Origin: Arthrobacter globiformis
GTDB lineage: Bacteria > Actinomycetota > Actinomycetes > Actinomycetales > Micrococcaceae
Direction of reading: 5' to 3'
DNA length: 64,000 nt
Assembly: GCF_003261175.1 (NCBI RefSeq)
Contig: NZ_QLNP01000034.1
Span: forward strand, 1-64,000
Shown: one piece after another, positions 1-64,000 of the stretch
Numbering within the stretch: the first letter of the stretch is position 1
Layout of the letters: each line of letters opens with the position of its first letter
The notes under the pieces: model-generated
Databases searched by the model: none
The model's input: the letters and a program-made list of their open reading frames with translations, nothing else
Told to the model about the DNA's origin: nothing
Program-made: the position numbers and the translations under genes

Positions 1-226
1 GCCCTTTCCGGGCGCCCGCCGCTGCTTTTTGATGCCCGTGTCAAGGGCAGTGACAAAAAGTAAATTCGTTTGGTTGTGCCCTATGTCATATACGGCTCTC
101 AGTAGGTACTGTGGGGATCGGTCGACGATTGCTGGGATCGACAGGACCTGTCATCTTCACGTGTCGTTGCCGCCTGCGCCCGGCAATGTAGCCGGGGCCA
201 TTTCTTAGGAAAGGTTCCAACCACTC

Positions 227-3200
227 GTGAAATCAGCAGGAAAAAGCTTATTCCCAAGCCGGGGGGCAGGGAAAGCAGTGGCACTGGTTGTCGGCTTGCC
301 TTTGCTTCTTTCGTCAGTCGGCGCGCTGCCGGCCACCGCGGCGCCGTCGCAGGTTGCGGCTACGGCCGCTCAGCAAAAAAACGTCGACCCCAACGACTAC
401 TCGGCCGGCCGCTACATTGTGGTCCTGACCGAGAAGCCCGCAGCCACCTACGAGGGCGGCACTCCCGGCCTGCAGGCCACAAAGCCGCGGTCCGGCCACA
501 AACTCGACGCCGACCGGGCAGAGGTGCGCAAGTACCAGGCCCACCTGGAGGCGAAGCAGGCCGCGCTGGCTGAGAAGGAACACGTGCAGATCCGCCGCAA
601 ATACACGGCGGCACTCAACGGATTCACCGCCAGGCTTACCGCCGACCAGGCCGTGAACCTCGCCAAGAGCCCAGAGGTCCTCGCGGTGGCACCCGACACC
701 CAGCAGGCCCCGGACTATTCCACCACGGACTTCCTTAAGCTGAGCGGAGCCTATGGCACGTGGAACAGGCAGTTCGGCGGCAAGGCCGGCGCCGGCAAGG
801 GCGTTGTGGTGGGCGTCATCGACTCCGGCTACACGCCGGGCAGCCAGTTCTTCGCCGGCAATGAGGTTGCACAACTCAAGGGCAATCCGCAGGTAGGTGT
901 TCCCTACCGCACCGCCGGCGGCAACATCGCGATGCTGAAAGCCGACGGCAGCACCTTCGAGGGCGAGTGCCAGAAAGGTGAGGAGTTTAACGGAACGGCC
1001 TGCAACTCCAAGGTCCTCAGTGCCAGGTACTTCTCCGACGCGTTCGAGGATTCCGTGGCCAAGCAGGACCGGGCGCCGGAGGAACTGATTTCGCCGGTGG
1101 ACGTGGGAAGCCACGGAACCCACACGGCAAGCACCGCGGCCGGCAACGCCGACGTGGAAACCTTCGTCGACGGCCGAAGCTTCGGCCTGACCGGCGGCAT
1201 CGCACCGGCCGCCAAGCTTGCCAGCTACAAGATCTGCTGGGAGGACAACGATCCCAACACCGGCGGCTGCTATACCTCGGCCGCTGTCGACGCCATCAAC
1301 CAGGCTGTGCTCGACGGCGTGGATGTCCTGAACTACTCGATTTCCGGCACCACCTCCACCACCACGGACCCGGTGTCCATGGCGTTCCTGTCCGCCGCAT
1401 CAGCCGGCATCTTCGTGGCCACGTCCGCGGGCAACTCCGGCCCCATAGCCAGCACCGTGAACCACGGCGAGCCGTGGGTTACCACTGTTGCGGCCAGCAG
1501 TTTCTCCCAGGAACTGCAGGGCACCGTGGAGTTCTCTGACGGCAGCAAGTTCCGCGGCGCCAGCATCATGAACCGTGAAGTTGCCGGCGCGGGCGTTGTG
1601 CTCGCGGCCAATGCAGCATCCGGACAGGCCGCCGATCCTGCACTCTGCGCCCCCGGTTCCGTCGACCCTGCCAAGATCGCCGGCAAGGTGGTGGTCTGCG
1701 ACCGGGGCGTCTATGACCGCGTGGCCAAGAGCGCCGAGGTTGCGCGGGGCGGCGGGGTGGGCATGATCCTCGTGAACCTGGCCGCATCGTCGCTCGACGC
1801 CGACAAGCACTCCGTCCCCACCGTGCACGTGAACCCGCCTGCCACGGAAACCATCAAGGCGAAGGTGACGGCGAACCCGGCCATCACGGTCTCCCTGGTC
1901 AACAGGGACACCACGGGACTGCCTGCCGAGGCGCAGCCGCAGATCGCGGGCTTCTCCTCCCGCGGACCGCTCCTCGCCACCGACTCTGACCTGCTGAAGC
2001 CCGACGTCGCCGCACCCGGCGTCGCCGTCCTGGCCGGCGTATCACCGATCGGCGCCGGCGGCGACGAGTTCGGGTTCATGTCCGGCACCTCCATGGCGTC
2101 GCCCCACGTGGCCGGTTTCGGTGCCCTCATCCTGGGCAAGAACCCCGCCTGGTCCCCGGCCGCCGTGAAGTCGGCCATGATGACCACCGCCAGCGACGTC
2201 AAGCTCGCAGACGGCAGCAAGAACACGGACGTCCTCGCCACCGGCGCGGGTCAGGTGGATCCTGCCCGTGTCCTGGATCCTGGCCTCGTGTACGACGCCA
2301 CCACCGACGATTACCTGCGGTTCATCCAGGGGACCGGCATGGACCTCGGCATGCCCGGGCTCGGCAGTACGCGGTCCCGCGACATGAACGTCCCGTCCTT
2401 CTCACTGGGAAACCTGGCAGGCAGGATCGAGGTCACCCGCACGGTGACGGCGCTGACGCCGGGAGTGTACCGCGCCAAGGCCAGCGTGCCGGGAGTGAAG
2501 GTGACGGTGACGCCGTCGGTCCTGTCCTTCAGCGCGGCCGGTGAGAAGCGCACGTTCAAGGTGGCCTTTGAAAACCAAAATGCGAAGTTGGGCAAGTTCG
2601 CCGCGGGTTCCCTCACCTGGCAGGGGGCCAACAAGACCGTGACCTCGCCCATTGCGGTGCGGCCGCAGTCGGTGCTTGCTCCCAAGAATATTGCGTTCAC
2701 CTCCCAGGGTGCCAACGGTTCCGGGAACATCGGCATCGTCTCGGGCTCAAACTCGCGCACGAACGTGACGCTCGACGGCCTGTCGAAGGCGGACTCCTCG
2801 GCCATCGAGCTCGTACCCGGTCCCTTCCGGTACGAGGCCGACGCCTCGAACTTCGTCAAGAAGGTGGAAGTTCCGGCCGGCGTGCCCCTGGCCAAGCTGT
2901 CCGTGATTTCCGCGGATGAGAACGCCGACTTCGACATGGTGGTGGTCACGCCGGCCGGGCAGGCAATTGTGGTGGCCACGGCCTCGGCAAGTGAGTCCGT
3001 GTCGATTCCGAACCCTGCTGCCGGTACCTACCGGATGTTCGTGAATCTCTTCGACAGTCCCAACCAGCAGGCAACCAAGGCCTCGGTGGATGCTGCGGTC
3101 CTGGGCGCGAATGAGGGCAACGCCACCGTGACTCCTGACCCGGTCCGCCTTGCGAACGGGCTCAGCGGGAAGCTCGCCCTCACCTGGAAGAACCTGGCCC

Positions 3201-3382
3201 CCGGCTCCTATATCGGGCGGATCACCTTCGACGGGTCCAGCGCCCCGACGTTCGTGAGCGTCGTGGTGGCGGAGGGCGGCGCCGTCGCGGTTGCACCGGC
3301 TTCGGAAGATCCGAAGAAAAAGAAGGAACGGGGGAAGGTCCAGAACCAGGACCTGACGCGGTCACCGGATAACTCCATCTAG
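227..3382 (+). CDS. Secreted S8 (subtilisin-like) serine protease, long form
   Basis: Predicted exported subtilase. GTG start at 227 preceded by AGGAAAGG at 207-214; the first ~40 residues look like a Sec signal (basic start, hydrophobic core, ATAAPS). An Inhibitor_I9-like propeptide follows (about residues 60-160, ending GFTARL..VLAVAPD). The catalytic triad is visible: Asp199 (VIDSGYTPG), His296 (GSHGTHTAS), Ser622 (SGTSMASPHVAG), with oxyanion Asn403 (SAGNSGP). A PA-type insert lies between Asn403 and Ser622 (VVCDRGVYDRVAKS, GVGMILVN). An Fn3-like domain follows, then about 250 further residues resembling a pre-peptidase C-terminal beta domain, and a lysine-rich tail. It is a paralogue of the protease at 5794-8238, which stops after the Fn3-like part. 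Function as an extracellular protease is a confident family inference; the substrate is unknown. It is convergent with the inhibitor operon. Confidence 0.95.
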   Translation: MKSAGKSLFPSRGAGKAVALVVGLPLLLSSVGALPATAAPSQVAATAAQQKNVDPNDYSAGRYIVVLTEKPAATYEGGTPGLQATKPRSGHKLDADRAEVRKYQAHLEAKQAALAEKEHVQIRRKYTAALNGFTARLTADQAVNLAKSPEVLAVAPDTQQAPDYSTTDFLKLSGAYGTWNRQFGGKAGAGKGVVVGVIDSGYTPGSQFFAGNEVAQLKGNPQVGVPYRTAGGNIAMLKADGSTFEGECQKGEEFNGTACNSKVLSARYFSDAFEDSVAKQDRAPEELISPVDVGSHGTHTASTAAGNADVETFVDGRSFGLTGGIAPAAKLASYKICWEDNDPNTGGCYTSAAVDAINQAVLDGVDVLNYSISGTTSTTTDPVSMAFLSAASAGIFVATSAGNSGPIASTVNHGEPWVTTVAASSFSQELQGTVEFSDGSKFRGASIMNREVAGAGVVLAANAASGQAADPALCAPGSVDPAKIAGKVVVCDRGVYDRVAKSAEVARGGGVGMILVNLAASSLDADKHSVPTVHVNPPATETIKAKVTANPAITVSLVNRDTTGLPAEAQPQIAGFSSRGPLLATDSDLLKPDVAAPGVAVLAGVSPIGAGGDEFGFMSGTSMASPHVAGFGALILGKNPAWSPAAVKSAMMTTASDVKLADGSKNTDVLATGAGQVDPARVLDPGLVYDATTDDYLRFIQGTGMDLGMPGLGSTRSRDMNVPSFSLGNLAGRIEVTRTVTALTPGVYRAKASVPGVKVTVTPSVLSFSAAGEKRTFKVAFENQNAKLGKFAAGSLTWQGANKTVTSPIAVRPQSVLAPKNIAFTSQGANGSGNIGIVSGSNSRTNVTLDGLSKADSSAIELVPGPFRYEADASNFVKKVEVPAGVPLAKLSVISADENADFDMVVVTPAGQAIVVATASASESVSIPNPAAGTYRMFVNLFDSPNQQATKASVDAAVLGANEGNATVTPDPVRLANGLSGKLALTWKNLAPGSYIGRITFDGSSAPTFVSVVVAEGGAVAVAPASEDPKKKKERGKVQNQDLTRSPDNSI

Positions 3383-3420
3383 GAAGGTCCCGGAACCGGG
3401 CTCCCGAAGGGGCCCCACAG

Positions 3421-3468
3421 CGAAGGCCGGCGGGCATGGCGCAATTGCCAAGGTCCCGCCGGCCTTCG
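3421..3468. terminator. Hairpin terminator between convergent genes
   Basis: A perfect 14-bp inverted repeat (arms 3421-3434 and 3455-3468, core GGCCGGCGGG) with a smaller inner repeat TGGC..GCCA. It lies 39 bases after the protease stop and 83 bases past the end of the convergent gene at 3552, so it could end transcription from both sides. There is no long T run, as is usual in actinobacteria. Confidence 0.7.
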
Positions 3469-3551
3469 CCGTGCCAAGCTTCCGTCCGGTCGCCCCCCGC
3501 ATTCCCTGGACCGCGGCCAAGGATGCACGGCAGGTCAGATCTCGCAGGGGC

Positions 3552-3959
3552 TTAGATGGCGCCCGTGGACCCGGCGACCCCGCCCAGCAGCGGGGATAGC
3601 GCCCGCCAACGGGCAATTTCACAGCCGTCCGTCATGGAAAAGCGGGAGTTCACAGTGCGCCCGTTGAACGTGCCGGTGACCACGGCCACCTGAGGGCCGC
3701 CGTACTGCTGGGTGCACAGCTTGGGCGGGCCCGGTTCGGGGAAAAAGATCCGTTCGCCGAAGCGTCCGACGGCGGCAATCGCCGCCGCGGGATCCGGCAG
3801 GGTTGATTCCACCAGTAGTCCGGAACGGCTGACCAGGACAAAGACGTGTTCCGGGCCGCCCGGGGCGTGGGTGAGGGCGACGGTCAGTTCAAGGTCTGCT
3901 TCCGGAGGCAGGTCCGCGTCCGGGCCTGCGCCTGGGAATGGAGGTGCGCCGCTCATCAT
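3552..3959 (-). CDS. SSI-like domain protein without signal peptide (putative intracellular protease inhibitor)
   Basis: 135 residues. The C-terminal half carries the hallmark of the Streptomyces subtilisin inhibitor family: a cysteine followed by QQYGGPQVAVVTG, a second beta strand, then DGCEIARW. It aligns closely with the lipoprotein at 4914-5552 (LCTQQYGGPQVAVVTG against SCTQQYGGPQLATVTG). Unlike that protein it has no signal peptide or lipobox, and the first SSI cysteine pair is absent (LVS where the other has LVC). That fits a protein folded in the reducing cytoplasm. The ATG at 3959 overlaps the stop of the upstream gene (ATGA), so translation is probably coupled. By eye, the position of the SSI P1 residue is Gln. 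Inhibitory activity is inferred, not shown; it could be a degenerate SSI fold with another role. Confidence 0.7.
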   Translation of the reverse strand: MMSGAPPFPGAGPDADLPPEADLELTVALTHAPGGPEHVFVLVSRSGLLVESTLPDPAAAIAAVGRFGERIFFPEPGPPKLCTQQYGGPQVAVVTGTFNGRTVNSRFSMTDGCEIARWRALSPLLGGVAGSTGAI

Positions 3960-4909
3960 TCGGTCTCCGTTCCAAGGCTGCCAAGGAGCGGCACGAGGGC
4001 GGCCATGAGCCTGCCGCGGAGCTCCTGCGCTTCGGCCGAGAAGGCGCGCTGCTGCTCCACGTAAGCAGCCTTGCCGTCGGGGGTCTCAATCGGAATGGCC
4101 GGGTAGCCCCAGTCTGTGAGGTCATAGGGCGAGGCCTGCATGTCCATGGCCCGCACCCGCCACGACAGCTCAAAGCAGTCCATAACGAGTTCGCTGGGCA
4201 GAGCCGGGGAGAGCTTGTATGCCCACTTGTAGAGGTCCATGTTGGCGTGCAGGCAGCCGGGCTGCTCCATGGTCCGCTGGTTCTCGCGGCTGGGGGAAAG
4301 CTCGTTGAGGGGCACGGCGTCGGGTGTGTAGAACCGGAACGCGTCGAAGTGCGAGCAGCGGATCCTGTTGTCCTCGACCACCTTGTCCGTGCCCGCGCCG
4401 CCCAGCCGCAGTTTAAGGTACTCGTGGCGCAGCTCGAACTTCTCCTGCCGGTAGACCATGGCCCACTCGTGCAGGCCGAAGCAGCCGAACTGCGCGGGCC
4501 GCGCGGCTGTTCTGGCCAGAATGATCCGGGCAAACAGGAGGGCCTCGCGCCGTTCGGCCAGGAACGACTGACGGTCGAACGCCACCGCGGTGCTGCCGGG
4601 CGGGAGGCCGGCGCGGGCCAGCTCACCGCCGTCGAGCGCTTTGTAGTATTTCCAGTCCCTGCGGGCAGCCGCCTCCATTCCGGAGAGGACCACACCGTCA
4701 CCGGGATGCCAGCGCAGCAGTTGGCCTGGCTTTTGCGTGTAGTACGTGAAGAGGAAGTCCTCCACGGGATGCTTCCGCCCCGCGGAGCGGCGGGCAAGGT
4801 AGGGATCGGCGTAACGGCGTACCCGGCGCACGTGAGCGGCTTCCCGTCCCGTCCAGTCAGCAGGGCGGAGGACCTGGGCGGCGGGGATCGTCAATGGAGT
4901 ACCTGCCAC
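3956..4909 (-). CDS. Conserved protein, often named 3-methyladenine DNA glycosylase in actinobacteria
   Basis: About 317 residues. I chose the GTG at 4909, just past the stop of the upstream gene (4914); the frame is open further upstream, but that part overlaps the lipoprotein gene and reads like a shadow. The N-terminal motif PYLARRSAGRKHPVEDFLFTYY followed by KPGQLLRWHPG is typical of a conserved actinobacterial family that many annotations call 3-methyladenine DNA glycosylase. I see no helix-hairpin-helix or other diagnostic glycosylase motif, so the enzymatic name is weak. It is the middle gene of a three-gene operon between two SSI-like genes and overlaps the next one by ATGA. Why a DNA-repair-like gene sits between inhibitors is unexplained. 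Confidence 0.6.
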   Translation of the reverse strand: MAGTPLTIPAAQVLRPADWTGREAAHVRRVRRYADPYLARRSAGRKHPVEDFLFTYYTQKPGQLLRWHPGDGVVLSGMEAAARRDWKYYKALDGGELARAGLPPGSTAVAFDRQSFLAERREALLFARIILARTAARPAQFGCFGLHEWAMVYRQEKFELRHEYLKLRLGGAGTDKVVEDNRIRCSHFDAFRFYTPDAVPLNELSPSRENQRTMEQPGCLHANMDLYKWAYKLSPALPSELVMDCFELSWRVRAMDMQASPYDLTDWGYPAIPIETPDGKAAYVEQQRAFSAEAQELRGRLMAALVPLLGSLGTETE

Positions 4910-4913
4910 GGTG

Positions 4914-5552
4914 CTAAAGAGCCCCGCCTGCAGCACCGAGAATCTCCTTGGCGGCGTTCCAGGCTCCGATCTGGCAGCCGTCCAGCAGGGCGAAGGAGGT
5001 CTCCACGGGGGTGCCATTGACTTCGCCGGTCACGGTGGCCAACTGCGGGCCGCCATACTGCTGCGTGCAGGAGATACCCTTTGGCGGCGCGGCAGGGTTC
5101 ACGATGGCTGCGTTGTCCTTCAGTGACGTGCAAGCTGCTGCGGCGTTGGGGTGCTGGCTCTCTGCCATCGCCGCGCCGCCCTTGCAGACCAGCGTGTAAT
5201 TGGCGGCCTTGCCGTCCTTCGACGCTTTGACCGTGATGGACAGTTCGGCATCGCCGGCGCCGGGCCCGGACGGCAGGGGGGAAGCGGCAGGGGGTGCGGG
5301 CGCCGGGACGGTCGTTTCGGCGTCGGGCGGTGTGGAGCCGGGCGCCGGAGTACTGGAAGTGCCGGTGCCGGGGGTTTCAGTGCCCGGAGTTTCGGTGCCC
5401 GGCGAAGAAGTCCCGGGCGATGACGTCCCCGGCGAGCCGGTGGTGGCCCCGGGGGTGGCCGAAGGCTGGCCGGTTCCGGTGTTCGGGGTGCAGGCCGCGA
5501 GACCGCCCGTCGCCGCGAGGGCGAGCAGCACAGAAATCAGTTGCTTGCGCAT
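4914..5552 (-). CDS. Lipoprotein with SSI-like (subtilisin inhibitor) domain
   Basis: 212 residues from the ATG at 5552, which has GAGGAG about 8 bases upstream; a TTG 15 bases further up is less likely. Residues 1-21 form a lipoprotein signal ending LAAC, with the lipidated cysteine at 21. A linker rich in Thr, Ser, Pro and Gly follows (repeats such as GTSSP and GTETP). The SSI-like domain is in the last ~110 residues, with all four expected cysteines: LVC..AAAC for the first disulfide, then SCTQQYGGPQ..DGCQIGAW for the second. The position of the SSI reactive bond (P1-P1') reads Gln-Gln by eye, and the loop YGGP is one residue longer than the YDP of the Streptomyces protein. Membrane anchoring would place it where the two flanking exported S8 proteases emerge. 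It heads the operon 5552 to 3552. Confidence 0.75.
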   Translation of the reverse strand: MRKQLISVLLALAATGGLAACTPNTGTGQPSATPGATTGSPGTSSPGTSSPGTETPGTETPGTGTSSTPAPGSTPPDAETTVPAPAPPAASPLPSGPGAGDAELSITVKASKDGKAANYTLVCKGGAAMAESQHPNAAAACTSLKDNAAIVNPAAPPKGISCTQQYGGPQLATVTGEVNGTPVETSFALLDGCQIGAWNAAKEILGAAGGAL

Positions 5553-5793
5553 GCCGGGTCTCCTCAAGTTTTTCCCATTCTACCGTCGGGGCCCCATGCC
5601 GTCCGGTACAGCCGGATAACGGTACCGGGCAATTGCTAACGGAAGGGTATCGATTCTTGGGGGCGTCCGCGGTATCTTTCTGACATCAACGGGTGCGCGG
5701 CATAACCAAATAGTGATGACGCCCATGGGGGGCAGAGCGTCCAGTTCGTGGGACCGAAGGTCTACAGGTCCTGAACCAAGGAAGGCATCCCCC

Positions 5794-8238
5794 ATGATCC
5801 CTCAGCAATCCACTACCCGCCCCGGACAAGGCAGCAGGTTGCCGGCCGTCTTCGCCGTCGCCCTTGCCATGGTCATCGGCCAGGGCCTCGCCGGACCAAC
5901 GGCGGCGGCTCCCGCACCTGCATCGGCGCAGCCGGCAGTTCTCCAGCCAACCGCCGCCCAGCCGGCGGCATCGCCGCTCAACGACGGCCACTACATCGTG
6001 ATGCTCAAGGACAAGCCGCTGGCCACCTACTCCGGCGGCGTCCCGGGCATCCCGGGCACGGCGGTGCCGAAGGGCAAGAAGCTGAACCCCTCCGGTCCCA
6101 ACTCCCGCAAATACGATACTCACCTCAGGGCCAAGCAGCAACGGGCGGCAGCATCCAGGGGCGTGACCATCAACAGGAGCTACACCCTGGCAATCAACGG
6201 CTTCAGCGCTGTACTCTCCGCGGCGCAGGCCAAGGCGCTCGCCGGTGACAGCAGCGTGCTGGCCGTGGTCCCCGACAGCATGCGCAAGCCGGATTACTCG
6301 AGCACCGACTTCCTTGGACTTCCCGGCGGCGACGGCGTGTGGAACCAGCAGTTCGGCGGCACGGATGAGGCGGGCAAGGGCGTCGTCGTGGGCGTGGTGG
6401 ACACCGGCTACACGCCCGACAACCCGTTCTTCACGGGGGACACCGTCGATCCGCTGTCCGGCACCCCGGACGTGGGCGTGCCGTACCACCTCCAGGGCAA
6501 CGTGATCGCGATGCGGAAGGCCAACGGTGGAACCTTCGTGGGTGACTGCGTGGCCGGAGACGGTTTCGACGGCACGGAATGCAACAGCAAGGTCATCGGC
6601 GCCAGGTTCTACGACAAGGCCTACAAGGCGGCGGTCCCGCCGGAATTCCGGTCCCCGAACGAGAAGTTCTCGCCGCTGGACGTTAACGGCCACGGATCCC
6701 ACACGGGCAGCACGGCAGCCGGAAACAGTGGCGTCGCCCAGACGGCAGGCGGCCGGGACTTTGGCAAGAGCTCAGGCGTTGCGCCGGCGGCCAAGATCGC
6801 CGTTTACAAGGTCTGCTGGGAAGGTTCCATTCCTGAGGCTACCGGGTGCGTCGAGTCGGACATTCTCAACGCCATCCAGGATGCGGTCCTCGACGGCGTG
6901 GACGTCCTGAACTTCTCCATCTCGGGAAACAACAACTCCACTGTCGACGCGGTTTCGCTCGCGTTCCTGAATGCCGCGGCCGCAGGGATCTTTGTGGCGG
7001 CCTCCGCCGGCAATTCGGGCCCGACGGTCTCGACCGTCAACCATGCCGGACCCTGGATCACCAGCGTGGCCGCGTCGACGTTCGACAACACGCTGCGCGG
7101 AACCGCCGAACTGTCGGACGGCAGCAAGTTCGCCGGTGCGAGTGTCATGGGCAGCGAGGTGGACGCCAAGCCGATCGTGCTGGCCGTGGACGTGAAAACA
7201 GCCGCCGCCCTGGCTGCAGATGCGGCGCTGTGCGCACCGAACTCCCTGGACCCGGCCAAGGTTGCGGACAAGATTGTCGTCTGCGACCGCGGCGTTGTGG
7301 CACGCGTTGACAAGAGCGCCGAGGTCAAGCGCGCCGGCGGTGTAGGCATGGTCCTGGTCAACCTGACGCCCAGCTCCCTCGACACCGATCTGCACAGTGT
7401 CCCCACGGTTCATCTGGGCGACCCGAAGATCAAGGACCTGGTGGCGGCAACTCCGGGCATGACGGCAAGCCTCAAGGCGACTGACACCACCGGAGCCGCA
7501 CCCCCGCCCGTGCCGCAGATTGCCGGATTCTCCTCACGCGGGCCCACGCTGGCATCCAACGGAGACCTGCTCAAGCCTGACGTTGCGGCTCCTGGCGTGG
7601 CTGTGCTTGCCGCTGTTTCGCCCGTGGGGTTCAAGGGCGAGAATTTCGGCTTCCTGTCCGGCACGTCGATGGCATCGCCGCACATCGCCGGCTCGGGAGC
7701 CCTGCTGCTCGGCAAGAACCCGAAGTGGTCCCCGGCGGCCGTGAAATCCGCCGTCATGACCACGGCCTACGACCTGGTTAATGCGGCAGGCGCCAAAGTG
7801 CATGACGTCTTTGCCCAGGGCGCCGGCCACGTCGATCCGGCCCGGTTCGACTCCCCGGGCCTCGTTTACGACGCCGGCATCAGTGACTGGATGGGCTTCC
7901 TCCAGGGACAGGGAATCGACCTTGGCGTCGCCCCCATCGCGGCCAAGGACGTCAACCTACCCTCGGTGGCACTGGGCGCCATGTCCGGCAGCCAGACCGT
8001 CACGCGGCGGGTCACTGCGATGACGGCAGGAACCTATCGGGCAGCGATTACCCTTCCGGGCATTACAGCCACAGTCAGTCCGGCAGAAGTGACGTTGGCA
8101 GAGGGTGCAAGCGCCACGGTCACCATCACGTTTACTACCGCAGGGGCACCGCTGAACGCGTACTCCACCGGATCGCTGACGTGGACGTCAGGTGACAACA
8201 CCGTCCGCTCACCGGTGGCGGTGCGCCCGGTGCCATAG
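5794..8238 (+). CDS. Secreted S8 (subtilisin-like) serine protease, short form
   Basis: 814 residues from the ATG at 5794, which has AAGGAAGG at 5778-5785; the frame is open from 5713 but lacks a good ribosome site there. Signal peptide (LPAVFAVALAMVIGQGLAG..AAAP), then an I9-like propeptide, then the S8 domain with Asp203 (VVDTGYTPD), His300 (GHGSHTGS) and Ser625 (SGTSMASPHIAG). The PA-type insert (VVCDRGVVARVDKS, GVGMVLVN) and the terminal Fn3-like domain match the protease at 227-3382 region by region, so the two are clear paralogues. This one ends at SPVAVRPVP and lacks the extra ~250-residue C-terminal domain and lysine tail. Its promoter region (5553-5793) is shared with the divergent SSI lipoprotein gene. 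Confidence 0.95.
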   Translation: MIPQQSTTRPGQGSRLPAVFAVALAMVIGQGLAGPTAAAPAPASAQPAVLQPTAAQPAASPLNDGHYIVMLKDKPLATYSGGVPGIPGTAVPKGKKLNPSGPNSRKYDTHLRAKQQRAAASRGVTINRSYTLAINGFSAVLSAAQAKALAGDSSVLAVVPDSMRKPDYSSTDFLGLPGGDGVWNQQFGGTDEAGKGVVVGVVDTGYTPDNPFFTGDTVDPLSGTPDVGVPYHLQGNVIAMRKANGGTFVGDCVAGDGFDGTECNSKVIGARFYDKAYKAAVPPEFRSPNEKFSPLDVNGHGSHTGSTAAGNSGVAQTAGGRDFGKSSGVAPAAKIAVYKVCWEGSIPEATGCVESDILNAIQDAVLDGVDVLNFSISGNNNSTVDAVSLAFLNAAAAGIFVAASAGNSGPTVSTVNHAGPWITSVAASTFDNTLRGTAELSDGSKFAGASVMGSEVDAKPIVLAVDVKTAAALAADAALCAPNSLDPAKVADKIVVCDRGVVARVDKSAEVKRAGGVGMVLVNLTPSSLDTDLHSVPTVHLGDPKIKDLVAATPGMTASLKATDTTGAAPPPVPQIAGFSSRGPTLASNGDLLKPDVAAPGVAVLAAVSPVGFKGENFGFLSGTSMASPHIAGSGALLLGKNPKWSPAAVKSAVMTTAYDLVNAAGAKVHDVFAQGAGHVDPARFDSPGLVYDAGISDWMGFLQGQGIDLGVAPIAAKDVNLPSVALGAMSGSQTVTRRVTAMTAGTYRAAITLPGITATVSPAEVTLAEGASATVTITFTTAGAPLNAYSTGSLTWTSGDNTVRSPVAVRPVP

Positions 8239-8258
8239 TGCAGTTGGTCCCAAGACGG

Positions 8259-8300
8259 ACGACGCCGGGACTCACCCCAGGTGGTGAGTCCCGGCGTCGT
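8259..8300. terminator. Perfect 18-bp hairpin terminator
   Basis: Arms 8259-8276 and 8283-8300 are exact reverse complements (core GACGCCGGGACTCACC) with a 6-base loop. It lies between the + strand protease (ends 8238) and the convergent marR gene (ends 8330) and probably serves both. Confidence 0.8.
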
Positions 8301-8329
8301 GCCTGGGCCGGTTTAAAAGCAAAAAGAAG

Positions 8330-8836
8330 TCAGCCATGGGCGGAGCCCGTGGCGGCAATCAGGTCCATCATGGACCTATGCAGGCTCTCCACTTGGTCCC
8401 GGCTGAGGCCCAGCTTGGACATCATGGTCACGGGAACTGCAGTGGCCTGCTGGCGGAGGGCGGTCCCCTGCGGAGTCAGGTCCACTGCCAGAGCACGTTC
8501 GTTCCCCTCCACTCGCGTGCGCGTGATGAGGCCCGCCGCTTCCAGGCGCCGCAGAAGAGGCGATATGGTCGCGGGCTCGTGCAGGAGGGCCTGGCTGATA
8601 TCGCGGACCGAGCGCGGGCTGGACTCCCAAAGGCACAGCATGACCAAGTACTGGGGGTGGGTGAGCCCCAGCCTGTCCAGCACGGGCTTGTAGGCGCCCA
8701 CTACGCTGCGCGAGGCGACGGTCAGGGCGAAGCACAGTTGCCGTTCCAGAAGGAGGTCGTCCTGCGCGGAAGCAGGCGTTGCGGCTGTTCCGGCAGTACC
8801 GGCGGCCGTTGATTTCGGGCGGGTAGCGATGAGCAT
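8330..8836 (-). CDS. MarR family transcriptional regulator
   Basis: 168 residues. A winged helix-turn-helix is visible in the middle to C-terminal part (SVRDISQALLHEPATISPLLRRLEAAGLITR, then ALAVDLTPQG), preceded by LGLTHPQYLVMLCLWE, the usual MarR pattern. The ATG at 8836 has AAAGGG about 7 bases upstream. A palindromic site at 8853-8871 lies just upstream of the start and is the likely autoregulatory operator. It may also control the divergent small gene at 8912. The ligand is unknown; MarR proteins of this type often answer to phenolics or oxidants. Confidence 0.93.
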   Translation of the reverse strand: MLIATRPKSTAAGTAGTAATPASAQDDLLLERQLCFALTVASRSVVGAYKPVLDRLGLTHPQYLVMLCLWESSPRSVRDISQALLHEPATISPLLRRLEAAGLITRTRVEGNERALAVDLTPQGTALRQQATAVPVTMMSKLGLSRDQVESLHRSMMDLIAATGSAHG

Positions 8837-8852
8837 CCCTTTCTATCGTTAG

Positions 8853-8871
8853 TACACTAATCATTAGTGTA
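8853..8871. promoter_or_regulatory. Putative MarR operator
   Basis: Perfect inverted repeat TACACTAA-TCA-TTAGTGTA in an A/T-rich patch between the divergent marR gene (start 8836) and the small gene at 8912. Size, symmetry and position are those of a MarR dimer site. The link to this MarR protein is inference from position. Confidence 0.75.
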
Positions 8872-8911
8872 TCCTTGATACTGGCACTAGTCGTGGAATG
8901 GAGTGGACACC

Positions 8912-9136
8912 GTGGCAAAAGAGAACGGCGCGCAGCGGTTCATGCGGGCAACCGGCAAGCTCAGGGCGGTCTTTGGCCCCGCCAACAGGAGTTCGCTGGT
9001 GCACGACATGACCGAGGAGAACCGCAAACTGCTCGCCCAGCGCGAGGCCGAGACGCAGCAGTGGGAAACGGTCCACCGACCGGACGGCAGCACGTATGTA
9101 GTGCCCCGCAACCCCGACGACAAGTCCCTGCGTTAG
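8912..9136 (+). CDS. Small hypothetical protein, first of a tandem pair
   Basis: 74 residues from the GTG at 8912, with GGAG about 8 bases before it; a GTG at 8903 would add three residues. Soluble, charged, with no signal or membrane segment. It contains LRAVFGPA near the N-terminus, LAQREAETQQ in the middle and a C-terminal TYVVPR. The same landmarks occur in the next gene (9284-9493), so the two are paralogues. It is divergent from marR across the palindrome at 8853-8871 and probably regulated by it. I do not recognise a family function. Confidence 0.7.
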   Translation: MAKENGAQRFMRATGKLRAVFGPANRSSLVHDMTEENRKLLAQREAETQQWETVHRPDGSTYVVPRNPDDKSLR

Positions 9137-9283
9137 CCACCGGCCGGGCCCGGCGTCCGGCCATAGCCAGCGGCCAGGCTGTACCTGCCGGGGTTCTTTT
9201 TCGGGGTCCCGGCGTAAAATAAGGGCACTGGCAGTCGAAGGGCAGACGCTCTCCGCCTTCAAGCAGGGAAGGGGGTGGGACTT

Positions 9284-9493
9284 GTGGCACACGTGCTCAG
9301 TGGCTTTATGAACCTGACAGACAGGCTCCGGTTCGTATTTGGCCCTGCCGCCGTCGGCGACTCAGCCACGCCGGTGGTTCACCTGCATGACGATTATGAG
9401 CATGCTTCCGAAAACGATCTGGCCCAATTCGAAGTCGAGACCGACTCGGAGGGGCACCACTATGCTGTCCGCAAGGGCGACCAGGATAAGTGA
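9284..9493 (+). CDS. Small hypothetical protein, second of a tandem pair
   Basis: 69 residues from the GTG at 9284, chosen because it puts the shared motif at the same distance from the start as in the paralogue at 8912; the purine-rich GGAAGGGGGT precedes it. Shared landmarks are LRFVFGPA, LAQFEVET and HYAVRK. Acidic and soluble, without membrane segments. The 147-base gap after the first gene and the A/T-rich stretch near 9215 allow a separate promoter. A strong terminator follows at once. Function unknown. Confidence 0.65.
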   Translation: MAHVLSGFMNLTDRLRFVFGPAAVGDSATPVVHLHDDYEHASENDLAQFEVETDSEGHHYAVRKGDQDK

Positions 9494-9512
9494 CAACGCC
9501 GTTAACGAGTGA

Positions 9513-9551
9513 AGAAGCCCCGGTGCGCGTGAGCGCACCGGGGCTTCTTTC
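9513..9551. terminator. Intrinsic terminator
   Basis: Perfect 16-bp stem (arms 9513-9528 and 9533-9548, core GAAGCCCCGGTGCGC), 4-base loop, followed by TTT. It ends the small gene at 9493 and, read from the other strand, lies 32 bases past the lysC stop, so it is likely bidirectional. Confidence 0.88.
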
Positions 9552-9582
9552 TGCACTGACTCGCAGTGCTTGACCGGGACCT

Positions 9583-10941
9583 TTAGCGGCCGGTGCCCCC
9601 GTAGACGGTGGCAACCGCTTCGCTGTCCAGGTCGAATGCCTTGTGGATGGCGCGGACTGCGTCATCGAGCAGGTCGGCATGGGTCACCACGGAAATGCGG
9701 ATTTCCGAGGTGGAGATCATGTTGATGTTGATGCCCGCTGCGGAGAGGGCCTTGAAGAACGTGGCCGAAACGCCCGGGTGGGAGCGCATGCCGGCGCCGA
9801 TCAGCGACAGCTTGCCGATCTGCTCGTTGTACTCGATGCTTTCAAACCCGATCTCGGCCTGTGCAGCACGGAGGGCGGCAAGCGCGTCAGCGCCCTCGAC
9901 GATGGGCAGCGTGAAGGAGATGTCCGTCCTGCCGGTGCCGTGCGTGGAGACGTTCTGGACGATCATGTCGATGTTCGAGTGCGCGTCCGCGATGACCTGG
10001 AAGATCGCGGCTGCCTTGCCGGGGATGTCCGGAACACCTACGACGGTGACCTTTGCTTCCGAGCGGTCGTGTGCAACACCGGAGATGATTGGCTGCTCCA
10101 AGGCAACTCCCTCTTGAGTCGTGATCTTGTCATCGGCGCCGGGCAGGACCCAGGTGCCTTCGTTCTGGCTGAATGAGGAACGGACATGCAGCGGCACGCC
10201 GAACCGCCGGGCGTATTCAACGCACCGGAGGTGCAGGATCTTGGCCCCGGACGCGGCCAGTTCCAGCATCTCCTCGCTGGAGATGCGGTCGATCTTCTGG
10301 GCTGACGGCACCACGCGGGGGTCCGCCGTGTAGATGCCGTCAACGTCGGTGTAGATCTCGCAGACGTCAGCCTCGAGGGCGGCGGCGAGGGCCACCGCCG
10401 TCGTGTCCGAACCGCCGCGGCCGAGCGTGGTGATCTCGTTCGTGGAGCGGCTCATGCCCTGGAACCCGGCGACGATGGCAATGTGCCCCTTGTCCAGGGC
10501 GGTGCGGATGCGGTGCGGGTCGACGTCGATGATCCGGGCCTTGCCGTGGATCCCGTCCGTGATCATGCCGGCCTGGGAACCCGTAAAGGACTGCGCGGAC
10601 GCGCCGAACTTGTTGATGGCCATGGCCAGCAGGGCCATGGAGATGCGCTCACCGGCGGAGAGGAGCATGTCCATCTCCCGGGCCGGGGCTGAGTCGGTGA
10701 CCTGGCTGGCAAGGTCAAGGAGTTCGTCGGTGGTGTCACCCATCGCGGAGACGACGACGACGACCTCGTTGCCGGCCTTCTGGGCGTCGACCACGCGCCT
10801 GGCCACGCGCTTGATGCCGTCAGCGTCAGCCACCGACGAGCCGCCGAACTTCTGCACAATGAGCTGCGTGGTGGCAGCAGCATCTGCGGGCAGCTCCTGC
10901 GGCCGCGGTTCGGTTTTCACATCGGTACTGGGCATACTCAT
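9583..10941 (-). CDS. lysC: Aspartate kinase
   Basis: Phosphorylates L-aspartate, the first step toward lysine, threonine, methionine and diaminopimelate. 452 residues. The kinase signature KFGGSS is at residues 31-36, behind a ~28-residue N-terminal extension not usual for the ~421-residue actinobacterial enzyme. The amino-acid-kinase domain includes [16 protein letters not shown] and [15 protein letters not shown]; two ACT domains form the last ~170 residues ([31 protein letters not shown]). The ATG at 10941 has GAGGG about 8 bases before it. As in related enzymes an internal start could yield a separate beta subunit; that is family knowledge. The usual partner asd does not follow: the small-protein and marR genes lie downstream instead. 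Confidence 0.96.
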
Positions 10942-11056
10942 GCGTGCACCCTCACTGGATCAAATTGGAGTTCTGGAGGCCAGGCGGCCTGACGGCACGG
11001 CGGCATACCCAGTTTATCGCCGTGGCCCGCCCGCCGTGGAATTGTGACCGTTGCGG

Positions 11057-11656
11057 TCAGCTGAGGGCGTTCCGGCGGCCCTCGAAGGCCCTGCCCAGGG
11101 TGACTTCGTCCGCGTATTCGAGGTCGCCGCCTACTGGCAGCCCGGAAGCGAGCCGCGTTACTGCGATGCCGATGGACTGCAGCATGCGCGCCAGATAGGT
11201 GGCCGTGGCCTCGCCCTCCAGGTTCGGGTCGGTTGCAATGATGATCTCCTGGACGGCGCCATCGCTGAGCCGGTTGAGGAGTTCACGGATCCGGAGCTGC
11301 TCCGGGCCGACGCCGGCGATCGGGTTAATGGCACCGCCGAGCACGTGGTAGCGGCCCCGGAATGAGCGGGTGCGCTCCACGGCCAGCACGTCCTTGGACT
11401 CCTCCACGACACAGATGACTGATGGGTCACGGCGCGGGTCGCGGCAAATGTTGCAGAGTTCCTGCTCGGTCACGTTGCCGCAGGCGGTACAAAACTTGAC
11501 CCGTTCCTTGACAGTGGTGATGGCCTCCACCAACCGCTTCATGTCCTGGGGGTCCGCCTCCAGGATGTGGAACGCCAGGCGCTGCGCCGACTTCGGTCCC
11601 ACGCCGGGAAGACGTCCGAGCTCGTCGATCAGCTCCTGAACTGCACCCTCGTACAC
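11057..11656 (-). CDS. recR: Recombination mediator protein RecR
   Basis: 199 residues, the normal length. Acts with RecF/RecO in loading RecA at single-stranded gaps. N-terminal helix-hairpin-helix ([20 protein letters not shown]), a zinc finger with Cys56, 59, 68 and 71, then a Toprim domain ([14 protein letters not shown]). It lies 131 bases downstream of dnaX on the same strand. In many bacteria a ybaB/ebfC gene sits between the two; none is present here. Confidence 0.97.
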
Positions 11657-11787
11657 TTTTTCCTCGATTGCTTGGTTGAAAGATGGCCGGTGCCGCCAGA
11701 CGGGGCACCGGTACGTCGCAGGGCGCGCTGCCCGGGCCTTGGGTCCTCGCTCCGGGCGGGAGGTCCTTCAGGGCCGCGTGCCGCCCC

Positions 11788-14700
11788 CTAGTACCGGGGC
11801 GCCAGGGGGCTGCCGTCCAGCGACCGTTCTTCGATGAGCTTTCCGCCCAGAATACGCTCGACGGCGGCACGGCCAAAGACGCCCGACTCCTCGATGGTTT
11901 CGTCGTCCGCGCTGGGGATGTCCTGCACGTACGGTGCCGGTTCCTCGGTGCTCCGCGCGGGCGCCTTGGCCCGGCCAGCCTCGGCCTCCGGGCTGTTGGA
12001 TAGCCTCTGGTAGAGGCTCAACTTGCCCCTTGCGGAAGTCTCGGTTGCAGGCTCCGGCACCGGCACAGCGGCGCGAACAGCGGCAACTGAGGGGCCGGCC
12101 TGTACCGCTGGTCCTGCCTGTACCGCTGGTCCGGCCTGCAGTGCGGGGCCGGCCTGCACCGTTGGTCCTGCCTGAACTGCCGGGCCGGAGGCGAACACAG
12201 GAACGCGGACCGGGGCGGCGTCGGTGGCAGCGGTGACGGCGGGGACGCGGACACCCTGGTTCGGGGTGGGTGCTCCGTACTCGTGGCTGGCAGCCGCCGG
12301 GGCGGATGCCATGGCGTAGGCAGGCTCGAACTCCGGGCCACCGCGCTCAACTGTTTCCGGCGCGCGCTCAGCAGGGGCGATTTCAGCTGGGCCACTCACA
12401 CCCGGGCCGCGTTCAGCTGGGGCGCTCCCGCCCGGGGTGCTGGACAGTTCGCCTCCCGCTGCGTCCCCGCCGGCACGCGGCAGCTGGGCGGCGGCGGGTG
12501 GGTACACCGGTGCAGCGGAGCCGCTCGACTCCTCGTCGTGGTCGATGTCAGCCGCAGCCGGGTTTTTGCCCACGTTGCTCTCGGAACCGAGAGCCCAAAC
12601 GCCAGGTGTCTGCTCGACAGCACGGGACCACGGATCGGCCGAGGTGTCCGGAGCAGGCTGGCGCTCCGCCTGCGCCGGGGCTGTAGTTTTTGCGCGGGTT
12701 TGCGCGGCCGGGGGTGCGGACCCGGCAGTCTGGTTTACCGTCGGTGCCTTTATCTCCGGCGCCGACGACGGCGCGGGGCTGCCCTGCCACTGGCGCGACG
12801 GCTCCCAGTCCATGGGTGGCTCTTCGTCCAGCGGAGGTGCGTCCTCGTCGAGTGGAGGGCCCCAGTCGTCATCCGGATAGGAGTAGTCGCCGGCCTGCTG
12901 CTGAGGTCCGCGTGCCGCCTCTTGCTGCCCGGCGACGGACGGCGCGGCAACGGACGGTACGGCGGGCGGCTGTGTGGCAACAGGCTGCGTGGCGGACGCC
13001 TGGGTGGGAGCAGGCTGCTGGGGGAGTGCGGCCGGTTCATTGCCGGATGCTCCCGGAACGCTGCCGCTGCCGGTGCCGGCGGGGGCGGCGGTGTCCGCCC
13101 GGGATGCCGTGATGGTGGGTCCTGACCACTGCGGCGCGGACACCGCAGAGGCCTCCGGCGACGACGCAGGGGCATGCCCGGCCGCGGGTACGGTGGACGA
13201 ACCCGGCGACGCCGGAGCCGAGCCGGTTGCGGCAGGGCGGGCAGGGGCGGGCTCCGGCTCTCCGGAGACACCTGGGGCAGGGGCCAAGCCCCAATCCGCG
13301 TCGGTGGTGGTAGCCGGAACGTCCCGGCTAGTAGGCGCTTTTGGGTTTGGCTCAGAGCTCGCTGAACTGCCGGCGCCTGCCACCGCGGTGATCTGGCAGT
13401 CGATGCCGATCGTCTTGTGGATGGCCTGGCGCAGATTCTCGGAGTGGTCTGCCCGGCCGAAGGCACCGGCCAGCCCGGAGGTAGTGAAGACGAGCGTCAG
13501 GACCTGGCCGTCGAACTGGCCAACCTGGGCGTTGGGCTCCACGAGCGCCCAGGTGCTTCGCTTAATTTTTGCCACGGTCTGCAGGACCTCGGGCCAGGCG
13601 CGGCGCAGCACCTCGACGTCGGCATGCGCCCCGGTGGAAGCTGCCCCGGCGGAGGCTGTACTGGACGAGGGCCGGGCGTGTGACTGCGGCGCGGGAGCCG
13701 ACGGGGCCGCCGGTGCGGCAACCGGCTCTGGGCCTCGAGCCTGTTGGCGCGGGGCCTCGTGGTGCTGGGCCTGTTCCGGCCGCGGGGCGGACTCCGGGGC
13801 CTGCGAGGCAGCGGGACGCTGGGCGTCGGGCTCCCGGCCCTGCCTGTCGTTCGCGTCCGGGTCAGGGCGGTGGCGCGCGGCGGCGTCATCCATGGGCCAG
13901 TCACCGGTGGTGATCCGTGGGGCGGCCAGGGCTTCCCGCCCGGGCGCGTCCGGTGCCGCCGGTGCGGCATCGATGTTCGGTGGGCCCGCCTGCGGCCCGC
14001 CGGACGCCGGAGCCGCCTCGGCCGGAGCGGCAGACGGAACAGACGCAGAAGCTGCCGGAGCATGGGAGACCGGGGTGTTCTGGGCCGGAGCGGCAGACGG
14101 AACAGACGCAGGTAGTGCCACCGGAGCCGGCACAGCCGGCGCGACCGCCGACGCAACCGCGGCGGGAGTACCGGCGTCGGACCCCGCGTAGTTCAGGCGC
14201 CGCTCCACGCGGTCGATCCTCGCTGCGATACCGCGTTCGGTCTGCTCAGAACTGGGCAGCAGGATGCGGGCGCAGAGCAGTTCCAGGTGCAGGCGCGGCG
14301 ATGTGGCACCCGTCATCTCTGTCAGCGCGGTGTTGGTGACATCGGCCGCGCGAGACAGCTCAGCCGCACCGAGATTGTGTGCCTGGCTCTGCATCCGGGC
14401 GATCTGGTCGGCCGGCATGCCGCGGAGGATGGCCTGGGCGCTTTCCGGCATGGCCTGCACGATGATGAGGTCGCGGAAGCGCTCCAGGAGGTCCTCAACG
14501 AAGCGGCGGGGATCGTGGCCCGTCTGAATGACGCGGTCCACAGCGCGGAAGACCGTAGCGGCATCGGAAGCGGCGATTGCTTCGACGACGTCGTCCAGAA
14601 GTGAGGCGTGCGTGTAACCGAGAAGTGCCACGGCGAGCTCGTAATCGAGGCCGTTGGGTCCGGCGCCTGCCATGAGCTGGTCCAGCACGGACAGCGAGTC

Positions 14701-15354
14701 GCGGACGGACCCCGCTCCGGCGCGGATCACCAGCGACAGCACTCCGGGGGCCACCGGGACGTTTTCCTGGTGGCAGAGCTGCTCGAGGTACGCCATGAGC
14801 GGCTCAGGCGGCACCAGACGGAACGGGTAGTGGTGCGTGCGCGAGCGGATGGTCCCGATGACCTTGTCCGGCTCGGTGGTGGCGAAGATGAACTTGATGT
14901 GTTCCGGCGGCTCTTCGACGATCTTCAGCAGGGCATTGAAGCCCGCTGAGGTGACCATGTGTGCCTCGTCAATGATGAAGATCTTGTAGCGGTCCCGCAC
15001 CGGAGCGTAGGTGGCGCGTTCGCGGAGGTCGCGGGCGTCGTCTACGCCGCCGTGGCTGGCAGCGTCGATCTCGATGACATCGAGGGAGCCGGCTCCGCCG
15101 CGGGCAAGTTCGACGCAGCTGGGGCAGACGCCGCACGGGGTGTCCGTGGGGCCCTTCGCGCAGTTGAGGCAGCGGGCCAGGATGCGCGCAGACGTGGTCT
15201 TGCCGCAGCCGCGCGGGCCAGAGAAAAGGTATGCGTGGTTCACGCGGTTCTTGCGCAGCGCCGTCATCAGCGGGTCCGTGACGTGTTCCTGCCCGATAAC
15301 GTCCGCGAACGAGTCCGGGCGGTACCTGCGGTAAAGGGCAGTTGTAACAGTCAC
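11788..15354 (-). CDS. dnaX: DNA polymerase III subunits gamma and tau
   Basis: Clamp-loader ATPase of the replisome, 1188 residues. Walker A GPRGCGKTT at residues 46-54, the zinc-binding CLNC..CGVCPSC just after it, Walker B/DEAH (FIIDEAHM), sensor-1 and arginine-finger regions, then the clamp-loader collar domain to about residue 380. Nearly 800 residues of Ala/Pro/Ser-rich, low-complexity sequence follow, interrupted by a compact tau-like segment (about 560-660) and ending in a conserved-looking tail (DDETIEESGVFGRAAVERILGGKLIEE). The tail is much longer than in E. coli (643 residues in all) and contains tandem QAGP repeats. The SRP RNA gene lies directly upstream on the same strand. Confidence 0.96.
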   Translation of the reverse strand: MTVTTALYRRYRPDSFADVIGQEHVTDPLMTALRKNRVNHAYLFSGPRGCGKTTSARILARCLNCAKGPTDTPCGVCPSCVELARGGAGSLDVIEIDAASHGGVDDARDLRERATYAPVRDRYKIFIIDEAHMVTSAGFNALLKIVEEPPEHIKFIFATTEPDKVIGTIRSRTHHYPFRLVPPEPLMAYLEQLCHQENVPVAPGVLSLVIRAGAGSVRDSLSVLDQLMAGAGPNGLDYELAVALLGYTHASLLDDVVEAIAASDAATVFRAVDRVIQTGHDPRRFVEDLLERFRDLIIVQAMPESAQAILRGMPADQIARMQSQAHNLGAAELSRAADVTNTALTEMTGATSPRLHLELLCARILLPSSEQTERGIAARIDRVERRLNYAGSDAGTPAAVASAVAPAVPAPVALPASVPSAAPAQNTPVSHAPAASASVPSAAPAEAAPASGGPQAGPPNIDAAPAAPDAPGREALAAPRITTGDWPMDDAAARHRPDPDANDRQGREPDAQRPAASQAPESAPRPEQAQHHEAPRQQARGPEPVAAPAAPSAPAPQSHARPSSSTASAGAASTGAHADVEVLRRAWPEVLQTVAKIKRSTWALVEPNAQVGQFDGQVLTLVFTTSGLAGAFGRADHSENLRQAIHKTIGIDCQITAVAGAGSSASSEPNPKAPTSRDVPATTTDADWGLAPAPGVSGEPEPAPARPAATGSAPASPGSSTVPAAGHAPASSPEASAVSAPQWSGPTITASRADTAAPAGTGSGSVPGASGNEPAALPQQPAPTQASATQPVATQPPAVPSVAAPSVAGQQEAARGPQQQAGDYSYPDDDWGPPLDEDAPPLDEEPPMDWEPSRQWQGSPAPSSAPEIKAPTVNQTAGSAPPAAQTRAKTTAPAQAERQPAPDTSADPWSRAVEQTPGVWALGSESNVGKNPAAADIDHDEESSGSAAPVYPPAAAQLPRAGGDAAGGELSSTPGGSAPAERGPGVSGPAEIAPAERAPETVERGGPEFEPAYAMASAPAAASHEYGAPTPNQGVRVPAVTAATDAAPVRVPVFASGPAVQAGPTVQAGPALQAGPAVQAGPAVQAGPSVAAVRAAVPVPEPATETSARGKLSLYQRLSNSPEAEAGRAKAPARSTEEPAPYVQDIPSADDETIEESGVFGRAAVERILGGKLIEERSLDGSPLAPRY
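12091..12185 (-). repeat. In-frame tandem repeat in dnaX encoding QAGP units
   Basis: Five imperfect copies of an 18-base unit (GCGGTACAGGCAGGACCA-like on the coding strand) encode a run of V/L-QAGP-A/T units at about residues 1055-1090. The period keeps the frame, so copy number could vary without breaking the gene. Confidence 0.7.
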
Positions 15355-15390
15355 AGGGAAAACCTACCTATAGGGACTGACATTAAATAA

Positions 15391-15481
15391 GAGACCCCTC
15401 ATGCACCCGCCAGAGCCCATCTACCCTTGCTACCTTCCGGTCCTGGGGGAGTTCAACAGGATGACGCCACATGAGGGGCCG
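15391..15481 (-). ncRNA. ffs: Small bacterial signal recognition particle RNA (4.5S-type)
   Basis: The - strand carries the conserved apical loop of SRP RNA, including CAGGACCGGAAGGTAGCAAG, enclosed by complementary arms (CCCCTCATG at one end and CATGAGGGG at the other, with a further stem inside). The length of about 90 nt fits the small Alu-less form. It lies 36 bases upstream of dnaX on the same strand, its usual actinobacterial position. It binds Ffh for co-translational export. End points are estimated from the outer helix. Confidence 0.93.
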
Positions 15482-15487
15482 TCAGAT

Positions 15488-15493
15488 ACTTTA
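15488..15493 (-). promoter_or_regulatory. Putative -10 element of the SRP RNA promoter
   Basis: TAAAGT on the - strand, about 7 bases before the deduced 5' end of the SRP RNA (15481). The upstream -35 region is weak (around CCCAAAG). Assigned by position only. Confidence 0.45.
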
Positions 15494-15555
15494 CCCGAAC
15501 TTTGGGCGTGGCCCGAATCGGCTCCGATGGGGCAGTGGCGGGCGCCGCCGTCGTC

Positions 15556-15879
15556 TTAGCGGTGCCCGTTCACGCGCCAGCTCATGAACGCCGGCTCCTC
15601 ATAGGGGTGGGCCCGCCGCAATCCCTGCACGACGGCGTCGAGCACGTCCTCCTCCACGATGCACTCGATCCGGACCTCGGAAACTTCCTCCGGCGTACCC
15701 GGGGCGCCGATGTAAGGCCGGGCTCCGGGCAAGGGGGTAAAACGTCCCGTACCCGGCGACGTGAAGGAGCAGTGCGAGTAGTCGCCCAGCCGGCCGGCGC
15801 CGGCGTCTCCGATGGCGGCGAGCACCGCATCGGCATGGGAATCGGGAACGTAAATCACGAGCGCATGCAGCTGGGACAT
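15556..15879 (-). CDS. Stand-alone YqfO/NIF3-insert-like domain protein
   Basis: 107 residues. It matches the small alpha-beta domain inserted in YqfO-type NIF3 proteins and also found alone: IYVPDSHADAVLAAIGDAGAGRLGDYSHCSFTSPGTGRF, then RIECIVEEDVLDAVVQGLRRAHPYEEPA. The fold resembles CutA/PII proteins; metal or nucleotide binding is possible but unproven. Cytoplasmic, single gene, lying between the SRP RNA and a divergent tRNA-Ser. Confidence 0.85.
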   Translation of the reverse strand: MSQLHALVIYVPDSHADAVLAAIGDAGAGRLGDYSHCSFTSPGTGRFTPLPGARPYIGAPGTPEEVSEVRIECIVEEDVLDAVVQGLRRAHPYEEPAFMSWRVNGHR

Positions 15880-15897
15880 GGCTCCATTTTCGGCCGA

Positions 15898-15927
15898 TTG
15901 GGAGATGCCGGAAAGTTCAGGTATTCT
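15898..15927 (+). promoter_or_regulatory. Putative promoter of tRNA-Ser
   Basis: TTGGGA (15898-15903) and TATTCT (15922-15927) spaced 18 bases apart, ending about 28 bases before the tRNA. Matches to consensus are moderate. Confidence 0.5.
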
Positions 15928-15955
15928 AGTATCTGCTTTTGGTTCAAGAGCAGCT

Positions 15956-16043
15956 GGAGAATTCGCCTAGCGGCCTATGGCGCACGCCTGGAACGCGTGT
16001 TGGGTTAACGCCCTCGGGGGTTCAAATCCCCCATTCTCCGCCA
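15956..16043 (+). tRNA. tRNA-Ser (anticodon GGA)
   Basis: 88 nt with acceptor arms GGAGAAT/ATTCTCC, anticodon stem CACGC/GCGTG around loop CTGGAAC (anticodon GGA), a long class-II variable arm, T-loop GTTCAAATC, and an encoded 3' CCA (16041-16043). All features fit a class-II serine tRNA reading UCC/UCU. Confidence 0.96.
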
Positions 16044-16047
16044 TTGG

Positions 16048-16084
16048 AAAACCCGGTCCTGACATCGTCAGGACCGGGTTTTTC
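16048..16084 (+). terminator. Intrinsic terminator after tRNA-Ser
   Basis: Arms 16048-16063 and 16067-16082 are perfectly complementary (core ACCCGGTCCTGAC), with a very tight loop, ending in TTTTT. It starts 4 bases after the tRNA and also lies past the end of the convergent gene at 16113. Confidence 0.92.
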
Positions 16085-16112
16085 TGCTTCCCGCCCCCGT
16101 TGCGGGAGGGAG

Positions 16113-17021
16113 TTACGTCACACCCAGCCTCCGGAGCCGCTCGCGGGCGGCTAGCTGGCTTGGGCTGGCCGGACCCAAAGCGAGGCGTACGACGGCGAGG
16201 GTAGCCCGGGCGGCCAGGCTCACCGGCAGCGGCAGGGGACCGATGCTGGCAGTCCGCAGTCCGAGCAGCCGGCGGTAGTCGGGGTCCAGGCTCAGGACGG
16301 CGGCCTCGAACAGCACCCGGTAACCCGGTTTCAGCAGGGGGTGCAGGGGCGGATTCCTGATGAACGCGACTGTCTCGGAGACCCGTTCATCACAGCGGAG
16401 AGTGCCTTCGGCAGACCATTCCGCGAGCTCCCGGACGAGGGCCGCCTTGCTCTCCGGCGGGGACTCCACTCCCATTAGCCTGCCCGCCTGCGCCCATTCA
16501 CGCACGTAGGCATCCGGGCCGCCCGGAATCGGGCCGTCCCACAGCTCATGAGTGCGGAGGAACGAGTCCGTGAACGTGATGTGCACCCACCGGAGCAGCT
16601 CCGGGTCGTTGGCGGAGTACTTCTTGACGGTGCCGTCGCAGCCGACATATTTGCCGTTAACGGATTCGTGCAGCCGGACCACCCTCGCGGTTGCCGACCG
16701 GGCTTCAGCCGTGGACCCGTATGTAAGGGCGTGGATCCACGCAGTAGTCCGGGCCAGCCGGCCCAACGAATCCGCACGGAAATTTGAATGGTCGTGCACC
16801 CCCGCGAGGACTGCGGGGTGAAGTGTCTGCATCAAAAGGGACCGGATGCCGCCGACGATGGTCGGCACGCCGCCATGGACAGCCCAGACCGCAGAACCCG
16901 GGAGGAAATACCCGGGGTCGTCGCCCTGGGCAAACTTCCGGGACCAGTCCGGCAGCGCGTCCGGGCTGCCGGTGAGCGTGCGCTTCAGTTCCGCCTGCCA
17001 CTTCCTCAGGAAAGTCCGCAT
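16113..17021 (-). CDS. Oxygenase MpaB family protein (DUF2236)
   Basis: 302 residues. The sequence has the pattern of the MpaB/latex-clearing-type catalytic domain: GYFLPGSAVWAVHGG, LLMQTLHPAVLAGVHDHSNFRADSLGRLARTTAWIHALTYGS, then RVVRLHESVNGKY and WVHITFTDSFLRTHE. Histidines in the HPAVLAGVHDHS and WVHITF segments are the likely haem or metal ligands of the family. No signal peptide. The substrate cannot be told from sequence. Monocistronic, read toward the tRNA terminator. Confidence 0.88.
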   Translation of the reverse strand: MRTFLRKWQAELKRTLTGSPDALPDWSRKFAQGDDPGYFLPGSAVWAVHGGVPTIVGGIRSLLMQTLHPAVLAGVHDHSNFRADSLGRLARTTAWIHALTYGSTAEARSATARVVRLHESVNGKYVGCDGTVKKYSANDPELLRWVHITFTDSFLRTHELWDGPIPGGPDAYVREWAQAGRLMGVESPPESKAALVRELAEWSAEGTLRCDERVSETVAFIRNPPLHPLLKPGYRVLFEAAVLSLDPDYRRLLGLRTASIGPLPLPVSLAARATLAVVRLALGPASPSQLAARERLRRLGVT

Positions 17022-17281
17022 ATTTCATTCTCGCGCGCCGAGGCGGGTCGGTTAAGTGGAGGAGTCGCCTCATTTTCCTTCTGCGCCCCGGGCACGTCCG
17101 AAGAGCCGGGTATCCAAATAGCCCGCGGCCAGTACCAAGGCAGCACTCGCATAAAAACCTATGGATTCGTGCCGGCTGACCCCCCAGTTTTAGGGGTTTC
17201 GCGGCTCTTCAGCCTGTGGCCACAATGGAGGACACGCTCGTCGAGATACGCGTTTGGCGGGTACTGATCCAGGAGAATTCT

Positions 17282-18958
17282 GTGGCAAATCATGGGGGAC
17301 ACAAGCACTCACCGAGGGTGATCGGCCCGGGCCGGATCGCCTTGCGGAGCCTGTCCGCGGCGGTGGTTGTGGGATTCTCCGTCTTTGCCTTCGGATTTCA
17401 GGGACCTGCCACTTCCATCCAGCAGCCAGTGGGTGCCGCCGTCCCAATTGCACCTCCCTCGGGAGTCGTCGGGCCAGAGCTCCTCGATCCCGACACCGCA
17501 CCGCCCGGGTACCCGGTTAGCGGGTCCGGCATCGCTGCGCCGGCTAAGGCTCCCACCGGCCACGCAGTGTCCAACTCCAAAGCCAAGTCAACCAAGACAG
17601 TCGCCGCCAAATCTCCGGGCGTGGCCTCCACCGCGCTGAAGCGGCCCGGAGCCGGCTTCCTCATGGCGCCCTTGGAAGACCTCACGCCAACTTCCCCGTT
17701 CGGCCTGCGGCACAGCCCCATCACCGGCGAAGCAGGGGAATTCCACTGGGGCCAGGACTACGCAGCCGCTTGCGGCACCCGTGTCTACGCAGCCGACGCC
17801 GGCGTGGTCCGGGCCGCCGGATGGCACCCCTGGGGCGGCGGCAACAGGGTAGAGATCGATCACGGCAACGGCCTGATCACCACGTACAACCACCTGCAGG
17901 GCATCGCCGTCGAAAAGGGCGACCCGGTTCGGGTAGGCCAGATCATCGCGGAGGTGGGCACCACCGGATCCTCCACCGGCTGCCACCTGCACTTCGAGGT
18001 CATCAAGAACGGACAGCACGAGAACCCCCTGAACTGGACGCTGCTACCCATCCGGCAGACCGACCAACTGACACCCGCTGTGTTTACCAGCTTCGCGGGC
18101 GGCGCTGCCAGCACGTATGGGTGGGCGATCCCCAACATTCCGGGCAACAGCGGGGCAGGCAACACCGACGACGGCCTGACACCGGTCACCGCGGCCGCGC
18201 TCGCCAACCCGCACACCGGTCAGGCATCAGCGGTGCGGCCCACCCTGCTCTCGGCATCGTCCGGTTCGCCGGCTTCCGGTGCGCCGACTTCCGGTTCGTC
18301 GGCCTCCAACCCGGCAACAGATCCGACAGTCACTGCAAGTCCCAAACCGCCGGCGCCGAAGCCTCCAGCGACGACCAAGCCTAAACCGACGCCCACGCCC
18401 ACACCGACGCCTACCCCCACACCGACGCCTGCTCCTGCGACGCCAACCCCGACACCCACGCCGACTCCGACTCCAACGCCGACCACGCCGCCGACCACGC
18501 CTCCTGCTGACCCTGCTCCGGTGGAACCTGCTCCGGTTGACCCGACTCCCACCGAGCCTGCGGTCCCAGCAGACCCCGCGCCGCCCTCCGAACCGGTGGT
18601 ACCTTCCGCGCCGATCACGAGTTCGGAACCTGCCCCAACGGAAGTTGCCCCCGTCGAGCCCGCTCCGGTGCCCGTACCGGATCCAGTCCCCGCGCCGCCG
18701 GCCCCCGAAATTCCGGTTGCGCCCGCGCCAGTTCCGGTTGCTCCGGCTCCGGTTCCGCCCGCGCCGGTTGCTCCGGCTCCGGCTCCGGTTCCGCCCGCGC
18801 CGGTTGCTCCGGTTGCGCCCGCGCCGGCTCCAGTTCCCACGTCGGAACCGGCAACCGCGACTTCGCCAAATGCCGTGCCAACTCGGGACGCTGCCGTGGC
18901 AGCGGCGAAGGCCGCAGCAGGAGCTGTTCCGACGGCGGAGCCCACGGCGGCGCCGTAG
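17282..18958 (+). CDS. Secreted M23 family metallopeptidase with Pro/Thr-rich tail
   Basis: 558 residues from the GTG at 17282, with AGGAG 6 bases upstream. An N-terminal signal/anchor (SLSAAVVVGFSVFAFGFQGP) is followed by a spacer and the LytM-type peptidase domain at about residues 135-250: His155 in HWGQD with Asp159, and H235-L-H237 in HLHFE, the zinc and catalytic residues of M23 enzymes. Expected role: cleavage of peptidoglycan cross-bridges outside the membrane. The last ~190 residues are low-complexity: a TPTPTP run, then PVAPAPVPPAPV-type repeats, likely a wall-spanning or disordered stalk. No LysM or SH3 domain is visible. A weak inverted repeat at 17040-17071 lies in the upstream gap. 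Confidence 0.92.
   Translation: MANHGGHKHSPRVIGPGRIALRSLSAAVVVGFSVFAFGFQGPATSIQQPVGAAVPIAPPSGVVGPELLDPDTAPPGYPVSGSGIAAPAKAPTGHAVSNSKAKSTKTVAAKSPGVASTALKRPGAGFLMAPLEDLTPTSPFGLRHSPITGEAGEFHWGQDYAAACGTRVYAADAGVVRAAGWHPWGGGNRVEIDHGNGLITTYNHLQGIAVEKGDPVRVGQIIAEVGTTGSSTGCHLHFEVIKNGQHENPLNWTLLPIRQTDQLTPAVFTSFAGGAASTYGWAIPNIPGNSGAGNTDDGLTPVTAAALANPHTGQASAVRPTLLSASSGSPASGAPTSGSSASNPATDPTVTASPKPPAPKPPATTKPKPTPTPTPTPTPTPTPAPATPTPTPTPTPTPTPTTPPTTPPADPAPVEPAPVDPTPTEPAVPADPAPPSEPVVPSAPITSSEPAPTEVAPVEPAPVPVPDPVPAPPAPEIPVAPAPVPVAPAPVPPAPVAPAPAPVPPAPVAPVAPAPAPVPTSEPATATSPNAVPTRDAAVAAAKAAAGAVPTAEPTAAP
18380..18850 (+). repeat. Low-complexity coding repeats (TP and PAPV tracts)
   Basis: Tandem ACGCC/CACGCC-type hexamers encode a Thr-Pro run at about 18385-18500. 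Irregular 18- to 24-base units built from CCGGTTGCTCCGGCT encode Pro-Ala-Pro-Val at about 18715-18835. Both lie in the stalk of the M23 peptidase gene and are prone to slippage. Confidence 0.75.
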
Positions 18959-19625
18959 ACGGTGACGGGCAGCGCGGTCGGGCTGTTCGCTTACCGGGTG
19001 AAACCAACTGGTCAGGAGGTCAGGGAATGCAACGGAGGCCAAAGCCGTTGTCACTAGTGACAGCCATGCACCCGGCGAGAGAGCACGATGTGACTTCCCT
19101 CCAAATTCCGCCGACACCCGACGGAACCCGCCCGGGTTTCGGATGCCCTACGGGCGATGCGGTGCCGGCGGCGGATGCGTCCGCCGACTGCGGCTGTACG
19201 GGCTGTACCGGAGCTGCTGGGCGGTTGGCCTGCCCGGCGCGGGCACAGGCCGTCGTCGTTTTCTCAAACGCCCCCTGGCACGGTAAGCCGGGGACCTTCC
19301 GGAAGAGCATTCCGCCCGGACTTACCCGGGCAAGTTCCCCCTTCTTCTCTGCGGCAAAGCTGCCGGGCGCATAGCCCAGTCTCTGCCAGATACAGGCGGA
19401 ATGCGGCAAATCGAAGAATGCGCGGCATATCAATGAAGCGGTCATCGGGAGATGGCCGTGCAAGGAAACGAAAGCGAGGAAGGTAGCCCGAAAGCAGCGG
19501 CGGTGTTGTAATTTTTCAACATGCCAACTCCCGTTTCCCCCTAGTTCGCTTTTTATCTGGTTGGATGGAAGGTACTGAGAGGGACACAGGAGGCGCCCCG
19601 CTTCCTAACTACCGCGAAGGCAGCA
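18959..19625. other. Long stretch without a confident gene
   Basis: 667 bases between the M23 peptidase and the phosphodiesterase. The only candidate gene is the small open frame at 19027-19374. The last 120 bases are A/T-richer and hold a short dyad GTTG..CAAC near 19505 and T-rich tracts at 19515-19560, plausibly the promoter of the phosphodiesterase. No RNA gene is recognised. Confidence 0.5.
19027..19374 (+). CDS. Possible small cysteine-containing protein, doubtful
   Basis: 115-codon frame whose ATG is preceded by a textbook AGGAGG at 19014-19019 with 7-base spacing, much better than most genes here. The product is unrecognised: no signal peptide, a Cys cluster (DCGCTGCTG) in the middle, Pro/Gly rich. 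Codon third positions are less G/C-biased in the last third, and a competing frame exists on the other strand (19020-19463). It may be a real orphan gene or a chance ORF behind a purine-rich site. Confidence 0.35.
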   Translation: MQRRPKPLSLVTAMHPAREHDVTSLQIPPTPDGTRPGFGCPTGDAVPAADASADCGCTGCTGAAGRLACPARAQAVVVFSNAPWHGKPGTFRKSIPPGLTRASSPFFSAAKLPGA

Positions 19626-20537
19626 ATGGAGCTCATCGAGGCCGAGCACCCCCGGCCACGCCATTTTCTACTCCACCTGAGTGACACCCACCTGTTGGGC
19701 GGTCCGGACCCCCTATACGGCGCAGTTGACAGCGAAGCCCGCCTGATCCAGCTTTTCGACGAGGTTCAGGCCTCCGGCGCGCGCCCGGAAGCCGTGATTT
19801 TCACCGGCGACCTGGCAGACAAGGGCGACCCTGAGGCCTACGCCAAGCTCCGCGCAGTCGTGGAGCCCGCGTGCCGGGACCTCGGCGCCCAGGTCATCTG
19901 GGCCATGGGCAACCACGACAACCGCGCCAACTTCCGCGCGGGCCTCTTCGACCAGCGCGGCAACGACGATCCCGTCGACCACAGCTACTACGTCAACGGG
20001 CTCCGGGTCATCACCATGGACACGTCCGTGCCCGGCTATCACCACGGCGAACTCAGCGGGAACCAACTGGACTGGCTCGCCGGGCAGCTGGAGACTCCTG
20101 CCCCGGACGGCACCATCCTGGCCCTGCACCATCCTCCCGTTCCATCGGTGCTGGACCTGTCCGTGCTCGTGGAACTCCGCGACCAGGCGTCCCTGGCGGC
20201 CGTCGTCAGGAACTCGGATGTGCGCAGCATCCTGGCCGGCCATCTGCACTACTCCACGACGGCGAGCTTTGCCGGCATCCCGGTCTCCGTGGCCTCAGCC
20301 ACCTGCTACACCCAGGACCTGAATGTTCCGGTGGGCGGCACCCGCGGCCGCGACGGGGGCCAGTCCTTCAACCTGGTGCACGTTTATGAGCACACGGTGG
20401 TGCACTCCGTGGTGCCGCTGGGCGCCACTCCCACCGTGGGCGAGTACGTCAGCCCCGAGGAGACGGAACGCCGCCTGGCGGCGGCCGGAATCCGCATCCC
20501 CGAAGGAGCCAAACGTCCCGTCCTCACGCGGAAGTAG
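19626..20537 (+). CDS. Metallophosphoesterase, cyclic-nucleotide phosphodiesterase type (CpdA-like)
   Basis: 303 residues. All calcineurin-like metal motifs are present: Asp20-x-His22 (SDTH), Gly-Asp62 (TGDLADKGD), GNHD at 95-98, then LALHHPP and LAGHLH. The domain covers most of the protein; there is no signal peptide. The order and spacing match the CpdA/Rv0805 class that hydrolyses cyclic nucleotides or other phosphodiesters. The true substrate is not determined. The gene stands alone and faces a convergent gene across the hairpin at 20563-20602. Confidence 0.9.
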
Positions 20538-20562
20538 CAGCCAAGGTTTGCTTGCACACATG

Positions 20563-20602
20563 AGCCCCCGCCGGATCTGACTGGTCAGTTCTGGCGGGGG
20601 CT
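20563..20602. terminator. Hairpin terminator between convergent genes
   Basis: Arms AGCCCCCGCC (20563-20572) and GGCGGGGGCT (20593-20602), with an inner dyad CTGAC..GTCAG in the loop. It lies between the phosphodiesterase stop (20537) and the Stealth gene stop (20633). Confidence 0.75.
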
Positions 20603-20632
20603 TCCTGCGGTACAGTTCTTGGCTTTCCCTGC

Positions 20633-22135
20633 TTACTTTTCCCAGGGCGCCTTGATGGGGTAGTACCGCTCCAGGAACTCCGTGACAAGGTCCGCCCGTT
20701 CGTCGGCCGGCACCTCTGGAAAACTCCCGTCATTGAGGCAGAAGAAGTCCATGTTGCGCTTGTTCAGCAGCTTGGGCAGGTAATTCAGTCCCGACCGGAG
20801 CGTGGTATCGACGTACCGCACCTTGGCCGCCGTCTGGGTCACCGCCCGGCCGGTCAACAGCGCGTAGTAGTGGTAGAAGGAATTCGTGACAGAGATGTTG
20901 TCCGCGGCCCGGAAGGTGCTGGCGGCGGTGTTCGCGAACTCCGCCGGGAACTCCTGCTCCATCTGGGCGACGAGGCTCCGGCGCATCGGCGCTGCCGAGT
21001 GCTCCAGGTGGCGGGTGGTGATCCGGCCGAAGCGGTTCCAGAGCAGCTTCCGGTTGACCCGGGCCGCGTTCTCGAAGCCGCTGCGTTCGGCGTCGTTTTC
21101 GCCGAGGCCGATGCGGGTCTCAGCCTCGATGAACTTGGTGATCCCGCCCGGAGTGAAGAACATGTCCGGGCCCACCGGCCGCCCGAAGAACATGTCGTCG
21201 TTGGAGTACAGGAAGTGCTCGGAGAGGCCCTCGATGTGGTGCAGCTGGCACTCCACGGCCTGCGAGTTGTGGGTGGGCAGCACCGACGGGTCAGCGAAGA
21301 ACTCCTCGCTCCGGACGATGGTCACGGAGGGGTGATCGTTCAGCCATTCCGGCGCGGGGGAGTCCGTGGCGATGAAAATACGGCGGACCCACGGTGCAAA
21401 CATGTACACCGACCGGAGCGCGTATTTGAGCTCATTGATCTGCCGGTATCGCGCCTCGTGGTCGTCGCCCTCACCCAAAACAGCCCCCGCCATTCGGGCC
21501 CGCCGGGCGGCGATGTATTCCGGGGAGGTGCCGTCCACCCAGGAGAAGACCATGTCGATGTCGAAGCTGATATCACTCGCGTGGTCAGCGAACATGTTCT
21601 CGATGGTGGGCCAGGTGTGGCCGTAACGCTCAACCGTTCCGCGGACGGCTTCGTGGGCCATCATGGTGCGGCGGGTGAGGGAGTTCTCGATCGGCAGGAT
21701 CACTTCGTTGCCCAGGAAGCTCCAGAGTTCCACCTGGACGCCGGCGGACGCACCAAATTCGAAGCCGCCCTCGGGCTCCACGCGCGGGCGGTACAGCCGG
21801 AAGATGCGAGCCTGGCGGTTGACGGAGAGCTCGCCGTCGGCGACCAGGACGGACGTTTTCTTCTTTGCGTCCACGGTCATGGAGTAGAACGGTTCGTGCC
21901 GGCACGCCTCAACGAGGGCGGACCGCAGCTTCTTCCGGTCCTTCCAGTCAAGGGCGACCACGGGACGGTCATTGTTGCCCCGGACCAGCAGGTAATCCAG
22001 CCCGGCCCCGTCCAGCACATTCCGAAGGAAGAGCAGGTCCTCCACCATGGCCTGGTAAGGCGTCCGGGTGTCGTTGATCAGCGCATACCGGCCTGATCGG
22101 CGGACGACGTCGGGGCGGTGTTTGAGGCGCGCCAC
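20633..22135 (-). CDS. Stealth family sugar-phosphate transferase
   Basis: 500 residues from the GTG at 22135. Stealth conserved regions are clear: CR1 DIDMVFSWVDG at 192-202, CR2 around 232-258 (RQINELKYALRSVYMFAPWVRRIFIATD), CR3 around 288-320 (THNSQAVECQLHHI..HFLYSNDDMFFGRP) and CR4 near the C-terminus (FCLNDG). These proteins transfer hexose-1-phosphate units to make phosphodiester-linked capsule or exopolysaccharide. The start is uncertain. The frame stays open and coding-like for ~32 codons upstream (DDIYYGGQAAEDDVPALAE) but has no ATG, GTG or TTG; a GGGAG site sits 7 bases before an ATC at 22231. Either a rare start is used or the protein begins at 22135. Confidence 0.9.
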   Translation of the reverse strand: MARLKHRPDVVRRSGRYALINDTRTPYQAMVEDLLFLRNVLDGAGLDYLLVRGNNDRPVVALDWKDRKKLRSALVEACRHEPFYSMTVDAKKKTSVLVADGELSVNRQARIFRLYRPRVEPEGGFEFGASAGVQVELWSFLGNEVILPIENSLTRRTMMAHEAVRGTVERYGHTWPTIENMFADHASDISFDIDMVFSWVDGTSPEYIAARRARMAGAVLGEGDDHEARYRQINELKYALRSVYMFAPWVRRIFIATDSPAPEWLNDHPSVTIVRSEEFFADPSVLPTHNSQAVECQLHHIEGLSEHFLYSNDDMFFGRPVGPDMFFTPGGITKFIEAETRIGLGENDAERSGFENAARVNRKLLWNRFGRITTRHLEHSAAPMRRSLVAQMEQEFPAEFANTAASTFRAADNISVTNSFYHYYALLTGRAVTQTAAKVRYVDTTLRSGLNYLPKLLNKRNMDFFCLNDGSFPEVPADERADLVTEFLERYYPIKAPWEK

Positions 22136-22365
22136 TGCCGCCGGCGACGTTGCTTCCGCAAGTGCGGGTACGTCGTCCTCGGCTGCCTGACCGCCGTAAT
22201 AGATGTCGTCCTGAACCGTTACGTCCGTGATGGCGTTTCTCCCATGCTGCTAGGGGTGTGGTGAAGTCTTACTTGCATGATAGTCCTGCCGGGAAAACAT
22301 GCCGGGCAGACGGCCAAGGCCTGCCCTCGGGCCCCGGCCCGGCCCACTGGGCGGCGGCAGCGGGC

Positions 22366-23295
22366 CTAGCCGAGGAGCGCCTGCCGCCAGCTGGACAGGA
22401 ACGCCGCCCCGGCGTCGTCGTGAATGACCGTTTCCTGCAGGCCCAGGTCGGCCGCCGTGAGGACGTCGTAGGGCTTGGCCGGGACGCCGTCCGCAGGCCT
22501 GACGTCGACGTGCTTCACGGCGTGATCGTTGTGGTGCAGCCAGTCGGCCATGGCGTAGTCCGTGCGCGAATCGCCGACCGTCCGCCACGCCTGCGGCGTG
22601 ATGCCCTGGGCCGCCAGCAGTTCCACGGCGCGGCTCGCTCCGAGGTCCTTGCCCAGCCGCACCGATTCAATGTCCGTGGAGATGATGGTGGGGTCCACGC
22701 GGTAGTCGATCTCGTCGTCGGAGTTGGGTGCGTGGTGGTCCAGCCGCACGACGCCCAGGCCGTGGCGCTCCATCAGCTCCATCGCCTCGGCATCAAACAG
22801 CTTTTGCTCGGCGAGGTACTCGCTGCTGGGCACCTCAATGTGCTGCTCCACCGACACCATGGCGCGCTTGGTTTCGTCGAAGAACATGTGGGCCGAGTAG
22901 TCCTCAGCCACCATGCGCCGGACATCGTCGCCGTAGGCTGCCGGCACGGCAAGCTCGTGGTCCACGTGGATCGGTCCCGGGCCGGCCGAGGTGTAGCTGA
23001 ACCACACCGCGCCTTTTTCGCAGATGGCGTGGATCAGCGTTCCGCCCGGCATTCCGGCGGCGATCATGGGCTCCATGACCTGCTCGCGGATGAAGGCGTC
23101 CGAGCGCCCAGTGTTGAATATGACCGGTACTCCGGCGCTCGCCAGCGCCACCAAATCGGCAATGATTTCCGGTTTCACATCCCTGGTCACCGGGCTGGCA
23201 ACCGGGCCGTCAACGTCCAGGAGCAGGGCCAGGGCGGGTGCCGACGGCGTGTGGGCGCCGAACTCCGGGGCAGCATTCGCGGTAGGTGCAGTCAT
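22366..23295 (-). CDS. HAD family hydrolase
   Basis: 309 residues. The HAD nucleophile motif is LLLDVDGPVASPV (Asp27, Asp29); the second motif is IFNTGRSD, and the last metal site is VGDSRTDYAMADWL. A large cap between these suggests the IIB (Cof/sucrose-phosphatase-like) group. Expected to be a cytoplasmic phosphatase of a sugar phosphate or similar; the substrate is unknown. It lies upstream of the Stealth gene on the same strand (231 bases apart), which may or may not reflect a functional link. Confidence 0.85.
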   Translation of the reverse strand: MTAPTANAAPEFGAHTPSAPALALLLDVDGPVASPVTRDVKPEIIADLVALASAGVPVIFNTGRSDAFIREQVMEPMIAAGMPGGTLIHAICEKGAVWFSYTSAGPGPIHVDHELAVPAAYGDDVRRMVAEDYSAHMFFDETKRAMVSVEQHIEVPSSEYLAEQKLFDAEAMELMERHGLGVVRLDHHAPNSDDEIDYRVDPTIISTDIESVRLGKDLGASRAVELLAAQGITPQAWRTVGDSRTDYAMADWLHHNDHAVKHVDVRPADGVPAKPYDVLTAADLGLQETVIHDDAGAAFLSSWRQALLG

Positions 23296-23443
23296 GGCTC
23301 CATTCTGTCAGCCGACACCGGCCAAGCCGCCCGGACCGAGGCAGGCGGCCAGCATGTGACAGATAGTTACTGTTTGGCTACAACCTCCCGCGGCGCGCTG
23401 GTCCCACATTCCCTTGAACCGGCCAGTTGCTTAAGCTTGCAGG

Positions 23444-23743
23444 GTGATATTCAAAGCTGTGGGCGAGGGACGCCCTTACCCCGACCATGGTTTCAGTACC
23501 CCCAAAGACTGGGCGGCGCTTCCGCCCCGTCCCGTGCGGTTGGATGAACTTGTGACCACCAAGCGGACCCTGGATCTTGAAGCGCTCCTTGCCGAGGACT
23601 CCACTTTCTTTGGGGACCTGTTTCCCCACGTGGTGCAGTACCAGGGCACCCTCTATTTGGAGGACGGCCTGCACCGCGCGGTAAGGACTGCACTCCACCA
23701 GCGCACCGCCATACATGCAAGGGTGCTTGTGATCGATGGCTAG
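23444..23743 (+). CDS. Small conserved protein with ParB-like motif, coupled to LytR_C gene
   Basis: 99 residues, GTG start. The core VRLDELVTTKRTLDLEALLAEDSTFF..YLEDGLHRAVRTALHQRTAIHARVL recalls the ParB/sulfiredoxin-type fold, where a DGxHR motif lies before a helix. From memory, automatic annotation often calls such proteins VapB-type antitoxins, but no toxin gene is adjacent. Its last 8 bases overlap the next gene (start 23736, stop 23741-23743), so the two are translationally coupled. Role unknown; the pairing with an envelope-type LytR_C protein is the best clue. Confidence 0.75.
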   Translation: MIFKAVGEGRPYPDHGFSTPKDWAALPPRPVRLDELVTTKRTLDLEALLAEDSTFFGDLFPHVVQYQGTLYLEDGLHRAVRTALHQRTAIHARVLVIDG

Positions 23744-24410
23744 AAAACCCAAAGACGTGACCGTCCTCCACGGTCACCGCGTGATTAGTGGCCCCGAGCT
23801 CAGGGCCACGTTCGTCGAGGACGACGAGAACGCGGAGAACCCCGGCCGCCTGCGCCGCCGGATCCTGCACGGTGTGGTGCTCGTGCTGCTGCTTGGCCTC
23901 ATTGTCGCGGGGATCATGGGGGCAATGGGTGTGATGAGCGGGCAGATCAAGTTTCCGTCCGCGATCCAGGCCCAAGAGAACTCCTCCGTCTGCCCGGCAA
24001 CAACCTTTGACTACACGCCGCCTGCCAAGGTGAAGGTGAACGTCCTCAACGCCACGAGCCGCAACGGCCTGGCCAAGGCGGCAGCCAATGAGTTCAAGGC
24101 CAGGAAATTTGTTCTTGGCAACGTGGCCAACACTGAAACCGGCTACCGCGGCGTGGCGGCCATCGTCTCAGGTGCTGCGGGACAGGGGGCGGCCTTCACC
24201 GTCCAGCGGAATCTGCCTGGCTCGGACTACTTCCAGGACGGGCGCAAGGACGCCACCGTCGACGTAATCCTGACTGGCGACTACCGCGGCCTGGTCAAGC
24301 CGCAGCTTGTTGACCAGACCCCGGGCCAGCTCAGCTGCCCGCGGGAAAGCCGTCGGGTCGCCGACGATTCGCAGTGGCCAGTCATGCCCACCCAGGGCGC
24401 CAAGCCCTGA
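23736..24410 (+). CDS. LytR C-terminal domain protein, single-pass membrane
   Basis: 224 residues. A charged cytoplasmic N-terminus, one membrane helix at about residues 44-68 (ILHGVVLVLLLGLIVAGIMGAMGVM), then an external LytR_C domain (KVKVNVLNATSRNGLAKAAANEFKARKFVLGNVAN..VSGAAGQGAAFTVQRNLPG). This domain usually follows the LCP wall-teichoic-acid ligase domain; here it is alone, without the catalytic part. Probably a cell-envelope accessory protein. Coupled to the small upstream gene by an 8-base overlap. Confidence 0.88.
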   Translation: MARKPKDVTVLHGHRVISGPELRATFVEDDENAENPGRLRRRILHGVVLVLLLGLIVAGIMGAMGVMSGQIKFPSAIQAQENSSVCPATTFDYTPPAKVKVNVLNATSRNGLAKAAANEFKARKFVLGNVANTETGYRGVAAIVSGAAGQGAAFTVQRNLPGSDYFQDGRKDATVDVILTGDYRGLVKPQLVDQTPGQLSCPRESRRVADDSQWPVMPTQGAKP

Positions 24411-24450
24411 GCCTTAACCGCCTGTGCCTGAGCCTTAGCCGGCCGCAGCC

Positions 24451-25101
24451 TTAGCCAGCCGCAGCGGCCGGCGGCTGCAGGCGCAAGGGGCGGCCGCCGT
24501 CGTCGAACCTTGCCCCGGCACCCAACTGGATGAAGCGGACGGTCCGGGAGATCCTTTCCTCCAGGTCCGCGGAGGCGTCGCCGCCCCGGGCGGCGCTGGA
24601 GGAGAGCGTGCCGTGGATCAGCTGCGCCTGCTGGAGGGGATCGGCCACCGGGAAGTATCCCTGGTCCATGCCGTCGCGAAGAATGTCCTGCAGCATGTCG
24701 CTGAGCCCGGCCACGTGGTCGGCCAGCTTGGCGAACGACGCCGGCGAGAGTACGGCGCCCATGGCCGGACCCGGGGGCAGATGCCGGCGGCTGAGATCCT
24801 CCACCTGGGCCCGCACGTACAGGGCCAGCCGGTCCACCGGATTGTCCAGCCGCGCCAGCGACTCCCGCAGCCCGGTCATGAATCGTTCCGTCTCCACGAG
24901 TGCGTAGGCAATCAGGAGCTCTTCGATGTCCGCGTAGTAGTTGTAGACAGCTGTGCGCCCGATCCCTGCGTGCCGGGCGACGTCGGTCATGGTGAGCCCG
25001 GGCAGCCCGTGCGAGAAGAGGAGCTCACCGAAGGCGTTCAGGATGCGGCGCTGGGTCTCGGCGCGCTGCGCAGCGTTGCTGGGGGCCGAGATCCGGGGCA
25101 T
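24451..25101 (-). CDS. TetR family transcriptional regulator
   Basis: 216 residues. N-terminal helix-turn-helix typical of TetR: AETQRRILNAFGELLFSHGLPGLTMTDVARHAGIGRTAVYNYYADIEELL. The C-terminal ligand domain is not diagnostic. It is convergent with the LytR_C gene and 103 bases downstream of the DsbA-like gene on the same strand. The target is unknown. Confidence 0.92.
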   Translation of the reverse strand: MPRISAPSNAAQRAETQRRILNAFGELLFSHGLPGLTMTDVARHAGIGRTAVYNYYADIEELLIAYALVETERFMTGLRESLARLDNPVDRLALYVRAQVEDLSRRHLPPGPAMGAVLSPASFAKLADHVAGLSDMLQDILRDGMDQGYFPVADPLQQAQLIHGTLSSSAARGGDASADLEERISRTVRFIQLGAGARFDDGGRPLRLQPPAAAAG

Positions 25102-25204
25102 AGGGACACTTTACCGCCATCTGTCACCAAACCGTTCCGAACTTTCGTCCAGATTTGGCCGCTACAGACCCTCGGTGAGGATATCTGCCCAATAACTCAA
25201 AGGC

Positions 25205-25936
25205 TTAGACGGGGCAGCCGTCCGGGCCGCACACCTCCGCGTTATCCGCCTGCGCGCCTTCTTGGTTGGCGCCGGGTTTGTCGCCGACCATCACGAGCGG
25301 GTGCGACTCTTGCCAGGCCTGCTCGAGGGCCATGGTGAAGCTTGCTGCGGGCTGGGCTCCGGACAGTCCGTACTTGCGGTCGATCACGAAGAACGGAACG
25401 CCGCTGATGCCAAGGGCGCGGGCTTCGGCGAAGTCGCGTCGGACGTCGTCGGCGTACTTGTCGGTGCTGAACAGCTGGGCAACGTCGGCGGCGTCGAGCC
25501 CCAGGTCCGCGCCAACCGACGCGAGATAGTCGGGGCTGCCTATGTCCTTGCCGTGCTCGAAGTGGTCGCTGAGCAGCCGCTCCTTGGCCACGTCCTGCTT
25601 GCCGTGCGCGGCGGCCAGGTGGATGAGCCGGTGGGCCGTGAAGCTGTTGGCAACCACGACGGCGTCGAACCGGTAGTTGAGGCCCTCGCCTTTGGCCTGG
25701 GCTGCCACATGGTCGAACATCTGGGTGACCTGGCCGGGGGCCATGCCCTTGCGCTTGCTGAGGTAGTCCAGTTCCGTGCCGTCATAGTGCGCGGGCACGC
25801 TGGGGTCCAGCTGGTAGCTGCGCCACTGCACCTCCACCTGGTCGCGGTGCGGGAACTCGGCGAGGGCGGCCTCGAACCGGCGCTTGCCGATATAGCACCA
25901 GGGGCAGGCAATGTCTGACCAGATCTCAATCTTCAT
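25205..25936 (-). CDS. DsbA/FrnE family oxidoreductase
   Basis: 243 residues from the ATG at 25936; the open frame extends upstream but overlaps nothing conserved. Thioredoxin-fold active site Cys11-Pro-Trp-Cys14 (SDIACPWCYIGKRRFE), an all-helical insert, cis-Pro region GISGVPFFVIDRKYGLSGAQP. The product has no signal peptide, so it is cytoplasmic like other FrnE-type DsbA relatives. It ends with an extra CGPDGC motif, a second possible redox or metal-binding pair seen in this subgroup. Substrate unknown. Confidence 0.9.
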   Translation of the reverse strand: MKIEIWSDIACPWCYIGKRRFEAALAEFPHRDQVEVQWRSYQLDPSVPAHYDGTELDYLSKRKGMAPGQVTQMFDHVAAQAKGEGLNYRFDAVVVANSFTAHRLIHLAAAHGKQDVAKERLLSDHFEHGKDIGSPDYLASVGADLGLDAADVAQLFSTDKYADDVRRDFAEARALGISGVPFFVIDRKYGLSGAQPAASFTMALEQAWQESHPLVMVGDKPGANQEGAQADNAEVCGPDGCPV

Positions 25937-26136
25937 GCCTGCGACAACTCCCGGTCTTTCCCCTGCATTCCTGCGCGGACAGTTGCTTTGGTCACTCGGT
26001 CCTCCGGGCGGTTCCGCTGGGCGGTGCTGCGCCGGTGCTGGGCCCGGCGTCGCACAGCCCTTGTTTGGCGGCGGGCACGGCCATATTGTTTGGACTAACT
26101 CCCGGCGGTCAGGCCGTACCTTCGTGGGAGGCAAAA

Positions 26137-27183
26137 GTGCGTATTGGACTTATATCGGGGCCGTGGATCCCGGTGCCGCCGCCGGGTTACGGCGGCACCG
26201 AGCGGGTAGTGGAAAGCCTTGCACGCGGATTGGCCGCAGCCGGGCATGAGGTCCTGCTTGCCGCCCCTTCCGACAGCACCTGCCCGGTTCCGCTGGCCCC
26301 CCGGATGCGCCCCTCGGAACCGGCGGACTTGGGACTTGCATTGTCGGAGCTGAGCCACGTTATCAGGGCCTACGACGGCATGGCAGGCATGGACATCATC
26401 CACGACCATACGCTGAGCGGACCGCTGTATGCCGGCCGGCCAGCCGGGGTCCCGGTGGTCACCACCATCCACATCCGCCTGGCTCCGCAGGCCGTGGACC
26501 TGTACACCGCCATCGGAAAGACCACTGGCATCATTGCGATCTCCCGGGACCAGGTGAGCCGCTCGCCGGAGGTCCCGGTGACGAAGGTGATCCACCACGG
26601 CATGGACGTGGCGTCCGTTCCCGTGGGCCAGGGGGACGGCGGTTATCTGTGCTTCATCGGACGGCTGTCCCCGGACAAGGGCATACTCGAAGCAATCCAG
26701 ATCGCACGTGCCGCGGTCATCCCCCTGCGCATCAGTGCCCGGATCCAGGGGCCGGAGGAGCAGGCCTATTTCGACGATGTCGTCAGGCCCGCCCTGGGGC
26801 CCGACGTGGAGTTCACCGGGCCGCTGTCCGACGCCGAGAAATACGAACTGGTCGGTGGTGCGCTCGCGTTCCTGAACCCGATCCAATGGCCCGAACCGTT
26901 CGGGCTCGTGATGATTGAGGCGCTGGCCACTGGAACGCCCGTTGTGGGGACCCCTGCCGGTGCTGCTCCGGAAATCGTGGACCACGGGGTCACGGGTTAC
27001 CTGGGCAGCACCGACCAATTGGCTGGATTCGCCGCCCAGGCCGCGGGCCTCAGCCGGGAAGCCTGCCGCGCCGCCGTCGAGCAGCGCTTCAGTTCGGCCC
27101 GCATGGTGGCCGACCATCTGGCGCTCTATGAACAGATCCTCGGCGGAACGACCGCGGGGGAGCGGCAGGGCACCACCAGCTAG
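26137..27183 (+). CDS. Family 4 glycosyltransferase
   Basis: 348 residues from the GTG at 26137, with GGGAGG about 5 bases upstream. The N-terminal glycine loop of GT4 enzymes (GYGGTERVVESLARGLAAAGHEV), the central FIGRLSPDKGILEAIQ and the donor-binding EPFGLVMIEALATGTPVVGTPAGAAPEIV are all visible. Cytoplasmic retaining transferase; donor and acceptor cannot be read from sequence. Monocistronic. Confidence 0.92.
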   Translation: MRIGLISGPWIPVPPPGYGGTERVVESLARGLAAAGHEVLLAAPSDSTCPVPLAPRMRPSEPADLGLALSELSHVIRAYDGMAGMDIIHDHTLSGPLYAGRPAGVPVVTTIHIRLAPQAVDLYTAIGKTTGIIAISRDQVSRSPEVPVTKVIHHGMDVASVPVGQGDGGYLCFIGRLSPDKGILEAIQIARAAVIPLRISARIQGPEEQAYFDDVVRPALGPDVEFTGPLSDAEKYELVGGALAFLNPIQWPEPFGLVMIEALATGTPVVGTPAGAAPEIVDHGVTGYLGSTDQLAGFAAQAAGLSREACRAAVEQRFSSARMVADHLALYEQILGGTTAGERQGTTS

Positions 27184-27251
27184 CAGGCGGCGACGACCCC
27201 TGCCCGCGAACCTCATGCTGCCGGGGTTTAGCTGTCCGGGGTGAGACGCAT

Positions 27252-28289
27252 TCAAGCACGGGAGCTCCCTTCCGAGGTGCCGGCGTCGGCCTCGTAGCTG
27301 AGGCCGATCTGCCGGCGGACCTCGTCCATCGCGGCCATAATCGCTATGCTCTCGCTCGGCGGAAGGATCGTGCCCGCGGTGACGCCCTCCCGGACCAGGC
27401 GTTCCATCTCGGCCGCCTGATACTGCATGCCCCTGCTGCCGACCTGTTGCTCGAACCGCTCCAGGACGTTTCCGTGGGTGTCGAACACTGTGAAGGGTGT
27501 CGGGTTGTACCAAGTGGACTCGATGTCGATCCACCCTTCTGTTCCGATGACCACTGCCCGGTTGTTTCCGGCCGTGTCCAGTGCACAGTCCAAGATGGCC
27601 TGCTGGCCGTCTGCGTACTCGAAGATCGCCGCCGTCTGGCGGTCCACACCCGTTGCTGTCATGGAGGCGCTGGCCCGGATGCTTTCCGGAGTGCCGAGGA
27701 CGTCAAAAGCGAACGAGACCGGGTAGACGCCGAGGTCCAGCAACGCACCACCGCCCAGGGCAGGATCGTTCAGTCTGTGGGCGGGGTCCTTGGGGAGGTT
27801 CTGTTTGTGGCTGGCCACGACCTTCCGCACCTCGCCCAGCGTGCCTTCCTGGATAACCTCACGGAGGCGGATCATGTGGGGAAGGAAGCGGCTCCACATG
27901 GCCTCCAGCGCCACCAGACCCTTGGACTCGGCCAGGGCAACGAGCTCCTGAGCTTCGCGGGCGTTGATGGTGAACGCCTTCTCCACCAGAACATGCTTTC
28001 CGGCATTGAGGGCGAGCAGCGCGTTCGCATGATGGAAAGGGTGTGGCGTGGCAATGTAGACGATGTCCACGTCCGGGTCGGCGACCAGTGCTTCATAGCT
28101 GCCGTGGGCAGTGGGGATGCTGTGGTTGTCACCGAACGCCCTGCTGGATGGCAGCGTACGTGAGCCGACGGCCTGGACGGTGAATCCGTTCTCGATAAGG
28201 TCCTGTGTTTGCAGGCCGGCGATGAAGCCGGTGCCGAGGATTCCCCAGCGGAGTTTTCCGTCGGAAGTGCCTTGGGGGAGGTTGGTCAC
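27252..28289 (-). CDS. Gfo/Idh/MocA family oxidoreductase (1 of 4)
   Basis: 345 residues, GTG start at 28289 with AAAGGA upstream. NAD(P)-binding motif GILGTGFIAG at the N-terminus, the EKAFTINAREAQEL active-site lysine segment (EKP-type motif with Ala for Pro), then the C-terminal beta-sheet substrate domain (LGGGALLDLGVYPVSFAFDVLG). It resembles the dihydrodiol-dehydrogenase-like subgroup acting on sugars. It is the last gene of a likely five-gene - strand operon starting at 32486; the 94-base gap before it is the largest in the set. Confidence 0.92.
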   Translation of the reverse strand: MTNLPQGTSDGKLRWGILGTGFIAGLQTQDLIENGFTVQAVGSRTLPSSRAFGDNHSIPTAHGSYEALVADPDVDIVYIATPHPFHHANALLALNAGKHVLVEKAFTINAREAQELVALAESKGLVALEAMWSRFLPHMIRLREVIQEGTLGEVRKVVASHKQNLPKDPAHRLNDPALGGGALLDLGVYPVSFAFDVLGTPESIRASASMTATGVDRQTAAIFEYADGQQAILDCALDTAGNNRAVVIGTEGWIDIESTWYNPTPFTVFDTHGNVLERFEQQVGSRGMQYQAAEMERLVREGVTAGTILPPSESIAIMAAMDEVRRQIGLSYEADAGTSEGSSRA

Positions 28290-28383
28290 GTTAGTCCTTT
28301 TTCGTGGTGGGGCGGGTGAATGGGTAAGCCACGTAAGCGAACCGGGCGCAATCGGGTGACCAGGCCGGGTTGAAGTGTGCCGG

Positions 28384-29385
28384 TCATTCCTTGCTGCTGA
28401 AGGCCGCGTCGAAGCTGGTCTGCGACGCGGGGAAGTCGAACTTTTTGAGGGCGGCGAGGGCTTCGGGGGCGCCGTGGAGGCGGTCCATGCCGGCGTCTTC
28501 CCACTCGATGCTGATGGGGCCGGTGTAGCCGATTGCGGTGAGGGCGCGGAAGGAGGATTCCCAGGGGACGTCGCCGCGTCCTGCGGAAACGAAGTCCCAG
28601 CCGCGGCGGGGGTCGCCCCAGGGCAGGTGCGAGCCCATGACGGTGTTCCGGCCGGTGAAGCGGAGCTTGGTGTCTTTGCAGTCGACGTGGTAGATCCGGT
28701 CCTTGAAGTCCCAGATGAAGGAGACGGGGTCGATGCCCTGCCACATGAAGTGGGAGGGGTCCCAGTTCAGGCCGAATGCTTCGCGGTGGCCGATCGCTTC
28801 GAGGGTGCGGACGGTGGTCCAGTAGTCGTAGGCGATCTCGGAGGGGTGAACTTCGTGGGCGAAGCGGACCCCGCATTCATCGAAGACGTCCAGGATGGGG
28901 TTCCAGCGGTCGGCGAAGTCCTGGTAGCCGGCGTCGATGACCTTTTCCGGGACGGGCGGGAACATGGCGACGTACTGCCAGATGGAGGAGCCGGTGAACC
29001 CGACGACGGTGTCCACGCCCAAAGCGCGCGCGAGGCGGGCGGTGTGTTTCATTTCCTCGGCGGCACGCTGGCGGACGCCTTCGGGGTCGCCGTCGCCCCA
29101 GACCTTGGACCCGACGATGGCTTCGTGGCGGAAGTCGATCGGGTCATCGCAGACGGCCTGGCCCTTGAGGTGGTTGGAGATCGCCCAGACCTTGAGGTTG
29201 TACTTTTCCAGGACTGCGAGTTTGGACTCGACGTAGCCGGGTTCGTCCCAGCGCCAGGCGTCCAAGTGGTCGCCGGAAACGGCGATTTCCAGGCCGTCGT
29301 AGCCCCAGCCGGACGCGAGTTTGGCGACTTCCTCGAAGGGCAGGTCGGCCCACTGGCCGGTGAAAAGGGTGTACGGCCGGGGCAT
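28384..29385 (-). CDS. Sugar phosphate isomerase/epimerase family TIM barrel
   Basis: 333 residues from the ATG at 29385 (AAGGAG upstream). AP-endonuclease-2/xylose-isomerase-like barrel with metal-ligand segments FAHEVHPSE, LNWDPSHF, YHVDCKD and ISIEWED. Such enzymes isomerise, epimerise, dehydrate or cleave sugars and keto-sugars. The gene begins one base after the stop of the dehydrogenase gene at 29387, so the two are expressed together; product and substrate may pass between them. The exact reaction is unknown. Confidence 0.9.
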   Translation of the reverse strand: MPRPYTLFTGQWADLPFEEVAKLASGWGYDGLEIAVSGDHLDAWRWDEPGYVESKLAVLEKYNLKVWAISNHLKGQAVCDDPIDFRHEAIVGSKVWGDGDPEGVRQRAAEEMKHTARLARALGVDTVVGFTGSSIWQYVAMFPPVPEKVIDAGYQDFADRWNPILDVFDECGVRFAHEVHPSEIAYDYWTTVRTLEAIGHREAFGLNWDPSHFMWQGIDPVSFIWDFKDRIYHVDCKDTKLRFTGRNTVMGSHLPWGDPRRGWDFVSAGRGDVPWESSFRALTAIGYTGPISIEWEDAGMDRLHGAPEALAALKKFDFPASQTSFDAAFSSKE

Positions 29386-29386
29386 A

Positions 29387-30607
29387 TCAGGCTCCTTCGG
29401 ATGCGGTGTCGGTCGGGGCGGCGGCTGCGGCGCCGATGGCTGGGACGAGCTGGATGGTGGCGCTTTTCGCTGCCGCAGACTCCTCAACGGCGGCGAGGAC
29501 GCGCTGGACGGCGAGGCCCTCTTCGAACGACGGCGACGGCGGGGTCCCGCCGCCCACAGCAAGAAGGAAATCGCGGATCTCGTGCGTGAAGGTGTGTTCC
29601 CAGCCGATGATGTGGCCCTGCGGCCACCAGGCGTCCAGGTACGGGTGTTCGGGTTCGTTGACCAGGATCCGGCGGAAGCCCTGCTCCCGCACCGGGACGG
29701 TGGCGTCCAGGAAACCGAGTTCGTTCAGGTTCTCCAGGTCAAAGAGGATGGTGCCCTTCTCGCCGTAAATCTCCAGTCTCAGGGAGTTCTTCTGCCCGGT
29801 GGCCACCCGGGAGACTTCGACGGAGGCAATGGCCCCGGAGGCGAGCGACAGCGTGGCCCAGGCGGCGTCGTCGACCGTTACCTCCTCCAGACCGGACGAG
29901 CCGGGCCGGCGGGTTGTGAAGGTGTGCAGCCGGCCGGAGACCTCGGTGACGGTGTCTCCGAGGAGGAACATGACCTGGTCGATTGCGTGGGAGGCGATGT
30001 CCCCGAGCGCGCCGGACCCGGCGGTTTCCTTGTTCAGCCGCCAGGACATGGGGGATGCAGGCTCGCTGAGCCAGTCCTGCAGGTATGCGGCGCGGACGTG
30101 CCGGACGGTGCCGAGCCGGCCCTCCGCGATCAGCTCCTTCGCGAGGGCCAGGGCGGGCACGCGGCGGTAGTTGAACCCGACCATGGACTGCACCCCGTTG
30201 ACCCGCGCCGCTCGCGCCGCCTCGGTCATGGCCTCGGCCTCCGCCAGGGTGTTGGCCAGTGGCTTCTCCACGAGCACGTGCTTCCCGGCTTCGAGGGCCG
30301 CGATGGCGATCTCGGCGTGCATCCAGCCCGGGGCGCAGATGTCCACGATGTCGATGTCGTCCCGATCCAGGACCGAACGCCAGTCCGTCGCGGACTCGGC
30401 CCAGCCGTACTTAGCTGCGGCGTTGGCGACCTGGCCGGCGTCCCGGCCGACGAGCACTTTCTGCACGAAGGCCGGGACGTCGAAGAAGGACGCGACGTTC
30501 CGCCACGCGTTCGAGTGGGCCTTGCCCATGAACGCGTAGCCGATCATCGCCACACCCAAAGGGCGGTTGTCTCCCGGTGGAGTGTCGGGGGATTCGGACG
30601 AAGTCAT
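29387..30607 (-). CDS. Gfo/Idh/MocA family oxidoreductase (2 of 4)
   Basis: 406 residues. Nucleotide-binding GVAMIGYAFMGKAHSNAW, the catalytic EKPLANTLAEAEAM (Lys of the EKP motif) and SGALGDIASHAIDQVMFLLGD with the conserved Asp and His. Proteins of this subgroup oxidise or reduce sugar or inositol hydroxyls with NAD(P). ATG at 30607 with AGGACC just before it. It follows the gene at 30616 by 8 bases and precedes the TIM-barrel gene by 1 base. Confidence 0.93.
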   Translation of the reverse strand: MTSSESPDTPPGDNRPLGVAMIGYAFMGKAHSNAWRNVASFFDVPAFVQKVLVGRDAGQVANAAAKYGWAESATDWRSVLDRDDIDIVDICAPGWMHAEIAIAALEAGKHVLVEKPLANTLAEAEAMTEAARAARVNGVQSMVGFNYRRVPALALAKELIAEGRLGTVRHVRAAYLQDWLSEPASPMSWRLNKETAGSGALGDIASHAIDQVMFLLGDTVTEVSGRLHTFTTRRPGSSGLEEVTVDDAAWATLSLASGAIASVEVSRVATGQKNSLRLEIYGEKGTILFDLENLNELGFLDATVPVREQGFRRILVNEPEHPYLDAWWPQGHIIGWEHTFTHEIRDFLLAVGGGTPPSPSFEEGLAVQRVLAAVEESAAAKSATIQLVPAIGAAAAAPTDTASEGA

Positions 30608-30615
30608 TGCTGGTC

Positions 30616-31734
30616 CTAGAGGGTGGGTGCGGTGGGGTCCCAGTCCTCGGGGAGGGCTGGCGACGCGGGGGCAGAGCTTTCGACGTTGACGAAGGTGCCG
30701 GATTCCACGGACTCGGAGATCGAGACCATCGTGTCCAGCACGTGGTAGGCCAGGTTGCCCGTGGCGCGGTGCGGAACCCCGGCCCGGATGGAGCGTGCCA
30801 TGTCCAGCACGCCCATGCCGCGGCCGTTGGACGGCCCCATGGCGGGGATAACTGTCCAGTCCTCGTCGCCGGCGCGCCAGAGCCGCACGTCGCCGTCGAA
30901 GTAGTTGGGGTCCGGGAGGGAAATGGTTGCCTCGGTGCCGGTGATCTCCACGAAACCCATCCGCTGCCGCGGCGACTCGAACGAGAAGACGCTGTGAGAG
31001 GACTGCCCGCCTTCGAACTCGGCCATGGCGCTGACGTGGGTTGGGACGTCCACGGTGAACTCTTCGCCGAGCTTGGGGCCGGATCCGATGACACGGACCT
31101 CCTTGGCTTTGGAACCGATGGCTGCGACCTTCCGGACGGAGCCGAAGGTCTGGACCAGGGCAGTGAGGTAGTAGGGGCCCATGTCGAAGAGGGGGCCGGC
31201 GCCGTACTGGAACAGGAATGCCGGATTCGGGTGCCAGGACTCCGGGCCCGGGGTCTGGAACGTCGTCATGGCAGTGAGCGGGGTGCCGATCTCACCGCGT
31301 TCGATGAGCCTGCGGGCAGTCTGGAGCCCGGCGCCGAGGAATGTGTCCGGCGCGGTGCCGAGGCGGATGCCTGCGGCGTCGGCCGTTTTAAGGAGCCCCA
31401 GCCCTGATTCGCGGTCCAGGGAGAAGGGTTTCTCCGTCCAGACATGCTTGCCAGCGTTAACGGCGGCGGCGGCTACTTCCACGTGCGCGGCCGGGATGGT
31501 CAGGTTGACGATGATTTCGACGTCGGGGTGGTTCAGTGCGGCGTCCACGCCTCCCCACTCCGGGATGCCGTATTCCTTGGCGCGTGCCCGGGCTGCCTCC
31601 TCGAAGAGGTCGGCGATGACGTGGACCTTCAGGTCCGGGAAGACCGTCAGGTTGTCCAGGTACTGCTTGCTGATGTTGCCCGCACCGATGACACCGACGC
31701 CGACCGGCCCGCGCCGGGTAGATGCGCCGCTCAT
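30616..31734 (-). CDS. Gfo/Idh/MocA family oxidoreductase (3 of 4)
   Basis: 372 residues. Coenzyme motif GVGVIGAGNISKQYLDNL, catalytic EKPFSLDRESGLGLL, substrate-domain motif GAGPLFDMGPYYLTALVQ. The ATG at 31734 overlaps the stop of the TIM-barrel gene at 31731 (ATGA), so translation is coupled. Likely a sugar dehydrogenase working on an intermediate shared with its operon neighbours. Confidence 0.93.
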   Translation of the reverse strand: MSGASTRRGPVGVGVIGAGNISKQYLDNLTVFPDLKVHVIADLFEEAARARAKEYGIPEWGGVDAALNHPDVEIIVNLTIPAAHVEVAAAAVNAGKHVWTEKPFSLDRESGLGLLKTADAAGIRLGTAPDTFLGAGLQTARRLIERGEIGTPLTAMTTFQTPGPESWHPNPAFLFQYGAGPLFDMGPYYLTALVQTFGSVRKVAAIGSKAKEVRVIGSGPKLGEEFTVDVPTHVSAMAEFEGGQSSHSVFSFESPRQRMGFVEITGTEATISLPDPNYFDGDVRLWRAGDEDWTVIPAMGPSNGRGMGVLDMARSIRAGVPHRATGNLAYHVLDTMVSISESVESGTFVNVESSAPASPALPEDWDPTAPTL

Positions 31735-32486
31735 GCCTGTGCGCCTTCGGTGGCCTTGGCGGAGGAGCTCAGGAACGCAAGCGACTGGGCGATGCCGTCG
31801 AAGATGTCCCCCGAGTAGTCATCGAATTCCACGACGCCGACTTCCAGCGACTTGGCCGCGCCGATGACGTCCCAAACCGGGATTTTGCCCTGGCCGGCAG
31901 GCTGCTGGGCCTTGGTGTCGGTGTTCAGCGGGCCGTCCTTGATGTGAATGAACTTCACCGGGTCACCCAGCTTGGTCAGAATCTCCACCGGGTCCTGGCC
32001 GCCGACGGCGACCCAGTAGGTGTCCACTTCCAGGACCAGCGCGGGGTCCAGCAGCCCTTCGAAGTACTCAAGCGCGGTCTGGCCCTCGATGCTGGACTCC
32101 AGCTCCCAGGCGTGGTTGTGGTAGCCCACGCGGATGCCGTATTCGGCGCCCTTTTTGGCAGCCGCGTTGAGCTTGGCCGCGGTGGCCTGGATGGTCTCCG
32201 CGTCCTGCCAGTGCTCGGCCGTAATGTACGGTTCGATCACCGTTCCGATACCCAGTTCCTTCGCGGCGGCGAAGATTTCGTCCTGGTCCTGGCTGAGCAG
32301 CGGGGCGTGGCCGGACGGCGCAGTGAGCCCGTACTCCTTCAGCGCGGCGCCGAGCTCCTTGGCTGTGGACACGAAGTTGTAAGGCTCAACCTGCGTGAAA
32401 CCGATCTCCGCGACCTTCTTGATGGTGTCGGCCAGGTCCTCCTGGATGGCGTTGCGGAGGGTATACAGCTGCAGTGAGTAAGACAT
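31731..32486 (-). CDS. Sugar phosphate isomerase/epimerase family TIM barrel
   Basis: 251 residues, the first gene of the - strand operon; the ATG at 32486 has AAAGGA upstream. Metal-site segments are FTQVEPYNF, YHNHAWE, LEVDTYWVAVGG, FIHIKDG and VVEFDDY, as in xylose-isomerase-like barrels (IolE/hydroxypyruvate-isomerase relatives). Shorter than the second barrel protein at 28384 and not closely similar to it. Reaction unknown. Confidence 0.9.
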   Translation of the reverse strand: MSYSLQLYTLRNAIQEDLADTIKKVAEIGFTQVEPYNFVSTAKELGAALKEYGLTAPSGHAPLLSQDQDEIFAAAKELGIGTVIEPYITAEHWQDAETIQATAAKLNAAAKKGAEYGIRVGYHNHAWELESSIEGQTALEYFEGLLDPALVLEVDTYWVAVGGQDPVEILTKLGDPVKFIHIKDGPLNTDTKAQQPAGQGKIPVWDVIGAAKSLEVGVVEFDDYSGDIFDGIAQSLAFLSSSAKATEGAQA

Positions 32487-32696
32487 GTCATTCCTTTGCG
32501 GCAGTTGGTTTGTTCTCGAAAGAGGGGCTTGCGGTTCAGGACGGCTACCAGCCGGCGAGACTTCCGCTGATGCCGCCGACGCTGAAGTATTGGTGGTGGC
32601 TCGACAAGTCCATACCTCTTCGTAATTGCCGGAAAGCTCTGTCCGCCGCGACCGGTGATACTCGGATGCGGCTCACCGCTCAACCTAGAACCACTT

Positions 32697-32710
32697 TTGA
32701 CGAACGTCAA
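32697..32710. promoter_or_regulatory. Putative operator for the ROK regulator
   Basis: Perfect dyad TTGACG-AA-CGTCAA in the 296-base divergent region between the - strand sugar operon and the ROK gene. Flanking ACTTTT and AAAAGT extend the symmetry with a 2-base offset. Position and symmetry fit the site of a dimeric regulator; assignment to this ROK protein is inference. Confidence 0.55.
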
Positions 32711-32782
32711 GCAAAAGTCAGAGGTTATCGATCTTCTTTGTGTCTTGTGACACTCAGAAGCATTCGTGCTATCACTGAAGCC

Positions 32783-34006
32783 ATGAGTCCACGAACGGGT
32801 AATAGCCAGACAGCGGAGCCGGTTGCCGCCGAGGGTACGGGCAGCCTGTCCCGCGCTGGCGACCTGTTCCAGCTGCTCCGCGACGGCAGGGCCCGGACCC
32901 GGGCCGAGCTGGCGCTGACCACCGGACTGGCGCGCTCCACGGTGGCTTCCCGCATTGATGCACTAATTGCCTCTGGGCTGGTGGGCCCCGCCGGTGAGGC
33001 GACATCGAGCGGCGGCAGGCCACCGTCGCGCTTTGCCTTCAGGCCTGCCGCCCGGGCAGTGCTGGCTGTCGACGTCGGTGCCACCCACGTGATCATCGCG
33101 GTCACCGACCTGGGCGGAAACATCCTCAGGGAACGGCGCCTGGTCCAGGATGTGGCCGCGGGGCCAGAGGCAGTGCTGGACCGGCTCGTGACCGAGGCGA
33201 CGTCGCTGCTGCCGGAGACGGGACGGACTCCGGAGGACCTTGCCGGCTTCGGAATCGGCCTGCCGGGACCCGTGGAGCATGCCACCGGCATGCCGGTGAA
33301 ACCGCCCATCATGCCGGGCTGGGACGGGTTCGACGTAGTCAGTTACGTCCAGCGCTCGTTCCCGGTGCCGGTGCTGGTGGACAACGACGTCAACATCATG
33401 GCGCTGGGTGAACGCACAGCCCATTGGCCGGAGCACGACAACGTCCTGTTTATCAAGGTGGCCACGGGCATCGGGGCCGGCATCATCAGCAACGGTGAAC
33501 TGCAGCGCGGTGCCAATGGCACGGCCGGCGACCTGGGCCACGTCCGGGTGCCCAGGGGCGATGACGTCCTGTGCCGGTGCGGCAACTACGGCTGCCTTGA
33601 GGCGCTTGCGTCAGGCCCTGCAGTGGCGCGGACGCTGGCGGCGCAGGGCGTTCACGCAGAGAGCGGGGCCGACGTCCTTCGCTTGGTGGCCGAGGGCAAC
33701 CTGCAGGCCATCCAGGCCCTGCGGCAGGCCGGGCGGGACGTGGGCGACGTGCTCGCCACCGTGGTGAATCTCCTGAATCCCTCCGTCATCGTCGTGGGCG
33801 GAAGCCTTGGCCAGGCGGGCGAGCACCTTATGGCGGGCGTGCGCGAAGTGGTCTACCGAAGGTCGCTGCCGCTTGCCACCACGCACCTGCGCATCGGCCT
33901 GTCCATAGCGGGCAGCCAGGCTGCCGTGCTGGGCGCAAGCCAAATGGTGACCCAGCACGTCCTTTCCCCGACGGTCATCGAAGCAACACTGCAGGCCACG
34001 GGCTAG
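32783..34006 (+). CDS. ROK family transcriptional regulator
   Basis: 407 residues from the ATG at 32783; the frame is open upstream but reads as leader. N-terminal winged helix (LFQLLRDGRARTRAELALTTGLARSTVASRIDALIASGLV), then a ROK domain with the ATP-binding-like VLAVDVGATHVIIAVTD and the zinc motif CRCGNYGCLEAL. Expected to repress sugar genes and release on binding a sugar or sugar phosphate. It is divergent from the five-gene operon and upstream of the thuB-like/thuA genes, so it may control both. Confidence 0.93.
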   Translation: MSPRTGNSQTAEPVAAEGTGSLSRAGDLFQLLRDGRARTRAELALTTGLARSTVASRIDALIASGLVGPAGEATSSGGRPPSRFAFRPAARAVLAVDVGATHVIIAVTDLGGNILRERRLVQDVAAGPEAVLDRLVTEATSLLPETGRTPEDLAGFGIGLPGPVEHATGMPVKPPIMPGWDGFDVVSYVQRSFPVPVLVDNDVNIMALGERTAHWPEHDNVLFIKVATGIGAGIISNGELQRGANGTAGDLGHVRVPRGDDVLCRCGNYGCLEALASGPAVARTLAAQGVHAESGADVLRLVAEGNLQAIQALRQAGRDVGDVLATVVNLLNPSVIVVGGSLGQAGEHLMAGVREVVYRRSLPLATTHLRIGLSIAGSQAAVLGASQMVTQHVLSPTVIEATLQATG

Positions 34007-34072
34007 CCACCGGCAATGGGCTAGCCGCAGGAAGACCGACTTTCACACCCACGCGAAACGGAGCCTTGAACA

Positions 34073-35167
34073 TTGAGCAACCAGAAGAACCCACCCCTGA
34101 AGGTCGGCGTCGTCGGCATCGGCTGGGCCGGCCAGCAGCACATCGATGCCTACAAGAAGATCGACGGTGTGGAACTCGTCGCGGTCGCCGCGATGGAAGA
34201 GGACCTGCTGAGGAAAATCAAGGACGAGCACAGCGTCCCCCATACGTTTGCCCGCTGGGAGGACCTGATCGAACTCGACGGGCTCGACGCCGTCAGCGTG
34301 GCAGTACCGACCTTCCTGCACGCCCCGATTGCCATCGCCGCCCTGGAGCGCGGCCTCCACGTCCTGAGCGAGAAGCCCCTGGCGCGCAACGGCGAGGAAG
34401 GGCTCCAGATGGTGGAGGCCGCACGGAAGGCCGGCCGCGTCCTGGACGTGGCCTTCAACCACCGCCGCCGCGGCGACATTCAAAAGCTGAAAGGCATCAT
34501 CGACGACGGCGAACTCGGCCGTCCGTACTACGCCAAGGCGTCGTGGCTGCGCCGGCAGGGCATCCCCATGCTCGGCAGCTGGTTCACCAACCCTGCGCTC
34601 GCAGGCGGGGGACCGTTGGCCGACATCGGCGTCCATGTCCTGGACTATGCCCTGCACCTGCTGGGCGAACCCCGGGTCCTCTCCGTCTCGGCGTCGACCC
34701 ATTCTGAGCTGGGCCCCCGCGGCCTTGGCGGCAACGCCCGCTATACCGCCATGAAGTCCTCCCACAAGTTTGAGGTGGAGGACTTCGCCTCGGCGTTCAT
34801 CCGTCTCGAAGGCGGCGGCACGCTGATCCTCGAAGCCGGCTGGGCCGCCTACCGGGACGAGGAGGACCTGATGGACTTCACCGTTTACGGCACCGACGGC
34901 GGAGCGGAACTCCGCGCCGTCGGGGCATCCAACGTCCCCGTCGCCGACGTCCGGGTCTTCAAGGAAAAGGACGGCGAGAACGCCGACTACGTGGTGGTCG
35001 CCGAGCCCGGCAGGGCGCACCAGGCCGTGGTGGAGGACTTTGTGGACGCCGTCCGCGGCGGTGAGACCGTATGGGGAGCCCACGACGGGTCACTCGCCCT
35101 GACCCGCGCCCTGGTGCTCGACGCCTGCTACCAGTCCGCCCTCGAACAGCGCGAAGTGAGGCTCTGA
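34073..35167 (+). CDS. Gfo/Idh/MocA family oxidoreductase (4 of 4), ThuB-like context
   Basis: 364 residues, TTG start with CGGAG about 9 bases upstream. Coenzyme motif [17 protein letters not shown], catalytic [15 protein letters not shown], substrate motif [20 protein letters not shown]. It is followed one base later by thuA. In rhizobia ThuA and ThuB act together on trehalose and related disaccharides through 3-keto derivatives; by analogy this is a ThuB-type glycoside 3-dehydrogenase, but the substrate here is not shown. Confidence 0.9.
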
Positions 35168-35168
35168 C

Positions 35169-35918
35169 ATGACCGAAAAACTCAACATCCTTGTCTGGAA
35201 CGAAGGCGTCCACGAGGCGAACAACCAGCCGGAAACCATGGCCGAGATGTACCCCAACGGCATGCACGGCGCCATCGCCGACGGGCTCAGGGGCTTTTAC
35301 CCGGATTCCGGCATCACCACCGCCACGCTCGCCGACCCGGAGCACGGGCTCTCCGAGGAGACACTGGCCGCCACGGACGTGCTCCTGTGGTGGGGGCACG
35401 TGGCCCACGGTGACGTCAGCGACGAGGTGGTGGAGCGGGTGCAGCGGCACGTCCTGGGCGGCATGGGGCTGATCGTGCTGCACTCCGGACACTTCGCGAA
35501 GATCTTCACGAAACTGCTCGGCACCACGTGTTCGCTGAAGTGGCGCAATGAAGGCGAGCGGGAACTTGTGTGGACCGTGAAGCCGTCGCATCCGATTGCC
35601 GCCGGCGTGGAAAGCCCCATCGTGATCCCGAAGCAGGAGATGTACGGCGAGCTCTTCGACATTCCCGAGCCGGACGACCTCATCTTCATCAGCTCCTTCG
35701 AAGGCGGCGAGGTGTTCCGCTCGGGCGTGACGTTCACACGCGGGAAGGGCCGCATCTTCTACTTCAGCCCGGGCGACCAGGAGTACCCCGTGTACCACCA
35801 GCCGCAGATCCGGCAGGTGATCGCCAACGGCGTGGGCTGGGTGGCCCAGCCGGGCCGGTTCCGCGAGGAACCCGGTGTCAGCAACGCCCCGCGGGACTGG
35901 TTCCTGAACACGCCCTAA
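35169..35918 (+). CDS. ThuA domain protein (trehalose utilization family)
   Basis: 249 residues. ThuA-like class-I glutamine-amidotransferase-like fold: [58 protein letters not shown], then [17 protein letters not shown] and [29 protein letters not shown]. Overlap-like spacing (1 base) after the dehydrogenase indicates one operon. Family members handle 3-keto-disaccharides in non-hydrolytic sugar breakdown. Confidence 0.92.
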
Positions 35919-36041
35919 GCGCGAACGGACCCCTGTGGCCCGGCGCTCCCGCCGCCCTGTCCGCCGGTAGGGGCGCCGCGTGATAGCAATGAGGGTGATG
36001 AAACCCTTTGCCCGCATCCAGCGCCCTGACGTCCGCGCCCT

Positions 36042-37235
36042 ATGAGGGACTCGATCGGAACGAATGTTCCCCGAAGCTGGATTCTCCTCGCGTGCATCGG
36101 CCTCATCGCCCTCAACATGCGGGGTCCCTTCGTGGCGGTGGCGCCGGTGCTGGGCCCGATGCAGCAGGAACTGGGGTTCACACCCGTGGAGTTGGGCCTG
36201 CTGACCGGGATTCCCGTGCTGTGCTTCTCGCTCGCGGCGCCCCTTGCCTCGCTCGCCGGGCGCCGGCTTGGTGCGGAACTGGCCATCACGCTCACGCTTG
36301 CGGGCGTCCTCGCCGGCGTGGCTGTCCGTTCGGCCGGCGGCGGTGCCATGGTGATGGCGGGTACGGTCATCCTGGGCCTGGCCATCACCGTGGGCAACAT
36401 CGCGGTGCCGCTGATCATCCGGCGGGACTTCTCGCCGCGGCGCCAGGGGACCGCCATGGGCATCTACACCGCTGCCCTGAACGTCGGTTCGTTCGTAACG
36501 TCCGTGGTCACGGCGCCGCTGGCCGAGCTGGCCGGGTGGAGGGCGGCCATTGCAGGGTCGGCGGGCTTCGCCGTCGCGGCCGTCGGATTCTGGATTTTCG
36601 CGACCGGGCGCCGGGCCTTCCTCCCAGCAGCCGACGACGGTACGGGCGGCCCGCCCGCTGCCGGCCGCCCGGCGTCGCGCTGGATCACGGTGGGTTTGAC
36701 GGTCGGGTTCGCGGGCCAGGCCATTTCCTACTATGGCGTGACCGCCTGGCTGCCCACCCTGCTGTCCGATGAACTCGGCATGACGCCCGCAGCGGCGGGA
36801 GCAGGCTCTTCACTGTTCCAGATCATGGCCATCGCGGGCGGCCTGGGCGTGCCGGTTGCGGCCCGGTTCATGAGTACGACGTCGGTTGCCGTCACCTTGG
36901 GTGCCATGTGGCTAACCGTTCCGCTTGGGCTGCTGTTCGTTCCCCAGCTGTGGTGGCTGTGGTCTTCGCTCGGGGGAGTGGCGCAGGGCGGCGGCATCAC
37001 CCTCATCTTCATCGCGATCATCAAGCTCGCACGGGACCAGGCGTCCGCGGGCCGGATGTCGGCGACCGTCCAGGGTGTGGGCTACGGCGTCGCGGCCCTG
37101 TCTCCGACCGTTGTGGGCTACGTCCACAGCTCCTCGGGCACCTGGTCCATGCCTCTCCTGGTGATCCTCGGGTCCGTGCTGGCGTTCGTCATTTCAACAA
37201 CGCTGTCCGTGCGGAAGGTGCCCCGCCAGCGCTAG
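36042..37235 (+). CDS. MFS transporter, CynX/NimT type
   Basis: 397 residues with about 12 membrane helices. The N-terminal pattern WILLACIGLIALNMRGPFVAVAPVLGPMQQELGFTPVELGLLTGIPVLCFSLAAPLA is that of the cyanate/nitroimidazole group of major facilitators. The ATG at 36042 lacks a clear ribosome site; a leaderless message is possible. It is 123 bases after thuA on the same strand but its family does not suggest a sugar substrate. Confidence 0.88.
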   Translation: MRDSIGTNVPRSWILLACIGLIALNMRGPFVAVAPVLGPMQQELGFTPVELGLLTGIPVLCFSLAAPLASLAGRRLGAELAITLTLAGVLAGVAVRSAGGGAMVMAGTVILGLAITVGNIAVPLIIRRDFSPRRQGTAMGIYTAALNVGSFVTSVVTAPLAELAGWRAAIAGSAGFAVAAVGFWIFATGRRAFLPAADDGTGGPPAAGRPASRWITVGLTVGFAGQAISYYGVTAWLPTLLSDELGMTPAAAGAGSSLFQIMAIAGGLGVPVAARFMSTTSVAVTLGAMWLTVPLGLLFVPQLWWLWSSLGGVAQGGGITLIFIAIIKLARDQASAGRMSATVQGVGYGVAALSPTVVGYVHSSSGTWSMPLLVILGSVLAFVISTTLSVRKVPRQR

Positions 37236-37269
37236 GCCCGGTCCCGCCGTCGTACTTCCCAAACCTCAT

Positions 37270-37334
37270 AGCGCGAACTGGCAGCTAACGCCCTCAAACC
37301 GGGGTTTTGGGGTCAGTAGCTGCCAGTTCGCGCT
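37270..37334. repeat. Long intergenic hairpin element (1 of 5)
   Basis: Perfect 18-bp arms (37270-37287 and 37317-37334, containing GCGAACTGGCAGCTA) around a 29-base loop that has its own weaker G/C-rich dyad (CCTCAAACC..GGTTTTGGGG). It lies between the convergent MFS and malate synthase genes and may terminate both. Confidence 0.75.
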
Positions 37335-37443
37335 GTGGGGTGGTTCCGCTGCCGGGCCGCCTCCCCGGCCTTCGGGGGTGCCTGTTGCGAAGGGCATGGC
37401 GGCCCGGCGGGCGGAAATCTGTGCCCTTTTTTGCCGGCGTGGA

Positions 37444-39114
<1,671 letters not shown>

Positions 39115-39143
39115 GGGAGTTCTCCTTTAAAGGTCCCAACTGG

Positions 39144-39191
39144 GTAGCAGTAAGTGTCGTTTTGAGCCTTCAAAACGACACCTACTGCTAC
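39144..39191. repeat. Long intergenic hairpin element (2 of 5), between aceA and aceB
   Basis: Arms 39144-39165 and 39170-39191 are 22 bp with a single G-T type mismatch and a 4-base loop (core AGTGTCGTTTTGA). It lies between isocitrate lyase and malate synthase, which are read in the same direction, so it could terminate, attenuate or protect the upstream mRNA. Confidence 0.8.
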
Positions 39192-39207
39192 TTACTTGGG
39201 GAAATGA

Positions 39208-40536
39208 TTAGTGGAACTGGCCTTCTTCTGTGGATCCCACGAGGGCCAATGTGGATGCGTTCGGGTTGAGCGCAGTGGAGATGTCGTCGAAGTAGCCGGT
39301 GCCGACTTCGCGCTGGTGCTTGGTTGCGGTGTAGCCGCGGGACTCGGAGGCGAATTCCTTTTCCTGCAGTTCGACGTAGGCGCTCATGCCCTCACGGGCG
39401 TAGCCGTGGGCGAGGTCGAACATCGAGTAGTTCAGGGCGTGGAATCCGGCCAGGGTGATGAACTGGAAGGTGAAGCCCATGGCGCCGAGTTCGCGCTGGA
39501 ACTTGGCGATGGTGGCGTCGTCCAGGTGCTTGCGCCAGTTGAACGACGGCGAGCAGTTGTAGGAGAGCATCTGGTCCGGGAACTCGGCCTTGACGGCCTC
39601 GGCGAACTTGCGGGCCAGCTCCAGGTCCGGGGTGCCCGTTTCCATCCAGATAAGGTCCGAGTAGGGGGCGTAGGCCTTGGCCCGGGCGATGCAGGGTTCG
39701 ATGCCATTGCGGACCTTGTAAAAGCCCTCGGCGGTGCGTTCGCCGGTGATGAATTCCTGGTCCCGCTCGTCGACGTCGGAGGTGATCAGGGTGGCTGCCT
39801 CGGCGTCGGTACGGGCGATGACGACGGACGGGGTGCCGGCGACGTCGGCGGCCAGGCGGGCCGCGTTCAGGGTCCGGACGTGCTGCTGGGTGGGAATGAG
39901 CACCTTGCCGCCGAGGTGGCCGCACTTCTTCTCCGAGGCGAGCTGGTCCTCCCAGTGAACGCCGGCCGCCCCGGCCTGGATCATGGACTTCATCAGCTCG
40001 TAGGCATTCAGCGGACCGCCGAAGCCGGCCTCGGCGTCCGCGACGATCGGGACCAGCCAGTCCTCGACGGTCTGGATACCCTCGGAGAACTCGATCTGGT
40101 CTGCGCGGAGGAGCGCGTTGTTGATGCGGCGCACCACAGTGGGGACCGAATTGGCCGGGTACAGGGACTGATCCGGGTAGGTGTGGCCGGAGTTGTTCGC
40201 GTCAGCGGCGACCTGCCAGCCGGAAAGGTAGATGGCGCGCAGGCCCGCCTTGACCTGCTGCACGGCCTGGTTTCCGGTCAGGGCGCCCAGGGCGTTGGTG
40301 TACTTGCCGTCCTTGTGCTCCTCGGTGAGCTGCTTCCACAACTTCTCGGAACCGCGGCGGGCCAGCGTGTGCTCTTCGGAGACCCGGCCGCGGAGGCGGA
40401 CGACATCCGTTGCCTTGTAGTCACGGGTCACACCTTCCCAGCGCGGGTTGGCAGCCCACTCGAGCTCCAGTGCGGCGGCCTGTTCTGCTGTGTCCTGGCC
40501 GGACGGCTCCTGGGTGGGCTCAAATGCTGCAGTCAT
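39208..40536 (-). CDS. aceA: Isocitrate lyase
   Basis: 442 residues from the ATG at 40536, with AAGGAG at 9 bases; upstream codons in frame are not conserved. Cleaves isocitrate to succinate and glyoxylate. The catalytic KKCGHLGGK loop, [34 protein letters not shown] and [10 protein letters not shown] match bacterial isocitrate lyases. Needed for growth on acetate and fatty acids. It is divergent from a RamB/ScfR-type regulator across an operator-like region, and upstream of aceB. Confidence 0.98.
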
Positions 40537-40658
40537 CTTTGTCTCCTTGTTAGCTCCCGGGCCATTCCGGGGTTCGTGGTTCCGGCCCGACCTTCGCTGC
40601 GCCTTTGCAGCTCCGGCCGGCTTTTCCGGTGGTGCTTCTTTCCGTGACACCTACTTTT

Positions 40659-40707
40659 CTGCACTTTCCAACAGCTTTCTAGGGGAAAACTGTGGAAAGA
40701 AATGCAG
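40659..40707. promoter_or_regulatory. Putative RamB-type operator between aceA and the regulator gene
   Basis: Interrupted dyad CTGCA-TTTCC-CAG (40659-40674) facing CTGTGGAAA-TGCAG (40690-40707). Within it AAAACTGTGGAAA (40686-40698) resembles the 13-base RamB box I remember from Corynebacterium glutamicum (AAAACTTTGCAAA-like). The site overlaps the regulator start codon, which suggests autorepression. Comparison is from memory and by eye. Confidence 0.55.
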
Positions 40708-42216
40708 TTCTTCACGTATTCTTCAGAAATGTCGCCTTCAAGCTGGAACAGGGAAGTTTCGCAGCCGTCGTCACCACAGTCGACGGCGGAACTGGACGTT
40801 ATCTCGCTCGGCCGCCGTGTCCGCCATCTGCGCAAGCAGGCGGGACTGACGCTGGATGGCCTGAGTGCCGCCGTCGGCACCGCCCCGAGCCAGTTGAGCC
40901 TAATTGAAAATGGCAAGCGGGAACCCAAACTCGGCCTGCTACAACACCTGGCAACGGCGCTCAACGTCAGCATCGACCAGTTGCTCGGAGCCGAACCGCC
41001 CAGCCGCCGGGCAGGTCTGGAAATCGAGCTCGAACGCTACCAGCGGGGCCCCCTCTACGAGTCGCTGAACCTGCCCAAAATCCGCGTCAGTTCGCGGTTG
41101 CCGATGGATGTCCTGGAGGCGCAGGTGGGGCTGCTGCACGAGCTCGAACGCAAGATGAACGAGCAGGTGGCGACGCCGGAGGAGGCCCGGCGCGCGAACG
41201 GCGAGCTGCGTGCCATGATGCGCGAGCGCGGCAACTATTTTCCGGAGTATGAGGCGGAGGCGCAGAAGGTCCTTAAGGGGGTCGGCTACACCACTGGTCC
41301 GCTCAGCCAGCACGTCATTGCCGACATCGCAGAGAACCTCGGTTTCAGCCTCCACCACGTGAGCGACCTGCCCCATTCCACGCGTTCGGTGACCGATTTG
41401 AAGAACCGCAAAATTTATCTGACGCAGAGCGAGCGGCAGGACCACGACCCCCGCTCCGTGCTCCTGCAGGCCTTGGGGCACTACGTCCTGGGCCATGAAA
41501 CGCCCCGCAACTACGGCGACTTCCTCGCGCAGCGGGTGGCCACGAACTATTTCGCGGCCGCGCTCCTGCTCCCGGAGCAGGCAACCGTGGAATTTCTGCA
41601 AAAGGCTAAGGCGGCGAAGGAGATCGCGGTCGAGGACATCCGGGATGCCTTCGCCGTGTCCTATGAGACCGCCGCGCACCGTTTCACCAACCTGGCCACC
41701 AAGCACCTGGGCATCACCACGCATTTCCAGAAGACGCACCAGAGCGGAATCATCTACAAGGCCTACGAGAACGACGGCGTGAACTTCCCGCAGGACCACA
41801 CGGGGGCGATCGAGGGGCAGCCGTCCTGCAAGGCCTGGACATCCCGTGCCGTGTTTGATGTGCCGGACAAGTTCAGCGCCTACAGCCAGTACACGGACAC
41901 GGCGTCGGGCACGTACTGGTGCACCGCTCGCACCGACCGGTCGGCCAGCGGGCAGTTCTCGCTGAGCATCGGGGTCCCCTACCAGCACGTGAAGTGGTTC
42001 CGCGGACGGGAAACGACAGCCCGGGCAACGTCCAACTGCCCCGACCCGAACTGCTGCAAACGCCCGCCGGCCGCGCTGACATCGGAGTGGGCGGGCAATG
42101 CCTGGCCCTCGGCGCGGGCGCACTCGCACCTGCTTGCCGCCATGCCCCCGGGCGCCTTCCCCGGCGTGGACGAGACCGAGGTATACACGTTCCTGCAGGC
42201 CCATTCGGGAAGCTGA
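40702..42216 (+). CDS. RamB/ScfR-like XRE regulator with IrrE-type domain
   Basis: 504 residues. N-terminal XRE helix-turn-helix (LGRRVRHLRKQAGLTLDGLSAAVGTAPSQLSLIENGKREP), a linker, an ImmA/IrrE-like region (SVLLQALGHYVLGHE, NYFAAALLLPEQ) and a long C-terminal short-chain-fatty-acyl-regulator domain with several cysteines (CPDPNCCKRPP). This is the architecture of RamB/ScfR proteins, which control acetate and propionate metabolism. Divergent location from aceA and aceB supports control of the glyoxylate shunt. The IrrE-like HExxH is degenerate (ALGHYVLGH), so protease activity is unlikely. Confidence 0.88.
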   Translation: MQFFTYSSEMSPSSWNREVSQPSSPQSTAELDVISLGRRVRHLRKQAGLTLDGLSAAVGTAPSQLSLIENGKREPKLGLLQHLATALNVSIDQLLGAEPPSRRAGLEIELERYQRGPLYESLNLPKIRVSSRLPMDVLEAQVGLLHELERKMNEQVATPEEARRANGELRAMMRERGNYFPEYEAEAQKVLKGVGYTTGPLSQHVIADIAENLGFSLHHVSDLPHSTRSVTDLKNRKIYLTQSERQDHDPRSVLLQALGHYVLGHETPRNYGDFLAQRVATNYFAAALLLPEQATVEFLQKAKAAKEIAVEDIRDAFAVSYETAAHRFTNLATKHLGITTHFQKTHQSGIIYKAYENDGVNFPQDHTGAIEGQPSCKAWTSRAVFDVPDKFSAYSQYTDTASGTYWCTARTDRSASGQFSLSIGVPYQHVKWFRGRETTARATSNCPDPNCCKRPPAALTSEWAGNAWPSARAHSHLLAAMPPGAFPGVDETEVYTFLQAHSGS

Positions 42217-42400
42217 CCGACGCTCTCGCAGATCCTGCAGGCTTTCCAGGTGCGCTCATGCACTCTTGCGGGAGGCCTGCTCTGCCCTGCAGGCTGGCCC
42301 GCTCAGGCGTCGTGTTGGGGAAGACTTGTCGTTGTGCCAAGGTGCGCGGACTATATTGGCCCTTGTCAGCCCACCAACCTGATTGCGGGAGCGTGCACCC

Positions 42401-44149
42401 ATGGCTAAGGAACTTGCCACCCAGCTCATCGAACAACTGCAGGCTGCCGGTGTGCAGCGGATCTATGGAATCGTCGGTGACAGCCTCAACCCAATCGTGG
42501 ACGCCGTCCGCCAGACCGGCGGCTCGCAGCAGGGCGGCATCGACTGGATCCATGTCCGGCACGAAGAGGCCGCCGCCTTCGCCGCCGCGGCCGAAGCCCA
42601 GCTGACAGGAAAGCTAGCAGTGTGCGCCGGCTCATGCGGCCCCGGCAACCTGCACCTGATCAACGGCCTGTACGACGCAAACCGTTCGGGCGCGCCGGTT
42701 CTGGCCATAGCCTCGCACATCCCCAGCAAGCAGATCGGCAGCGGTTTCTTCCAGGAAACCCATCCGGACCGGATCTTCAACGAATGCTCCGTCTACTCGG
42801 AGCTCATCAGCACGGCTGAGCAGGCGCCGCGGGTGATGCACAACGCCATCCAGCACGCCGTCGCGTTGGGCGGCGTCGCCGTCGTCACCCTTCCGGGCGA
42901 CATCGCCGGACTGGAGGCCACGGCCGAAACCCCGCTGCCCGCAAACTTCCGGCCCGCAACCCTGACCCCGGCGCCCGAAAGCGTCCGGGAGCTCGCCGAC
43001 GCCATCAACGCGGCCGGCAAGGTTGCCATCTTCGCCGGTGTGGGCACGCAGGGAGCCCATGACGAGGTCATTGCTCTGGCAGAACTGATCGGTGCGCCGG
43101 TCGGGCACACCCTGCGCGGCAAGGACTTCCTGCAGTACGACAACCCGTACGACATCGGCATGACCGGGCTGCTGGGCTATGGTGCCGCGGCGGAGGGGAT
43201 CGAGGACGCGGACCTGCTGATCCTGCTGGGCACCGACTTCCCGTACGACCAGTTCCTGCCAGGAACCCGCACCGCCCAGGTGGACCGTGCCGCCCACAGG
43301 CTGGGCCGGCGGACCGACGTTGACATCGCCGTCCACGGCGACGTCCTGCCAACCCTCAACGCGCTGATGCCCCTGCTCGCACCGAAGAGGAGCCGCCGCT
43401 TCCTTAACCAGATGCTCAAGAAACACGACCGGCTCATGAACAAGGCTGTGGGCGCCTACACCCGCAAGGTGGAAAAGAAGCAGCCGATCCATCCCGAATA
43501 TGCGGCGTCCCTGCTGGACCAGGTGGCGGCCGAGGATGCCGTTTTCACCGCGGACACCGGCATGTGCAACGTGTGGACCGCCCGCTACATCAACCCGCTG
43601 GGCACGCGCCGGCTGATCGGCTCGTACCTGCACGGCTCGATGGCCAATGCGCTGCCGCACGCGATTGGCGCGCAGGTCGCGTACCCCGGGCGCCAGGTCA
43701 TTTCGGTGTCGGGCGACGGCGGGCTGTCCATGCTGCTCGGCGAGCTCATCACCGTTGCCGCCCACCGGCTGCCGGTTAACGTGGTGGTCTTCAACAACTC
43801 CACCCTGGGCATGGTCAAGCTGGAGATGCTGGTGGACGGCCTGCCGGACTTCGGCGTGGACGTGCCCGACGCCGACTACGCCGCCGTTGCCCGCGCCCTC
43901 GGCTTCCACGCGGTGCGAGTCACGGATCCAGCCCGGATTGAGGACGCGTACCGTGAGGCCTTCGCCCATCCGGGGCCGTCGCTGGTAGAGCTCATCACGG
44001 ATCCGAAGGCACTGTCGATCCCGCCGAAAATCACCGGCTCGCAGGTCCTCGGGTTCGCCACCGCCATGTCCAAGGTGGTCCTGAACCGCGGCGCCGGCGA
44101 GGCCGTGAGCATGGCGCGGAGCAACCTCCGGAACATTCCGCGGCGTTAG
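42401..44149 (+). CDS. poxB: Pyruvate dehydrogenase (quinone) / pyruvate oxidase type
   Basis: 582 residues from the ATG at 42401, with GGGAG 9 bases upstream. Thiamine-diphosphate enzyme that oxidises pyruvate to acetate and CO2 and passes electrons to quinone at the membrane. N-terminal Pyr domain (GVQRIYGIVGDSLNPIVDAV, HVRHEEAAAFAAAAEAQLTGKLAVCAGSCGPGNLHLINGLYDA), FAD-binding middle domain, and C-terminal PP domain with GDGGLSMLLGEL..VVVFNN. It neighbours acetate-assimilation genes and a RamB-like regulator, which fits a role in acetate formation. Confidence 0.93.
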   Translation: MAKELATQLIEQLQAAGVQRIYGIVGDSLNPIVDAVRQTGGSQQGGIDWIHVRHEEAAAFAAAAEAQLTGKLAVCAGSCGPGNLHLINGLYDANRSGAPVLAIASHIPSKQIGSGFFQETHPDRIFNECSVYSELISTAEQAPRVMHNAIQHAVALGGVAVVTLPGDIAGLEATAETPLPANFRPATLTPAPESVRELADAINAAGKVAIFAGVGTQGAHDEVIALAELIGAPVGHTLRGKDFLQYDNPYDIGMTGLLGYGAAAEGIEDADLLILLGTDFPYDQFLPGTRTAQVDRAAHRLGRRTDVDIAVHGDVLPTLNALMPLLAPKRSRRFLNQMLKKHDRLMNKAVGAYTRKVEKKQPIHPEYAASLLDQVAAEDAVFTADTGMCNVWTARYINPLGTRRLIGSYLHGSMANALPHAIGAQVAYPGRQVISVSGDGGLSMLLGELITVAAHRLPVNVVVFNNSTLGMVKLEMLVDGLPDFGVDVPDADYAAVARALGFHAVRVTDPARIEDAYREAFAHPGPSLVELITDPKALSIPPKITGSQVLGFATAMSKVVLNRGAGEAVSMARSNLRNIPRR

Positions 44150-44168
44150 TAGAAAGTACCGACGGCGG

Positions 44169-44525
44169 TTATCGTCTTTGGCGCTCGGCGGCGAGAAGCG
44201 CCGCCGTCCTTTCGATGAGCCCGTAGGGGATGGGCTTGCCGAGGGGGAACTTGAGCGTGCCCTTGGCGGACCGGAAGTGCGCGATCTCAGCCTGGAACGC
44301 GTCGTCACCGGACGGTAACGGGTAGACCGAAATATGCTGCGCCCAGCCTGCGAAGTACACGACATACTTGCCGCCGAGGGTGACGGTCGGGATGCCGTAG
44401 CTGATCATTTCGCCGGAACCCGGCACGGCAGCGCGGCATCTGCGCCGGACCTCCCGGAGGACATCCTGCACGTCGGCGGGAAACTGGGCGATGTACTCGT
44501 CGACGTTGTCGAAATGCTGGGCCAT
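44169..44525 (-). CDS. DUF1801 (YdhG-like) domain protein
   Basis: 118 residues from the ATG at 44525, which has AAGGAG 8 bases before it; the longer frame upstream is not coding-like. The core VDEYIAQFPADVQDVLREVRRRCRAAVPGSGEMISYGIPTVTLGGKYVVYFAGWAQHISVYP and the closing FPLGKPIPYGLIERTAALL are characteristic of the small YdhG/DUF1801 fold (iron-chaperone-like in eukaryotic frataxin comparisons, but function unproven). Divergent from the serpin gene. Confidence 0.9.
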   Translation of the reverse strand: MAQHFDNVDEYIAQFPADVQDVLREVRRRCRAAVPGSGEMISYGIPTVTLGGKYVVYFAGWAQHISVYPLPSGDDAFQAEIAHFRSAKGTLKFPLGKPIPYGLIERTAALLAAERQRR

Positions 44526-44748
44526 GCCACGCTCCTTCACGATCGATCCACCGCGCTCCGCCGATGCCTTGAGAATACGCCCGCGCAGGAATGAGGGCGC
44601 GTTGCCGAAAACGTTGCGGAAACTGAGAGGGCGTCGGACGGGTGAGACCAAAGCGACGGCAAACCGTGACCGGGCAGGCATCGTTACTGTCGGACCCCGC
44701 TGGTTGACTGAGTACGTACGGTGTTCTCCGGACGAGCCGAGGACTGCA

Positions 44749-46023
44749 ATGAACAGGATTCGAATGGCCAAAATGGTGGCGGCCTCGGCCGTAGTGGCGC
44801 TTGCGACGGCGTGTTCGGCGCCGGTGCCGGGACTGGTGAAGGCCGACGGCGTGGAGCGGGTTTCGGTGGACGGCACGGCTTACGCCGCCGAATACCGCTC
44901 GTTCCGGGACGCCGCCCTTGGGCTCGGCCTGGCACTGCTGGCCGACGGCGGGGACGGTTCGGGCGGGAACGTGGTGTCCTCGCCGGGAAGCCTGCTGGTT
45001 GCCTTGGCGATGCTTCGAGCCGGCGCCTCCGGGGAATCGGCTACCGAGCTGGACAGCGTTGTGGGGTTCCCGGAGAAGCGCGATCAGGCCATGAATGCGC
45101 TGCTCGCGTCCCTGGCGACGTTCGACGGTGACCCGGGGGCCGTGGACGAGGACAACCCGCCGCGGCAGCCGGTCATGCATGCCGCCAACGGATTGTTCGT
45201 GGACAAGGACGTGCAGGCCGGCGAGGCATTCCTCGGCACGCTGGCCAAGCACTACGGGACCGGCGTGTATGCGGTGGACTTCCGCAATGAGGGTGCCACC
45301 AAGCCCGCGATCGATGCCTGGGTGGACACCAACACGGGCGGCCGGATCAAGCAGGCGCCGGCGAAGTACGATCCGCGGAACACCTTCAGCCTGCTCAATG
45401 CCGTGTGCTTCGCAGCAGCCTGGCAAACCCCGTTTGATCCGGGCTCCACATCGGATTTGCCCTTCACCACTGGCGGGGGAGAGGAAGCCGACGTCCCCGC
45501 CATGCACAACCTGCTGGAGATGAAGTACGCGGAAGGCGCCGGCTGGCGGGCCGTGGACCTCCCGTATGCCGAGGGATTCGTGATGCGTCTGGTCCTGCCG
45601 GAAGCTATCGACTCCCATGCCTCATTCGGGGCGCCTCAACTCACGGAAATCGCGGATGCCATGGGCGCCGCGCCTCTGGAGACGGTGCAGATCCAGCTGC
45701 CCCGCTGGGACCACAAAAGCAGCTTCGATCTGCGCCGGGTCCTGGAAGCCGCCGGACTGCATAAGACGCTCACCACCACTGAGGACTTCAACGCGATCCA
45801 GCCGAAAATGACCATCACGCAGGCAGCGCAGGCCGCCAACATCACGGTGGCGGAGAAGGGAACGGTGGCTGCAGCGGTGACCCAGATCAACGGCATGGTC
45901 ACTGGCGCGCCACCCCAGCCCGAGCACACCATCGACTTCGACCGGCCGTTCCATTACCAGATCGTGCACGTCGAAACAGGGCTGCCGCTGTTCATGGGAA
46001 CAGTGGCCGACCCCCGCTCCTGA
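44749..46023 (+). CDS. Serpin family protease inhibitor, predicted lipoprotein
   Basis: 424 residues from the ATG at 44749 (GAGGA upstream). The first 22 residues form a lipoprotein-type signal (VVALATAC, Cys22). The rest is a serpin: NVVSSPGSLLVALAMLRAGASGESATEL, NAVCFAAAWQTPFDP (the NAxYFKGxW equivalent), and the C-terminal reactive-loop and last strands, AEKGTVAAAVT..HTIDFDRPFHYQIVHVETGLPLFMGTVADP. The hinge has Gly-Thr and small residues at P15-P10 as in inhibitory serpins. Counting from the hinge Glu as P17, P1 falls near Thr in NGMVTG, but this is uncertain. Expected to trap serine proteases at the cell surface. Confidence 0.93.
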   Translation: MNRIRMAKMVAASAVVALATACSAPVPGLVKADGVERVSVDGTAYAAEYRSFRDAALGLGLALLADGGDGSGGNVVSSPGSLLVALAMLRAGASGESATELDSVVGFPEKRDQAMNALLASLATFDGDPGAVDEDNPPRQPVMHAANGLFVDKDVQAGEAFLGTLAKHYGTGVYAVDFRNEGATKPAIDAWVDTNTGGRIKQAPAKYDPRNTFSLLNAVCFAAAWQTPFDPGSTSDLPFTTGGGEEADVPAMHNLLEMKYAEGAGWRAVDLPYAEGFVMRLVLPEAIDSHASFGAPQLTEIADAMGAAPLETVQIQLPRWDHKSSFDLRRVLEAAGLHKTLTTTEDFNAIQPKMTITQAAQAANITVAEKGTVAAAVTQINGMVTGAPPQPEHTIDFDRPFHYQIVHVETGLPLFMGTVADPRS

Positions 46024-46035
46024 TCAAACCAACGC

Positions 46036-46908
46036 TTAGCGCGGGCCGCCCTGCCAGAGGGCTTCGAACGGGGCACCCGAGGCCACGCGGTTGCGGATGC
46101 CGGCGGTCACGAAATCCTTGGCCGTGCGCGCTGCCTCCAGCGGCGAAGCGCCCTTCGCCAGCTCGGCCGTCACTGCCGCGGCGAGCGAGCATCCGGCGCC
46201 GGAGACGGCGACCTCGCCCACCTTCGGAGCGCTGAGGACCTCGAGGGTTTCGCCGTCGTAGAAGACGTCGACGGCGTCGGGCCCGGACAGGCGCACGCCG
46301 CCCTTGGCCAGCACCACGGCTCCGCTCAGCTCGTGGATACGGACTGCCGCAGCCTTGAGGGAGTCGACGTCGGTAATCTCCAGGCCGGACAGCGATTCCG
46401 CCTCGAAGTGGTTGGGCGTGACGAACGTAGCGAGCGGCAGGATCTGCGCCTTGAGTGCTTGGTCCGTGTCCAGCGCGTGGCCCGGTTCCTGGCCCTTGCA
46501 GATCAGCACCGGGTCCAGGACAACATTGCTGAACGCACCCGCAGCCAGCGCGGAGGCCACGGTCGAAATGGTGTCCGGGCTGCCCAGCATGCCGATCTTC
46601 ACCGTGTCCAGCACGGAAGGTGCGCCGGAAGCGGGACCGTAGGCCGCCGTCGTCGCCTCCAGCTGGTGCGCGATGACTTCCTGGTCCACGGGCACGAAGC
46701 GGTGGTTCCAGTCATTCTTTGGGTCGAACGAGACGATGCACGTGAGGTTGGCGATGCCGAAGACGCCCAGTTCCTGGAAGGTCTTCAGGTCGGCCTGGGC
46801 CCCGGCACCGCCGGTCGCCTCCGAGCCGGCGATGGTCAGGACGACGGCGGGAGCCGTCCCGGCGGCCGGGTTCGCCCCGGAAAGGTTTTCAGAAGCAACA
46901 GAAGTCAT
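46036..46908 (-). CDS. ThiD/PdxK-type kinase (hydroxymethylpyrimidine or pyridoxine kinase)
   Basis: 290 residues from the ATG at 46908. Ribokinase-fold kinase: [66 protein letters not shown] and the C-terminal anion hole [15 protein letters not shown]. The GAGC at this site, instead of GTGC/D, recalls the Bacillus-type ThiD2/PdxK enzymes that prefer pyridoxine, so the substrate (HMP, HMP-P or vitamin B6) is ambiguous. No thiamine genes or TPP riboswitch are adjacent. Confidence 0.85.
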
Positions 46909-46992
46909 CGTTCCATCCTGCCATGGCCCGGGAGCCTGCATGCCCTGGGAGCAGCGCCATGCCCCGAAGCCGGCCGCAGCTGGGGGCCCTGC

Positions 46993-47973
46993 CTAACCAT
47001 GCAGCGTGCGGTAGGCCTCCGCCGCAGCGGGATGCAGGGGCAGATCCGCCGTGTTGATCAGGGTGTCCGGGCTCAGGAACTGAACGCCGAGGCTGGACCG
47101 GGGAACGAGCTCGTCGGCGTGATCGACCAGCAGCCTGACAGTGTTCCGGACGATGCCGCCGTCAAGGTCGCCACGGCACAGCAGGAGGTTCGCCACGCCC
47201 ACGGTCCAGACGGACCCGGCTCCCGGGTAGCCGCTTCCGGGAATCAGGACACGGTCGTAGAAAGCACCGAAGCGGTCGCGAAGGGGCCGGACCAGGCTGG
47301 AGAGGTCGAGCAGCCGAAGCCCCGGCTCGTCGTTCGCCTTCGTGATGGCGGCTGTCGGAACACCGCCCGACCAGAACAGCGCGTCCACGGCTTTCCTTCG
47401 AAGCGCGCCCAGCCCGTCGTTGAGACCCAGATTGACTTCCGTAACGGCCCTGGCCGAGCCTGCCAGCCCGGACACTTCCAGGATCCTCTTGGCCGTCAGC
47501 GATGTTCCCGACCCCGCCTCACCAATCCCGATCCTCCTGCCCGTGAGGTCGCGGTAGTTTCCGATTCCGCTGTCCCGCCGCACCAGGCAGTGGACATAGT
47601 TTTCGTAGACCTTCCCGACGGCGACCATCGCCCCGGCGGGCTGGCCCACAGTCTGCTGCACAGCGGCATCGAGGAGCGCGACGGCGAACGTTGCCTCGCC
47701 GGCGACCAGTCGCTTCATGTTGTCCAGGCTGCCGCCGGTGGTCAGGGGTTCTGCGCGTTGCGCGATCCCGTGGCGCTGGAGCGACTCGGCAAGAAGAGTG
47801 GCGAACTCGAGGTAGAACCCGCCCGCTTCACCGCCGGCCACGGTCACCCTGGCGGGACCCGGTGACGCAGTGCATGCCGCAATGCCCGGGAAGCTAACGG
47901 CCCCGAGGGCCAGGCCCAGTCCGGACTTCAGGACCCCGCGCCGGCCCACTGGGTGCTGTCTTCCCGGCCTCAT
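46993..47973 (-). CDS. TAXI family TRAP-type solute-binding lipoprotein
   Basis: 326 residues from the ATG at 47973, which overlaps the kinase stop (ATGA) and follows GGATGG by 6 bases. A twin-arginine-like start (GRRGVLKSG), a hydrophobic core and a lipobox (PGIAAC). The TAXI domain: [80 protein letters not shown]. Such proteins normally serve a TRAP permease; no permease gene is nearby. It is instead the third gene of an operon behind a response regulator and a histidine kinase. Confidence 0.9.
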
Positions 47974-49397
47974 GGTCGCCATCCTTCCCGGGCAGCGGCG
48001 GGAAATTCCAGGATTGCACGGAGACCGTGCGGATCGCGTCCCCGAAGCGTCAGGCGTCCCCCGTTCGCACCTGCCAGCCGGTCCACAATGGTCATTCCCA
48101 GTCCCGTGCCTCGAATGTTGCCGTGGCTCGGGGAGCGCCAAAACCGCGTGGCTGCAGCGCCGAGCTCTTCGGGCGGCAGCCCAGGGCCGTCGTCGGACAC
48201 TTCTACCACCACTGAGGCGCCCAGCGGGCGGGCCTCCACCGTAATGGTGGCCCCGGGGGCGTACTTGATGGCATTGGTGATCAGCTCACCCACCATCTGG
48301 GCGAGCTCGGCGGCGCTGCAGCGAAGCTCCAGTGGCGGTTCCGGAGGAGCAGCCAAAACGAGGCTGGAGCCGACGGATTTGGCGGCGGGGCGTGCCCGGT
48401 CCACTTCCTCCTGCAGCACGGGGTACGGATCGATGGGCTGCACGGTGCCGCCCGCGCCCGGTCTCAAAGTTTCGTTGGCCGCGCCCTCGGAAGCCCGGTG
48501 CTCGGCGGTGGCCAACTTCAGGACGTCGTCCAGGATCTCCTCCACGCGCTCGAGTTCCTTCACGACCCCCGCAGCTTTGGCCCGTTCAGCGTCGGTCCGG
48601 AGTTCCAGCTGCAGCAGGTCGATCCGCAGCCGCAGCGCGCCGATGGGGTTGCGGAGCTGGTGCGAGGTGTCGGCGATGAGCCGACGCTGGGACTCGGTGC
48701 TGCTGCTCAGTGTCTCGGCCATTTTGGTGAAGGAGCGGCTCAGTTCCTTGAGTTCGGGGGGCCCGGCCTCGGGAAGCCGCGCGGCCCTGCCGGTGGCCTC
48801 CAGTTCCGCTACCGCCGAGTTCAGCCGCAGCACCGGCCGGATCACCCATCCTGTGGCACGGAGCGCCCCCAGGAGCAGGACTGCAGAAAGCCCCGCCGCG
48901 CCCAAACCCACCAGCAGCCAGCGTTCGCGAAGCTTCTGCCGTGCCGGCCCGAGGTCCACTTCCAGGACGGCTTCACCCAGCACCTGGCTGGCGCTGCCGA
49001 ACGAGCGCGAAATAAGTGCTCTGCCCGAGCCAAACGGCTGCAACGGCTCAAGCGTTGTGTCATTGAGGTTCAAGCTGGCCCGGGAGATCGCATCCCGCAC
49101 GTCGGGGCGGTCCGGGGTAAGCCCGCCGGACTGCACCGTGGCGGCCTCCTGCAGTCGAACGATGACGCCCTCGCCGTAAAGGCTGGAGTAACGATCCATC
49201 TCGCGCCGGAGCTGCGTCGTGTCGCCGCTTTGCGAGGCGTCGTACGCAACCTGGGCAAACCGGTTGAGCCCCGAGACGCGATTGATCTGGACTTCCTGGG
49301 TCAGCTCCCGGCCAGCCGAGGTGAGGATGGCGGTGGAGACCGCCAGCACCATCACCAGGGCGAACAGGCTCAGGATGCCCAGGACCCGGCGCTTCAC
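47970..49397 (-). CDS. Sensor histidine kinase
   Basis: 475 residues. Two membrane helices (about 5-27 and 161-180) enclose a ~130-residue extracytoplasmic sensor region. HAMP-like linker, then HisKA with the phospho-acceptor His246 (ADTSHQLRNPIGAL), then HATPase motifs NAIKYAP, DDGPGLPPEE and GTGLGM. It overlaps the response-regulator stop at its start and the TAXI gene at its end, both ATGA, so all three are co-translated. Likely senses a compound presented by the TAXI protein. Confidence 0.95.
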   Translation of the reverse strand: MKRRVLGILSLFALVMVLAVSTAILTSAGRELTQEVQINRVSGLNRFAQVAYDASQSGDTTQLRREMDRYSSLYGEGVIVRLQEAATVQSGGLTPDRPDVRDAISRASLNLNDTTLEPLQPFGSGRALISRSFGSASQVLGEAVLEVDLGPARQKLRERWLLVGLGAAGLSAVLLLGALRATGWVIRPVLRLNSAVAELEATGRAARLPEAGPPELKELSRSFTKMAETLSSSTESQRRLIADTSHQLRNPIGALRLRIDLLQLELRTDAERAKAAGVVKELERVEEILDDVLKLATAEHRASEGAANETLRPGAGGTVQPIDPYPVLQEEVDRARPAAKSVGSSLVLAAPPEPPLELRCSAAELAQMVGELITNAIKYAPGATITVEARPLGASVVVEVSDDGPGLPPEELGAAATRFWRSPSHGNIRGTGLGMTIVDRLAGANGGRLTLRGRDPHGLRAILEFPAAAREGWRP

Positions 49398-50062
49398 GTT
49401 TGATCCGCTTCGACCCGGTATCCCACGCCCCGGACGTTGATGATGAAGCCGGGCAGCTGCAGCTTGGACCTCAGTCCGGTGAGGTGCACATCCAGGGCCC
49501 GGGACGAGGCCAAGAAAGCATCACCCCATAGGGCATCGAGGATCTGTTCGCGGGTCACCACGGAGCCGGCGTTCCGGGCCAGCAGGGCCAGGAGATCGAA
49601 TTCCGTTGCCGTCAGTGAGAGGACCCGGGATCCGATTGCCGCCACCCGCCGGTCGAGGTCGACGTCGAGTTCGCCCAGGACGATGCTGTGGGACCTCTCC
49701 GGGCCGCCGCGGCCCGCCCGCCGTGTCACCGCTTCAATCCGGGCGAGGAGCTCCACCAGCTTTACCGGCTTGACCAGGTAGTCGTCAGCGCCGGAGCGGA
49801 GGCCCAGGACCACGCTTCGTTCGTCGTCGCGTGCAGTGAGGATGAGGATGGGGCAGCCCGTAACCTGGCGAAGCTTCCGCAGGAGCTCGAGGCCGTCCAT
49901 GTCCGGAAGCCCGAGGTCCAGAAGGATGACTTCGTGTTCGCGGTGGACCAGCAATGCGTCCGCACCCCGGGACACACGATGTGGTTTGTGGCCTGCGGAT
50001 ACGACGGCCGCCTCGAGGGCCGACGCCATCGCGTCGTCGTCCTCGACGATGAGCACGCGCAT
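49394..50062 (-). CDS. OmpR-type response regulator
   Basis: 222 residues from the ATG at 50062 (GAGGAAACAGGC upstream); frames further upstream are not conserved. Receiver domain with the acidic pair at residues 8-9 and phospho-acceptor Asp49 (ILLDLGLPDMDG), Lys in LVKPVKL; C-terminal winged helix (LSLTATEFDLLALLARNAGSVVTREQILDALWG..VDVHLTGLRSKL type). First gene of the regulator-kinase-TAXI operon, 397 bases from the divergent MHS transporter gene, a likely target. Confidence 0.96.
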   Translation of the reverse strand: MRVLIVEDDDAMASALEAAVVSAGHKPHRVSRGADALLVHREHEVILLDLGLPDMDGLELLRKLRQVTGCPILILTARDDERSVVLGLRSGADDYLVKPVKLVELLARIEAVTRRAGRGGPERSHSIVLGELDVDLDRRVAAIGSRVLSLTATEFDLLALLARNAGSVVTREQILDALWGDAFLASSRALDVHLTGLRSKLQLPGFIINVRGVGYRVEADQT

Positions 50063-50222
50063 TGCCTGTTTCCTCTGCCTTCGTTGCGGTTGGCGGACAT
50101 CGGAGTCCGTTTGGACATTACTCCTTGTCTGCGGATTTCGCCTTGTTGCTGCCGTGGCAGGATGACGGAGTGCCTGCGATGCCGTTGGGCGAAGTGCAAA
50201 GGCGACCCGCCGCCGTCGGCAG

Positions 50223-50296
50223 TTTCCAATTCCTAAGGAAGTGTTAGGAAATGCCTCTCCACGTTGGATGTGCCAAGGATCACGCATAAGTTGGCA
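50223..50296. promoter_or_regulatory. Two dyads in the divergent regulator/transporter region
   Basis: The 397-base region 50063-50459 holds TTCCTAA (50230-50236) facing TTAGGAA (50244-50250), nested in TTTCC..GGAAA, and further on TGCCAA (50271-50276) facing TTGGCA (50291-50296). Both lie between the response-regulator gene and the MHS transporter gene and are candidate regulator sites. Nothing else is recognised in the region. Confidence 0.5.
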
Positions 50297-50459
50297 GGTG
50301 TCCTCTTGCACTATCTGCCGGCAAGGCGACCGGTTCGGGGCAGTCGGCTGAGGACCCCCAACGCCGCACAGACGCAGGGAAGCCCGGAGCAGGATTCCGG
50401 CAGGACACCCATTTCGCACCCCGGACGCCGACGGTGGCACCGACCAGGAAGGTTCATTG

Positions 50460-51887
50460 ATGAGCACCCAGCACGCCGCGCCCCACAGCGCGGCACCCAG
50501 CGAGGCCGCACAGACACGCAGGGCCGTAAGCAACATCCTCAAGGGCTCCGCCGGCAACCTCGTGGAGTGGTACGACCTCTACGTCTACACAGTCTTCGCG
50601 GCGTACTTCCAGGCACACTTCTTCAATTCCAAGGACGAGCTCCAGGCCGGCCTCGAAGCGATGGCCGTTTTCTCGACGTCGTTCCTTATGCGCCCCATCG
50701 GCAGCTGGTTCTTCGGACGGTACGCTGACCGCAACGGGCGCAAGGCGGCCCTGACCCTCAGCGTGACCCTGATGTCCGCGGGGTCCTTCGCAATCGCGAT
50801 CCTCCCGACGAAGGATGTCATCGGGATCTGGGCCCTGGTCCTGCTGATCCTCATCCGTGTGCTGCAGGGCTTCTCCGTGGGCGGCGAATACGGCACCAGC
50901 GCCACGTACATGTCCGAGGCCGCCACGTCCAAACGACGCGGCTTCTTCTCCAGCTTCCAGTACGTGACCCTGGTCGGCGGCCAGATGCTGGCCCTGCTGG
51001 TTCTGGTGATCCTGCAGAACTCCCTGGGCGACGGCCTGCTGAAGGAATGGGGCTGGCGCATCCCGTTCGCCATCGGCGGCGTTGCGGCGCTGGTGGTCCT
51101 GTGGCTCCGGCGTTCCATGGAGGAGACGGTTTCGGCGGAGCAGGTCCAGGCGGCCAAGGCTCCTGCCGCAGCCGGACAGGCCCAGCCCGGGACCCTGCGG
51201 CTCCTGTTCACTGAGCACTGGAAGCCGCTGCTGATCTGCATCGGCGTGACGCTGGGCGGCACCGTGGCCTTCTACACCTACACCAACTTCATCCTGAAGT
51301 TCATGAACGATACGTCCGGCATCGCCAAGACCGACACGTCCGTGATCAACTTCTGGGCGCTGTTCATCTTCATGCTGCTCCAGCCCGTCTACGGCATCAT
51401 CTCGGACAAGGTGGGCCGCAAGCCGCTGCTCCTCTGGTTCGGCATCACCGGCGTGCTCTTCACCTGGCCGCTGCTCTCCACCCTGGCCGGAACCAAGGAT
51501 CCGTTCACGGCGTTCCTGCTGATGATGGGCGGCCTGCTGATCGTGGGGGGCTACACGTCCATCAACGCCCTTGTGAAGGCCGAGCTCTTCCCGGCGTCCA
51601 TCCGCGCGCTCGGCGTGGGCCTGGGCTACGCCATCGCCAACTCGCTGTTCGGCGGCACCGTCCCGCTGATCGGCGCGGCGCTGCAGAAGTCGGACCAGGT
51701 GGATCTGTTCTTCACCTACGTCACCGTCGCGGTCGGTGTGTCCCTGCTGGTCTACATCTTCGCGCTGAAGAACAAGAAGACCACCCACCTGGACCGCGAA
51801 CAGGGCCCCGCCTGGTCCGGCGCGGCTGCAGGCGCTTCGGCCGGCGCGGTGCGCAAGGATGACGACGAGGACTTCGTCAACGCCTAA
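50460..51887 (+). CDS. MHS-family MFS transporter (organic-acid:H+ symporter type)
   Basis: 475 residues, ATG at 50460 with AGGAAGG 7 bases upstream. About 12 membrane helices. The metabolite:H+ symporter signature is clear: ILKGSAGNLVEWYDLYVYTVFAAYF, the loop FGRYADRNGRKAAL, RVLQGFSVGGEYGTSATYMSE and SDKVGRKPLL. The family moves 2-oxoglutarate, dicarboxylates, proline/betaine or shikimate. Divergence from the TAXI/two-component operon suggests that the sensed compound is the transported one. Confidence 0.92.
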   Translation: MSTQHAAPHSAAPSEAAQTRRAVSNILKGSAGNLVEWYDLYVYTVFAAYFQAHFFNSKDELQAGLEAMAVFSTSFLMRPIGSWFFGRYADRNGRKAALTLSVTLMSAGSFAIAILPTKDVIGIWALVLLILIRVLQGFSVGGEYGTSATYMSEAATSKRRGFFSSFQYVTLVGGQMLALLVLVILQNSLGDGLLKEWGWRIPFAIGGVAALVVLWLRRSMEETVSAEQVQAAKAPAAAGQAQPGTLRLLFTEHWKPLLICIGVTLGGTVAFYTYTNFILKFMNDTSGIAKTDTSVINFWALFIFMLLQPVYGIISDKVGRKPLLLWFGITGVLFTWPLLSTLAGTKDPFTAFLLMMGGLLIVGGYTSINALVKAELFPASIRALGVGLGYAIANSLFGGTVPLIGAALQKSDQVDLFFTYVTVAVGVSLLVYIFALKNKKTTHLDREQGPAWSGAAAGASAGAVRKDDDEDFVNA

Positions 51888-51917
51888 AGCCCGAGCTTCG
51901 GCTAGCCCGGCTCTGCG

Positions 51918-51986
51918 CCGTTTCGACGGTTCCCTGCCCCGCTAGACGTACCGCAACGTCTAGCCCGCAGGGAACCGTCTAAACGG
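51918..51986. repeat. Long intergenic hairpin element (3 of 5), left flank of the AbiEi-type gene
   Basis: Outer arms 51918-51937 and 51967-51986 (20 bp, one mismatch; core GACGGTTCCCTGC) enclose an inner perfect dyad CTAGACGT (51942-51949) / ACGTCTAG (51956-51963). The outer arm is nearly identical to that of the element at 52996-53067. Confidence 0.85.
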
Positions 51987-52002
51987 GCTGAACTGCGAAC
52001 CC

Positions 52003-52935
52003 TCAAAACCCTCGGGCCAGCGCGTGGAGCACCCGGTACTTGAACTCCTGCTCCCGGAACAGGTCCTTCCACTCGACCCGGACGAAAATCCACCCCTGCT
52101 CCATGAGCGCCTTTTCTCGTCGGCGTTCCTCGAAAACCACCTCGCTCGTGGGCCGGTAATCGAAGTACTTGGTCTTGCCATCGAACTCCAGGGCAACCTT
52201 CCGCCTGGGCCATGCAAAGTCCAGGCGGTGCTCGCCCAAGGATGTCCGCACCACGTATTGGAGCTCGGGCGGCGGAATCCTGAGCCTGTGGATGAGTTCC
52301 CGGGTCAAGCTCTCACCGGCAGACTCGGAGCGGGCATCCACCAACTCCAGTGCCCGGCGCAATGCTACAACCCCGTTACGGCCCCCCAACGCCGTGCAGT
52401 AGTCCCGCAGCAGGTGCAGGTCGGCGCCCAGGCGGGCCGCGTGGTCCACCAGGATCAGTGCCTGACGAACGTTAAACATCAGGCAACAGTCCACCACGGT
52501 CCGCTCCAGGGAGGTGCACCGCAGACCGTCCACGAAAGCCAGTTCCCGGCTGCCCAGTTGCCTGGTGTGAGCTACTACGCCGCGCGCGTGGGAGACAGCG
52601 GACGGGCAGCCCGCCTGGGTCAGATGGACCATATCGTCGACGCCCCACAGATGGAGGCTCTGCAGGCTGGCGCCTGAAGTGTGGCTGTAAACGAAGCCGC
52701 CGGCCGACGTCGTGCGTGTACCGTGCGCATGGGCGAAAATCAGCTGGCGACGGCGGCCCCCTGCGTTCAGGCCCGTCCACCAGCTACCTCGCGCATAGCA
52801 GCCACGGCGCACGCGGACCAAGGTTCCATCCCTAACGAGTTGCGCGATCGCCCGCGAGTTCAGCCCGCACTGCAGGAGCTGGGCGGTCCGCCAGAGGTCT
52901 TCAGCGACGGGCAGAGCGGGGATGCGTGAGTTCAT
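52003..52935 (-). CDS. AbiEi-type antitoxin-domain protein with DUF559 nuclease-like C-terminus
   Basis: 310 residues. The N-terminal segment (LQCGLNSRAIAQLVRDGTLVRVRRGCYA) is the winged-helix domain of AbiEi-type antitoxins. The middle region (TSLERTVVDCCLMFNVRQALILVDHA) is common in that group. The C-terminus reads as a DUF559/Vsr-like fold: HRLDFAWPRRKVALEFDGKTKY..ERRREKALMEQGWIFVRVEWKDLF, with the Asp and Glu of a PD-(D/E)XK-type site. No AbiEii toxin gene is adjacent, so it is an orphan. Function unknown; both sides carry copies of one hairpin repeat. Confidence 0.8.
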   Translation of the reverse strand: MNSRIPALPVAEDLWRTAQLLQCGLNSRAIAQLVRDGTLVRVRRGCYARGSWWTGLNAGGRRRQLIFAHAHGTRTTSAGGFVYSHTSGASLQSLHLWGVDDMVHLTQAGCPSAVSHARGVVAHTRQLGSRELAFVDGLRCTSLERTVVDCCLMFNVRQALILVDHAARLGADLHLLRDYCTALGGRNGVVALRRALELVDARSESAGESLTRELIHRLRIPPPELQYVVRTSLGEHRLDFAWPRRKVALEFDGKTKYFDYRPTSEVVFEERRREKALMEQGWIFVRVEWKDLFREQEFKYRVLHALARGF

Positions 52936-52995
52936 CTCCCCACCATGGCCACGGCAGTGACAGAGGCACAGAGTCTCCCGCTCCTATGTGGAGAA

Positions 52996-53067
52996 CGCCG
53001 TTTCGACGGTTCCCTGCCCGTTCGACGTTCCGCGACGTCTAGTGCGCAGGGAACCGTCGAAACGGCG
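52996..53067. repeat. Long intergenic hairpin element (4 of 5), right flank of the AbiEi-type gene
   Basis: Perfect 22-bp outer arms (52996-53017 and 53046-53067, core GACGGTTCCCTGC), with an inner dyad GACGT/ACGTC. It is the same element as at 51918-51986; the two differ mainly in the inner loop. It also lies just after the tgt stop (53081, - strand). Confidence 0.88.
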
Positions 53068-53080
53068 GCGGCCACGGCCC

Positions 53081-54415
<1,335 letters not shown>

Positions 54416-54445
54416 TCAAGTGTGCCAGCTAACAGTCGCGGACCC

Positions 54446-55171
54446 TTACTGGAGGGGTTCTGATGTGGGGTAGTTCTCAGAGCGCCAGTCGTCCCACAGG
54501 GAACGGATCGTTTCCATGCTGTTCGCGCCGAGATCGTACAGCGAGAGAATCACGAGCGATCCGCCGTCGGGCCTTTTCTCGGGAATCACGGGCTGGTCGG
54601 CCACGATCAGCAGGCCCTCACCGTGCTCCGCGTAGCTGTGCACCGTCAGCCCCACCTGGTGGTTGGTCTTGTGCCAGACCCTGCCCGAGACTTCCTCGCC
54701 GGTGGCCAGGGTGAGCGAATACTCTTCACCGGGAGCGGGGATATCCTTGAGCCCGAGTTTCTCGATGGCGGACCCGCCGCTGCCAGGGACGGAGAAATAG
54801 CAGGTCCGGCGCTTGCCGTGGGGATGGCGCTCCAACGCAAACCTCAGCTGCTGCAGGAAGATGAGCCATCCTTGGGTGATGTCCTCGTCCCACGCGGCCC
54901 ATTCTGAGTTGTGGTCCACCCCGGAACGGGTGACGCGGACCTCGGTTCCGGTGGGCACGGGCTTGAGCTCGAAGACATCGCCGTTGTTGACAGTCAGCGT
55001 GGTGTGGTCCGGTCCTTCGACCACGTTGTTGCTGAAGTAGATCTCATTGATTTCCGCCGCCAATTCGTCGGCCTCCCAGCCGTGCCACTGCGCGACTTTC
55101 GAGGGTTCACGCAGCATCGTCCAAACCTGCGGCGCGTCCGAATTGATCACAACGCTGAGATTGTTCGTCAT
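54446..55171 (-). CDS. SRPBCC (AHSA1-like) domain protein
   Basis: 241 residues. The N-terminal half has the START/Bet-v-1 pattern: VVINSDAPQVWTMLREPSKVAQWHGWEADE, VTRSGVDHNSEWAAWDEDITQGWLIFLQQLRFALERH. The C-terminal half (LTLATGEEVSGRVWHKTNHQVGLTVHSY) looks like a second, related lobe. It probably binds a hydrophobic ligand; no function is known. Confidence 0.85.
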   Translation of the reverse strand: MTNNLSVVINSDAPQVWTMLREPSKVAQWHGWEADELAAEINEIYFSNNVVEGPDHTTLTVNNGDVFELKPVPTGTEVRVTRSGVDHNSEWAAWDEDITQGWLIFLQQLRFALERHPHGKRRTCYFSVPGSGGSAIEKLGLKDIPAPGEEYSLTLATGEEVSGRVWHKTNHQVGLTVHSYAEHGEGLLIVADQPVIPEKRPDGGSLVILSLYDLGANSMETIRSLWDDWRSENYPTSEPLQ

Positions 55172-55262
55172 GGCCTGAATCTACAACTTGGGGTGCAACC
55201 CGGGCTAGAGGAAAGCCCGGTGGAAAACGGGTGCAGTCGTGCAGGGGCAGGCCAGTGACGGC

Positions 55263-56378
55263 CTAGGCCCGCACGGATTCCAGTTCGTTCGCAATCCGCC
55301 GCTCCAGTTCCGATCCGCTGATGGTCTGCGATCCGCCGTGGGCGCGCAGGAACAGCAGCGATTCCAGGCGCAGCAGCCGCCACTCGCGCTCCGCCTCATG
55401 GTTGGAGTTGTCGATGGAGCGGAAAATTTCTTTGTCGTACAGGTTCGGCTCGTTGAGTGAGCGCTGGCGCACCCTGGCCTGCATCCGCGCCTTGAACGGA
55501 TCCGTCTCCTGGTTCTCCGGAGCCCGGAGCAGCTTCTCATACACGGCGGCCCGGTCCTTGTGCCCTGTCTGGCGGCACACGTAGCTGGACAGCGCGAGCG
55601 ACGCCTCCACCGATCCCCAGCGCCCCGGGTTACCGTCGAAGGGCAGCACGTTCAGCAGGTCGGCGACCGCCAGCGCGGCCTCGGCGTCCTTGAGCATGAC
55701 GAACAGCTCATGCGCGAGGTCGCTCAGGTCCTTCAGGCAGCTGCCCGACTTGGTGTTGATGCCCTTGACCAGCTTGTCGGCCAGCAGTTGCACTCCGGTG
55801 GAGTCCGGATGGGCCTCCGCCACGGCTTCCACCACGGATTCAGGCGTCCCGGAGGGCTGCGGGATGAGGGCAAGATCGTCGGCGCTGGGGCCGATCACCA
55901 CCGGGGTGGTGGCCGGCAGGGGAGGGACGACGACGGCGGCAGGCGCCGTCCGCACAGGCTCCGCAGGTGCCTGGTTCCCCACTACGGAGTTCCCCACGAC
56001 GGAAAGGGGAGTGCCGGCGTCGGACGCCTGGGCACCGGACGCCTGGGCACCGTCCGCCGTTCCGGCGCCGTCTGCGCTGGTGGCACCTTCGACGACGGAA
56101 GCGGTCCTTGCAGCGTCATTGCCGGCGTCTGCCGGGGCATGGAAGTCGTCAACCGCGGGTTCGGTGATCCGCACGGACGAGCCGGCAGCGATGCGCAGCG
56201 TGCCGCCGCCGGTGAGGGTCGCAAGGATGGTGGCGGGACTGCCGAAATCATCGGTTTCGACTTCTACGGAGTGGATTTCCGCGGACCGCTCGCCATCCGG
56301 CAAGAGCAGGTGGTCGCCCGCCCGCAGAGAGCCCGCCTGCTGTTCACGGTAGGTCTTGGCAGCTGCAGGGTGGTTCAT
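55263..56378 (-). CDS. Hypothetical protein with conserved C-terminal helical domain
   Basis: 371 residues. N-terminal ~80 residues form a small beta-rich domain (LRAGDHLLLPDGERSAEIHSVEVETDDFGSPATILATLTGGGTLRI). A long Ala/Gly/Asp-rich, disordered middle follows. The C-terminal ~170 residues are helical and TPR-like (LSDLAHELFVMLKDAEAALAVADLLNVLPFDGNPGRWGSVEASLALSSYVCR); I think this part is the DUF6707 family of Micrococcaceae but am not certain. No membrane segment. The function is unknown. Confidence 0.75.
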   Translation of the reverse strand: MNHPAAAKTYREQQAGSLRAGDHLLLPDGERSAEIHSVEVETDDFGSPATILATLTGGGTLRIAAGSSVRITEPAVDDFHAPADAGNDAARTASVVEGATSADGAGTADGAQASGAQASDAGTPLSVVGNSVVGNQAPAEPVRTAPAAVVVPPLPATTPVVIGPSADDLALIPQPSGTPESVVEAVAEAHPDSTGVQLLADKLVKGINTKSGSCLKDLSDLAHELFVMLKDAEAALAVADLLNVLPFDGNPGRWGSVEASLALSSYVCRQTGHKDRAAVYEKLLRAPENQETDPFKARMQARVRQRSLNEPNLYDKEIFRSIDNSNHEAEREWRLLRLESLLFLRAHGGSQTISGSELERRIANELESVRA

Positions 56379-56463
56379 CGGGAGTCCTTAAGTTCTCTTG
56401 CGGTCCGCCCAACAGTCTACAAAGGAGAGGGTGCGAAGTCCGGGAGGCGCGGGCGCCCGGGCG

Positions 56464-57003
56464 TCAGCTGCCGACGCCGGCGTAGGCCAGGGCCTGCTTC
56501 ACCAGGGCGCCGCGGCCGCCGGCGAACTCGAGCTGCACGCCGTCGCTGAGCACTTCCTGGGGCGTCATCCAAGTCAGCTCCAGCGCGTCCTGGCGGGGAT
56601 CGCATTCGCCGGTTACAGGGATGATGTAGGCCAGCGATACGGCGTGCTGGCGGTCGTCGGTGAACCCGGTGTGGGAGGGTGCAGGGAAGTATTCGGCCAC
56701 GGTGAACGGCACCGGGCTGATCGGCAGCTGGGGGAATGCCAGCGGGCCGAGGTCCTTTTCCATGTGCCGCAGCAGGGCGGCGCGGATGGTCTCGCGGTAG
56801 AGCACCCGGCCGGAGACGAGGGACCGGACCATGGTGCCGTCCTCGTCCGCCTGCAGGAGCGTGCCCACCTCATTCACGAACCCGAGTGGATCCAGCCGGA
56901 CCGGCACCGCCTCCACGTAGACCATCGGAAGCCTGCCTCGGGCTTCGAAGAGATCTTCGTCCGAGAGCCAGCCGGGGTTGGGGTCAGGGGTGCGCACGTT
57001 CAT
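56464..57003 (-). CDS. NUDIX-like family protein (DUF4916 type)
   Basis: 179 residues. The opening NVRTPDPNPGWLSDEDL..LPMVYVEAVPVRLDPLGFVNEVGTLL is typical of the actinobacterial DUF4916/NUDIX group. A divergent Nudix box is seen in GRVLYRETIRAALLRHMEKDLG; the second glutamate pair of the canonical box is changed (RHMEKDLG for REaxEExG). Hydrolase activity is therefore uncertain. Monocistronic. Confidence 0.82.
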   Translation of the reverse strand: MNVRTPDPNPGWLSDEDLFEARGRLPMVYVEAVPVRLDPLGFVNEVGTLLQADEDGTMVRSLVSGRVLYRETIRAALLRHMEKDLGPLAFPQLPISPVPFTVAEYFPAPSHTGFTDDRQHAVSLAYIIPVTGECDPRQDALELTWMTPQEVLSDGVQLEFAGGRGALVKQALAYAGVGS

Positions 57004-57040
57004 GAGTCATTTTTACCCCATCGCCACAGGTCCGGCCGCC

Positions 57041-57095
57041 GAGGCGTGAGATTCCACCGCTTAGAGGCAGGCAAAGCGGCGGGATCTCACCCCTC
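57041..57095. repeat. Long intergenic hairpin element (5 of 5)
   Basis: Imperfect arms GAGG-GTGAGAT (from 57041) and ATCTCAC-CCTC (to 57095) enclose an inner dyad CCGCTT/AAAGCGG. Same two-tier layout as the elements at 37270, 51918 and 52996 but unrelated arm sequence. It lies between two - strand genes. Confidence 0.65.
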
Positions 57096-57138
57096 GATTT
57101 GCCGCCCTACGACGGCCGCTGGGGTAGGGGAGCGGGGG

Positions 57139-57867
57139 CTACGACGGGCGCCGGGCGGAGATCCAGAGCGGTGCCCGCTGGGTTGCCGCGCCGTCATTGT
57201 CGGGATGCGGCACATGCAGGGTGCGTCCGAAGGCCTCCTCGGTCAGCGTAACCTCGTGTCCGGCGCCAGTGAGCCGGTCCCGCAGGGCGTCAAGGTCGCC
57301 GGCGTACTCGAAACCCAGTCCTGCGTGCGCCGCGCCGGTACCGGGCCGGGCCATCAGGACTCCGCCGTTCTTGGCCGTGAAGTCGGCGGTTTCGTCGTCG
57401 TCAGGGGCCGGCCGGAACCGTGCTCCGATGTCCCGCAGTGCCTGGGCGGCGGCGGTCACATCTTCGCTGAACCAGACCTCCACCACGGCCAGCGCCGGAT
57501 CGGCATCCGCGCAGATGGCCCCGTGGACGGCCTTGTCCGCGAAAAAGATGAAGCCGTCCGCGCCCGTGATCCGGCAGGAGTCGCCGTGGTCCGCCTGCAC
57601 GAGTTCGGCGGAGGAGGTGTCCGATTCCGCGCCGGACTGGTTGGTGCGCCGGGCAAACTCCTCAAGGTCGCCGACCTCCACGCCAAAGTGCGTGACGCCG
57701 TCCTCCGCCGCGCCCGGCTCGGCCTGGTGCAGCGCCAGCCGGCCCGCCCCGGCGTCGTACTCCCGCCAGGAGCCCTCATCGGTGGACTTGATCATCCCCA
57801 GGTCGGTGAGGAGCCGCTCCCAAGGTTCAAACCGGGACGTGAAGTGGATGGGGCGGACACGAAGCAT
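57139..57867 (-). CDS. VOC (glyoxalase-like) family protein
   Basis: 242 residues from the ATG at 57867, with GAGGAGAG upstream. Two tandem VOC modules: IHFTSRFEPWERLLTDLGM..LALHQ..THFGVEVGDLEEFARR and ADPALAVVEVWFSEDVTAAAQALRDIGARFRP..HAGLGFEYAGDLDALRDRLTGAGHEV. Metal-ligand residues are only partly conserved, so it may bind rather than transform a ligand. It is divergent from the YdeI-type gene. Confidence 0.85.
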   Translation of the reverse strand: MLRVRPIHFTSRFEPWERLLTDLGMIKSTDEGSWREYDAGAGRLALHQAEPGAAEDGVTHFGVEVGDLEEFARRTNQSGAESDTSSAELVQADHGDSCRITGADGFIFFADKAVHGAICADADPALAVVEVWFSEDVTAAAQALRDIGARFRPAPDDDETADFTAKNGGVLMARPGTGAAHAGLGFEYAGDLDALRDRLTGAGHEVTLTEEAFGRTLHVPHPDNDGAATQRAPLWISARRPS

Positions 57868-58009
57868 GCTCTCTCCTCGAACTCGAAACACCAGGATCTT
57901 CGAAAACGGCGCCGACATGGCCATGATGCCACGTCTTGAACCACGAAACACCGGGTTAAACCAGCGGGCACCGGGTTGAATCCAGGGGCGCTGCAGGCAG
58001 AATAGGCAC

Positions 58010-58618
58010 ATGGCTGTGGAACTCGAGGAACTGCTGGTGCCCGACGCCGTCGCGTGGCGGACGTGGCTGGAATCCCACCACAGCGACAGCCCGGGCGTCT
58101 GGCTCGTCCTGCACAAGAAGGGCGGCAACGTCACCGAACTCGACTACAACGCCGCCCTGGACGAGGCGCTGTGCTTCGGCTGGATCGACGGCCAAGTCAA
58201 AAAGCGCGACGGCGACAGTTACTTCCAGCGCATGACCCGCCGGGGTGCCAAGAGCCCCTGGTCCGAGCGGAACGTCGGCCACGTGGCCCGCCTGGACGCA
58301 GAAGGGAAGATGACCGCTCCCGGCTGGGCCGCCGTCGACGCCGCCAAAGCCGACGGCCGCTGGGAGGCCGCCTATGCGGGACCGGCGACGGCGGAGGTCC
58401 CTGCGGACCTGGCCGCCGCCATCGCCGCCGTGCCTGAGGCGCAGGCCATGTTCGATGTGCTCACGTCCGTGAACCGCTACGCGCTGATCTACCGGACCAA
58501 TTCGGTCAAGCAGGCCTCCACTCGGGAGCGCAAAATCGCCGGGTTTGTCGAGATGCTGGCCCGCGGTGAGACGCCGTATCCGCAGAAGAAGCGCCCGGCT
58601 CAAAATCCCGCTGGTTGA
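58010..58618 (+). CDS. YdeI/OmpD-associated family protein
   Basis: 202 residues. Characteristic YdeI segments: WRTWLESHHSDSPGVWLVLHKKGG, LDYNAALDEALCFGWIDGQVKKRDGDSYFQRMTRRGAKSPWSERN and a C-terminal AMFDVLTSVNRYALIYRTNSVKQASTRERKIAGFVEMLARGETPYPQ. Cytoplasmic, function unknown. Its stop codon lies inside a copy of a dispersed repeat, so the last residues are repeat-derived. Confidence 0.9.
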   Translation: MAVELEELLVPDAVAWRTWLESHHSDSPGVWLVLHKKGGNVTELDYNAALDEALCFGWIDGQVKKRDGDSYFQRMTRRGAKSPWSERNVGHVARLDAEGKMTAPGWAAVDAAKADGRWEAAYAGPATAEVPADLAAAIAAVPEAQAMFDVLTSVNRYALIYRTNSVKQASTRERKIAGFVEMLARGETPYPQKKRPAQNPAG

Positions 58619-58686
58619 GCCTGTCGCTTCGTCCCGCCGGTTGAGCCTGTCGAAACCGGGGGGCTTGATCTCGACAAAGCTCGATC
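58613..58686. repeat. Dispersed REP-like repeat cluster
   Basis: GGTTGAGCCTGTCG occurs at 58613-58626 and again, extended to GGTTGAGCCTGTCGAAACC, at 58639-58657. A degenerate inverted copy (CTCGACAAAGCTCGATCA) follows at about 58670-58686. From memory this sequence is a common intergenic repeat in Micrococcaceae. The first copy supplies the stop codon of the YdeI-type gene. Confidence 0.75.
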
Positions 58687-58737
58687 AGCGCGGCGCCGCG
58701 CTAAAATTGGTGCCTACTCCCAACACGAACGGCGAAC

Positions 58738-60438
58738 ATGCAGCGGTATTCCCTACGCACGCTGAGCCCACGCGGGCGGTGGATTGCGGCGGCAGTGGCC
58801 CTGGCTCTAGTGCTGTCTTTGGTGACGGTAATCGGCCTGGCTCGCCGTTCAAATGACGGCGGAACGCAGGGCGGTGCCGGATCTCAGGGCGGCGGACCCC
58901 AAAGCAGCGGTGGCACCCAGAGCGAAGCACCGAAGTCGTTCAGCAGGCCGGAGGGCGCCTCGCAGTTCCGGCCCTCCTACCACCTCACCCCTGCCAAAGA
59001 GTGGATGAACGATCCGCAGCGGCCGTTCCTGCTGGACGGCGTCTGGCATTACTACTACCTTTACAACGCGGACCACCCCGAGGGGAACGGCACCGAATGG
59101 TTCCACGTCACCAGCACCGACCTGGTGCACTGGAAGGACGAGGGCGTCGCCATTGAGAAGTTCAAAAACGGCCTCGGGGACATTGAGACCGGCAGCGCCG
59201 TGGTGGACCAGGACAACACCGCCGGCTTCGGGAAGGGCGCCGTCGTCGCCGTCATGACCCAGCAGGACAAAGGCGTGCAGCGGCAGTCCCTGTTCTATTC
59301 CACGGACAAGGGCTACACCTTCAAGGCCGCCGACGGGAATCCGGTCATGGAGAACCCCGGGGCGCAGCACTGGCGCGACCCGAAAATCATCCGTGACGAG
59401 GCCCGCGGACAGTGGGTGATGGCGCTGGCGGAGGGGGAGAAGATCGGCCTCTACACCTCAAAGGACCTCAAGGACTGGCGCTACGTGTCGGGCTTCGAGC
59501 GGAGGGGCCTGGGAATCCTCGAATGCCCCGACCTCTTCCAGCTGGATCTCGACGGCGACCCCGCCAAACGCACCTGGGTCCTGGCCGCCAGCGCGAACGG
59601 CACCGCGGAAGGCAGGACCACCGGCGTGGCCTACTGGACCGGGACCTTTGACGGAACCGCGTTCACCCCTGCGGAGGACAAACACCAGTGGCTAGACGCC
59701 GGCTCCGACTTTTATGCCGCCGTCACCTGGGACGATCCCCGGCTTTCGGAAAACGAACGGATGGCGTCCCGCCACGCGATCGGCTGGATGAACAACTGGA
59801 CGTACGCCCGGCAGCTGCCCACCACGGACTGGCAGGGCGGCGCCGACTCGATCGTGCGGGACATCCGGCTGAAAACCTTGCGGGGCAGGCCTACCCTCGT
59901 CTCCGCCCCGACCCCGGCGCTGTCCACGCTGGAGGGCGAAGCCAAGACGGCCGGGAGCAGGGAGCTAACCCCGGAGGGCGCCGGTGATCTTCCCGCGCCC
60001 GCTGGCGGCGCCTACCGGCTGGACGTGACCCTGGAACGTGCACCGGGCGACGACGGCACGGAGGGCCTGCTGAAGCTCGGCAGCGCCGGGGCGGACTACG
60101 CCACGGTGGGCTACAACTTCGAGACGGGCACGGCGTGGGTGAGCCGGGCGGCAGTGGTGCCGGGCTCAGAAGCCCTGGGACCTCTCTTTACCGAGCGCAG
60201 GAGCGCGCAGAGCCCGCCCCGCGGCGGCAGCCCGCAGGGAAGGGGCAGCGTGGAGCTGACAGTCTTTGTGGACTATTCCTCGGTTGAGGTCTTCGTGAAC
60301 GGCGGCGAGCAGACCCTGACGTCGGTGGTGCTGCCGCCCACCGGGCAGCCGGCGGTCAGCGCCGCTACGGCCGGCGGGAAGCTGACGCTGAAGTCTTTCA
60401 AGTACACGCCGCTGGCCACCGTGCTGACGGCACGCTAG
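58738..60438 (+). CDS. Glycoside hydrolase family 32 (levanase/exo-fructosidase type)
   Basis: 566 residues. An N-terminal membrane anchor or uncleaved signal (WIAAAVALALVLSLVTVIGLA), a Gly/Gln/Ser-rich linker, then the five-bladed GH32 domain: nucleophile Asp92 in WMNDPQ, transition-state stabiliser Asp214 in WRDPKI, acid/base Glu262 in LECPDLF. The C-terminal beta-sandwich contains VFVDYSSVEVFVNGGEQTLTSVVLP, usual in levanase/inulinase enzymes. It would release fructose from levan, inulin or sucrose outside the cell. No sugar transporter is adjacent. Confidence 0.93.
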   Translation: MQRYSLRTLSPRGRWIAAAVALALVLSLVTVIGLARRSNDGGTQGGAGSQGGGPQSSGGTQSEAPKSFSRPEGASQFRPSYHLTPAKEWMNDPQRPFLLDGVWHYYYLYNADHPEGNGTEWFHVTSTDLVHWKDEGVAIEKFKNGLGDIETGSAVVDQDNTAGFGKGAVVAVMTQQDKGVQRQSLFYSTDKGYTFKAADGNPVMENPGAQHWRDPKIIRDEARGQWVMALAEGEKIGLYTSKDLKDWRYVSGFERRGLGILECPDLFQLDLDGDPAKRTWVLAASANGTAEGRTTGVAYWTGTFDGTAFTPAEDKHQWLDAGSDFYAAVTWDDPRLSENERMASRHAIGWMNNWTYARQLPTTDWQGGADSIVRDIRLKTLRGRPTLVSAPTPALSTLEGEAKTAGSRELTPEGAGDLPAPAGGAYRLDVTLERAPGDDGTEGLLKLGSAGADYATVGYNFETGTAWVSRAAVVPGSEALGPLFTERRSAQSPPRGGSPQGRGSVELTVFVDYSSVEVFVNGGEQTLTSVVLPPTGQPAVSAATAGGKLTLKSFKYTPLATVLTAR

Positions 60439-60514
60439 ACGCGCCGGTGCCGTAGACAGCGTCGCTGGCGCGCGCCATGGCGGCACGCCGCCCAGCGGAA
60501 ATGTCAGCGGAACG

Positions 60515-61678
60515 TTAGTCGGAATCGAGCGGGAAGGCCACGGCTTCGCCCACCACGCGCAGGCAGAGTTCGGTGCCGGGCTGGGCGATGGACGCGTTCC
60601 AGTGCCGGATGGTAATCACCTCACCGCCGCCGGGATAGCGGTGGTCGGGCATGGCGCCGGCCAGCTTGGGCGGCACGGCGAGCTTGAGCCGCACGGTGGT
60701 CTCGGGGCCGAAGTAGTCGGTGTCCACCACCACGCCGCGGATGGGCCCATCCTCAGCGATGCGGATCTGCTCGGGACGCAGCATGAGCTGGACGCGGCCC
60801 TGTGCGGGCGGGCGCCGGACGGGGATCCCGCCCAGCGAGCACGTGGCCAGCGACCCCTCCATCCACGCGTCTAGGATGACGGCGTCGCCCAGGAACTCAG
60901 CGGTGGCACGGTCCGCCGGCCGGGTGTAAACGACGAACGGGTTGCCGATCTGAGCCAGCTTGCCGCCCCGCATCACCGCCACCTGGTCCGCGAAGGACAG
61001 GGCCTCGGCCTGGTCGTGGGTGACCAGGATGGTGGTCACCCCGGCCTCGCTGAGGACCTTGGCAACCGCACGCCGGGTGGCCACCCGCAGTCCGGCGTCC
61101 AGGGCGGAGAACGGCTCGTCCAGCAGCATGAGTTCCGGCTCACGGGCCAGTGCCCGGGCCAGGGCGACGCGCTGCTGCTGGCCGCCGGAGAGCTGGTGCG
61201 GCCGGCGCTTGGCCATGGCCGTGTCCAGCGACACCATTTCGAGGAGTTCGTTGACCCGGGCGTTAACCGCGCGGCGGCCGCCGTCGAGCTTTGCGGCATT
61301 GAGCCCGAAGGCGATGTTCTGCCCCACGGTCAGGTGTGGGAACAGGGCGCCGTCCTGGGCCACGTAGCCGACGTGGCGCTTGTGCGCGGGCTTCCACACG
61401 CCGTCGCCCGCCACCGGGGAACCGTTCAGCGAGATGCTGCCGGTGCCCGGGTGTTCAAACCCGGCGATCAGCCGGAGCAGGGTGGTTTTGCCGGAACCCG
61501 AGGGGCCCACGATCGCGGTTGTTCCGCCCTTGGCCACTGACAGGTTCACGCCCTTGAGGACGGCCTGCGAGCCGAAGTTCTTGGTGACGGAGTCGATCTC
61601 CAGGTGGCTGTTGGTGCTTGGCGCCACGGACCGTGAGATCCGCGGTTCCGGAAGCCTGGACGGGGATTGTTCGGTCAC
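60515..61678 (-). CDS. Ferric iron ABC transporter ATP-binding protein (FbpC type)
   Basis: 387 residues. Walker A GPSGSGKTTLL, Q-loop VGYVAQDGALFPHLTV, signature LSGGQQQRVALARAL, Walker B LMLLDEPFSALD, then a C-terminal TOBE domain. The order with the 12-helix permease and the periplasmic-type binding protein matches the Fbp/Sfu/Hit iron systems. The ATG overlaps the permease stop (ATGA), so the two are coupled. It is the last gene of the operon. Confidence 0.92.
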   Translation of the reverse strand: MTEQSPSRLPEPRISRSVAPSTNSHLEIDSVTKNFGSQAVLKGVNLSVAKGGTTAIVGPSGSGKTTLLRLIAGFEHPGTGSISLNGSPVAGDGVWKPAHKRHVGYVAQDGALFPHLTVGQNIAFGLNAAKLDGGRRAVNARVNELLEMVSLDTAMAKRRPHQLSGGQQQRVALARALAREPELMLLDEPFSALDAGLRVATRRAVAKVLSEAGVTTILVTHDQAEALSFADQVAVMRGGKLAQIGNPFVVYTRPADRATAEFLGDAVILDAWMEGSLATCSLGGIPVRRPPAQGRVQLMLRPEQIRIAEDGPIRGVVVDTDYFGPETTVRLKLAVPPKLAGAMPDHRYPGGGEVITIRHWNASIAQPGTELCLRVVGEAVAFPLDSD

Positions 61679-63267
61679 TGTCCCGCTACTTTCTTGGACT
61701 GCTGGAAGAGCAAATAGGTCATGGGCGCCGAGATGGCGATCATGAGCAGGGCGTACGGCGCCGCGCCGGCGTAGTCGATTTCGCTGCTCTTGCTCCAGAA
61801 CTCGGTGGCCAGGGTCCGGGTCCCGTTGGGGGAGAGCAGCAGCGTGGCGGTCAGCTCGTTGGCGATGCCGAGGAAGACGAGCGCCGCCCCGCCGGCTGCA
61901 GCGGGGGCGGTGAGCCGGAGCGTCACGCGGATGAAGGACAGCAGCGGAGGCGTACCCAGGGCCTGGGCCGCCTCATCCAGCTCCTTGGGTGCCTGGGCCA
62001 GGCCGGCACGGATGTTGACCAGCGCGCGCGGCAGGAACAGGAGGATGTAGGCGGCCACCAGGACGCCCGCCGTCTGGTAGACGCCGGGGACCAGCCGGAT
62101 GCTGACGGTGACGAAGGCCAGGGCCACCACGATGCCGGGCATGGAGCTTGTGACGTAGTTGGAAAGTTCGAGGGCCTTGCTGAACCAGCTGGCATGCCGC
62201 ACGGCCAGGTACGCCATGGGGAAGGCGACAACGGTGGTGGCTCCGGCGCCCGCCAGCCCGTACAGCAGGGTCTGCCACAGCGCCGGAACGAATTCGTCAG
62301 CCGCCCAGATGTCAGCGCCGCCGGCAATGATCCAGCGCAGCACGAACAGCAGCGGCAGCCCGAAGGCAAGCAGGGTCAGGCCGAGCAGGGCCAGCTGGGC
62401 CGGTACCTGGTAGGCGTGCAGCGGCAGGCGCAGGGCCTTGGCCTGCGCGCCGGAGCCCACGCGGGCGTACCGGGCGGTGCCGCGGCTGCGCACCTCGACC
62501 AGGAGCAGGAGGAGGCAGAAGAACACCAGCACGCTGGCCAGCATGGTGCCTGCTGCGCCGTTGAACGTGGACTGGTACTGCACCATGATGGCCGTGGTAA
62601 ACGTGTCGAATCGGATCATCGCGAAGGCGCCGTACTCGGCCAGCAGGTGCAGAGCCACTAGCAGCGCGCCGCCAGTCATCGCGATCCGGAGCTGCGGCAG
62701 GACCACACGGAAAAAGGCCCGCCAGGCCCCCAGCCCGAGGGATGCAGCCGACTGCTCTACGGCGGGATCCAGCCGGCTCAGCGTCGCGGCGGCGGGAATG
62801 TAGACCAGCGGGAAGTAGGAGAGCGTGGCAATAAGGACGCCGGAAAACAGCCCGTGCAGGGACGGCACAGCGGAAACCCACGCGTAGCTGTTGACGAAGG
62901 CAGGGATGGCCAGCGGCGCCGCGAGCAGCACGGCCCACACCTTCTGCCCGCGCAGCGTGGTGCGTTCCACGAGCCACGCGCCGCCCACGCCCAGGATGAG
63001 GCACAGCGGCACCGTGAGCACGATCAGGAGCACGGTGTTGAGCAGCAGCTCACCGACCCGCGGGCGTACGATCAGTTCAATTGCGGTGTCCCAGCCCGTG
63101 GCCATGGTCATGAAGACGACGTAGCCCAGGGGCAGGAGCGAAAACAGGGCGATCAGCACGGCCAGGACGGCCACAGTTGAAACGCCGAAAGGCGGGCGGG
63201 GGCGCTTGCCCCGGCCCGCCGTCGTCGTGCTTCCGGATGTCTCCGGAGCCGATACTTGCGTGATCAC
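61675..63267 (-). CDS. Ferric iron ABC transporter permease (FbpB type, fused halves)
   Basis: 530 residues with about 12 membrane helices in two six-helix halves, each with an EAA-like loop (AAASLGLGAWRAFFRVVLPQLRIAMTGG in the first; AAQALGTPPLLSFIRVTLRLTAPAAAGG in the second). This duplicated form is usual for FbpB/SfuB/HitB permeases. A 4-base gap separates it from the binding-protein gene upstream. Confidence 0.93.
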   Translation of the reverse strand: MITQVSAPETSGSTTTAGRGKRPRPPFGVSTVAVLAVLIALFSLLPLGYVVFMTMATGWDTAIELIVRPRVGELLLNTVLLIVLTVPLCLILGVGGAWLVERTTLRGQKVWAVLLAAPLAIPAFVNSYAWVSAVPSLHGLFSGVLIATLSYFPLVYIPAAATLSRLDPAVEQSAASLGLGAWRAFFRVVLPQLRIAMTGGALLVALHLLAEYGAFAMIRFDTFTTAIMVQYQSTFNGAAGTMLASVLVFFCLLLLLVEVRSRGTARYARVGSGAQAKALRLPLHAYQVPAQLALLGLTLLAFGLPLLFVLRWIIAGGADIWAADEFVPALWQTLLYGLAGAGATTVVAFPMAYLAVRHASWFSKALELSNYVTSSMPGIVVALAFVTVSIRLVPGVYQTAGVLVAAYILLFLPRALVNIRAGLAQAPKELDEAAQALGTPPLLSFIRVTLRLTAPAAAGGAALVFLGIANELTATLLLSPNGTRTLATEFWSKSSEIDYAGAAPYALLMIAISAPMTYLLFQQSKKVAGQ

Positions 63268-63271
63268 AGAA

Positions 63272-64000
63272 TTAGAGCAGTCCTGCCTTGGTCATCAGTT
63301 CGGTGACCTTCTTGGAGTTGAGCTTGGCAGGGTCCACGGTGGGAGCCGCAAGTTCCTTGATGGGAACCAGCTTGTCGTTGGCCGGGACACCGGAGGCGAT
63401 GGCGTACTCGAAGGACGTGCCCTTCTGCAGGACCTCCTGGCCCTTCTTGCCGGTGATGAACTTCAGGAACGCCTGGGCCTTCTCCGCGTTCTTGGACGAC
63501 TTCAGGACGCCGCCGCCCGACACCGACAGGAACGCGCCCGGGTCCTGGTTCTTGAAGTAGTGCGGCGTTACGTTGTTGGAGTTCTCGCCGGTCTTGGCCT
63601 GGTCGCCGTAGTAGTAGTAGTGGTAGATCAGCGCGGCATCAACCTCGCCGGCGTTCACTGCCTTCATGGCGGTGTTGTTGCCCTTGTAGGCGGTGAAGTT
63701 CTCCTTCATGCCCTTCAGCCAAGCCTCGGCAGCGGCCTCGCCCTTGAGCTCAACGAGGGCGGAGACGATGGCCTGGAAGTCGGCGCCGCTCGGGGAGGCT
63801 GCCCACTTGCCCTTCCACTCCGGCTTGGCCAGGTCCAGCATGGACTTCGGCAGCTTGTCCTCGGAGATCTTGTTCTTGTCGTACACCAGGACGGTGGAGC
63901 GGGCGGCAATGCCGGTCCACTTATTGGTGCTGGGGCGGAACTCCGCCGGAACCTGGGCCACCGTGTCCTTGTCAACGTCGGCGAACAGGCCGGCGTTCTC
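63272..64000 (-). CDS. Ferric iron ABC transporter substrate-binding protein (FbpA type), truncated by the window
   Basis: The C-terminal ~243 residues are present; the gene continues past the window edge, so signal peptide and start are not seen. Segments typical of the iron-binding group: STNKWTGIAARSTVLVYDKNKI, PSGADFQAIVSALVELKGEAAAEAWLKGMKENFTAYKGNNTAMKAVNAGEVDAALIYHYYYYGDQ, where the tyrosine cluster supplies the iron ligands. Highly A/T-poor with strong codon bias, suggesting good expression. First known gene of the - strand iron-uptake operon. Confidence 0.93.
   Translation of the reverse strand, partial: ENAGLFADVDKDTVAQVPAEFRPSTNKWTGIAARSTVLVYDKNKISEDKLPKSMLDLAKPEWKGKWAASPSGADFQAIVSALVELKGEAAAEAWLKGMKENFTAYKGNNTAMKAVNAGEVDAALIYHYYYYGDQAKTGENSNNVTPHYFKNQDPGAFLSVSGGGVLKSSKNAEKAQAFLKFITGKKGQEVLQKGTSFEYAIASGVPANDKLVPIKELAAPTVDPAKLNSKKVTELMTKAGLL

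Follow-up and report, generated by a model that had tools for sequence, protein, structure and literature searches.

The window analysed here comprises positions 1 to 64,000 of the forward strand of contig NZ_QLNP01000034.1 from Arthrobacter globiformis (RefSeq GCF_003261175.1), 64,000 nucleotides in all. Two subtilase genes on the plus strand, S8a and S8b, bracket a tightly spaced operon of three genes on the minus strand: SSIlip, a middle gene and SSI3 (Table 1). The start codon of SSI3 overlaps the stop codon of the middle gene. For SSIlip the open reading frame as listed, 4914-5567, opens at a TTG (5567), and the ATG at 5552 is a better start. The inverted repeat in the gap between the convergent S8a and SSI3 genes is, judging from its sequence, a possible shared terminator. 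A scan of the region 3300-5900 for promoters and terminators picked up a single promoter-like site (shuffles 0.2), which lies within a gene, and a single terminator-like site (shuffles 1.7); we relied on neither.

Table 1. Features of the subtilase/SSI locus in the window.
Feature	Position	Strand	Basis
S8a: exported subtilase, 1051 aa; I9 propeptide, S8 domain with PA insert, fn3_6, weak PPC	227..3382	+	Pfam, active-site motifs
Inverted repeat, perfect, 15 bp; arms 3420-3434 and 3455-3469	3420..3469	.	sequence
SSI3: third gene of the operon, leaderless 2-Cys SSI relative, loop CTQQYGGP; predicted P1 Gln codon 3708-3710	3552..3959	-	
Middle gene: about 318 aa, very conserved; start codon uncertain	3956..4912	-	
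SSIlip: first gene of the operon, lipoprotein signal, tether, 4-Cys SSI domain; predicted P1 Gln codon 5061-5063	4914..5552	-	
S8b: second exported subtilase, C-terminus shorter than that of S8a, accessory	5794..8238	+	Pfam
MarR-family regulator, near the OhrR model (E 1e-37, under the model cut-off)	8330-8836		

Both proteases score above the Pfam cut-offs for Peptidase_S8, Inhibitor_I9, PA and fn3_6, and in both the active-site motifs with Asp, His, Asn and Ser are intact; with the domain and the catalytic Asp/His/Ser in place, S8a and S8b belong to peptidase family S8. Each begins with a hydrophobic N-terminal signal, as judged by eye, and the two are 56% identical over residues 16-814. The description in a first-pass annotation of this DNA, two exported S8 subtilases flanking a minus-strand operon, is borne out, with both enzymes intact by Pfam and motifs.

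The SSIs are a textbook family of inhibitors, and the members characterised so far are, as far as is known, free secreted proteins. The copies at this locus differ from these in that one is a tethered lipoprotein and the other is leaderless and has lost a Cys pair. That the first gene of the operon encodes a lipoprotein, as had been proposed, is supported by a lipobox, MRKQLISVLLALAATGGLAAC (LAAC), which is followed by a linker of ~80 residues rich in Pro, Thr, Ser and Gly, and then by a four-Cys domain. Short SPGT/TPGT repeats occur in the linker (window 5270-5489); it is possible, on the evidence of these repeats, that it serves as a wall tether of variable length. Against the Pfam SSI model (PF00720) the whole SSIlip protein reaches E 1.7e-4 and 21.9 bits, under the cut-off of 23.9, which is exceeded by the isolated domain (24.5 bits) and by the protein in the genome frame (24.4 bits); among the members of its family (alignment A1), 20 of 22 match the model at E<=0.01. 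A PDB search with the A1 profile retrieves SSI structures, among them 2sic and 3ssi, at E 7.8e-7 to 2.5e-5, and the domain, its cysteines and the position of its reactive loop align with those of 2sic/3ssi. In this alignment CTQ/QY falls on CPM/VY of SSI, whose Met we take to be the P1 residue; in the genus the SSIlip loop is mostly C-T-[QME]-Q-Y-G-G-P, as against C-P-M-V-Y-D-P in SSI. The four Cys columns are invariant in all 22 rows of A1, and would accommodate both disulphide pairs of SSI, presumably Cys35-50 and Cys71-101. Of 41 four-Cys copies in the genus, 35 have a signal-like segment, and the P1 position is occupied by Gln in 26, Met in 10 and Glu in 5, where one of the Gln rows is the frame-split third gene of locus L086, misfiled by its Cys count. 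SSIlip is under purifying selection (median dN/dS 0.14, 16 pairs).

Neither the SSI3 protein of the window nor any of 11 members of its family (at E<=0.01) matches the Pfam SSI model. The HMM check that had been suggested for both small proteins thus came out in favour of SSIlip as a domain or in the genome frame, and not of whole SSIlip or of SSI3. The profile of the SSI3 family (A2) matches A1 with a probability of 100% and E 2e-43; alone, it reaches only E 0.07-0.4 against the solved SSIs. Because A2 matches A1, and A1 matches the SSI crystal sequences, the block CTQQYGGP..DGC that the two genes share reflects homology and not chance, and the first and third genes of the operon are indeed SSI relatives, as the initial reading had it. 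SSI3 is without the first SSI Cys pair, only the loop pair being conserved, which leaves it one short of the two disulphide pairs of the family. A signal-like segment was found in 0 of 39 copies of the genus; since SSI3 is leaderless, extracellular action cannot be assumed for it, and in this respect the first-pass interpretation is not supported as it stands. The loop reads CTQQYGGP in 39 of 39 genus copies. In the named set of third-gene matches, which counts the sole SSI of L214, L215, L217 and L218 as third gene, P1 is Gln in 79 of 80 and Glu in 1. SSI3 is also under purifying selection (median dN/dS 0.13, 17 pairs), and its nearest relatives among the named loci are in Arthrobacter sp. 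ISL-65 (91%) and A. globiformis (89%). Genes of SSI3 type with no S8a-type protease found are present in the genera g18 (G117) and g28 (G155, G212), and in both g28 loci SSI3 lies apart from any middle gene in the stretch. In genus g19 (L131 and L132, both loci read) the third gene is an open frame adjoining S8a, with neither cysteines nor a CTQQY loop.

The middle gene has no match in Pfam or NCBIfam, and its comparison with solved structures gives only E 0.08 to 0.57. It is a conserved neighbour of the SSI genes, with a mean column identity of 74% over the 25 rows of alignment A4; this, like the missing signal peptide of SSI3, is a point that the first-pass annotation had not brought up. Of five plasmid records, one annotates a relative as 3-methyladenine DNA glycosylase, and an Arthrobacter plasmid stretch that we looked at has no annotated feature.

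We compared the locus in 40 stretches of the genus (L059-L098). Their gene order is S8a - SSI3 - middle gene - SSIlip - MarR, followed by aspartokinase - recR - dnaX where the stretch reaches that far. All 101 genomes examined from the genus gave a match to SSIlip, and all 40 loci contain a match to the MarR-family regulator and at least one S8 protease in the stretch. The slot beside SSI3 is filled by S8a in 39 of the 40 loci, while S8b occurs in 5; the conserved unit is therefore one protease with two SSIs, and S8b is a local extra. The bracket of two proteases, which the first-pass annotation had regarded as the system, is ruled out as a conserved unit and is incidental.

In the family as a whole, SSIlip was matched in 111 of 197 genomes and 22 of 32 genera; matches to the low-complexity linker (E above 1e-5) were left out of the linkage count, which removes 4 of the 111 genomes and leaves 107. 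S8a-type proteases (E<=1e-100) were found in 72 family genomes. Both were found in 54, and lie within 10 kb of each other in 52 of these and within 2 kb in 47, across nine genera; the two exceptions to the 10-kb linkage are G134, with a distant paralogue on another contig, and G234, where the distance is 15 kb. An SSI with no S8a-type protease found was recorded in 53 of the 107 SSI-bearing genomes, where at most four S8a-type candidates were scored per genome and 'not found' is no proof of absence; S8a with no SSI found was recorded in 18 genomes of two genera (g4, g14), with the same reservation for an SSI search that scored at most fifteen candidates per genome. In the four stretches inspected among these 18 genomes S8a is near the middle gene. 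Among 40 family loci outside the genus, S8a is near the SSI in 22 and not in 18. Over 80 loci the middle gene is in the SSI stretch more often (75) than S8a (61), so that part of the linkage is inherited gene order.

A class-wide search gave an SSI match in 72 of 296 genomes, and stretches from part of these 72 were examined. In the first 20 neighbourhoods from other families weak S8 matches were seen in two, and a Pfam scan of the neighbours then revealed the SSI-S8 pair of genus g55 described below, after which 20 further stretches were added. In a search with a three-sequence profile and phmmer (E<=1e-4), 37 of 40 SSI stretches of other families, some of them short and at least two places represented twice, were without S8, and only the three g55 stretches showed one. 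The first-pass annotation had named the wide occurrence of SSI-like genes away from S8 proteases as a reason to abandon its protease/inhibitor reading, and in part this is what is seen, in 53 of 107 family genomes and in 37 of 40 stretches of other families. The linkage that it proposed recurs nonetheless and survives rearrangement (52 of 54 genomes within 10 kb, and the cases of g24 and g55 below), even if it does not extend to the 53 genomes. A link between SSI and S8 does exist, without being obligate.

Evidence beyond gene order comes from two genera and from evolutionary distances. In g24, S8a adjoins an SSI in 7 of 8 genomes, and the middle gene is on another contig or more than 280 kb away; in the eighth genome no S8a-type protease was found, and its four-Cys SSI is beside the middle gene. 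All 7 of the S8a-linked g24 SSIs (L251-L256, L258) are of the two-Cys third-gene type, two of them near-identical, and the three g24 SSIs placed in the tree fall within the third-gene clade (100/98); this tree used 88 of 128 rows, and in it L136 and L258 are one g24 gene. By eye, lipoprotein signals are present in 7 of 7; our signal-segment rule missed one of three g24 copies (L137), in which the signal is plain to the eye. Export has therefore either been given up in one of the two lineages or acquired in the other. The g24 loops vary, with Gln in 2, Glu in 1 and Asp in 4 at P1, and the unchanging CTQQYGGP loop is thus confined to the genus of the window. In g55, a genus of family f19, an SSI lies directly upstream of a different subtilase on the same strand in 3 of 3 genomes (L221:9468-12427, L224:7523-10424, L269:5236-8411). 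The loop of this SSI is CTYIYGGP or CTFIYGGP, with Tyr or Phe at P1, and the one g55 subtilase that was scanned has I9, S8 and Big_3_5 domains. The g55 pair is one evolutionary event, and an independent one.

We also calculated the correlation between evolutionary distances for the 30 of 40 genus loci that have all seven genes in the stretch. With aspartokinase and recR removed, the SSI3 and S8a distances retain a partial correlation (r = 0.38, p = 0.001), which is 0.33 (p = 0.003) if the middle gene is also removed. SSIlip and S8a do not co-vary (partial r = 0.005). The middle gene and MarR, both without an expected role, yield partial r values of 0.26 and 0.24 with S8a, and SSI3 tracks SSIlip (0.60) more than S8a. 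Co-transfer of neighbours could be behind part of the SSI3-S8a co-variation.

From the protein families, the topology signals, the conservation, and the linkage with its persistence, we infer inhibition, the identity of the target and a division between compartments. A protease/inhibitor reading of the locus is plausible, and these data support it in part; that the locus consists of a secreted subtilase with SSI-family inhibitors that guard the producer in two compartments is in our judgment an evenly balanced proposition. According to this reading S8a, which carries a signal and a propeptide, would be exported as a zymogen. SSIlip would leave the cell, receive its lipid and stay attached to the outer membrane surface by a tether that may be long enough to enter the wall, and there would block protease lingering at the surface by the standard SSI mechanism, through an exposed loop with Gln, Met or Glu at P1. 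SSI3, its signal peptide and one Cys pair lost and its loop kept, would remain in the cytoplasm, where it might block any protease that folds or becomes active ahead of export, as is thought for the staphostatins and Spi. We put forward only tentatively, and with some doubt, the full version, in which self-protection is divided between an SSI tethered outside and a non-exported cytoplasmic sister, convergent with the staphostatins and Spi; one point against a cytoplasmic SSI3 is that its two retained Cys would be unpaired in a reducing environment. Counting against the main reading, besides the SSI-bearing genomes with no S8a-type protease found and the S8a genomes with no SSI found, are the SSI3-type genes of g18 and g28, the lack of co-variation between SSIlip and S8a, an S8a propeptide junction that is independent of P1, and the lipoprotein signals and variable loops of the third-gene type in g24.

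Other explanations must be weighed against this one. The SSIs might inhibit foreign proteases, or other proteases of the producer, and owe their link with S8 to an inherited aspartokinase-recR-dnaX neighbourhood. This would agree with the failure to find an S8a-type protease in 53 of 107 SSI-bearing family genomes, with the 75 of 80 loci that have the SSI beside the middle gene, with the lack of S8 in 37 of 40 stretches of other families, and with the occurrence of S8a without SSI in two genera. We nevertheless consider it rather unlikely, as the g24 S8a keeps an SSI of third-gene type away from the middle gene, the closeness of SSI and S8a is kept in several gene orders, an independent SSI-S8 pair exists in g55, and the co-variation of SSI3 with S8a exceeds that of the middle gene and MarR. 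An extreme form of the argument, in which gene order is all there is and the three kinds of genes are functionally unlinked, draws on the conserved order around aspartokinase, recR and dnaX, on account of which linkage by itself says little inside one genus; it appears very improbable when set against linkage in nine genera, persistence in g24 and the independent g55 pair.

A different possibility concerns SSI3 alone: SSIlip would be an inhibitor, and SSI3 a retired one, whose SSI fold has been reused in the cytoplasm, for example as a partner of the middle gene, with no subtilase to inhibit. Against retirement stand the unchanged would-be inhibitory loop, which reads CTQQYGGP in all 39 copies of the genus, the g24 relatives of SSI3, which are exported and adjoin S8a without the middle gene, and the two g28 loci, where SSI3 lies without a middle gene. 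These observations make retirement quite unlikely in our view, despite the lack of a signal peptide in all 39 SSI3 copies, the loss of one Cys pair, the overlap with the stop codon of the middle gene, the absence of a Pfam match in all 11 members and the disappearance of the loop cysteines, too, in the two g19 loci read, all of which speak in its favour.

Guarding of the producer by an SSI can be compared with several known systems. In Actinosynnema pretiosum, overexpression of SSI genes eased a mycelial fragmentation that was ascribed to the large subtilisin-like peptidase APASM_4178 (PMC7356834); the likeness to the Arthrobacter locus is in a large actinobacterial subtilase with an effect countered by SSI genes. 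The Actinosynnema locus numbers (4178 as compared to 3064 and 6209) suggest that protease and SSI genes are unlinked there, and the accessible part of that report mentions no lipoprotein or leaderless SSI and contains no demonstration of direct inhibition (PMC7356834). The staphostatins (for the staphopains) and Spi (for SpeB) are described, in the accessible text of the source, as being thought to act inside the cell, in the cytoplasm, on secreted cysteine proteases that have become active too early, and in their loci, as in ours, a small inhibitor gene adjoins the gene of the secreted protease (PMC3462683). SSI3 shares with these guards the arrangement of a leaderless inhibitor gene adjoining a secreted protease gene; as an SSI relative beside S8 proteases it would nonetheless fall, by its sequence, outside the staphostatin family proper, which is defined by the staphostatin fold and a staphopain (C47) as target. 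According to the same part of that source the proteases of the staphostatin and Spi loci are cysteine proteases, and the inhibitors are unrelated to SSI and co-transcribed with the protease (PMC3462683), whereas in Arthrobacter a serine subtilase is convergent with the inhibitor gene. Closer to SSIlip in layout, an exported protease adjoins a lipoprotein inhibitor-like gene both in Bacteroides, where staphostatin-like inhibitors of C10 proteases are predicted lipoproteins (PMC3462683), and in Listeria, where Mtz/Tim is a pair of metzincin and TIMP-like lipoprotein (PMC8235301), as far as the accessible portions of the two sources tell. These belong to other protease and inhibitor families, and the same portions make no mention of a second, leaderless inhibitor (PMC3462683, PMC8235301).

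An SSI linked to an exported subtilase is of a known kind; the unusual part of the locus is the leaderless sister, SSI3. A literature search by titles and the starts of abstracts, with few subscription journals, produced no SSI-S8 locus in Micrococcaceae among the matches listed. We know of no cytosolic SSI described before, and SSI3 would be the first, if the assignment is true; also to our knowledge, natural SSI targets are known in few cases. In the exported subtilase that accompanies an SSI in nine genera the locus provides a candidate target, and its two homologous inhibitors are assigned by their sequences to the two faces of the membrane: the question why bacteria keep subtilisin inhibitors becomes directly testable in harmless Arthrobacter strains that can be cultured. 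The loop of SSI3, fixed in the genus while those of the exported copies vary, poses the further question of which functions are open to an SSI whose disulphides are not oxidised.

Some minor observations concern individual loci of the genus and the protease propeptide. The resemblance in the window of DTQQ in S8a to CTQQ in both SSIs prompted us to compare the junction between propeptide and mature enzyme with the P1 residue of the SSIs; co-variation of the two is ruled out, the S8a junction being mostly TENAP or TQ.AP whatever the residue at P1. In L069 and L081 the S8a matches come in two or three pieces, which from their sequences are possibly broken copies of the gene or sequencing errors. 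In L086 the third gene is split across two frames and lies apart from the middle gene; it is likely to be a broken copy, to judge from the frames.
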